34,077 nucleotides of DNA, taken from the NCBI GenBank assembly GCA_017535785.1, contig JAFXTN010000013.1, positions 1-34,077 of the forward strand, in the 5' to 3' direction. Position numbers and translations under genes: made by a program. The notes beneath the pieces were generated by a model. The model had not been told where the DNA came from and searched no databases. It worked only from the letters and a program-made list of their open reading frames with translations. This document shows positions 1 to 34,077 of the stretch, one piece after another. Each line of letters opens with the position of its first letter. The first letter of the stretch is position 1. Source of the DNA: Butyrivibrio sp. GTDB lineage: Bacteria > Bacillota > Clostridia > Lachnospirales > Lachnospiraceae.

Positions 1-296
1 GCCATTATATAGGCTTTGCCCAAAGTGGCAGTGCTTTTTTGAGCTAAGATACTGCTACTATTTTAAAATGATGAATAGTGGCAGTTGATTTTTAGCTACG
101 GATTCTGCCTCTATCAAGAAAGTGAAGATAGTAGCAGTATAATTGACTTTAAATAGACTGCTACTATTAGATAAAACAGGATAGTGGCAGAAGAACAGTC
201 TCCATTTAAACTGCCACTTGCAGGAAACATGCAAAAGTAGCAGAGAAGAACCTCAAAGTTGAACTGCTACTATGGCAAGAATAAGCATAGTGGCAG
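1..296. repeat. Phased array of alternating inverted 8-bp motifs, 53-bp period
   Basis: The motif AGTRGCAG starts at 24, 77, 130, 183, 236 and 289. Its reverse complement CTGCYACT starts at 52, 105 (variant CTGCCTCT), 158, 211 and 264. Start-to-start distances alternate exactly 28 and 25, so the period is 53 bp over five units. The first six bases of the window (GCCATT) match where the preceding CTGCCACT would fall, so the array probably extends left. No arm is found at the next expected place (317), so it ends at 296. Each CTGCYACT can pair with the following AGTRGCAG around a 17-nt A-rich loop, often extended inward by AT...AT. It can instead pair with the preceding arm around a 20-nt spacer. 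It is not a CRISPR, since neither the loop nor the spacer flanks a long invariant repeat. No ORF covers it. Function unknown. Confidence 0.85.
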
Positions 297-365
297 GACA
301 AAAGCCAACAGCAAGTTAATCAGAAGTTATTCGCATAAATTCAAGTTTATTGAGGTGGTAAGAAC

Positions 366-911
366 ATGAAAGATGAAAGAGTTTGGGGCGTGATTCGAAC
401 AGGAGATGCCTGCAGATACTATACTTTCTTCAAAGAAATATTCGAAACGATGGGTGATTTCCAGAACGAGTATAATTGGCTGATTACAGATATTGAAGGG
501 TACCCGGCAAATGATACCCGGTATGAATCATTTTATGAAGAGCATTCTTATTTGTGGCTTTCAGGAAAAGAGCTTTCAGACAACGTGTACAAACATGATT
601 ATCAATGGAATTGGGCGGTGTTATCAGGTTTTGAAAAAAGCGTAGAACTGGACGAAATTCTTAAAGAACCTTTACCATATGCAGATGGCTATACTGGCTT
701 TTGGAAGCCGGATCTTTCCATACAGCATCCTTTAGCAAAAGTAGAAATGGTAGCATGGGATAGCGGTGCCACTTTGTTATTTGCAAAAGAATACTCGTTG
801 TATTCTGGATTTATGGATAATATATCCGGTGTTGTGGATTTGAGTGAATACAATTCGGATGGCTATGATGAAAAAAGGTATTATCGATGGCTGGAAAAAA
901 ATAACCATTAA
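366..911 (+). CDS. Putative immunity-type protein, small cytosolic hypothetical
   Basis: A 181-residue soluble protein with no signal peptide or membrane segment. It is rich in Trp, Tyr, Asp and Glu, with stretches such as YNWLITDIEGYP and YQWNWAVLSGF that look like the core of an alpha/beta fold. An AGGTGG ribosome binding site lies 7 bases before the ATG. It is the first of several small, AT-rich, co-directional genes of unrelated sequence, an arrangement typical of immunity-gene banks linked to polymorphic or contact-dependent toxins. I do not recognise a named family with certainty; the immunity role rests on context and composition. It starts 70 bp after the repeat array. Confidence 0.5.
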   Translation: MKDERVWGVIRTGDACRYYTFFKEIFETMGDFQNEYNWLITDIEGYPANDTRYESFYEEHSYLWLSGKELSDNVYKHDYQWNWAVLSGFEKSVELDEILKEPLPYADGYTGFWKPDLSIQHPLAKVEMVAWDSGATLLFAKEYSLYSGFMDNISGVVDLSEYNSDGYDEKRYYRWLEKNNH

Positions 912-964
912 AGAAATCAGGTGTTTAGGCCATCTCTTTAAATTTCAATTTATAGGGGATTAAC

Positions 965-1186
965 ATGAAGCTAAAGTATAATATTTATGAGCATCTCGGG
1001 AATATTTCAGAATCAAATAATGGTTGGACTAAAGAATTAAATTATATAAGTTGGAATGAAAGAGAGCCTGTTTATGATATTCGAACATGGTCAGCGGACC
1101 ATACTGAATATGGAAAAGGGGTTACTATTACTTCAGGTGAGATGAAGAAACTTCAGGAATTGATAAAGGATAAAGTTGTATTTTGA
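965..1186 (+). CDS. PC4/YdbC-like single-stranded DNA-binding protein
   Basis: A 73-residue protein matching the pattern of the bacterial PC4/YdbC family: an N-terminal strand, then WTKELNYISWN, then YDIRTWSADHTEYGKGVTIT and a C-terminal helix. Family members are small dimeric single-stranded nucleic-acid-binding proteins, so a role in binding melted DNA or RNA is expected from the family. The length is normal for the domain. The ATG follows a purine-rich AGGGGAT. It sits 53 bp after the first immunity-like gene and 42 bp before the next, so it probably shares a transcript. Its presence inside an immunity-like cluster is unexplained. Confidence 0.75.
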   Translation: MKLKYNIYEHLGNISESNNGWTKELNYISWNEREPVYDIRTWSADHTEYGKGVTITSGEMKKLQELIKDKVVF

Positions 1187-1228
1187 TAATTTCACATTAG
1201 TTGAATCGATTATAAGGACGTAGCAGGT

Positions 1229-1615
1229 ATGAATGATATTTATAAGCAAAAGATGGAGAGGCTAAAAGAACAGGCACGAATAAAAGCTCAAAGACTTAGA
1301 TGGATGGAAAATGAATTGCTTCAAGAATGCTTATCAGCTCTAAATACCTACGTAATTGTTGATGATGAGAATTTGATGAATAAGGTTTTTGATATAGCTT
1401 CAAATAAAAAAGATGTAGAGATGCACTCACATAAGGATGAAGTTTTATTAGATGATGAGCAAAAATACTATATTGTTTGGGACGAATTGTCACTTCCACT
1501 TGTTTTATGTTTAGGAGAACGTATAAATAATTGCTGGGATGACGTTATGGCTGTATCATTTGATACTTATTTTGTAAACGAATCTATGACTGAAGCAATC
1601 GGAGTAAGAAATTAA
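1229..1615 (+). CDS. Putative immunity protein (contact-dependent inhibition type)
   Basis: A 128-residue soluble protein. The N-terminal 30 residues are a basic, helical stretch. The C-terminal half carries LPLVLCLGERINNC followed by DDVMAVSFDTYFVN, a pattern I associate with small CdiI-like immunity proteins found beside nuclease toxins. No toxin gene is present in the window, so a cognate partner cannot be named. A weak AAGGA ribosome binding site precedes the ATG. The next gene begins within 25 bp. The immunity assignment is tentative; a plain hypothetical protein is the fallback. Confidence 0.5.
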   Translation: MNDIYKQKMERLKEQARIKAQRLRWMENELLQECLSALNTYVIVDDENLMNKVFDIASNKKDVEMHSHKDEVLLDDEQKYYIVWDELSLPLVLCLGERINNCWDDVMAVSFDTYFVNESMTEAIGVRN

Positions 1616-1638
1616 AAACAAGTTTGTAGGTGACAAGT

Positions 1639-2130
1639 ATGGAAGACAGTTGGAGAGAGACTCTTAAGAAAAGACCTGTCAGAACGTGGAGCAGAGTTGA
1701 AATTGAAGAAATTATAAAAGAAAGGCACATTGATAGAACTAGATTTGGAGAGTATTCAAAGTCTGCGTATCAAACGGTGATTAATAGATTCTATTATGCG
1801 TTTACTGATCATGATTCCAATTCTACAGTAAGAGTTCAAGGCACATGGAATAAGATAAGAAATAGTTTGAGTAAAGTAGAATTTGTATCTGAGGATTTAG
1901 GATGGAATGAAATGCTGGCTTCAATGAAAGCAAGTGTATTAACATACTGTGATACAAAATGCTTTTTGCTTTTAGATGATGGCTGGCTATACGAGGGATA
2001 TATAGATGAAATCATTGAGGTATTGAGAGAAATTGATGGTTTCATAGATGCTTTTTATATTTTTACAAACCATTATGACGTGCTGTTTTCTTATTCGGGG
2101 GATTCACGTGGATACGTGCTTTATAGGTAG
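1639..2130 (+). CDS. Putative immunity-like hypothetical protein
   Basis: A 163-residue protein starting at ATG 1639; the GTG at 1630 overlaps the ribosome binding site region TAGGTGAC, so the ATG is preferred. The N-terminal half is polar and helical. The C-terminal half (CFLLLDDGWLYEGYIDEII, then DAFYIFTNHYDVLFSY and GYVLYR at the end) resembles the alternating strand pattern of small cytosolic immunity or SUKH-like proteins, but no family is certain. It lies 23 bp downstream of the previous gene, with matching AT-rich composition. Same transcript is likely. Confidence 0.45.
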   Translation: MEDSWRETLKKRPVRTWSRVEIEEIIKERHIDRTRFGEYSKSAYQTVINRFYYAFTDHDSNSTVRVQGTWNKIRNSLSKVEFVSEDLGWNEMLASMKASVLTYCDTKCFLLLDDGWLYEGYIDEIIEVLREIDGFIDAFYIFTNHYDVLFSYSGDSRGYVLYR

Positions 2131-2180
2131 ATATATCAAAAAATTTCAATTTTGAAAAGGCAAAGATCTATGGTATTAGA

Positions 2181-2345
2181 ATGCTTTATAAAGGCTTCAT
2201 CAGATGTTCAGGCTGTAGATACATTGAGGAGCTGGCTGACGGATATCGAACAAATACAATATTCTGAAATAGTAGCAGAGGCATAATAGATATTACTTCT
2301 GGTGAAGTCAGAGAACTGGACAGAAAGTTAACTGAGTTTTATTAA
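2181..2345 (+). pseudogene. Broken small gene with one in-frame stop
   Basis: Reading from ATG 2181, a 54-codon frame is interrupted only by TGA at 2265-2267 and then continues to TAA 2343-2345. The conceptual product begins MLYKGFIRCSGCRYIEELAD and, after the stop, ends in an ITSGEVRELDRKL stretch. That end loosely resembles the C-terminus of the PC4/YdbC-like gene at 965-1186 (ITSGEMKKLQELI). No good ribosome binding site precedes it. It looks like the decayed remnant of another small gene of this cluster. The reading is by eye and the family is unassigned. Confidence 0.45.
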
Positions 2346-2376
2346 ATACAAATCGGGATATGTAGGGGAATGACAA

Positions 2377-3318
2377 ATGATTGAACTTGAAAAAGAACAC
2401 TTGGAAGAATTGAATCATTGGCGAAAAGTTGCATTGGAAAAGACACACGAGGAAAATCGTGAGTATCACAGGATTTTAATATTTGGCTGGCATGTGGGTC
2501 ATTATCCGGAAAAAGAAGTGTTGTTGGATAAATTGAAAGCTGCGACTAAGGAAAAAGATTATGCGCTGATGCAGCAAATCTTTTTTACATATCATAAAAG
2601 GGAGTTATCATGGAATTTTTCAAGTGGTTATGATCACTGTTATTTGGTGTACAGAGTAATTCCATATCTATGCTGCGCAGATTATGATGAGATATACAGG
2701 GCTTTCCCTAAGGAACTTAGATTGTCTGATAATGGGCATTCTATGCTGGTTAATGCGACAGCTCTTTTGCAATGTATTATGTATAAGGGTAAGTATGACG
2801 AACAAAAGGTTATTGCTAAAGCTGAGAAGTATGTGGCATCTAAACAACCAATATGGTATAGAGCCTATGTGGCTTGCTTTTTATCAATTCTAAAGGAAGA
2901 TGCCGAAATGCTTTCGGAAAAGCTGCAGGTCTTATGTGATTACCACTCTCGCCAGGATATATTAGGATTTATGAAGCTTCATTGTCAGTATGCCTATGGC
3001 ATTCTTGTATTTGCAAAGCATAATTTGTCAGAGGAGTGTTTTAAAAAGATTAAATTACCGAAGCATAAGACTTTTGATCCCGGATATATGGAGTGGGTAT
3101 TTGCAGGACAGTTTGTGAGAAAAAGTATCTATGATTACAAAGCTCCGTTTGAAGAATTAAATCTCGTGTATAAGATGCCGCTCCCAACGACTGTTCTGCA
3201 TCAACCGTACTTAAATGACGATCGTGTACAAGTCAGTCCGCAGGCAAAGAAGGCTTATCATATGGATGGAAAAACGATGGATGCACAGGTTTTGGATTAT
3301 GTTATTGCGAGAATCTGA
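2377..3318 (+). CDS. Imm49-like alpha-helical immunity protein
   Basis: A 313-residue, all-helical soluble protein. Features that recall the Imm49 family are the overall length, a central run of helices with paired aromatic residues (KQPIWYRAYVACFLSILKED, roughly residues 150-170) and a C-terminal extended segment. Imm49-like proteins are immunity factors encoded beside polymorphic toxins. An AGGGG ribosome binding site lies about 8 bases before the ATG. It is the last gene of the AT-rich cluster and is followed by a strong intrinsic terminator. Family assignment is from memory of the general pattern and is moderate. Confidence 0.5.
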   Translation: MIELEKEHLEELNHWRKVALEKTHEENREYHRILIFGWHVGHYPEKEVLLDKLKAATKEKDYALMQQIFFTYHKRELSWNFSSGYDHCYLVYRVIPYLCCADYDEIYRAFPKELRLSDNGHSMLVNATALLQCIMYKGKYDEQKVIAKAEKYVASKQPIWYRAYVACFLSILKEDAEMLSEKLQVLCDYHSRQDILGFMKLHCQYAYGILVFAKHNLSEECFKKIKLPKHKTFDPGYMEWVFAGQFVRKSIYDYKAPFEELNLVYKMPLPTTVLHQPYLNDDRVQVSPQAKKAYHMDGKTMDAQVLDYVIARI

Positions 3319-3370
3319 TACTAAACTTTTTAAAGAAAATTGCCGATATAAAAGATAGCAATGGAAATGC

Positions 3371-3415
3371 GTGTCTTTTCAAGGGATTGACAATCCTTGA
3401 AAGGGCACTTTTTTT
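3371..3415 (+). terminator. Intrinsic terminator closing the immunity-like cluster
   Basis: A long stem runs from GTGTCTTTTCAAGG at 3371 to CCTTGAAAGGGCAC ending at 3408, with one bulged G, a three-base loop and two G-T pairs, followed by seven T residues at 3409-3415. It ends transcription after the Imm49-like gene. It also argues against starting the next gene at 3397, inside the stem. Confidence 0.85.
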
Positions 3416-3444
3416 ATGGAAATTTCTTTTATATGGAGGCGAGT

Positions 3445-4239
3445 ATGGGAATAGCAGCGATAGCAAATGATCATTGGGAACAATCTTATAATTCTGCAGT
3501 AGGAAAAGAGAGTGTCCCCGGCGTAGACAAGACAGAGAGCTTTGGGCAGACAATGCAGGCTGAAACCGAAAAGAAATGTCCGTATAGCTTTTTGGCGAAG
3601 GATGGCGTCATACAGTATAACGGGGTTACTTTTGTCTGCGATTATAATCAGAATGCCATAACCTTGGGGAATATGTATGAGAAGAACAAGGTCCTTAGGA
3701 TCTCGCTTCCAAGCGGCGGAAGCCTTCATGTAAACATTGATAATATTGATGCTCTGGCGAGGGCTGCGGACATGTTCACGCCGGCGGATCTAAATGCGAT
3801 AATGCGCGCGATCCATGAATATAACCACTGCACAAGAAAGCGCCTTGAGATTGAAGAGGAAAAGTCCGAATCGCCTGAGGAGCTGGCTGAGGAATCGGAG
3901 ACGCCCGACGCAGAACAAGAAGCTCATCTTTCTGTAAATAGTGTGGATCCGGAGAAAAATTCTTTGATCCAAAGTATCAGTGAGCGCAGACAGGAGCTCT
4001 TTTACAAACTTCTCAATAATGATACACAGGTCAAGATCCGGATCGGCAGAGAGGAGATGACCATAAAGGAGTGGGACAAGCTCATGGACAGAGTGGACAA
4101 AGAGCTTGAAAACATCCACGAAGCTCTTCTTGAAAAAGAGGATAAGCAGGCGGAAAAAGAAAAGGAAGAAAAGATCAGAAAGCTGTTTGAGGAAAGAAAA
4201 ACTGCAGAAGAAAGGGTTAATGTATATTTGGATGCTTAA
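3445..4239 (+). CDS. Conserved hypothetical protein with C-terminal coiled coil
   Basis: A 264-residue cytosolic protein. ATG 3445 is chosen because GGAGGC at 3434-3439 sits 5 bases before it and because an upstream ATG at 3397 lies inside the terminator. Residues 1-50 are low complexity. A compact domain follows (YNGVTFVCDYNQNAITLG, then ISLPSGGSLHVNIDNID and TPADLNAIMRAIHEYN, about residues 55-130). An acidic linker comes next, and the last 90 residues are a Lys/Glu-rich helix likely to form a coiled coil. I believe similar proteins are widespread in Lachnospiraceae without assigned function. It is flanked by terminators on both sides, so it is monocistronic. Confidence 0.65.
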   Translation: MGIAAIANDHWEQSYNSAVGKESVPGVDKTESFGQTMQAETEKKCPYSFLAKDGVIQYNGVTFVCDYNQNAITLGNMYEKNKVLRISLPSGGSLHVNIDNIDALARAADMFTPADLNAIMRAIHEYNHCTRKRLEIEEEKSESPEELAEESETPDAEQEAHLSVNSVDPEKNSLIQSISERRQELFYKLLNNDTQVKIRIGREEMTIKEWDKLMDRVDKELENIHEALLEKEDKQAEKEKEEKIRKLFEERKTAEERVNVYLDA

Positions 4240-4257
4240 CTTGGAATCTTTTATGCA

Positions 4258-4304
4258 GATAGCCATTTTCGCAAGGTGAATTGTGCGAAAGTGGCTATCT
4301 TTGT
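4258..4304 (+). terminator. Intrinsic terminator with a third complementary arm downstream
   Basis: GATAGCCATTTTCGCA (4258-4273) pairs with TGCGAAAGTGGCTATC (4284-4299) around a 10-base loop, followed by a short T-rich run. A third arm ATAGCCAC at 4313-4320 can pair with GTGGCTAT at 4291-4298 instead. The bases between contain TATAAT (4307-4312), a plausible -10 for the next gene. Confidence 0.75.
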
Positions 4305-4341
4305 TATATAATATAGCCACAGACATAAGAGAGGACTCGGT

Positions 4342-4722
4342 ATGAACATTCAAGATTTTTGGCAAGCTATAATTACACAGAATGAGGAAAAACTCAAAAC
4401 GTTTTTTACCGAGGACGCAGTCATTCGTTGGCTTTGTACGAATGAGCGGTTTACGGCGTCTGAGTACATTACGGCAAATTGTAAATATCCGGGGAACTGG
4501 ATCGGTGAGATTGAGAGAGTAGAGGAAAACGGCTCAAAAACGGTTATCGCAGGTGCGGTTCAATCAACGGACGGATCTATAAAATGTCATGTTGTGAGCT
4601 TTATCAAATTAAAAGATGATAAAGTCTGCGAGATGGATGAATACTGGGCGGACGACGGAGAAGCGCCACAGTGGCGAAAAGAGCTTGGGCTGGGAAGACC
4701 GATAAAAGGGGAGAATATATGA
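4342..4722 (+). CDS. SnoaL-like / NTF2-fold protein
   Basis: A 126-residue protein with the SnoaL-like pattern: an N-terminal helix (IQDFWQAIITQNEEKLKTFF), then TEDAVIRWL, then beta strands ending in KDDKVCEMDEYWADDG, where family members carry an acidic/aromatic strand end. Proteins of this fold are small-molecule isomerases or binding proteins, so the substrate cannot be deduced. A GAGAGGA ribosome binding site precedes the ATG. Its stop codon overlaps the start of the next gene (ATGA), so the two are translationally coupled, probably for a joint detoxification or housecleaning role. Confidence 0.7.
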   Translation: MNIQDFWQAIITQNEEKLKTFFTEDAVIRWLCTNERFTASEYITANCKYPGNWIGEIERVEENGSKTVIAGAVQSTDGSIKCHVVSFIKLKDDKVCEMDEYWADDGEAPQWRKELGLGRPIKGENI

Positions 4723-5327
4723 AACACATTATCACGGTTCAACATACACAGTCTGTTCACCACACAAATGGTATGGTGGGTTCTTGGACGGATTGGGATC
4801 TGACCGAGCTTGGGAAGGCACAGGCAGAGTGCATCGGAAAGAAACTGAGTGATGAACTTATCGGTAAAGATGTTGTGGTATATTCTTCGGACCTTAAGCG
4901 TGCGCAGCAGACAGCGGAAGCAATCACAAAGTACTTGGGAGTTGATCCGATCCTGAAAAAAGAACTTAGAGAAAGAAATCTCGGAAAGTGTTGCGGAAAG
5001 TCTGTTGAGTGGTTAAAAGAAAACATTGAGTGTCCGGAAAAAACAGTCGATGACAGACTGTTTTCAGATGGGGAAAGCCGAAGGGATGCATGGAACCGTC
5101 TAAGACCTTTTTACGAAGAAGTGATGGCTTGCAATGAAGAGAACGTTATAATCGTTTCTCATGGTGATCTTCTTAGCATTTGGAATGCCATGTATTTGGG
5201 ACTTGCCGTTGAATCTTTTTATGAAGTGGATATCCAAGGCGCTACCGGTGGCGTATCCCACATGATAATTGACGATGCAGGAAAGCATCTGGTTAAAAGT
5301 ATCAATGACATGTCGTATATGTTGTAA
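4719..5327 (+). CDS. Histidine phosphatase family protein (divergent catalytic motif)
   Basis: A 202-residue protein of the histidine phosphatase (phosphoglycerate mutase-like) superfamily. The start at ATG 4719 overlaps the upstream stop and is preferred over a longer frame inside the previous gene. The phospho-accepting His9 is present, but the usual RHG motif reads QHT (VQHTQSVHH). DLTELGKAQA (about 27-36), VVYSSDLKRAQQTAEAI (about 50-66) and the second catalytic VSHGD (about 147) are intact. Members remove phosphate from small metabolites or phosphoproteins. The QHT form may mark a subfamily with altered phosphate binding. Substrate unknown. Confidence 0.8.
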   Translation: MKHIITVQHTQSVHHTNGMVGSWTDWDLTELGKAQAECIGKKLSDELIGKDVVVYSSDLKRAQQTAEAITKYLGVDPILKKELRERNLGKCCGKSVEWLKENIECPEKTVDDRLFSDGESRRDAWNRLRPFYEEVMACNEENVIIVSHGDLLSIWNAMYLGLAVESFYEVDIQGATGGVSHMIIDDAGKHLVKSINDMSYML

Positions 5328-5467
5328 GATAGGGACAGGATATTGTATTGATGTGGAGATTTTACAGATGATGGATGGAGAGGATTTCGTATCCAAGGAA
5401 TCCTTGATTTTTCATTGATCGGAACCATATAAAGTGATATAAGATCCGGGGTGTGCGTAATAACGTT

Positions 5468-5509
5468 AAATCCTTAAGAAAACAGGTCAAAATCTTAAGG
5501 ATTTTTTTC
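5468..5509 (+). terminator. Intrinsic terminator
   Basis: AAATCCTTAAGA (5468-5479) is perfectly complementary to TCTTAAGGATTT (5493-5504), with a 13-base loop and a continuous T tract to about 5509. It ends the SnoaL/phosphatase operon. The rest of the 5328-5650 gap is AT-rich, holds no ORF that I can support, and presumably contains the promoter of the next gene. Confidence 0.85.
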
Positions 5510-5650
5510 TTTATTCCTGTTACCTTCTATGCTAGAATCATGTTTGTGCTCGCATCTGAGCAAATAATTCTAAGTTACATTCTATTTTTTCACGGCTTTC
5601 GCCATCAGATTCCTAAGAAGTAACTAAAAGTAATGAAAGAAGGTTATAAC

Positions 5651-6640
5651 ATGAATATTGACAATCAGAAGTACAAGGACACTGTGTTCAGAAAGCTGTT
5701 CCATGATAAACGGCGGCTTCTTGAATTATATAACGGTGTTAATCACAGTAATTATGACAATCCGGATGATCTGGAGATCACTACTCTTGAAGGCAATACT
5801 TTTCTTAATATGAAAAATGATCTGTCATTTATCTTTGATTATGAGCTAAGCCTCTATGAACATCAATCCAGCCCTTGTCCCAACATTCCGTTAAGAGATC
5901 TTGAATATGTGGCAAGTATCTACAAAAGGCTCGTTCCTACTGAAGAAACATATAAGTCTCATGCGATAAGCATTCCTACTCCGAGATTCATCACATTTTA
6001 CAACGGAACGATCAAGCTTGAGGATGAAAAAATCTATAAGTTGTCGGATCTGTTTGCAAAAAGAACGGACAATCCAGAGTTAGATCTTATTGTTAAAGTC
6101 ATAAATATCAACGAAGGCCATAATAAAGAGCTTATGGAGGACTGCAAAACCCTTAAAGAGTATTCCATTTTTGTATCAAAAGTGCGAAAATGTATAAAAG
6201 AAGCTAAAGAACGAAACAAAGAAATGAACGATATTATCGACATGAATGACATTACTCAGAAAGAAGTCGTTAGCTCGGCAATATCAAGAGCAATCGACGA
6301 GTGTATTTCTGAGGACATTCTTAAAGATTTCTTGCTTGAGAACAAAGAGGAGGTCATTGAGATGGGTGTTTTAGGATATAGTGCTGAGAGGCATCTACAG
6401 GTTATACAGGAAGAGAGTTACGAGGATGGCGTTAAAGCCGGCTATGATAAAGGCTATGGTAATGGCTATGACAATGGCTATGACAATGGCTATGATAAGT
6501 GTGAGAAAGACATCACAGAGCTTTATGATTGGTTATTCAAGCATGATAGAATCTCTGATGTTCAAAAAGCCAACGAAGACAGCGAATACAGAAAAAAGCT
6601 ATATAAAGAGTTTTCATTAGCAAATAAAAAGAAAGATTGA
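5651..6640 (+). CDS. Rpn family recombination-promoting nuclease (PD-(D/E)XK), RpnL-like
   Basis: A 329-residue Rpn/YhgA-type protein. ATG 5651 is chosen because AGAAGG lies about 7 bases upstream; the ATG at 5633 has none. The N-terminal nuclease domain opens with DTVFRKLFHDKRRLLELYN. Its active-site segment is NDLSFIFDYELSLYEHQS, with Asp57, Glu70 and Gln72 in the D...E-x-Q arrangement of the family, followed by IPLRDLEYVASIYKRLV and PTPRFITFYNGT. Family members are metal-dependent DNases linked to RecA-independent recombination and phage defence. The C-terminal region carries five tandem four-residue GY-rich repeats and, upstream of them, an internal start (separate entry). Terminators flank the gene on both sides. 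Confidence 0.85.
   Translation: MNIDNQKYKDTVFRKLFHDKRRLLELYNGVNHSNYDNPDDLEITTLEGNTFLNMKNDLSFIFDYELSLYEHQSSPCPNIPLRDLEYVASIYKRLVPTEETYKSHAISIPTPRFITFYNGTIKLEDEKIYKLSDLFAKRTDNPELDLIVKVININEGHNKELMEDCKTLKEYSIFVSKVRKCIKEAKERNKEMNDIIDMNDITQKEVVSSAISRAIDECISEDILKDFLLENKEEVIEMGVLGYSAERHLQVIQEESYEDGVKAGYDKGYGNGYDNGYDNGYDKCEKDITELYDWLFKHDRISDVQKANEDSEYRKKLYKEFSLANKKKD
6362..6640 (+). CDS. Predicted internal C-terminal product of the Rpn gene (RpnS-like antitoxin)
   Basis: In the same frame as the Rpn nuclease, ATG 6362 is preceded by AGGAGG at 6348-6353 with an ideal 8-base spacing, better than the ribosome binding site of the full-length gene. It would give a 92-residue protein (MGVLGYSAERHLQ...) comprising a helix, the GY-rich tandem repeat and a charged C-terminal helix. 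In characterised Rpn systems a separately translated C-terminal fragment dimerises through a helix with variable four-residue repeats and blocks the nuclease. The layout here matches closely. Expression is inferred from the site alone. Confidence 0.65.
   Translation: MGVLGYSAERHLQVIQEESYEDGVKAGYDKGYGNGYDNGYDNGYDKCEKDITELYDWLFKHDRISDVQKANEDSEYRKKLYKEFSLANKKKD
6440..6499 (+). repeat. Five tandem 12-bp repeats inside the Rpn gene
   Basis: Units start at 6440, 6452, 6464, 6476 and 6488, each of the form GGCTATGRYAAN, encoding GYD/G-K/N tetrapeptides. Units three and four are identical, so the copy number can change by slippage without shifting frame. The repeat lies in the C-terminal region shared by the long and internal products. 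Confidence 0.9.
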
Positions 6641-6646
6641 TTGTAT

Positions 6647-6694
6647 AAAAAAGAGACATTTTGAAGAGATAATCCTAGAAAAGTCTCTTTTTTT
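6647..6694 (+). terminator. Intrinsic terminator after Rpn
   Basis: AAAAAAGAGAC (6647-6657) pairs with GTCTCTTTTTTT (6683-6694) around a 25-base loop, with the T tract forming part of the 3' arm. The A-rich 5' arm could make it work on both strands. Confidence 0.7.
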
Positions 6695-6758
6695 CTATGT
6701 TTGGATACTGTATCATCAAATAATAGTAGAGAAATCTAAGTTTGGAGTAAAGTCAAAC

Positions 6759-7358
6759 ATGGAGATTAAGCTGATAAAAAATGGACATCCGTTCTGGGAA
6801 AAAACCATTCAGTATGCTATGAATTGCAACTGGAAAGCGGGCCCTTTTCTTGCCGGAAAAATAAATGAATACCGACCCGGAACCAAGCAGGATTTAGATG
6901 ATATTTATATTTTGATACAGCAGGCCATCGCTGAGATGGAGAAACATGGTATTTTCCAGTGGGATAACATCTATCCCGGACGGGAAGATTTTGAAAAAGA
7001 TATTGATAATCACACGCTTTATTTGGCGTATAAGGAAAACACTTTGGCCGCTTTATATGTAATTAGCGGTGAGTGTGATGATCAATACAGTAACGGACAA
7101 TGGGAATACGATGAAAAAAGCGCATATATACTTCATAGATTCTGCGTTTCTCCGGCGTTTCAGAATCAAGGGATAGGAAAAGCCGTGTTGCAGCATATTG
7201 AGAAACAGATTAAAGGAATGGGATATGAATCCGTCAGACTGGATACCTTTACGGAGAATCCCTTTGCCAATAAACTGTACTTACATAATGGCTATGAACC
7301 CAGAGGATATGCAAACTGGCGCAAAGGTAAATTTGTTCTGATGGAGAAAAAACTGTAA
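6759..7358 (+). CDS. GNAT family N-acetyltransferase
   Basis: A 199-residue GNAT protein. An N-terminal extension of about 35 residues precedes the domain, which begins YRPGTKQDLDDIYILIQQAIAEM. The acetyl-CoA binding motif A is RFCVSPAFQNQGIGKAVLQ (about residues 127-145), and motif B is FTENPFANKLYLHNGYEPRG. Members transfer acetyl from acetyl-CoA to amines of small molecules or protein N-termini; the acceptor is unknown. A GGAG lies 12 bases before the ATG. The chromate-transporter remnant follows 17 bp downstream. Confidence 0.8.
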   Translation: MEIKLIKNGHPFWEKTIQYAMNCNWKAGPFLAGKINEYRPGTKQDLDDIYILIQQAIAEMEKHGIFQWDNIYPGREDFEKDIDNHTLYLAYKENTLAALYVISGECDDQYSNGQWEYDEKSAYILHRFCVSPAFQNQGIGKAVLQHIEKQIKGMGYESVRLDTFTENPFANKLYLHNGYEPRGYANWRKGKFVLMEKKL

Positions 7359-7375
7359 AACAAGGAGGAAGTGCT

Positions 7376-7648
7376 ATGAATAAGTTCCTTAAGAACCGAT
7401 ATGTCAAAGCTGCCCTAACTGGATTGAAGCCATGCATCATGGGAATCATTTTAGTGACAGGTGTGCTCATGATCTTAAAGAACTGCGGATTATTGTTTAA
7501 TGGTAGAGCAGATATTCTTACAGTTGTATTGACTTGTGCTATAGCATTTATATATTTTGGATCAAGGCTGGTAATGAAGAAAGGGATGAACCCTATTATG
7601 CTGATTTGCTTGTCTGCATTTGTGGGTATTGTGGTGTATGCTTTCTGA
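7376..7648 (+). pseudogene. Chromate transporter C-terminal remnant (ChrA-like)
   Basis: A 90-residue ORF with three hydrophobic segments. Its sequence (KNRYVKAALTGLKPCIMGIIL, then ADILTVVLTCAIAFIYFGSRL and NPIMLICLSAFVGIVVYAF) matches the C-terminal part of bacterial CHR-family transporters, which normally have about 180 residues per half. The N-terminal part is missing: upstream lies an unrelated GNAT gene. A strong AAGGAGG ribosome binding site nevertheless precedes the ATG, so the fragment may be translated. It is most simply a deletion remnant; a short functional membrane protein is less likely. Confidence 0.6.
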
Positions 7649-7699
7649 AAAAAGGCATTGCTGTTGAGGCTATGGGAAAAGCCTATGGAGGTCGTGCAA

Positions 7700-7927
7700 A
7701 TGGAGATGAAGTCTATTCTGATCAAGGATACAACAAAAGAAGAGCGGGAGCAGATAGTAAAGAGCTCGCTTGAGTGTGGCGGAGGATGTGAGAATTGCTC
7801 ATCGTGCTGGCTTGGCGGCGGTAATCCCTGGGACATTTATCAGGATTATATAGACGGCAAAAAAGAGATCCGCGAGATAAATATGGAGTACATGGAAAAA
7901 TACCGTCAGGACAGGCAGATTCATTGA
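7700..7927 (+). CDS. Small Cys-rich protein, copy 1
   Basis: A 75-residue protein starting at ATG 7700, with GGAGG at 7687-7691 and an 8-base spacer; a longer frame upstream is not favoured. After IKDTTKEEREQIVKSSLE comes CGGGCENCSSC, four cysteines that could bind a metal or Fe-S cluster, then NPWDIYQDYIDGKKEI. It is paralogous to the next gene (IKESTTEERRAYIKERFPC, ADYISGSRSFI), showing a local duplication. I do not know a named family, although I believe similar proteins occur in Lachnospiraceae. Confidence 0.65.
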   Translation: MEMKSILIKDTTKEEREQIVKSSLECGGGCENCSSCWLGGGNPWDIYQDYIDGKKEIREINMEYMEKYRQDRQIH

Positions 7928-7942
7928 GAGGATTTTGAGATT

Positions 7943-8140
7943 ATGGTAAGTGCACCGGAAATAAAAGAGTCTACAACTGAAGAACGCAGAGCTTATATAA
8001 AAGAGAGATTCCCCTGTATTGCGGATTGTGATATGTGCGGGCTTTGCAAAGTTTTTCACGGAAAAGACGCGGAGACGGCCTATGCTGATTATATTAGCGG
8101 AAGTAGGTCGTTTATAGATGTGTCGGCTGACTATAGGTGA
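7943..8140 (+). CDS. Small Cys-rich protein, copy 2
   Basis: A 65-residue protein, 15 bp after its paralogue. The same order is kept: IKESTTEERRAYIKERF, then CIADCDMCGLC (four cysteines with slightly different spacing from copy 1), then AYADYISGSRSFIDVSADY. The basic C-terminal tail of copy 1 is absent. The two products probably bind the same kind of ligand, possibly a metal, through the four cysteines. Function unknown. Confidence 0.65.
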   Translation: MVSAPEIKESTTEERRAYIKERFPCIADCDMCGLCKVFHGKDAETAYADYISGSRSFIDVSADYR

Positions 8141-8144
8141 GATA

Positions 8145-8240
8145 ATGATCATAAAACCTATAGGCTTCGATAGATATGCGTATTCAAATGATGGGCCCAA
8201 AGAGCATAATATAAGGATTGAAATGGGAAAGAGAATATAA
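8145..8240 (+). CDS. Possible 31-residue small ORF
   Basis: ATG 8145 follows an AGGTGAG and opens a 31-codon frame (MIIKPIGFDRYAYSNDGPKE...) ending in TAA 8238-8240, whose last base is the first base of an ATG for the next ORF. The TAATG overlap suggests translational coupling. It may be a genuine miniprotein or the end of a decayed gene. No family recognised. Confidence 0.3.
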   Translation: MIIKPIGFDRYAYSNDGPKEHNIRIEMGKRI

Positions 8241-8269
8241 TGGATTCTAGCTTGCGGTGGAGAGACAAG

Positions 8270-8788
8270 ATGATAAAAACTGAGCGACTGTTGATCAGAC
8301 GAGTTGAAGCAGGGGATTGGCGTGCAATACAAAAGATATGGCTGGATGAAGCAGGTTCACAATATGCGCAATACGATAACATAAAGGAACTTGACGATAG
8401 GTCAGTATCTGACAGAATAGCCGTATGGGCGAAGGAAGCTAAGGCAAACGATCATATCTTTTTTGCTATCTGCTTAGATAAAGATATTATTGGCTATATT
8501 TCATTGAATCGAAGCGAGGATTCTTATGAAATTGGCTATTGTTTTCATTCAAAGTATCATGGAAAAGGTTATGCAAAAGAGAGTATCTCGGCAGTGCTTC
8601 CCTTTCTAAAAAGCATCGGCGTATCTAGGGTTACTGCCGGAACGGCAATAAATAATATACCGTCGATAAGATTGCTTAATTCACTTGGCTTTAAACAGAT
8701 AGGAACGGAAAAAGTTTCTTTTTATAAAGATTCTAATGGAAATGATATATTTTTTGATGGTGGAGTATTTGAATTGAAGTTATTATGA
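8270..8788 (+). CDS. RimJ/RimL-type GNAT acetyltransferase
   Basis: A 172-residue protein. ATG 8270 is preferred over 8240 because the family typically begins MIKTERLLIRR and a GGAGAGA lies just upstream. The acetyl-CoA motif is YEIGYCFHSKYHGKGYAKES (about residues 95-113), and NIPSIRLLNSLGFKQIG matches the C-terminal signature of the Acetyltransf_3 group. Members acetylate protein N-termini or small amines. It stands before the DUF4261 gene with a 36-bp gap. Confidence 0.8.
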   Translation: MIKTERLLIRRVEAGDWRAIQKIWLDEAGSQYAQYDNIKELDDRSVSDRIAVWAKEAKANDHIFFAICLDKDIIGYISLNRSEDSYEIGYCFHSKYHGKGYAKESISAVLPFLKSIGVSRVTAGTAINNIPSIRLLNSLGFKQIGTEKVSFYKDSNGNDIFFDGGVFELKLL

Positions 8789-8824
8789 AATAAGCTTATA
8801 AAAGGGATAAAGGAGTAAGATTAT

Positions 8825-9718
8825 ATGGGATTATTTAGAAAAAACGAAAAAGTTTTGAGACAGGATCTGAATCAGAAAGGTGATCACCCGGGGATGGTTT
8901 TCATGATCCATCTGCTTATGGAAGATAAGTGTGATATTCCGGAAAAAGAGTTTATGACTGGAATCATGCAGAAGCATTTTGGGGAAGTAAATTGCTTTTT
9001 ACACAGCGATGAAATGGCGGGATTTTTACCCATGAAGTACTCGGTGCATTTTGAAAAAGACAATGCTGATGTTCCGCCTCAATTAATGATCATGAAATGC
9101 ATAGATATAGAGCAGCCACTGCTGGATGATATAGCTAAAAGTCAGCTGTGGGATTGCCAAGATTCCGAACAGATTTTGAACACATGCAAATATCAAGTCA
9201 TAGCCACGGATATGCTTGCAGCGGGATTGGATTATAAAGAACGCGCTGAAATGATTGTAGACTATGTAGAAGCATTGGTAGAAATGTTTCCTACATGCAA
9301 AGCAGTTCTTTTCGAAAACTCAAAGAAGATGTATACGAGAGAAGCGATTCTGAATTGTTCAATTCCGAAAGAATCAAAATTCATATATTATGCCGTAAAT
9401 GTGAGATTCTTTAACATTGAAGGCAGTGAGGATATGCTGGTAGACACTTTGGGAATGAGCACACTCTTTTTGCCGGATCTCCAATATCATTTCCACGGGA
9501 TGGATCCAAACTCAGTCGTGAACCATGCTTACAATATGCTCTCTTATATTTTTGACAATGATAATCCGATAAAATCGGGCGATAACATTGATGGAATCAA
9601 GGATGGCAAAATGAGCCAAGAGATTCAATGGAAAGTTCAGTACGAGGATGCATTGATCCAGCCTGTAAGACCGGTTATTGATATAAATATGGGAGAATTT
9701 GCTTCAGGGAGTCGATAA
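8825..9718 (+). CDS. DUF4261-like protein
   Basis: A 297-residue soluble protein preceded by AAAGGAG. The C-terminal segment DTLGMSTLFLPDLQYHFHGMDPNSVVNHAYNMLSYIF (about residues 205-240) is the pattern I associate with DUF4261, a domain of unknown function often found near secretion and toxin-related genes. The N-terminal 130 residues are mixed alpha/beta. No catalytic motif is apparent. Substrate and partner unknown. Confidence 0.6.
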   Translation: MGLFRKNEKVLRQDLNQKGDHPGMVFMIHLLMEDKCDIPEKEFMTGIMQKHFGEVNCFLHSDEMAGFLPMKYSVHFEKDNADVPPQLMIMKCIDIEQPLLDDIAKSQLWDCQDSEQILNTCKYQVIATDMLAAGLDYKERAEMIVDYVEALVEMFPTCKAVLFENSKKMYTREAILNCSIPKESKFIYYAVNVRFFNIEGSEDMLVDTLGMSTLFLPDLQYHFHGMDPNSVVNHAYNMLSYIFDNDNPIKSGDNIDGIKDGKMSQEIQWKVQYEDALIQPVRPVIDINMGEFASGSR

Positions 9719-9773
9719 TGGCCCCCCTTAGGTACGGCAGCGGTCCGTTTTATCGGTAGGAGATTGAATTATT

Positions 9774-10253
9774 ATGTGTTTTGTTTGCGACAGAATTAAA
9801 CAGACCAAGGAAGGTAATAACCCATATTTCGTAAAAGAACTTGAGACAGGGTATGTGGTTATTGGGGATTATCAGCATTTTGAGGGATATACGCTCTTCT
9901 TATATAAAGATCATGTGGTTGAATTATACGACCTTGATCCGGTGGTCAGAGCCAAACATTTAGAGGAAATGACATTAGTGGCTAAAGCAGTCGCAAATGC
10001 ATTTAATGCCGAAAAGATGAACTACGAGTGCCTTGGTAATGGGGAAGGCGGCGCACATATTCATTGGCACTTGTTCCCGCGAAGAAGCGGCGATATTGAG
10101 TCATATGGTACAGCCGGCAGGGGCCCTGTCTGGATGTATCCAAAAGAAAAAATGTACGCAGAGGAAAACCGCCCAACTAAGGAAGAACTTGAGAAATTGA
10201 AAGAAAAGCTCCTTGTTGAGCTTAATAAAGTATTCGGAGGACAAAACAGTTAA
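9774..10253 (+). CDS. HIT family hydrolase
   Basis: A 159-residue histidine-triad protein. It opens CFVCDRIKQ, a Cys-x2-Cys zinc-type start. The catalytic triad is HIHWHLFPR (about residues 93-101). GYTLFLYKDHVVELYDL is the typical central strand and loop. Family members hydrolyse nucleoside phosphoramidates or dinucleotides. AGGAGA lies 11 bases before the ATG. The downstream GNAT remnant begins at the base after its stop codon. Confidence 0.85.
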   Translation: MCFVCDRIKQTKEGNNPYFVKELETGYVVIGDYQHFEGYTLFLYKDHVVELYDLDPVVRAKHLEEMTLVAKAVANAFNAEKMNYECLGNGEGGAHIHWHLFPRRSGDIESYGTAGRGPVWMYPKEKMYAEENRPTKEELEKLKEKLLVELNKVFGGQNS

Positions 10254-10411
10254 ATGGTAATAGAAACAGAGCGCCTTAAGATCCGCATCGCATCAGATGA
10301 CGAGATGAGACGGATCCTGATAACAAAAAGTCTCAAAGAGTTCTTGAAAAATGCGGTTTTGTTCCGTCAGGGATAATGGGCGAAGAAGGACCGCGGTTTT
10401 ATAAAGAATGA
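10254..10411 (+). pseudogene. GNAT acetyltransferase remnant, internally deleted
   Basis: ATG 10254 opens MVIETERLKIRIASDDEMRRIL, a typical GNAT N-terminus, directly after the HIT stop. Soon after, the reading jumps frame to NKKSQRVLEKCGFVPSG and GPRFYKE, ending at TGA 10409-10411. That is a typical GNAT C-terminus (N-x2-S-x-RvLeKcGF). The whole acetyl-CoA binding centre, normally about 100 residues, is missing. A clear deletion remnant. Confidence 0.7.
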
Positions 10412-10449
10412 GTATATAGGAGATTATTTGTTTAGAAAAGAGGCATATT

Positions 10450-11301
10450 TTGAGCGAATTATTTAAAGTAGAAGCAGTCGGAAGTGAAAAATACACACTC
10501 GGGGAGGGTCCGTACTACGATCCTAGGTTTAAGAGGCTGTCCTGGGTGGATATCGTGGGCAGAAAGCTCTTGTTTTTAAAGGATGGGAAAAAAGAGACTG
10601 TGGAGCTTCCGCAGCAGGTAGGCGCGGCGATACCGCTTTCCGATTCGGACGGTTTTGCGCTCGCTATGGAGGACGGGATCTACTTATATAAAGATGGTAA
10701 GATAGATCTTTTTCTCAATCTGAAGGACGTATTTAAGGATTACTGGCGCTCTAATGATGCCAAGGCGGACGCAAAGGGACGCCTTTGGTTTGGTGCATCG
10801 GTCGGCGACGATCACGAGCCGGAGGGTAATCTCTACTTATATAACAACGGAAAGCTCGATATCAAGGTTCCGGATACGAAGATTTCGAACGGAATGGCAT
10901 GGAGCGCGGATAAAAAGAAATTTTTCTTTTCCGATTCGCTTAAATATGCCGTTTTTGTCTATGATTATGATGAGGAGAGCGGCAGTATAAGTAACGGAAA
11001 GGTGTTATTTAACGTAGAAGACGGCATTCCGGACGGTCTTACGATTGATTCCGAGGATAATCTCTGGGTAGCTTTCTGGGGCGGCAGCAGGATAGAAAAA
11101 AGAAGCGGTGAGACAGGAGAGCTTCTTATATCGATCCCGATACCTGCCAAACAGGTCACTTCTTGTTGTTTTGGCGACGATGACATGAGGACATTGTACA
11201 TAACTACTGCAGCAACGGGGCTTGAAGGTGAATTTGACGGCTGTTTGTTTAAGATGAGGACGGACGTTAAGGGCGTAACACCTGATTATTGCTTGGTTTA
11301 A
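10450..11301 (+). CDS. SMP-30/gluconolactonase family protein
   Basis: A 283-residue six-bladed beta-propeller lactonase of the SMP-30/gluconolactonase/LRE family. The start is TTG 10450 after AGAGG. Metal-binding and catalytic residues appear in order: Glu19 (YTLGEGP), Asn in DYWRSNDAKAD, Asn in ISNGMAWS and Asp in GIPDGLTID. Repeated GRLWFG and DNLWVA blade signatures support the fold. Members hydrolyse sugar lactones in a divalent-metal-dependent way. Cytosolic, no signal peptide. It is monocistronic, with a terminator downstream. Confidence 0.85.
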   Translation: MSELFKVEAVGSEKYTLGEGPYYDPRFKRLSWVDIVGRKLLFLKDGKKETVELPQQVGAAIPLSDSDGFALAMEDGIYLYKDGKIDLFLNLKDVFKDYWRSNDAKADAKGRLWFGASVGDDHEPEGNLYLYNNGKLDIKVPDTKISNGMAWSADKKKFFFSDSLKYAVFVYDYDEESGSISNGKVLFNVEDGIPDGLTIDSEDNLWVAFWGGSRIEKRSGETGELLISIPIPAKQVTSCCFGDDDMRTLYITTAATGLEGEFDGCLFKMRTDVKGVTPDYCLV

Positions 11302-11345
11302 GCTCTTTTGCATAATAAAAATACATAATTCATCGACTTTTCAAG

Positions 11346-11393
11346 ATTTACATCTCCTGAAACACGCATGTTCAGTGAGGTGTAAATTTTTTT
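11346..11393 (+). terminator. Intrinsic terminator
   Basis: ATTTACATCTCCTGAA (from 11346) pairs with TTCAGTGAGGTGTAAAT ending at 11387, with one bulge and one G-T pair. T residues continue to 11393. It ends the SMP-30 transcript. Confidence 0.8.
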
Positions 11394-11492
11394 GCGTTTT
11401 ATGGTTAAGTTATCCAAAAAAGTGCCCGATAAAAATTGTTGAATCGAGAAGAAAATAAAACAAGCCACAGAATGACTTGGAGGGTTAAAAAA

Positions 11493-13922
11493 TTGAGAAA
11501 AAACACACTTTTGAAAGTAGTCACAATCGTACTTGCTGCAATGATCGCAGTAATCAGTGTACCTGCAAATGTTTGGGCCATGGATGGCGACGCTTTTGAA
11601 AATGTTCAGGAAGATAGAAGCGAAGAAGAGTATCAGGAGGATACAAACGAGGAAACAGCAGAAGAGACAACAGAAGAGACATACAGCGAAGCAGTAGAAG
11701 AGGCTGCAGAGGCTGAAGACGCAGCAGAGGAAGCAGTTGATACAGCAGAGGAAGCTTGCGAAGCAGTTGAGTCAATCGTTGACGGAAACGAAGAGGCAGG
11801 ACTTGAGGCAGCTTCAGCTGAGGACGGAACAGCAATCGCACAGGAGAGCGTTGAGGCTTTCGTTGAGGCAGTAGAGAATAGCAACGTAGCAGAGACAGTA
11901 AACGAGGCAGCAGTTGATCTTCAGGCAGCTAAGAGAGAGCTTGTAGTTGCAAGCGAGGCTGACAAGGAAGCAGACGTTAAGGCTGTTGAGACAGTTGAGA
12001 ACGTAGTAGCAGCTCAGTACATCGCTGACAGCGCTGCAAATACAGTTGCTGAGGCTGAAGTTGAGGCAGAAGATCTTATAGAGACAATCACAAATGCTGA
12101 TGCAAGCGCAGAGCAGGTAAGCGAGGCATTTGATAAGCTTGATAAGCTCACAAACGATACAAAAGAAGAAGTTGAGCTCAAGAGAGTAGCTTTCGAGGCT
12201 CTTTGCGACAAGTTTGATCAGGCAAAAAAAGAGCTCTCAGGCGCTCAGAGAGTATATGATGAGACAGTTAAGACTCTTAAGAGCGATGACAGCAACGTAA
12301 AAAAGGCAGCAGAGAAGCTTGAAGAGGCTAAGAAGAATGTAGAAGCCCTTTCAGAGGCTTGTGATAACGCAAAAGAGGATCTTGAAAAAGAGCAGGCTCT
12401 TGTAGACGATATCCTTGCAAAAAAAGCTATCTCAGACAAGAATAAAGACTGGAAGACTCAGGATAAGCTCATGGAGAGCATTATCAGCGGATATATCATC
12501 CCCAACATGATCGATAAGGATGCTACAAACATCAAATATACAGAAATGCTCAGAGGTTTTGATCGTCAGAACAGCTCACACTGCATAGTTTCTTATACAG
12601 ATAAGGACGGAAACACAGTTAAGCGTTATTTCAACATCGACAGAACAGACAGACAGTTCAAGGCAAACGATCAGTGGTACAGACTTGGAAGCTCAAGAGA
12701 GATCGTTATTTATGAGAAGCCTTTAGAGGATATCACATCTTCAGATTATCAGAAAAAGCACTTCGGAAATCTTAGTGTAAACAATCAGTTCAAAGCTGAC
12801 GTTAACTCCGGCAAATATGATGTATATTCTTTTGACTATGAGGACGGAACAAACGAGTATAAGTGCATAGACGAGATCAAAGCTGCAGTTGAAAGCGGTG
12901 ATATGATCGAAGTAGACGGCGTTTACTATATGAACGGCATAGCAGCTCGTAAGATCGTTCAGACAACAAGCGGAAACGCTAAGGGCATCAGAGTTTCAAC
13001 AAAGGATGACGAAGGTTTAAAGGCATTCATCGCCGATGCAGCAAAGCTTGTTGAAAAGTATGAGAAGTACGGCGAGACAATCGCTGATACACAGGATAAG
13101 ATTGACGAGGCGGCAGATAAGGTTGAGGCTTTAGAGGATGCTATCGAAGCTATCGACGAGAACGAAGACAGAATCGCAAAGGTTGTTACAAAAGACCTTG
13201 TTGCAGGCCTTAGAACATATATTGGAGAGCAGGATATCGACAGAATCGTTAATGCAGAGTCAATCGAGGAAGCTATCAAGATCCTTGAGGATATCCTTGC
13301 AGGAGCAATGGCTGATTTTGAAAACGCAACAGCAAAGCTCGATGAGCTTGTAGAAAAGCGCGATGAGATCGCAAGACAGCTTGAGGAGAAGACAGAAGTT
13401 TCTTATGCAGAGGAAGTAGCTGAGGAAGTTATCGTTGCAGAGGTTGAGACTCAGACAGAGACTTTGGCAGCATCTGATGACGCTAAGACAGAGGAGAATA
13501 CTGCAGCTCAGGCAGTTGCAGTAAATGCAGTGGCAGCAGTATCACCTAATGCAATGATCACAGAAGTTGCAGCAAACAGACAGGTTACAGAAGGAAACGG
13601 ACAGGTTGTTACAGCACCTCAGGGAGCTGTTCTCGGAGCAAGAGTTAACAAGAATACAGAAGCAGGAGCAAAAGAGATTCAGGCTATCACACCTGCTGAG
13701 TATGAAATGATCTTAAGCCAGATCCTCGGAGCAAAGAGAAATGCTATGACTGATCGCACAGAAAAGTTCGAAGCAAACAATGCATCTGTTGTTGACATCG
13801 AAGTTGAGGAAGACGCAGAGCCCGTTGCAAAGCTTCCTGTAATCAGCGGAATGGGTGACTGGATGTGGATTATCCTCGCATTCTTCGGAATGTTGGGAAA
13901 GATCAGCCCTTTATTCTTCTAA
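11493..13922 (+). CDS. Secreted Ala/Glu-rich coiled-coil surface protein
   Basis: An 809-residue exported protein. TTG 11493 is chosen because GGAGGG (11479-11484) sits 8 bases upstream and the product then opens with a textbook signal peptide (MRKNTLLKVVTIVLAAMIAV, cleavage after VWA, residue 29). Residues 30-370 are acidic, Ala/Glu-rich helix likely to form long coiled coils. Residues about 390-530 form a Tyr/Asp-rich globular module. A second coiled-coil segment follows (about 530-660). The last 22 residues are a hydrophobic helix with no basic tail, preceded by LPVIS, which resembles but is not a sortase LPxTG site. Codon choice is strongly biased (threonine almost always ACA), suggesting high expression. 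Probably an envelope or cell-surface structural protein. Confidence 0.7.
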   Translation: MRKNTLLKVVTIVLAAMIAVISVPANVWAMDGDAFENVQEDRSEEEYQEDTNEETAEETTEETYSEAVEEAAEAEDAAEEAVDTAEEACEAVESIVDGNEEAGLEAASAEDGTAIAQESVEAFVEAVENSNVAETVNEAAVDLQAAKRELVVASEADKEADVKAVETVENVVAAQYIADSAANTVAEAEVEAEDLIETITNADASAEQVSEAFDKLDKLTNDTKEEVELKRVAFEALCDKFDQAKKELSGAQRVYDETVKTLKSDDSNVKKAAEKLEEAKKNVEALSEACDNAKEDLEKEQALVDDILAKKAISDKNKDWKTQDKLMESIISGYIIPNMIDKDATNIKYTEMLRGFDRQNSSHCIVSYTDKDGNTVKRYFNIDRTDRQFKANDQWYRLGSSREIVIYEKPLEDITSSDYQKKHFGNLSVNNQFKADVNSGKYDVYSFDYEDGTNEYKCIDEIKAAVESGDMIEVDGVYYMNGIAARKIVQTTSGNAKGIRVSTKDDEGLKAFIADAAKLVEKYEKYGETIADTQDKIDEAADKVEALEDAIEAIDENEDRIAKVVTKDLVAGLRTYIGEQDIDRIVNAESIEEAIKILEDILAGAMADFENATAKLDELVEKRDEIARQLEEKTEVSYAEEVAEEVIVAEVETQTETLAASDDAKTEENTAAQAVAVNAVAAVSPNAMITEVAANRQVTEGNGQVVTAPQGAVLGARVNKNTEAGAKEIQAITPAEYEMILSQILGAKRNAMTDRTEKFEANNASVVDIEVEEDAEPVAKLPVISGMGDWMWIILAFFGMLGKISPLFF

Positions 13923-13944
13923 TTCATTTAATATAATTATTATA

Positions 13945-13973
13945 GGCGAGTCCTTCGGGGCTCGTCTTTTTTT
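13945..13973 (+). terminator. Strong intrinsic terminator with TTCG loop
   Basis: GGCGAGTCC (13945-13953), the stable tetraloop TTCG, and GGGCTCGTC (13958-13966) with two G-T pairs, followed by seven T residues. It terminates the coiled-coil protein gene. Confidence 0.9.
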
Positions 13974-14009
13974 GCTATATCCTGAGGCTTTTTTTGGATG
14001 ATTACAAGC

Positions 14010-14030
14010 GTTATTTAGATAGCAAATAAC
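14010..14030. promoter_or_regulatory. 7-7-7 inverted repeat upstream of the VOC operon
   Basis: GTTATTT (14010-14016), seven bases, and AAATAAC (14024-14030) form a perfect inverted repeat about 70 bp before the VOC gene. It could be an operator for a dimeric regulator. No matching promoter boxes were certain. Confidence 0.3.
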
Positions 14031-14098
14031 AGGTGGCGGGTGTATCATTGTTTTATGGCAATTTAGCCGGAATACATGCATTTTAGGAGGACGACATG

Positions 14099-14482
14099 AT
14101 GAAGATTGAACACATTGCAATGTATGTTAATGAACTTGAGAAGGCACGCGACTTTTTCGTGAAATACCTGGGAGGAAAGTCCAATGACGGTTACCACAAT
14201 CCTAATACGGACTTTCGCTCCTTCTTTATTTCTTTTGACGACGGAGCAAGGATCGAGCTTATGAACAAGCCCGGGCTCGTAGATGCCGACAAACCGCTTA
14301 CAAGAACCGGCTATATTCACATCGCTTTTTCAGTAGGGTCAAAAGAAAAGGTGGATGAGCTTACCGAAAGCCTCAAAAACGCAGGATTCGAAGTTGTAAG
14401 CGGCCCCAGAACCACCGGCGACGGCTATTATGAGAGCTGCATTGTAGGGATTGAAGGAAATCAGATAGAGATAACAATCTGA
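14099..14482 (+). CDS. VOC family protein (glyoxalase/bleomycin resistance fold)
   Basis: A 127-residue single-repeat vicinal oxygen chelate protein. ATG 14099 lies 8 bases after AGGAGG and is preferred to ATG 14096. Possible metal ligands are His5 (IEHIAMY), Glu in ARIELM, His in YIHIAF and Glu in QIEITI, the glyoxalase I-type set. Members isomerise or open glutathione- or thiol-linked aldehydes, or bind drugs. The stop overlaps the next gene's ATG (TGATG), so the two are coupled. Confidence 0.8.
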
Positions 14483-15006
14483 TGAGAGAGCGAGATAGAT
14501 TGATGAGAATTTGTAAGGCTGACAAGGAAGACTTGAATGAGATATTGCAGCTGCAATACCTTGCGTATCAGAGCGAGGCGGCGCTGTTTGGGACAAAAGA
14601 TATTCCGCCGCTTAAGCAGACACTTGAAGAAGTGGAGGCTGAGTATGACGCCGGCGTGATCCTGAAGATGATCCCGGATGAGGGCGCAAATTGCGATGGC
14701 GAAGCGGATGGAGCGTCTGCATCGACCGAGGGCGCGAGGATTATCGGATCGGTTCGCGGTAGGGAAGAAAGCGGCACGGTCTATATCGGCAAGCTTATGG
14801 TTCATCCCGATTTCAGAGGCCGTGGGCTCGGAACAGCTCTTTTGACCGCTATTGAGAAATTATTCCCCGGAAAAAGGCTTGAGCTCTTCACTTCGACGCG
14901 GAGTGTTGACAATATCCGCTTGTACGAGAAGAACGGCTACAAGATATTTGATCGAAAAGATATTGATGATGATCTGACTTTCGTATATTTGGAGAAAGGG
15001 TTATGA
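14482..15006 (+). CDS. GNAT family N-acetyltransferase
   Basis: A 174-residue GNAT protein. ATG 14482 overlaps the upstream stop; an alternative ATG at 14503 (MRICKADKEDLNEILQLQ) is equally natural for the family. Motif A is IGKLMVHPDFRGRGLGTALL (about residues 98-117), and the C-terminal signature is RSVDNIRLYEKNGYKIFDRK. A Gly/Ala/Asp-rich insertion (NCDGEADGASASTEGAR) lies between the two halves where most relatives have a short loop. The acceptor substrate is unknown. Confidence 0.8.
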   Translation: MRERDRLMRICKADKEDLNEILQLQYLAYQSEAALFGTKDIPPLKQTLEEVEAEYDAGVILKMIPDEGANCDGEADGASASTEGARIIGSVRGREESGTVYIGKLMVHPDFRGRGLGTALLTAIEKLFPGKRLELFTSTRSVDNIRLYEKNGYKIFDRKDIDDDLTFVYLEKGL

Positions 15007-15016
15007 TATTAGTTAT

Positions 15017-15664
15017 ATGAGCAACATAAACACAGTGATTTTCGATATGGACGGCACGGTTCTGAATACGCTGGACGACCTGACGACGTCCGTTAACTAC
15101 GTAATGGACAAGTTTGGGTTTCCGAATCGCACGGTGGAAGAGTACAGACGTGCATTTGGAAACGGAATCAGGCGTGCGATTGAATTAAATGTTCCGGAGG
15201 GCACTTCCAAGGAAACGATTGATGAGATGCTCCCTGTTTTCAAGCAGTACTACGATAAGCACTGTCTCGACAAGACAAGGCCCTACGACGGGATCCTTGA
15301 GCTTATGAAAGAGCTGAAAAAGCGCGGCTACAAGATGGCTATAGTTTCCAATAAGATAGATTCCGCGGTAAAAGAGCTTAATAAAAAGTTCTTTTCAGAG
15401 GCAATTGACGTGGCAATCGGAGAAAGCCCCGGTATAAACAGAAAACCCGCGCCCGACTCGGTTATCGAGGCGCTAAAGGAGCTTGGAAGCACCAAGGAAG
15501 AAGCAATTTACATCGGCGATTCCGAAGTCGATTTCCAAACAGCCGTAAACTCGGGACTTCCTTGCATCTTAGTACTTTGGGGTTTTAGAGACAAGGACTA
15601 CCTTGAAGAGATCGGCGCGGACGTGTTCGCAACAACACCTGCGGACGTCCTGGACCTACTGTAG
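15017..15664 (+). CDS. HAD hydrolase, phosphoglycolate phosphatase-like
   Basis: A 215-residue HAD-superfamily phosphatase. Motif I is FDMDGTVLNT (Asp10 nucleophile, Asp12). The helical cap spans about residues 18-85. Motif II is IVSNK, the motif III lysine is in INRKPAPDS, and motif IV is IYIGDSEVDFQTA. The whole layout is that of Gph/PGMB-type small-metabolite phosphatases. It lies 10 bp after the GNAT gene; the ribosome binding site is weak, so translational coupling is likely. Confidence 0.85.
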   Translation: MSNINTVIFDMDGTVLNTLDDLTTSVNYVMDKFGFPNRTVEEYRRAFGNGIRRAIELNVPEGTSKETIDEMLPVFKQYYDKHCLDKTRPYDGILELMKELKKRGYKMAIVSNKIDSAVKELNKKFFSEAIDVAIGESPGINRKPAPDSVIEALKELGSTKEEAIYIGDSEVDFQTAVNSGLPCILVLWGFRDKDYLEEIGADVFATTPADVLDLL

Positions 15665-15727
15665 AAGCGAAACGGTCCCGGGGGGACGGGATAGCGACTT
15701 ATTTGATATTAACAACAGGAGAATGGT

Positions 15728-16426
15728 ATGCGACTTATATTTGTCAGACACGGGGAGCCGAACTATGAAAAGGATATCCTTACACAGACCGGCAGAGAGC
15801 AGGCGCAGAGCACTGCAAAAAGACTTCAAGGAGAGGATATAAAGGCAATATATGCTTCTCCGATGGGCCGAGCCAAAGAGACGGCTTCATACACAGCCAA
15901 GGCTCATGGCCTTGATGTTAAGACACTGGATTTCATGCACGAGATCAACTGGGGCGACAAAGACGGAAACAGCGACAAGATTCCGTACGACGGTCATCCA
16001 TGGACGCTTGCGTACAGAGTGCTTGCAGACAGCCCGGAATATGTGGGAAAAGACAATTGGACTGAGCACCACTTTTTCAAAGACAATATCTGCATGGAGT
16101 ACTATGAAAAAGTTTCCGAGGCTTTTGATAAGTTCCTCGAAAGCTACGGCCTTTACAGAAAGAACGGACTCTACGAGTGCCGAGAGCACAACGATGATAC
16201 GATAGCTCTTTTTGCTCACGGAGGCTCAGGTGCGGTTATGTTCTCGCATGTGCTGAATCTTCCGTTTCCCTTTGTGCTTACTTCGATTCCCTACGGAGTC
16301 TGCTCCGTATCGATCATTAACTTTGAAGAGCAGGAAGGCAGGATCGCGATTCCGAGGCTTGAATTGTTCAATGACATGGGACACATTGAATCATTTAAAC
16401 AAGAGAAACTTCATTTCGAGAAGTAA
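15728..16426 (+). CDS. Histidine phosphatase family protein
   Basis: A 232-residue protein with the canonical RHG motif (FVRHGEPNYEKD, catalytic His8), LTQTGREQAQ, AIYASPMGRAKETASY, and the second histidine in LFAHGGSG. The catalytic core is complete, with a longer central insertion (NWGDKDGNSDKIPYDGHPWTLAYRV, about 84-108) typical of larger branch members. Substrate unknown. AGGAGA precedes the ATG. It precedes the Dabb gene by 14 bp. Confidence 0.85.
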   Translation: MRLIFVRHGEPNYEKDILTQTGREQAQSTAKRLQGEDIKAIYASPMGRAKETASYTAKAHGLDVKTLDFMHEINWGDKDGNSDKIPYDGHPWTLAYRVLADSPEYVGKDNWTEHHFFKDNICMEYYEKVSEAFDKFLESYGLYRKNGLYECREHNDDTIALFAHGGSGAVMFSHVLNLPFPFVLTSIPYGVCSVSIINFEEQEGRIAIPRLELFNDMGHIESFKQEKLHFEK

Positions 16427-16440
16427 AAAGGAGAAAAAAT

Positions 16441-16743
16441 ATGGTAAAGCACGTAATTTTATGGTCACTTAAGGATGAATTTTCAGCTGAGGAAAAAGCT
16501 AAGATCAAGGCTGAGATCAAGGAAGGACTTGAATCGCTTAAGGGCAAGGTTCCGGGACTTCTTGAGATCAAGGTCAACATCAACGGACTCGCATCTTCAA
16601 ATGTAGATCTAATGCTTGATTCCACGCTTGAGAGTGAGGAGGCACTTAAAGCCTACGCCGTTCATCCCGAGCATGTAAAGGTTGCCGACGAGAAGGTAAG
16701 ACCATTTACAAAAGCAAGAAACTGCCTGGATTACGAGATTTGA
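16441..16743 (+). CDS. Dabb (stress-responsive A/B barrel) protein
   Basis: A 100-residue single-domain protein matching the Dabb family: MVKHVILWSLKDEF start, then KGKVPGLLEIKVNIN, DLMLDSTLESEEALKAYAVHPEHVKV and RPFTKARNCLDYEI. Dabb proteins are small ferredoxin-fold dimers with roles from stress response to polyketide cyclisation; the role here is unknown. AAGGAG precedes the ATG. The next gene begins 2 bp after its stop. Confidence 0.85.
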   Translation: MVKHVILWSLKDEFSAEEKAKIKAEIKEGLESLKGKVPGLLEIKVNINGLASSNVDLMLDSTLESEEALKAYAVHPEHVKVADEKVRPFTKARNCLDYEI

Positions 16744-16745
16744 GC

Positions 16746-17519
16746 ATGAAATATTCAGATACATTCAAAGATAACCTCATAAAAAATACGCACCCGCTGT
16801 TTCGCGTGGTGCGTTATCTTGTCTGGCTTTTTACGCCTAAATTCGAGGTGATCGGAAAAGAGAACCTGCCTGAGGGCGCGGCTGTCCTTGTCGGAAATCA
16901 CTCGCAGATGTTCGGGCCCGTTGCGGCGGAGCTGTACTGTCCCGGCAAGCACTACACCTGGTGTATCTCCGATATGATGGAAAAAGACAAGGTGGCCGAG
17001 TACGCTTACAAGGACTTTTGGTCAAAAAAGCCTGCGGCTGTGCGACCTTTTTATAAGCTGTTCGCACATCTTATTCCGGCGCTTTCTCAGCTTATTTTCA
17101 CAAATGCCGACACCATTCCAGTTTACAGGGATAGGCGCGTTATGAAGACTTTTCAGCTTTCAAGCGAAAAACTCTCCGAGGGAGCCAAGGTTGTGATCTT
17201 CCCCGAGGAGTACGAAGAGTACAACAACATCGTTCATCACTTCCAAAGAGGCTTCATACACACGGCCAAGTATTATTACAGGCAGAGCGGGGAGGCAATT
17301 CCGTTTGTTCCGGTATATATCTGCCCGGAGCTTAAGAAGTTTGTGATCGGTAAAGCAATCTCTTTTGACCCTGATAATAAAACTGACGAAGAGGCAGACA
17401 GAATCTGTAATTATCTGCAGGATGCCATCTCTGAGCTTGCATATTCGCTTCCAAGGCACCGTGTCACGCCATATCCCAATGTTTCGAAAAAAGATTATCC
17501 ATTTAATGAAAAAATGTAG
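16746..17519 (+). CDS. PlsC-like acyltransferase with altered catalytic motif
   Basis: A 257-residue protein of the lysophosphatidic acid acyltransferase family. ATG 16746 is preferred to TTG 16740. Motif I reads NHSQMFGP (His52), but the Asp expected in NHx4D is Gly. FTNADTIPVYRD is the substrate-binding segment, and VVIFPEEYEEYNN replaces the usual FPEG. VPFVPV-like FVPVYI follows. These changes suggest an unusual acyl donor or acceptor, or loss of standard LPA acyltransferase activity. It is followed directly by a PAP2 gene and an E2-like gene, so a lipid or envelope role is likely. Confidence 0.7.
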   Translation: MKYSDTFKDNLIKNTHPLFRVVRYLVWLFTPKFEVIGKENLPEGAAVLVGNHSQMFGPVAAELYCPGKHYTWCISDMMEKDKVAEYAYKDFWSKKPAAVRPFYKLFAHLIPALSQLIFTNADTIPVYRDRRVMKTFQLSSEKLSEGAKVVIFPEEYEEYNNIVHHFQRGFIHTAKYYYRQSGEAIPFVPVYICPELKKFVIGKAISFDPDNKTDEEADRICNYLQDAISELAYSLPRHRVTPYPNVSKKDYPFNEKM

Positions 17520-17540
17520 TAGTATATATACGCTTATATT

Positions 17541-18287
17541 TTGAAAATCAAAAAGAGTATCTCAAAAGAAGAATTCAAATATTTAGAAAGACCTTTTGAA
17601 TTTTTAGTCATGAGAAAACCCGTAGTTGATTACACAAAACTTAGATTAAATAATATAACAAGCCCGCAGTACAAGCATTTACTGCTGCTTCTTGGCTGGG
17701 GCTGGTACCTTGCGATGTACTTTATCACCGAGAGATTGATCCCGGAAGATAGGTGCCACGTGATCCACAGCGTCGTCGACGATATCATTCCTTTTAATGA
17801 GTATTTCGCGATCTTTTACGTATCCTGGTATCTGTTCCTTGTAGGTTCGCTGCTGTATTTTCTTTTGTATGATATAAAGAGCTTTGTGCACATGCAGAAG
17901 CTGATCGTGGGGATGCAGATCGTTGCGATGGCGACGTATGTTTTCTGGCCGTCCGTGCAGTATTTAAGGCCGGATCACTTCGAGCGCAGCAACATTTTCA
18001 CGTTCATCATGGGCATCATTTACAAGGCCGACACGCCGACCGGTGTGTGCCCTTCGCTTCATGTGGGATATACGCTCGCGGCGCTTTCTGCCTGGATCTT
18101 ACATAAGGAGACAGCTCTTTTGAAAAAAGTTCTCATCGGGGTATGGTCCTTTTTGATCTGTATTTCGGTATGCTTTGTTAAGCAGCATTCGTTCACGGAT
18201 GTGTGGGCCGCTGTGGTGATGTACATATTTTTGATGATCATTTTCTATGTGGAGGAAAAAAGAAGTGGGAAAAAGAAGATGGGGTGA
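17541..18287 (+). CDS. PAP2 family membrane phosphatase (inositolphosphotransferase-like)
   Basis: A 248-residue membrane protein with about five or six hydrophobic segments (for example HLLLLLGWGWYLAMYFI, FAIFYVSWYLFLVGSLLYFLL). The PAP2 signature residues are present: CPSLHVGYTLAA (about residue 172) and KQHSFTDVWAA (about residue 215). Members dephosphorylate or exchange head groups on membrane lipids at the outer face. TTG 17541 is the annotated start; no strong ribosome binding site is seen, and ATG 17610 is an alternative. It overlaps the next gene by 23 bp. Confidence 0.75.
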   Translation: MKIKKSISKEEFKYLERPFEFLVMRKPVVDYTKLRLNNITSPQYKHLLLLLGWGWYLAMYFITERLIPEDRCHVIHSVVDDIIPFNEYFAIFYVSWYLFLVGSLLYFLLYDIKSFVHMQKLIVGMQIVAMATYVFWPSVQYLRPDHFERSNIFTFIMGIIYKADTPTGVCPSLHVGYTLAALSAWILHKETALLKKVLIGVWSFLICISVCFVKQHSFTDVWAAVVMYIFLMIIFYVEEKRSGKKKMG

Positions 18288-19122
18288 CCGCCGAGACGGC
18301 ACACTTATCAGGGATATCGACGCGATGCATTACGTGATGCCGCTTATGTATCCGAACAGATGCGACAACGAGGCGTTCATGTCGATGGCTATAGATATTT
18401 CGAAGACGGAGGAGTATATCCGTAAGTTCAACGCAGAGCACCCGGAAGCAAGGCTTTCGATGTTTGATCTTGTGATCGCGGCGATGCTCAAGACGATCCG
18501 GTTAAGGCCTCAGATGAACCGTTTTATCGCCAATAAGAACGTCTATCAGAGAAATCAGATCACAGCAGCTTTTACTGTAAAAAAAGAGTTCCGCGACGAC
18601 GGAGATGAGACTCTTGCAAGAGTTGTTGCGGATGAGAACGACACGCTTTCGGACATCAGCGCGAAGGTCAGAGATCAGATCGCTTTTTGTAAAAAAGAGG
18701 ATGATGAGTCGACGGACGCTATGAATGTGATAAAAAAGCTTCCGTTCAAGCACCTGATCGGGCTTGTTGCGAGGTTCCTCGACAGGCACGGTTGGATGCC
18801 GCAGTCGGTGATCGCGACGGATCCTTACCAGTGCTCGGTTGTTCTTTCAAACCTTGGATCGATCGGCATGAACATCGGTTATCATCATCTGATGAACTGG
18901 GGAACAACGTCTATCTTTGTTATCGTAGGTACCAAGAAGTTCAAACCCAGCTATGATGCGCAGGGGAATGTCACGATGAAGAAAGTTATCGATCTTTCTT
19001 TTACCATAGACGAGAGAATCTCAGACGGCTTCTACTACGGAAAGTCCATGAAGCTGTTAAAAAAGCTTTTGGAAAATCCGGAGCTCATGGAGGGTAAGCT
19101 TTCCGACGAAGTTAGAGTATAA
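18265..19122 (+). CDS. E2/CAT-like acyltransferase domain protein lacking the active-site His
   Basis: A 285-residue protein with the fold signature of the 2-oxoacid dehydrogenase E2 and chloramphenicol acetyltransferase catalytic domain. GTG 18265 is chosen because GGAGG at 18251-18255 lies 9 bases upstream, inside the end of the PAP2 gene. ATDPYQCSVVLSNLGSIGM and DLSFTIDERISDGFYYGK correspond to the E2 core, but the HR-x2-DG active-site motif reads ER-x2-DG, so the catalytic His is replaced while the Asp remains. There is no lipoyl domain. Either catalysis differs or the protein is regulatory. It ends the PlsC/PAP2 run. Confidence 0.7.
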   Translation: MGKRRWGDRRDGTLIRDIDAMHYVMPLMYPNRCDNEAFMSMAIDISKTEEYIRKFNAEHPEARLSMFDLVIAAMLKTIRLRPQMNRFIANKNVYQRNQITAAFTVKKEFRDDGDETLARVVADENDTLSDISAKVRDQIAFCKKEDDESTDAMNVIKKLPFKHLIGLVARFLDRHGWMPQSVIATDPYQCSVVLSNLGSIGMNIGYHHLMNWGTTSIFVIVGTKKFKPSYDAQGNVTMKKVIDLSFTIDERISDGFYYGKSMKLLKKLLENPELMEGKLSDEVRV

Positions 19123-19176
19123 TGTATATATAGGATTTCTTAAGATTTAAATGAAATGCTCTGTAAAGGGGGATAA

Positions 19177-20679
<1,503 letters not shown>

Positions 20680-20729
20680 TCATTATGGCTTTACATAAGA
20701 TTTTTTTACGCTGAAAAAGGAGATCTTAT

Positions 20730-22271
20730 ATGTACGATGTCATCATAATCGGAGCCGGTGTCTCCGGCGCGGCTGTCGCTTGGCAGCTGGGTAGATTCAA
20801 CATAAAGACATGCGTTCTCGAAAAGTGCGAGGATGTGTGCGAGGGTACATCGAAGGCCAATTCGGCCATAATCCATGCGGGTTACGACGCAGCGGAGGGT
20901 TCGCTTATGGCAAAGCTCAACGTTCGCGGAAACGAGATGATGGATGAGCTGTCAAAAGAGCTGGATATTCCCTTTAAGAGAAACGGTTCGCTTGTAGTCT
21001 GCATCCACAAGGAGGAACTCGGCGGCCTCAAGGACCTGTACGACCGCGGTATCAAGAACGGCGTAAAGGGGCTAAAGATCTTAAGTCGCGAGGAAGCGCT
21101 GGAGCTTGAGCCAAACTTGTCGGAGGATACGGTTGGTGCTTTGTATGCGCCAAGCGCCGGTGTTGTGTGCCCGTTTGAGCTCAACATCGCGATGGCGGAG
21201 AACGCCTGTGAAAACGGTGTGGAGTTTAAGTTTAATACTGAGGTAAAAGATATTTCGAAGGGCGAAGACGGTCTTTGGCATATTAAAGCTGCTAATGGCG
21301 AAGAGTTCTGTGCTAAGTATGTTGTGAATGCGGCAGGCGTCTATGCTGATATGATCCACAACATGGTAAGCAAGGACAAGATCCGCATTATTCAAAGAAG
21401 AGGCGACTATTGTCTTCTTGATAAGCAGGTTGGAGGACATGTGACGCACACTATTTTCCCGCAGCCCACAAGTCTTGGAAAGGGCGTGCTCATTTCACCC
21501 ACGATCCACGGCAATCTGATCGTCGGCCCGACTGCTGTCGAGACCGATGACAAAGAGGCGACCAATACTACAGCGGAAGGCATAGAGGAGCTGATAACCA
21601 AGGCGGGAAGCCATGTAAGGAACCTTCCTATAAAGAATGTCATCACTTCCTTTGCGGGACTTCGTGCGCATGAGGAGCACCACGATTTCATCATCGGTGA
21701 AGTTGCGGATGCGCCTTGCTTTATCGACTGCGCAGGGATCGAGTCTCCGGGACTTACCGCAAGCCCTGCGATCGGAGAGATGGTTGCAGGAATTTTGAAA
21801 GAGAAGATGGGATTGACTGAGAAGTCTGATTTCGTGGCTACGCGAAAGGGCATTGTCAGGACTGAAGGACTCTCTGTTGCTGAGATGAATGAGCTTATCA
21901 GGAAGAACCCCGCTTATGGAAATATCGTCTGCAGATGCGAGATGATCACCGAGGGCGAGATAATCGAAGCGATCCACAGACCGCTCGGCGCAAAGAGCCT
22001 CGACGGCGTAAAGAGAAGAACTCGTGCCGGAATGGGCCGATGCCAAGCCGGTTTCTGCAGCCCAAGGACCATGGAGATAATCAACAGGGAGCTCAGCATC
22101 CCTTACGAAAAGATAACCAAGTCCGGCGGCGCTTCCGTGATCGTCCCGACCAGAACGAAAGCCGCGGGCGCGGCCGGCGCGGCGGCTTCGTGCGCGGCTG
22201 ATGCGGGGACTCAGGCGAATCTCGGAGCGGCGGCTTCTAAAGAATCTGACGGGGAGGTGACCGGCGCATGA
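20730..22271 (+). CDS. FAD-dependent glycerol-3-phosphate oxidoreductase with [2Fe-2S] domain (GlpA-like)
   Basis: A 513-residue protein with an N-terminal FAD site (IIGAGVSGAAVAWQLG, about residue 6) and a DAO-type domain to about residue 370. A BFD-type [2Fe-2S] domain follows, with ligands Cys401, Cys403, Cys438 and Cys443. It fits the anaerobic glycerol-3-phosphate dehydrogenase A-type subunit that makes dihydroxyacetone phosphate. The last 40 residues (RTKAAGAAGAAASCAADAGT onward) are a GC-rich Ala/Gly tail not expected in the family. AAGGAG precedes the ATG. Its stop overlaps the next start. Confidence 0.85.
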   Translation: MYDVIIIGAGVSGAAVAWQLGRFNIKTCVLEKCEDVCEGTSKANSAIIHAGYDAAEGSLMAKLNVRGNEMMDELSKELDIPFKRNGSLVVCIHKEELGGLKDLYDRGIKNGVKGLKILSREEALELEPNLSEDTVGALYAPSAGVVCPFELNIAMAENACENGVEFKFNTEVKDISKGEDGLWHIKAANGEEFCAKYVVNAAGVYADMIHNMVSKDKIRIIQRRGDYCLLDKQVGGHVTHTIFPQPTSLGKGVLISPTIHGNLIVGPTAVETDDKEATNTTAEGIEELITKAGSHVRNLPIKNVITSFAGLRAHEEHHDFIIGEVADAPCFIDCAGIESPGLTASPAIGEMVAGILKEKMGLTEKSDFVATRKGIVRTEGLSVAEMNELIRKNPAYGNIVCRCEMITEGEIIEAIHRPLGAKSLDGVKRRTRAGMGRCQAGFCSPRTMEIINRELSIPYEKITKSGGASVIVPTRTKAAGAAGAAASCAADAGTQANLGAAASKESDGEVTGA

Positions 22272-23602
22272 AAAACTATGACATTGTAATAGTCGGCGGC
22301 GGTCCTGCGGGCCTTGCTGCCGCAGTATCTGCAAAGAAGGCAGGCTGTGATTCTATTTTGATATTGGAAAGAGATACTGAGCTTGGCGGAATCCTGAACC
22401 AGTGCATACACAACGGTTTCGGTCTTCACACCTTTAAAGAGGAACTCACAGGCCCCGAGTATGCCTATAGATTTATTCAGCAGGTACTTGATCTTGGAAT
22501 TGAATATAAGCTCGGAACAATGGTAATGGACGTTGCTCCGGACAAGACCGTGACTGCGATGAACAGGGAAGATGGAATGTTCACGATCCCCGCGAAGGCG
22601 GTTATCCTTGCCATGGGCTGCAGAGAGCGACCCAGAGGAGCGCTGAATATACCTGGCTTTAGACCCGCAGGTATCTTCTCCGCCGGAACGGCCCAGAGAC
22701 TTGTTAATATCGAGGGCTACATGCCAGGAAAGGAAGTGGTAATCCTAGGCTCCGGCGATATCGGACTTATCATGGCAAGGCGCATGACGCTTGAAGGCGC
22801 CAAGGTTAAGTGCGTCGCTGAGCTCATGCCGTATTCAGGCGGACTTAAGCGTAACATCGTCCAGTGTCTTGATGACTTCGGCATTCCGCTTAAGCTCTCG
22901 CACACTGTAATAGATATCGAGGGAAAAGAGCATTTGACTGCGGTCACTATCGCAGAAGTAGGCCCCGACAGAAAGCCGGTCCCCGGAACTGAGGAGCGGT
23001 ACACCTGCGATACGCTTCTTCTTTCCTGCGGACTTATCCCTGAGAATGAGCTTTCTCGCGCAGCAGGCGTTGAGATGAATCCCGTCACAAGCGGTCCCAT
23101 CGTAAATGAATCGCTCGAGACCAATATTCCGGGCGTCTTCGCCTGCGGAAATGTCCTTCACGTCCACGACCTCGTCGATTACGTCTCCGAGGAAGCCACA
23201 CGTGCCGGCGAAAACGCAGTGAAGTATGTGAATGGCGCGGAGGCCGAAGCAGGGGCGGCCGGAGGAAACGCGACGACCGGAGCGGCACAGGCCGAGGCCG
23301 GCGGAAACGCAGAAGCCGGTAGGGCGCATGTCATCGCGCTTGCGGCCACTGATGGCGCTCGCTACACTGTTCCCAGCACGATCAACGTTGACCGCATGAG
23401 CGACCTTTTGACTGTTCGCTTCAGAGTTGGCGACGTTTACAAGAATTCTTTTGTCAGCGTCTACTTTGATGATGAGAGAGTAATGCACAATCAAAAGCGG
23501 ATCATGTCTCCCGGCGAGATGGAGCAGATAGTGCTTCGTAAAGCACAGCTTGCGGAGCGCCCGCTTCTTAAGACTATAACCGTTAAGATCGAGAATGAGT
23601 GA
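22268..23602 (+). CDS. NAD(P)/FAD-dependent oxidoreductase (GlpB-like partner)
   Basis: A 444-residue flavoprotein overlapping the previous gene (ATGA) with GGAGGTG upstream. The FAD site is IVGGGPAGLAAAVSAKKAG, a second nucleotide site is VILGSGDIGLIMARRM, and CRERPRGALNIPG is a typical loop. PGVFACGNVLHVHDLVDYVSEEA is the FAD-contacting motif. In this operon type it transfers electrons with the upstream subunit. An Ala/Gly/Glu-rich insertion of about 30 residues (about 321-353) interrupts the expected junction between KYVNG and VIALAATDG. The closest relatives I recall lack it. Confidence 0.85.
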   Translation: MKNYDIVIVGGGPAGLAAAVSAKKAGCDSILILERDTELGGILNQCIHNGFGLHTFKEELTGPEYAYRFIQQVLDLGIEYKLGTMVMDVAPDKTVTAMNREDGMFTIPAKAVILAMGCRERPRGALNIPGFRPAGIFSAGTAQRLVNIEGYMPGKEVVILGSGDIGLIMARRMTLEGAKVKCVAELMPYSGGLKRNIVQCLDDFGIPLKLSHTVIDIEGKEHLTAVTIAEVGPDRKPVPGTEERYTCDTLLLSCGLIPENELSRAAGVEMNPVTSGPIVNESLETNIPGVFACGNVLHVHDLVDYVSEEATRAGENAVKYVNGAEAEAGAAGGNATTGAAQAEAGGNAEAGRAHVIALAATDGARYTVPSTINVDRMSDLLTVRFRVGDVYKNSFVSVYFDDERVMHNQKRIMSPGEMEQIVLRKAQLAERPLLKTITVKIENE

Positions 23603-23616
23603 AGGAGGTAAGCATA

Positions 23617-23982
23617 ATGGAAAAGAGAGAACTTACATGTATAGGCTGCCCCATGGGCTGCATGCTTACAGCCATCATCGAGAACGGCGAAGTCACATTT
23701 GTTGAGGGCAACACTTGCCCAAAGGGCGACATCTACGCTCGAAAAGAAGTGGTAAATCCCACAAGGATCGTCACCAGCACAATGTGCGTAGTCGGCGGCG
23801 AAAAGGAGCGCGTCTCTGTTAAGACCGCCTCCGACATCCCCAAGGACAAGATCTTTGACGTAATGCGCGACATCGACGCTGCAAGCGTCAGCGCGCCTGT
23901 CAGCATCGGCGACGTAGTCCTTGCCGATGTCGCAGGCACCGGCGTTGACGTCGTTGCCACTAGGAACATACACTGCCGCTAA
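23617..23982 (+). CDS. DUF1667 protein of the glycerol-3-phosphate module
   Basis: A 121-residue protein; ATG 23617 has AGGAGG at 23603-23608 with an 8-base spacer, so the GTG at 23599 is rejected. Cys8, Cys11 and Cys15 (CIGCPMGC) with the Cys in EGNTCPKGD make a likely Fe-S site. DUF1667 genes commonly follow this pair of FAD oxidoreductases, so it is probably the small electron-transfer subunit. Its last codons (CAC TGC CGC) form the 5' arm of the hairpin repeat that follows. Confidence 0.8.
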   Translation: MEKRELTCIGCPMGCMLTAIIENGEVTFVEGNTCPKGDIYARKEVVNPTRIVTSTMCVVGGEKERVSVKTASDIPKDKIFDVMRDIDAASVSAPVSIGDVVLADVAGTGVDVVATRNIHCR

Positions 23983-24062
23983 TTGAGAAAACGCGAATGG
24001 CGGCAGTGCAAATTAAGGGCGGACCCCTGCCGCGAAACGGCAAAACGCGGATGGCGGCAGGG
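23971..24062. repeat. Two tandem hairpin repeats with covarying arms, 54-bp period
   Basis: Hairpin one: CACTGCCGC (23971-23979) with GCGGCAGTG (24000-24008). Hairpin two: CCCTGCCGC (24025-24033) with GCGGCAGGG (24054-24062). Arms repeat at 54 bp. The base that differs between hairpins changes on both arms, keeping the pairing. Loops share AAAACGCGRATG. There is no T tract, so these are not standard terminators. Layout matches the 1-296 array and the element at 25774-25841. The rest of the gap to 24161 contains the promoter candidate listed separately. Confidence 0.8.
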
Positions 24063-24092
24063 CCTCGGTGGAGTGCAGCCGCATCTCACACC

Positions 24093-24121
24093 TTGACAAT
24101 ATCATGAAGTAGTACAATACT
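24093..24121 (+). promoter_or_regulatory. Candidate promoter of the cysteine hydrolase gene
   Basis: TTGACA at 24093-24098 is a perfect -35. AATACT at 24116-24121 is a moderate -10 with a 17-base spacer. TACAAT at 24113-24118 is a better box but only 14 bases away. Confidence 0.5.
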
Positions 24122-24161
24122 TTTGGATAATACTTATGAATACTTTATGAGGAGAGAAGAT

Positions 24162-24701
24162 ATGAGAAAACTACTGGTTGTTGTTGATATGCAGAAGGAT
24201 TTTGTTGACGGGGCGCTCGGAACAAAGGAGGCGCAGGCGGTGGTGCCTGCCGTTGTTAAGAAGATAAGCGAGTATGCGGCCGAAGACATTTTCGTTACAA
24301 GAGATACACATCAGTCTGATTATATGAGCACGCAGGAGGGCAAGAATCTTCCTGTTGAGCATTGCATCGAGGGAAGCGAGGGTTGGCAGATCGACGCCGA
24401 GGTTCAAAAGGCGCTTGATTCCAAGAAGGAGGCGGACAAGATCACATACGTGAACAAGCCTACTTTCGGCTCAACTATCCTTGCGGATAAGATAAAAGAT
24501 ATTGCGGCTAAGGAAGAGATCACTGTAGAACTGATCGGTGTTTGCACCGATATCTGCGTTGTTTCGAATGCTCTTTTGATAAAGGCTAATCTTCCTGAAG
24601 TTAGGATCTGCGTGGATTCTGCTTGCTGCGCGGGAGTTACGCCCGACAAGCACAAGGCAGCGCTCGAGACGATGGGCTCTTGCCAGATCAGTATAATTTG
24701 A
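24162..24701 (+). CDS. Isochorismatase-family cysteine hydrolase (nicotinamidase-like)
   Basis: A 179-residue protein; ATG 24162 follows AGGAGAG and opens MRKLLVVVDMQKDFVDGALG. The catalytic Asp is in DMQKDF, the Lys is in VNKPTFGST, and the nucleophile Cys is in LIGVCTDICVVSNAL. DTHQSDYM and HCIEGSEGWQID match the metal-binding region of nicotinamidases (PncA), so nicotinamide deamidation in NAD salvage is the likeliest role, though other amide substrates are possible. It is followed by a terminator. Confidence 0.8.
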   Translation: MRKLLVVVDMQKDFVDGALGTKEAQAVVPAVVKKISEYAAEDIFVTRDTHQSDYMSTQEGKNLPVEHCIEGSEGWQIDAEVQKALDSKKEADKITYVNKPTFGSTILADKIKDIAAKEEITVELIGVCTDICVVSNALLIKANLPEVRICVDSACCAGVTPDKHKAALETMGSCQISII

Positions 24702-24738
24702 GAAATATCTTTTTACTTTTTATATTGGTGAAAAAGAA

Positions 24739-24779
24739 AAAGCAAAGGTGTTAAAGTTTGAAGCATCTTTGCTTTTTTT
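24739..24779 (+). terminator. Intrinsic terminator
   Basis: AAGCAAAGGTG ending at 24750 pairs with CATCTTTGCTT (24764-24774) with one G-T pair, followed by a T tract to 24779. It ends the cysteine hydrolase transcript. Confidence 0.8.
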
Positions 24780-24784
24780 GGAAA

Positions 24785-24997
24785 ATGATGATGAATTTTG
24801 AGACTGTTGAAAAAAATATAGAGCAATTAAATAAGATAAATGTGAATGCAAATTACGCGAGTCGCGATAGGTATAATGCCCTGTACAATTCGATATATGA
24901 GGATTTGCTGGAACTGGAAAGCGCCGGAGAGATCGTTTTGGAACCGGGTAAAAAAGGGCTTGCCAATCTGCAAGGCGGCAGGGGATGTCAAGAATAA
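24785..24997 (+). CDS. Small hypothetical ORF
   Basis: A 70-codon frame from ATG 24785 (three consecutive ATG codons). The product is helical and charged (FETVEKNIEQLNKIN, YNSIYEDLLELESAGEI). It starts 5 bases after a terminator, with no convincing ribosome binding site. It could be a small gene with its own weak start or a fragment. Nothing recognised. Confidence 0.3.
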   Translation: MMMNFETVEKNIEQLNKINVNANYASRDRYNALYNSIYEDLLELESAGEIVLEPGKKGLANLQGGRGCQE

Positions 24998-25020
24998 TTG
25001 ATCCGTTGCTCTCTACTTTA

Positions 25021-25053
25021 AGTAGGTAGTGCCGGCGGCTTTTCGGGCCTACT
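25021..25053. promoter_or_regulatory. Inverted repeat upstream of the HTH/superoxide reductase gene
   Basis: AGTAGG (25021-25026) and CCTACT (25048-25053) form an inverted repeat; CTACT at 25013-25017 is a further arm that can pair with AGTAG. It could be an operator for the downstream regulator, or a weak relative of the hairpin repeats since the two main arms are 27 bp apart. Confidence 0.3.
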
Positions 25054-25089
25054 ATGGTATCAGTACAATAGTGCAGAGGAGGAAAAGTC

Positions 25090-25761
25090 ATGAATCAGTA
25101 TGTCACGGGAAATGTGATAAAGGAACTTAGAGAGAAGAACAAGATCACGCAGAGTCAGCTCGCGGATATGCTTGGGGTCAGCGACAAAGCCATTTCAAAG
25201 TGGGAAACGGGTAGAGGCTATCCGGACATCACTTTGCTGGAGCCCATAGCAAGTGCATTTCATGTATCTGTGACCGAGCTGATTTCCGGAACTACGGTCA
25301 GCAACGTGAACGTGTCCGCGAACATGTTGAAGTCAAAGTTCTATGTGTGCCCTGTATGCGGCAATGTGATCCACAGCATGGGAGAGACGGTGGTGACCTG
25401 CCACGGCGTGAACTTGAATCCGGAAGAGGCTGAGCTCACGGACGAAGCGCATAAGGTATTTATTGAAAAGGTTGAGGACGAATACTTTGTCAGCGTAGAG
25501 CACGAGATGACCAAGGCGCATCATATTTCATTTATTGCGGCTTTGTCTTCAGACAGATTGCAGATGGTGAAGCTTTATCCGGAAGGCAGCGCAGAAGCAA
25601 GGTTCAAGATTTCCGGTGTGAAAAAACTGTATTTCTTTTGCAACAAGCATGGGCTCTTCGAGCAGGAGATCATCCGCGGGATCGACGACAGGGACAGGGC
25701 TTACGACGACGCTGAGGAGCGAATGGTGCTCGAGGAAACCGCTAAGAAGCTCTTTGGGTAA
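25090..25761 (+). CDS. XRE-type helix-turn-helix regulator fused to a superoxide reductase (desulfoferrodoxin) domain
   Basis: A 223-residue fusion. Residues about 5-65 are an XRE HTH (IKELREKNKITQSQLADMLGVSDKAISKWETG). A Cys-pair segment follows (Cys87, Cys90 in CPVCG, and TCHG where desulforedoxin has CC), so the rubredoxin-like centre is altered. The C-terminal domain keeps a complete candidate Fe(His)4Cys centre: His121, His138, His144, Cys184 and His187 (EHEMTKAHH, CNKHGLF). It may therefore sense or remove superoxide while binding DNA. AGGAGG precedes the ATG. The three-arm repeat follows 13 bp after the stop. Confidence 0.8.
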   Translation: MNQYVTGNVIKELREKNKITQSQLADMLGVSDKAISKWETGRGYPDITLLEPIASAFHVSVTELISGTTVSNVNVSANMLKSKFYVCPVCGNVIHSMGETVVTCHGVNLNPEEAELTDEAHKVFIEKVEDEYFVSVEHEMTKAHHISFIAALSSDRLQMVKLYPEGSAEARFKISGVKKLYFFCNKHGLFEQEIIRGIDDRDRAYDDAEERMVLEETAKKLFG

Positions 25762-25773
25762 AAGAGCCGGTAA

Positions 25774-25841
25774 AGAGGCATGTGAAAAAGAAGCAAATTT
25801 ACATGCCTCTAATTAAGAAAAGCCGAAAAGAGGCATGTAAA
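25774..25841. repeat. Three-arm inverted repeat able to form alternative hairpins
   Basis: Arms AGAGGCATGT (25774-25783), ACATGCCTCT (25801-25810) and AGAGGCATGT (25829-25838) are spaced 27 and 28 bp start to start. The middle arm can pair with either neighbour: 13 bp with the first (one G-T pair, ending at 25786/25798) or 13 perfect bp with the third (25798-25810 with 25829-25841). The loop between arms two and three, AATTAAGAAAAGCCGAAA, resembles the loop of the hairpin at 23971-24008. The remaining gap to 26080 holds the terminator and promoter listed next. Confidence 0.85.
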
Positions 25842-25919
25842 GAAGCGCAGGAAGGAACAGGTGCCGCGTCAAAAGCAGCCGCCGCGCCACAAAAAGAACA
25901 ATTGTAGCAAAAATTAATG

Positions 25920-25953
25920 CAAATGTCCGTATGCGACGGACATTTGTTTTTTT
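25920..25953 (+). terminator. Intrinsic terminator
   Basis: CAAATGTCCGT (25920-25930) and ACGGACATTTG (25936-25946) form a perfect stem with a 5-base loop and a seven-base T tract (25947-25953). It ends the HTH/superoxide reductase transcript. Confidence 0.9.
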
Positions 25954-25967
25954 GCCCAAAACTTCTT

Positions 25968-25995
25968 TTGAAACCATGGAAGTTTTGTGTAATAT
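25968..25995 (+). promoter_or_regulatory. Candidate argH promoter
   Basis: TTGAAA (25968-25973), a 16-base spacer and TAATAT (25990-25995) lie about 85 bp before the argH start. A second weaker pair (TTTACA, then TATATA) lies just downstream. No ARG box was identified with confidence. Confidence 0.45.
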
Positions 25996-26080
25996 TTTAC
26001 ATTGTCTTTGGAATTTATATATGTTAAGTTGTGATTATAATTTTTTATTACTTTACTATGAAAAAGCGGAGAATAAGAAA

Positions 26081-27469
26081 ATGGCGCAACTTTGGGGCGG
26101 TAGATTTACAGGAAGTATCAACGAACTGGCATGGAATTTCAATGCTTCCATCACGTTCGATAAGAGATTTTTGGAAGTGGATGTAAAGGGCAGCAAGGCT
26201 CATGCGACAATGCTTGCCAAGCAGGGCATCATCACTGAGGAGGAGAGAGACCTCATATTAAAGGGGCTTGATTCGATCCTTGAGGATGTAAAGGCAGGTA
26301 AGCTTGAGATCAGCACCAAGTACGAAGACATCCACAGTTTTCTTGAGGCTAACCTCATCGAGAGAGTGGGAGATGCCGGCAAGAAGGTACACACGGGACG
26401 CAGTCGTAACGATCAGGTTGCTCTTGATATGAGACTTTACGCAAGAGGCGAAGTTGAGCACATGGCAGGACTTCTTAAGAACATGCTTGAAACGCTCGAC
26501 ACTATCATGAAGGACGGCATCGACACTTACATGCCGGGATTCACACACCTTCAGAAGGCACAGCCCGTTACACTTGCTCACCACGTGGGTGCATACTTTG
26601 AGATGTTCAAAAGAGATCTCTTAAGGATGAAGGACATATATAATAGAATGAACTATTGTCCTTTGGGAGCAGGAGCACTTGCAGGAACAACGTATCCTCT
26701 TGACAGAGAGTACACGGCGCAGCTCCTTGATTTCTACGGACCGACGCTCAACAGCATGGATTCCGTATCCGACAGAGATTACCTTATAGAGTTCTTGTCA
26801 GCGCTGTCTACGATCATGATGCATCTTTCAAGATTCAGCGAAGAGATCATCATCTGGAACTGCAATGAGTACAGATTTGTAGACATAGACGATGCGTATT
26901 CAACCGGAAGCAGCATCATGCCGCAGAAGAAGAATCCCGACATCGCGGAGCTCGTAAGAGGTAAGACAGGTCGAGTTTATGGCGACTTGATGTCTCTTTT
27001 GACTACTATGAAGGGCATTCCGCTTGCATACAACAAGGATATGCAGGAGGACAAGGAGGCGGCATTCGATGCGATCGATACAGTTTCTGACTGCCTTACA
27101 TTATTTGCAGACATGCTAAGAACTATCAAATTCAATAAGGAACCGATGGAAAAGAGCGCGATGATGGGCTTTACCAACGCTACTGATGCGGCAGATTACC
27201 TGGTAAATAAGGGAATGCCGTTTAGAGATGCGCATTCTGTTATCGGAAGACTTGTTCTTTATTGTATAGATAAGAAGTGCGCGATCGATGATCTTGAGTT
27301 AAAAGAGCTTAAGGAATTCTCCGAGCTTTTTGACGAAGATATCTTTGATGCGATTAGCCTTGAGACTTGCGTAAGCAAGCGTCTTACTATCGGAGCTCCC
27401 GGAGCGGATGCAATGAAGAAGGTAATAGAGCTCAATGGCAAGTTCCTTAAAGAGTTCGAGATGCACTGA
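26081..27469 (+). CDS. argH: Argininosuccinate lyase
   Basis: A 462-residue lyase of standard length. ATG 26081 (MAQLWGGRFTG) has GGAG 9 bases upstream and is the family start; the longer frame upstream runs through the promoter region. Signature elements: HTGRSRNDQVALDMRLY (about 107-123), the conserved HLQKAQPVTLAHH, and GSSIMPQKKNPD (about 278-289), the mobile catalytic loop. It cleaves argininosuccinate to arginine and fumarate. No other arginine gene is adjacent. Confidence 0.95.
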   Translation: MAQLWGGRFTGSINELAWNFNASITFDKRFLEVDVKGSKAHATMLAKQGIITEEERDLILKGLDSILEDVKAGKLEISTKYEDIHSFLEANLIERVGDAGKKVHTGRSRNDQVALDMRLYARGEVEHMAGLLKNMLETLDTIMKDGIDTYMPGFTHLQKAQPVTLAHHVGAYFEMFKRDLLRMKDIYNRMNYCPLGAGALAGTTYPLDREYTAQLLDFYGPTLNSMDSVSDRDYLIEFLSALSTIMMHLSRFSEEIIIWNCNEYRFVDIDDAYSTGSSIMPQKKNPDIAELVRGKTGRVYGDLMSLLTTMKGIPLAYNKDMQEDKEAAFDAIDTVSDCLTLFADMLRTIKFNKEPMEKSAMMGFTNATDAADYLVNKGMPFRDAHSVIGRLVLYCIDKKCAIDDLELKELKEFSELFDEDIFDAISLETCVSKRLTIGAPGADAMKKVIELNGKFLKEFEMH

Positions 27470-27534
27470 TAAACAGGCAAATATATTTTTTCACATAAAG
27501 GATCATATTTAATTTTAGGAGGAGTAACAGTATT

Positions 27535-28620
27535 ATGAGTAACAAATTGCAGGTTGCCGTACTTGGCGGTACAGGAATGGTCGGACAGAGATTCATCTCT
27601 ATCCTCAACAATCACCCTTGGTTTGAGGTTAAGACAATCGCAGCCAGCCCTCGTTCTGCAGGACAGACTTACGAAGAGGCAGTAGGAAACAGATGGAAGA
27701 TGGATGGTCCTATTCCCGATTCTGTAAAGAACATCGTTATCAAGGACGTTACTGATGTTAAGGGCGTTTCTGAGGACGTTGATTTCGTTCTTTCAGCCGT
27801 AAACATGTCTAAGGATGAGATCAAGGCTATCGAGGAAGAGTATGCCAAGACTGAGACACCTGTTGTTTCCAATAACAGTGCACACAGATGGACACCCGAT
27901 GTTCCTATGATCATCCCTGAGATCAACCCTGAGCACATGGATGTTATCGAGTTCCAGAAGAAGAGACTTGGCACAAATACAGGTTTCATCGCAGTTAAGC
28001 CTAACTGCTCAATCCAGAGTTATACACCCGCTCTTACAGCTTGGAAAGAGTTCGAGCCCTACGAGGTAGTAGCTACAACATATCAGGCTATCTCAGGTGC
28101 AGGTAAGAACTTCGAAGAGTGGCCCGAGATGGTTGGAAACGTTATTCCTTTCATTTCAGGTGAGGAAGAGAAGTCAGAGAAAGAGCCTCTTAGAATCTGG
28201 GGTAAGATTGAGAACGGCGTTATCGTTCCCGCTGATGATGTTAAGATCACATGTCAGTGCATCAGAATCCCTGTTCTTTACGGCCACACAGCAGCTGCTT
28301 TCGTTAAGTTCAAGAAGAACCCTACAAAGGAGCAGCTCATCGAGAAACTTGAGCAGTTCTCAGGACTTCCTCAGAAACTCGAGCTTCCCAGCGCACCCAA
28401 GCAGTTCATCCAGTACATGCAGGAGGACAACAGACCTCAGATCACACTTGATGTTAACTATGAGAACGGTATGGGTGTAAGCATTGGTAGGATCCGTGAG
28501 GATAGCGTATATGATTGGAAGTTCGTTGGTCTTTCACACAACACACTTCGTGGTGCTGCAGGCGGTGCGGTAGAGTGCGCAGAGCTTCTTAAGGCAAGCG
28601 GATATATCAACAAGAAGTGA
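27535..28620 (+). CDS. asd: Aspartate-semialdehyde dehydrogenase
   Basis: A 361-residue enzyme of the archaeal/fungal-type ASADH subgroup. The NADP site is VAVLGGTGMVGQRF (about residues 8-21), the catalytic cysteine is Cys158 in KPNCSIQSY, and IRIPVLYGHTAA carries the substrate-binding Arg and His. It reduces aspartyl phosphate to aspartate semialdehyde in the lysine, threonine and methionine pathway. AGGAGG precedes the ATG. Codons are highly biased (ACA for Thr, AAC for Asn), as in highly expressed genes. Confidence 0.95.
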   Translation: MSNKLQVAVLGGTGMVGQRFISILNNHPWFEVKTIAASPRSAGQTYEEAVGNRWKMDGPIPDSVKNIVIKDVTDVKGVSEDVDFVLSAVNMSKDEIKAIEEEYAKTETPVVSNNSAHRWTPDVPMIIPEINPEHMDVIEFQKKRLGTNTGFIAVKPNCSIQSYTPALTAWKEFEPYEVVATTYQAISGAGKNFEEWPEMVGNVIPFISGEEEKSEKEPLRIWGKIENGVIVPADDVKITCQCIRIPVLYGHTAAAFVKFKKNPTKEQLIEKLEQFSGLPQKLELPSAPKQFIQYMQEDNRPQITLDVNYENGMGVSIGRIREDSVYDWKFVGLSHNTLRGAAGGAVECAELLKASGYINKK

Positions 28621-28630
28621 TAAAAGTATA

Positions 28631-30010
28631 ATGATGGAAGCGCAAAGATCAGAAGATTTACGTTTTTTAAACAGATACTATGAGAGCGGACTATCCAATA
28701 TTCTTGTTGTCTACGGACACAGGAATATTGAGCAATCTGCTCTTTTGTCCAAATTTACGGAAAACAGAAAGAGCTTTGATTATTCTGCCCGTTCGGCATC
28801 CGAAAGGGAGCAGCTCTTTTTGTGGACCGGAGAATTAAAGAGTAACAGGATTGCCGTAAAAGACAACCCGGGTTACGCTGATATCTTTACTGCCTGCGCT
28901 GATTCTGCGGGCAAGGCTCCGTTCATTTTTATTGTCAGAAATTTTGAAAATATCATTAGAGCTAGTAAGGACTTCATGGAGCTGCTTGTAAACTTCGTAA
29001 AAGAGCACGGAATGTACAGGCAGATACTGGTTCTTTTGGTGAGCAGCGATATCAACTGGGTTGAGAACAGCATGGTCGGATCGCTGGGAAGTCACGCGGC
29101 GGATATCGCCGGATTCAGGAAGATCAAGCCTCTTTCTTTTTCTTCTCTTAGAGCGTATTATCCCAAGATGACTTATAAAGACGCGGTTCTTACCTATTCG
29201 GTGCTCGGAGGACAGACGGCTCTTTGGAGATATTTTGATGACTCTTTATCTTTTAAGGAAAATGTCTGCAAGAATATCCTTGATCCCTCTTCATATCTTT
29301 ACGGAGAGGCACTAAGACTTACGTCCAAGGATCTTCGTGAGACCGCCGTATACCACACGATCCTTTCGGTTATGGCAAGGGGCATCAATAAGCTAAATGA
29401 TATTTATCATGCGACGGGATTTTCCAGAGCTAAGATATCTGTTTACCTCAAGACTTTGATACATCATGATTTTGCCAGCAAGGTCTATTCGTTCGGAAAT
29501 GCGGGAAGAGAGAATGTTGTAAAGGGAGCCTACAAGATCGAGGATCCTTTGCTGGATTTCTATTTCAGGTTTATCTTCCCTAATGAAAGTAGTCTTACGC
29601 AGATGCCTGCGGAGCAATTTTATGATATATTTATATCGGCAGGAATGCAAAGCTACGCATCGGAATATTTCAAGGCGGTTTGCCATGAATATCTTTACAG
29701 ACTTATGGACAGGGGAGTTTTCCCGTTCGAAGTTTCTGAAGAGGGTGAGTGGATAGGTAAGTCCGGTAATCTCGACATTATCTTTCAGAGCGATACCGGT
29801 GATACCGCGATTGGAATGTGTTTTTGGCAGAAACAGGCGACTCACGCCGACTTGGAAAGCCTTTGGTCCTGCGCACAAAAAGCAAGACTTGAGGGAGATT
29901 ATTTCTATCTGTTCTCATCTGTAGGCTTTGACGCTTGGCTGATCGACGCGTCAATGAAGCCTGATTCGAAGTTGAGACTCATAGGTATAGATGAATTGAC
30001 AAATGGCTAA
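28631..30010 (+). CDS. Degenerate archaeal-type ATPase / DUF234 protein
   Basis: A 459-residue protein with the layout of the archaeal ATPase plus DUF234 family: an N-terminal P-loop domain, a winged-helix segment (GINKLNDIYHATGFSRAKISVYLKTLIHHDFASKV, about 250-285) and a C-terminal nuclease-like domain. The P-loop reads YGHRNIEQSALL, with the Lys replaced by Gln35. The Walker B position reads FIFIVRNFEN, without the Asp-Glu. In the C-terminal domain the usual EIDIV and ECKW read NLDII and MCFW. It is likely a pseudoenzyme. The start lies 10 bp after asd without a clear ribosome binding site, and its end overlaps topB. Confidence 0.75.
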   Translation: MMEAQRSEDLRFLNRYYESGLSNILVVYGHRNIEQSALLSKFTENRKSFDYSARSASEREQLFLWTGELKSNRIAVKDNPGYADIFTACADSAGKAPFIFIVRNFENIIRASKDFMELLVNFVKEHGMYRQILVLLVSSDINWVENSMVGSLGSHAADIAGFRKIKPLSFSSLRAYYPKMTYKDAVLTYSVLGGQTALWRYFDDSLSFKENVCKNILDPSSYLYGEALRLTSKDLRETAVYHTILSVMARGINKLNDIYHATGFSRAKISVYLKTLIHHDFASKVYSFGNAGRENVVKGAYKIEDPLLDFYFRFIFPNESSLTQMPAEQFYDIFISAGMQSYASEYFKAVCHEYLYRLMDRGVFPFEVSEEGEWIGKSGNLDIIFQSDTGDTAIGMCFWQKQATHADLESLWSCAQKARLEGDYFYLFSSVGFDAWLIDASMKPDSKLRLIGIDELTNG

Positions 30011-32123
30011 GAAAAGCGTTTACATTGCCGAGAAACCGAGCGTTGCCCAGGCTTTTGCCTCGGCGATGAAGATAAATTTTACCAGGAAAGACGGTTACCT
30101 GGAGTCTGATGACGCGATCGTAACGTGGTGCGTCGGACACTTGGTAACCATGAGCTATCCTGAAGTCTACGACGATAAGTTTAAGAGGTGGTCACTCGAC
30201 ACACTTCCTTTTATTCCACAGAAATTTAAATACGAAGTAATAGGTAACGTCTCCAAGCAGTTTCGGACTGTGAAAGGTCTTTTGACCAGAGACGACGTCG
30301 AAACGATATATATATGCACCGACTCGGGACGCGAGGGTGAATACATATACCGTCTTGTTGACATGCAGGCGGGAGTTACGGGTAAGACGAGGAAAAGAGT
30401 CTGGATCGACTCGCAGACTGAGGACGAGATCCTCCGCGGTATCCGCGAGGCCAAGGACGATTCCGAGTACGACAATCTCGGCGCTTCGGCCTTCCTTAGG
30501 GCAAAAGAGGACTATCTCATGGGTATCAATTTCTCGAGAGCCCTGACGCTCAAGTACGCCTATTCCATCAAGAATTATTTAAACCTTGAGAAGTGCGTGA
30601 TCTCAGTCGGCCGAGTAATGACCTGTGTTCTGGGCATTGTTGTCGACAGGGAGAGGGAGATACGAGAGTTCGTAAAGACGCCTTTTTACCGCGTGCTTGC
30701 AGGCATCAATATCGGCGGAAAAGAGTGTGATGCCGAGTGGAGAGTAACGCTGGAATCGTTCTACGACAATTCGCCGAAGCTCTACAGCGAAAAGGGTTTT
30801 AAGGAAAAAGAGGATGCGCAGGAGCTCATAACATCTCTTGGCGCTACGCCCGTGGAAGCTACGGTTGTTAAATGTGAGAAGAAAAAAGAGGTCAAGAACG
30901 CGCCGCTTCTGTATAACCTTGCGGAGCTTCAAAATGACTGCTCTAGATTTTTTAAGATAAATCCTGACGAGACGCTTGCGGTAGCTCAGGAGCTTTATGA
31001 AAAAAAGCTGACGACTTACCCAAGAACAGACGCGCGTGTAATGTCGAGCGCGATCGCCAAGGTGATAAGTCAGAACATCAAGGGACTTACGGCGTACGAG
31101 CCGTGCGCTGTGTTTGCAAAGGCAATCCTGCAACATGAGTCCTATAAAGGAATTGAAAAGACAAGATACGTAAATGACAAAGCGATCACGGACCACTATG
31201 CGATCATCCCTACAGGCCAGGGATTGTCGGCACTTCAGAGCTTAAGCCCAACGTCGGCCAAGGTCTATGAGATAATAGTAAGGCGTTTCCTTGCGGTCTT
31301 TTACCCGTCAGCGACGTATAGTAAAGTCGCGCTTTCGCTTACTATGGACAGCAAGGCGCATGAGGGCAAGGTCGAGAGCTTTTTTGCCAACTTTAAGATA
31401 TTGACCGCCAAGGGATATCTGCACATTATGGACTATTCCTTCTTTAAGGATAAGGGAAAGAGTGCGGATGACAAGGACGATAGCAAGGAGAGCGAAGAGG
31501 AGACCGTGACTGATGAGGAGCTTTTTGAGCACCTTCAGAAGCTTAAGAAAGGTGATAAGCTTTTCGCAGAGTCTTTTAACCTAAAAGAAGGTGAGACTTC
31601 GCCGCCCAAGAGATATAACTCCGGAACGATCATCCTTACCATGGAGAACGCCGGACAATTTATAGAAGATGAGGAGCTCCGCGCGCAGATCAAGGGCTCG
31701 GGGATCGGGACCAGTGCGACGAGAGCGGGAATCTTAACTAAGCTTGTGAACATCAAGTATCTTAACCTTAATAAAAAGACGCAGATAATAACGCCCACTC
31801 AGCTAGGAGAGATGGTGTACGAGACCGTAGCGTGCTCGATGAAGCCAATGCTCAATCCCGCACTTACGGCGAGCTGGGAGAAGGGGCTTACGGGTGTCGC
31901 GAACGGAGAGATTTCCGAAAACGAGTATATGACTAAGCTTGACGACTTCGTAAGTAAGAGGACGAACCTTGTTAAGGACAACGATTACAGAGGTCTTTTG
32001 CGTTCAAGGTTTGACTATGTTGCAGCTAATTATAAGAGCACAGCAAGGAGCGGAGCAAAGAAGGCCGGAACAGCCAAGAAGTCAGCCGGCAAGAAGGCTT
32101 CCGATAAAGTAAAGGAGAATTAA
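30003..32123 (+). CDS. topB: DNA topoisomerase III (type IA)
   Basis: A 706-residue type IA topoisomerase. Toprim domain: YIAEKPSVAQAF at the N-terminus and CTDSGREGEYIYRLVD (about 106-121), with the metal-binding acidic residues. The active-site tyrosine is Tyr339 in TTYPRTDARV. LGIGTSATRAG-like GSGIGTSATRAGILTKL lies near residue 570. The C-terminus is a Lys/Ala-rich tail (SGAKKAGTAKKSAGKK). It relaxes or decatenates DNA by single-strand passage. The ATG overlaps the end of the preceding gene by 8 bp. Confidence 0.9.
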   Translation: MAKKSVYIAEKPSVAQAFASAMKINFTRKDGYLESDDAIVTWCVGHLVTMSYPEVYDDKFKRWSLDTLPFIPQKFKYEVIGNVSKQFRTVKGLLTRDDVETIYICTDSGREGEYIYRLVDMQAGVTGKTRKRVWIDSQTEDEILRGIREAKDDSEYDNLGASAFLRAKEDYLMGINFSRALTLKYAYSIKNYLNLEKCVISVGRVMTCVLGIVVDREREIREFVKTPFYRVLAGINIGGKECDAEWRVTLESFYDNSPKLYSEKGFKEKEDAQELITSLGATPVEATVVKCEKKKEVKNAPLLYNLAELQNDCSRFFKINPDETLAVAQELYEKKLTTYPRTDARVMSSAIAKVISQNIKGLTAYEPCAVFAKAILQHESYKGIEKTRYVNDKAITDHYAIIPTGQGLSALQSLSPTSAKVYEIIVRRFLAVFYPSATYSKVALSLTMDSKAHEGKVESFFANFKILTAKGYLHIMDYSFFKDKGKSADDKDDSKESEEETVTDEELFEHLQKLKKGDKLFAESFNLKEGETSPPKRYNSGTIILTMENAGQFIEDEELRAQIKGSGIGTSATRAGILTKLVNIKYLNLNKKTQIITPTQLGEMVYETVACSMKPMLNPALTASWEKGLTGVANGEISENEYMTKLDDFVSKRTNLVKDNDYRGLLRSRFDYVAANYKSTARSGAKKAGTAKKSAGKKASDKVKEN

Positions 32124-32124
32124 A

Positions 32125-32799
32125 ATGGAAGAATTTAAGATTTCAAATATGTATGATCTGAACGAGACTATCGCTGCGGATTTCATGAAGACCAAGGAGT
32201 ATCCGTGGGAGCTTCTTGCAGGGATCAAGGATTATATCATAGAGCTCGGAAACAAGCTTCCCGCCGATAAGTTTGAAAAGCGCGGCGAGAATGTCTGGGT
32301 TGCAAAGAGCGCGAAGGTTTTTGACTCCGCTTATATCGGTGGACCTTGCATCATCGATGAGGACGCGGAAGTAAGACAGTGTGCTTTTATCAGAGGAAGT
32401 GCGATCGTTGGAAAGGGCGCGGTTGTCGGAAACTCAACAGAGCTTAAGAACGTAATCCTCTTTAATAAGGTTCAGGTTCCTCATTACAACTATGTCGGAG
32501 ATTCGATCCTCGGCTTTAAGTCACACATGGGTGCAGGTTCTATCACATCCAATGTTAAGAGCGACAAGAAGCTCGTTGTAGTTAAGAACGGCGAGAACGA
32601 CAAGGTTGAGACAGGTCTTAAGAAGATGGGAGCTATGCTCGGTGACAACGTTGAGGTTGGATGTAACTCAGTCCTCAATCCCGGAACGGTCATCGGAAGA
32701 TGGAGCAATGTGTATCCTCTTTCCAGCGTAAGAGGCTGTATTCCCGCGCATCACATCTTCAAAGATAAGGATCATGTTGTGGAGAAAACGGAAGACTAA
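32125..32799 (+). CDS. Left-handed beta-helix (hexapeptide repeat) protein
   Basis: A 224-residue protein with hexapeptide-repeat turns: VWVAKSAKVFDSAYIGGPCIIDEDAEVRQ, AIVGKGAVVGNSTELKNVILF, then GDNVEVGCNSVLNPGTVIGRW. The preceding HYNYVGDSILG and HMGAGSITSN resemble the acyltransferase domain of GlmU-like nucleotide-sugar enzymes, but there is no N-terminal pyrophosphorylase. It is probably an acyl- or nucleotidyltransferase-like protein of envelope metabolism. AAGGAG overlaps the end of topB. Confidence 0.75.
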   Translation: MEEFKISNMYDLNETIAADFMKTKEYPWELLAGIKDYIIELGNKLPADKFEKRGENVWVAKSAKVFDSAYIGGPCIIDEDAEVRQCAFIRGSAIVGKGAVVGNSTELKNVILFNKVQVPHYNYVGDSILGFKSHMGAGSITSNVKSDKKLVVVKNGENDKVETGLKKMGAMLGDNVEVGCNSVLNPGTVIGRWSNVYPLSSVRGCIPAHHIFKDKDHVVEKTED

Positions 32800-32820
32800 A
32801 TATGCAAGCATGTAGGCATT

Positions 32821-32851
32821 TTGACTTATGACGCCTGTATCATGTTAAAAT
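32821..32851 (+). promoter_or_regulatory. Candidate promoter of the Fe-S scaffold operon
   Basis: TTGACT (32821-32826) and TAAAAT (32846-32851) with a 19-base spacer. The -10 matches five of six positions. A transcript from here would carry a leader of roughly 185 bases before the ATG at 33043. Confidence 0.45.
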
Positions 32852-32910
32852 AATAACATTACCATTGAAATATGCGCAGATTTGTGTAAAAATAGGTTTT
32901 GGCGAATGTG

Positions 32911-33024
32911 TTTGGCAACTCTTTTTCGGAGAAAAACGTTTGCCATCTTTGACCGTGCTTGGCAGGCACATCTATGGTCAGTCATTTGGATCAGGTAGTA
33001 AGTAATGAATAATTACTTTACAAT
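32911..33024 (+). ncRNA. Structured leader upstream of the Fe-S scaffold operon (candidate cis-regulatory RNA)
   Basis: Three helices can be drawn. First, TGGCAA (32913-32918) with TTGCCA (32940-32945), enclosing TTTTTC-GGA-GAAAAA. Second, GACC-GTGC (32951-32958) with GCAC and GGTC (32966-32969, 32976-32979). Third, an AT-rich hairpin around AGTAAT/ATTACT shortly before the ribosome binding site. TGCCA (32941-32945) can instead pair with TGGCA (32960-32964), giving an alternative fold. It does not match a riboswitch class I know. Confidence 0.4.
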
Positions 33025-33042
33025 ATGAAAGGAGATTTTCAC

Positions 33043-33735
33043 ATGATTTACTCAACAGAGGTAAAGAATATGTGTCCCGTAACACAAGGGGTACATCATG
33101 GCGCTGCCCCTATTCCCGAAGAGGCTAAGTGGGTTCAGTCCAAAGAGGTTAAGGATATTTCCGGCTATACACACGGTATTGGTTGGTGCGCACCTCAGCA
33201 GGGTTGCTGCAAGCTTTCACTTAACGTTAAGGAAGGTATCATTCAGGAGGCACTTGTAGAGACAATCGGTTGCTCAGGAATGACTCATTCAGCAGCTATG
33301 GCATCTGAGATACTTCCCGGACTTACAGTTCTTGAGGCTCTCAACACAGACCTTGTTTGTGACGCTATCAACACAGCTATGAGAGAGCTCTTCCTTCAGA
33401 TCGTATACGGAAGAACACAGTCTGCATTCTCAGAGGGCGGACTTGTTATCGGTGCAGGTCTTGAGGATCTTGGTAAGGGTGCTCGTTCAATGGTTGGTAC
33501 AACTTACGGAACACTTGATAAGGGACCTCGTTATCTTGAGCTTACTGATGGTTACATCACAGAGGTTGCTCTTGATGAGAACGACGAGATCATCGGATAC
33601 AAGTATGTTAACTTCGGCAAGATGATGGACTTCATCAAGGCCGGTGATGACGCTAACACAGCTATAGAGAAGGCTAAGGGTCAGTACGGACGTGTTGCTG
33701 ACGCTGCCAGATTCATTGATCCCAGAAAAGAGTAA
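33043..33735 (+). CDS. Iron-sulfur cluster assembly scaffold protein (NifU-like)
   Basis: A 230-residue protein. ATG 33043 follows AAGGAG at 33028-33033; the ATG at 33025 is inside that region. The NifU/IscU-like core carries CAPQQGCCKL and ETIGCSGMTHSAAMASEIL, with candidate cluster cysteines, and a fused C-terminal region (GARSMVGTTYGTLDKGPRYLEL onward). Together with the GGGtGRT gene 23 bp downstream it forms a pair I know from anaerobic Firmicutes. Likely role: building Fe-S clusters on a transient scaffold. Codon bias indicates high expression. Confidence 0.8.
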   Translation: MIYSTEVKNMCPVTQGVHHGAAPIPEEAKWVQSKEVKDISGYTHGIGWCAPQQGCCKLSLNVKEGIIQEALVETIGCSGMTHSAAMASEILPGLTVLEALNTDLVCDAINTAMRELFLQIVYGRTQSAFSEGGLVIGAGLEDLGKGARSMVGTTYGTLDKGPRYLELTDGYITEVALDENDEIIGYKYVNFGKMMDFIKAGDDANTAIEKAKGQYGRVADAARFIDPRKE

Positions 33736-33758
33736 TTGAAGGTAAGGAGGAATATAAA

Positions 33759-34077
33759 ATGGCTTTATTTGAATCATATGAAAGAAGAGAGCCCCAGATC
33801 CTGGCTTGCCTTAAGGAATATGGGATTTCTTCAGTAGAAGAGTGTAAAGATATTACAATGGCTGCAGGCATCGATGTTTACAAGCTCATCGAGGGCATCC
33901 AGCCTATCTGCTTCGAGAACGCTAAGTGGGCTTACACAGTAGGTGCTGCTATCGCAATCAAGAAGGGATGCCGCAAGGCTTCTGAGGCTGCTGCTGCAAT
34001 CGGTATCGGTCTTCAGGCTTTCTGTATTCCCGGATCTGTTGCTGACCGCCGTAAGGTAGGTCTTGGACATGGTAACC
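33759..34077 (+). CDS. GGGtGRT protein, 5' part
   Basis: The ATG at 33759 has AAGGAGG 8 bases upstream. The 106 visible residues (MALFESYERREPQIL..., then GIQPICFENAKWAYTVGAAIAIKKG and GLQAFCIPGSVADRRKVGLGHGN) match the N-terminus of the GGGtGRT family, usually about 330 residues long, found beside NifU-like scaffolds. The cysteines in GIQPICFEN and AFCIPGS are conserved in my recollection of the family. The gene is cut by the right edge of the window, so the motif that gives the family its name is not visible. Confidence 0.85.
   Translation, partial: MALFESYERREPQILACLKEYGISSVEECKDITMAAGIDVYKLIEGIQPICFENAKWAYTVGAAIAIKKGCRKASEAAAAIGIGLQAFCIPGSVADRRKVGLGHGN

Follow-up and report, generated by a model that had tools for sequence, protein, structure and literature searches.

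The 34,077-nt stretch of Butyrivibrio sp. DNA analysed here (the window) opens with a phased, non-coding array of short inverted arms, a single member of an intergenic repeat family dispersed in Butyrivibrio. The typical element of this family consists of two half-arrays of an asymmetric 53/54-bp unit, mutually inverted and abutting in phase. The arms change more slowly than the sequence around them, the spacers are nearly constant in length, whole units are gained or lost, and near-identical copies are found at dispersed places with changed flanks. By a modest preponderance, we read the array as a dispersed, non-coding modular element of BIME/BOX-like kind, whose arms would be sites of a putative factor and whose copies would be non-autonomous and seats of recombination.

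The array of the window comprises eleven arms between positions 24 and 296, which follow one another in steps of 28 or 25 bp in strict alternation (period 53; Table 1). Ten of the arms are exact to AGTRGCAG or its complement, and the remaining one, although in phase, is imperfect. The exact 8-mer occurs 13 times in the window, whereas 100 dinucleotide shuffles contain on average 1.58 (maximum 6; 0/100 reach 13). Both the positions and the shuffles thus bear out the eleven phased arms described in the initial annotation; its count of two 8-mers elsewhere (2271 and 13529) has to be raised to three, with 12005 added. As the initial annotation had held, the layout is not that of a CRISPR: in the window's array the arms of 8-10 nt alone recur, and loops vary as do spacers. 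A decayed coding repeat, which would have spoken against the proposal, was not found, since the 53-bp period shifts the reading frame with every unit; a single frame of at least 40 aa overlaps positions 1-300, and it is 58 aa long (open ends counted).

Table 1. Coordinates of the repeat elements in the window
Feature	Positions	Strand	Remarks
Left continuation, part of a further imperfect hairpin	1..23	.	Identical to the corresponding stretch of C28:1-85, reverse-complemented; X503 element extends leftwards
Arm 1, AGTGGCAG	24..31	+	
Arm 2, + strand reads CTGCTACT	52..59	-	
Arm 3, AGTGGCAG	77..84	+	
Arm 4, imperfect, + strand CTGCCTCT, in phase	105..112	-	
Arm 5, AGTAGCAG	130..137	+	
Arm 6, + strand CTGCTACT	158..165	-	
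Arm 7, AGTGGCAG	183..190	+	
Arm 8, + strand CTGCCACT	211..218	-	
Arm 9, AGTAGCAG	236..243	+	
Arm 10, + strand CTGCTACT	264..271	-	
Arm 11, AGTGGCAG	289..296	+	
First half-array: spacers 32-51 and 85-104, polarity of TTGATTTT-like block +	32..104	+	Window pattern ++---
Second half-array: spacers 138-157, 191-210 and 244-263, polarity -	138..263	-	Window pattern ++---
Right tail of element	297..339	.	Common to C27, C5 and X503 up to ~339, then three different genes
Further copy, degenerate, of two hairpins with arms CTGCCGC; lies between two ORFs	23973..24060	-	Two-unit model R2, E 2.5e-6

The sequence was extended leftwards within its own genome (G000). Contig C28:1-85, when reverse-complemented, is identical to positions 1-85 of the window, and C28 is therefore likely the left neighbour of the window. 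The first 154 bp of another contig, C5, match window positions 195-348 at 98%; there are three differences in 145 shared bases, beyond which C5 enters another gene, so that the right part of the array is apparently present twice in the genome. Contigs C27, C28 and C5 of this assembly all start inside the element. In Butyrivibrio sp. X503 (G024), the closest relative met in the analysis, the array is unbroken, with 12 arms in phase and an almost identical sequence; a second G000 array, on contig C2, is likewise present in X503. As can be seen from the C28 match and from the 12-arm copy, the array passes the window edge.

Three phased arms of the first flavour were used as an exact pattern to scan 84,980 species genomes. 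The search retrieved nine stretches; two contigs of a single assembly bear the label Eubacterium and the others Butyrivibrio, and there was no match in viral contigs; among 41 relatives (own genome counted), four carried the pattern. Arrays at a locus with a gene starting MIGL (see below) revealed a second arm flavour, CTGCCTATAT/ATATAGGCAG, beside CTGCYACTAT/ATAGTRGCAG. A two-unit covariance model was built from 20 typed stretches, with E up to 1e-3 counted as a match. In searches run with stricter filters, which lose weak matches, this model detected the family in 33 of 61 Butyrivibrio genomes (own included), often at several loci each, and in 24 of the 35 good-quality genomes of the genus. 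Elsewhere in the bacterial family it matched 5 of 199 genomes, in each case weakly (E 1.5e-5 to 9.1e-4). The phasing, which the initial annotation proposed to seek in relatives, persists in X503, and several relatives preserve it at a different locus. We recognised no account of such Butyrivibrio arrays in the open-licence PMC literature, a coverage that leaves subscription papers outside.

A parser that admits spacers of 18-22 nt and loops of 12-15 nt, and would miss larger departures, resolved 28 array regions into 26 arrays with 306 arms; L053 and L159 were dropped, as they contain no chain of five arms. In the 26 arrays the spacer between 10-nt arms is 20 nt long in 114 of 131 cases, 19 nt in 16 (14 of them from two RUI397 arrays) and 21 nt in one, and loops of 13, 14 and 15 nt were counted 77, 59 and 13 times. 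The oriented spacer is close to TTGATTTT beside the arm, where the orientation rule itself favours T. When polarity was scored by the TTGATTTT-like block in 24 arrays (L028 and L029 being left out besides L053 and L159), exactly one switch, from + to -, was observed in 22, the exceptions being L021, which is cut by a contig end and has no switch, and L051, which has two. The total of 24 switches compares to 52.9 (sd 4.3) in 5000 shuffles, none of which was as low.

In a second set of loci, partly overlapping the first, all chains with both signs start + and end -. Chains of one sign also occur in this set, for example at L086, L183, L184 and X503 L174-L177. The X503 arrays are nearly homogeneous 54-bp tandem arrays with family arms, another spacer sequence and no mirror, and the sign of their polarity therefore means little; their spacer identity is 0.89-0.97, versus an average of 0.30 in the window's array. 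The four are on contigs C12 and C1, and two of them sit at contig ends. The RUI397 arrays with a 54-bp period carry open frames (L028 5910-6491, - strand, 193 aa; L029 42-398, - strand, 118 aa) that cross most of the array, as expected of an in-frame repeat without stops.

The unit is made up of a 10-bp arm, a loop of 13-15 nt, an inverted arm and a 20-nt spacer with the TTGATTTT-like block (53 or 54 bp in all), and a typical element is a few modules in one direction followed by a few in the other, in exact phase. In the explanation that we prefer, the arms would be recognition sites of a putative sequence-specific DNA-binding factor, which would tolerate both the CTGCYACTAT and the CTGCCTATAT flavours and may need the 20-nt spacing. 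Copies would spread as non-autonomous elements and may act as seats of recombination, shuffling neighbouring genes. MIGL, a protein with a nuclease-like region whose gene is sometimes the next one after an array, is a candidate for the factor and no more.

The flanks of the arrays were compared among copies. Genome G012 contains, at different loci, three copies that are 96-97% identical over 411-446 bp, and in another subfamily copies from G012 and G070 agree at the left end but are flanked differently. When the ends of the G012 and G070 copies were read by eye, neither a target-site duplication nor a terminal inverted repeat was apparent; ends are common to the copies of one subfamily and differ between subfamilies. 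G000 and X503 carry different genes to the left and to the right of the window's array, and become alike again at a greater distance; the gene that follows the array on the right is a different one in the window, in C5 and in X503. Another locus varies too: in G070 the gene to the left of the array is a different one and the gene to the right is almost wholly absent, and in G058 a stretch is missing relative to G012 that ends inside the array. Breakpoints occur at arrays, which may or may not be their cause. A role in cassette recombination, as suggested in the initial annotation, is possible, given that the genes bordering arrays do change; recombination occurring passively among the copies accounts for this equally.

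At L143, L148 and L154, two arrays lying 3-7 kb apart enclose genes that are cassette-like by reading and whose content differs among G012, G067 and G070. An autonomous element between paired arrays was considered for four loci in these genomes and rejected: the enclosed genes are, by reading, ordinary cassette-like ones, with no shared transposase. A junction sequence, GTTAATCGCAYAAATTCAAGTTT, is located at window 326-348, C5:132-154, G024:C12:32717 and C13:312647, at the borders of the gene exchange between G000 and X503. With up to three mismatches it is found twice each in G000 and G024 and is absent from G023 and G014. An integron was likewise discarded: flanking genes turn over at this shared junction, yet the junction is rare and none of the five matches to the integron integrase TIGR02249 in G000 (90.8% complete) was over the cut-off. 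A second motif of the integron hunt has one match in the window (0.58 expected), two in L005 (0.34 expected; 9/200 shuffles reach this number) and one in L148 (0.41 expected), and a third has one match in the window versus 0.01 expected.

At one locus the array lies between a gene for a 23S rRNA methylase (RlmD-like, by reading) and the gene starting MIGL. In X503 and G023 the arrays at this locus have the same arms and phase, and their loops and spacers are without evident likeness. In seven genomes (L064-L067 and L069-L071) an array lies upstream of a gene closely related to MIGL; five of the seven (G023, G012, G070, G078 and G024) also show the methylase, 72-100% identical, which is not in view in G008 or in G000 (contig ends). 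L068 shows a single hairpin followed by the contig end, and no array was seen at the MIGL relatives in L072 and L073. At five more distant loci (L077, L078, L083, L084 and L090), the methylase (75-88% identical) and MIGL are kept without an array of at least four arms. These five loci speak against regarding the array as a permanent component of the locus. The array L150 of G070 was rejected as a rearranged form of this locus, its methylase being a 31%-identical paralogue.

The family might also be a purely selfish miniature transposon without a host role, whose arms are sites of a transposase that was lost or acts in trans. We regard this as a tentative alternative, with distinctly less than an even chance; it overlaps the explanation given above, and the odds of the two are not exclusive. 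The near-identical dispersed copies with differing flanks agree with it, as do the mirror halves, which resemble two abutting transposon ends, and the five loci that keep the flanking genes without the array. Against it, seven genomes keep phase and arms upstream of one gene though some loops and spacers differ, which suggests upkeep, and the four two-array loci yielded no autonomous copy with a shared transposase. The RAYT transposase (Y1_Tnp, PF01797) was matched in 14 of 16 genomes searched, in 13 of them over the cut-off; it was missing from G000 (90.8% complete) and G024 (99%) alone, both of which are rich in array matches. Mobilisation by RAYT is thus not supported for these two genomes, where the gene could have been lost after the spread of the family.

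Constraint on the parts of the element was estimated from 13 comparisons of orthologous or paralogous arrays. Since sequences are shared among the comparisons, which are not independent, and since arms were called by consensus resemblance, which biases their apparent conservation upwards, the following figures are indicative: substitutions were counted at 21/1224 sites in arm cores (1.7%), 49/1237 in spacers (4.0%), 67/1031 in loops (6.5%) and 91/985 in sequence outside the arrays (9.2%), i.e., loops changed nearly four times as fast as arms. Among three related arrays, one is longer by two 53-bp units, and few single-base indels were seen within arrays.

The two arms of a hairpin do not follow each other. 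Flavours are concordant within hairpins in 78 of 149 cases, versus 78.2 expected when arms are shuffled within arrays, and across spacers in 72 of 131, versus 73.0 in within-array shuffles. Arms within hairpins form 8.03 Watson-Crick pairs out of 10, compared to 7.98 (sd 0.05) by chance, and a fifth-base test of first-flavour arms was null (Fisher p 0.76 and 0.15). Because partner arms do not covary within arrays, the arms look individually recognised, and we favour, from these comparisons of sequence, candidate DNA sites over obligate hairpins. Of the two arrangements offered in the initial annotation, the chain of interchangeable hairpins is thus not borne out, as within arrays an arm pairs with either neighbour no better than chance, and an extended set of putative protein sites fits best. 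Covariation pooled over lineages exceeds shuffles in both pairing registers, about equally (0.202 and 0.197). Arms drawn towards a single consensus in each array would produce such a pattern; a structural role of the arms is nevertheless possible.

Such a role could be that of a structured RNA, a transcribed row of 33-nt hairpins that stabilises, terminates or attenuates neighbouring transcripts, which we consider unlikely. It would account for the pooled covariation, for the 86.8% of arm cells that are able to pair and for the folding of window positions 1-360, which is better than in 100 shuffles (z -5.56), as inverted arms would in any case produce. Crude ORF calls around 49 arrays gave 26 co-directional, 13 convergent and 7 divergent settings and three without assignment, so that 39 of 46 assigned settings might suit an RNA; the ORFs behind several of the divergent calls are short and doubtful, and we claim no orientation preference. 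These observations are opposed by partner arms that do not covary within arrays and by alternative pairings that score equally. Moreover, 34 of 149 hairpins pair one arm of each main flavour, as do all five units of the G000 C22 array, the fixed length belongs to the spacer and not to the loop, and Rfam 15 gave no match over any gathering score in window 1-3000 or in five loci. Long-range pairing between spacers of the two halves showed no clear antidiagonal excess, as judged by eye.

A sharper form of the preferred explanation would make the family a novel class of intergenic element, with a mirror-symmetric ladder of 10-bp sites at a fixed 20-bp spacing on which a genus-specific protein, possibly MIGL, would assemble into a regular complex that drives gene gain and loss at the edges; it seems to us quite doubtful. 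When 253 flanking ORFs were clustered, MIGL and the 23S rRNA methylase-like gene were present at five loci each and a tyrosine recombinase (by reading) at four. Of 30 MIGL loci fetched, 14 have an array within ~1.5 kb, which in 13 cases is on the 5' side; one presumably orthologous gene accounts for seven of the 14, and L080-L082 look like a second. The parser found no array in 150 resampled sequences, which controls for chance chains and not for adjacency. Conversely, MIGL is found at 5 of the 44 array loci examined (one of which, L187, has no array by the parser), and it is at most an occasional array neighbour.

The MIGL family (267 aa; L052 10777-11580, with homologues in L064-L093) has several matches in many Butyrivibrio genomes and no match in Pfam. 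It has a region with conserved RSKSE, PDFT and E-YWEH residues, which we take to be a PD-(D/E)XK-like nuclease domain. This region is 31-47% identical to stretches of plasmid genes in 10 records, mostly annotated as AAA family ATPases or helicases; no MIGL relatives were confirmed in viral contigs.

After the window's array lie immunity-like or unknown genes (1229-1615 and 1630-2130), with matches to CdiI_ImmP (PF24172, E 6.1e-10) and DUF6756 (PF20541, E 5e-11). It is very improbable, in our estimate, that the array is a site-specific recombination or regulatory site serving these genes. It does precede them, and the gene directly to its right is the one that differs between the window, C5 and X503. 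However, the family adjoins many unrelated genes elsewhere, in X503 this array borders directly on another gene, and the genome has no integron integrase at the cut-off. The special tie to immunity-like genes that had been suspected is not upheld, and it looks incidental. Least credible of all is a satellite grown by tandem duplication with the phase as a mere relic, which suits the nearly homogeneous tandem arrays (X503 L174-L177, L028 and L029) but not the arms and spacing kept where loops and spacers have diverged, nor the slow change of arms relative to loops.

The element was compared with known kinds of repeats. In PMC2817692, BIMEs are described as regularly spaced REPs in alternating orientation, and binding of IHF, gyrase and DNA polymerase I to those of E. 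coli is reported. REPs, as described in PMC3733652, are palindromes of 20-40 bp with a GTAG or CGTC tag outside the pairing and are often linked to RAYTs. The Butyrivibrio arrays are similar to BIMEs, so described, in being intergenic (between crude ORF calls) and dispersed, with regularly spaced motifs in alternating orientation. They differ by having no GTAG or CGTC tag outside the stem, GTAG being present only inside some first-flavour (CTGCYACTAT) arms, and by their variable loops and spacers, nearly invariant 20-nt spacing and mirror halves.

BOX elements of Streptococcus (boxA, tandem boxB, boxC) are presented in PMC3049150 as modular elements that have inner modules in tandem and, in some large copies, open frames running through them. 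They share with the Butyrivibrio element a variable number of tandem inner modules and the open frames in long copies; in the latter, however, inner modules mostly share the arms and the spacer block only and take two opposite orientations per element. Like MITEs, the Butyrivibrio element is short, non-coding, dispersed and imperfectly palindromic as a whole; no cognate transposase was found for it, and at the ends read by eye no terminal inverted repeat or target duplication was obvious. We therefore file the family as a dispersed intergenic repeat, BIME/BOX-like and not REP, the latter because the tag test failed, as did the RAYT test in two genomes.

Few lineages are known to carry repeat families of the BIME or BOX type. 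The Butyrivibrio family keeps arms and spacing while most of the intervening sequence is free to change, and since several species allow it to be followed at a single locus, the constraint is open to direct reading. Its arrays also mark places of gene-content change in Butyrivibrio genomes.
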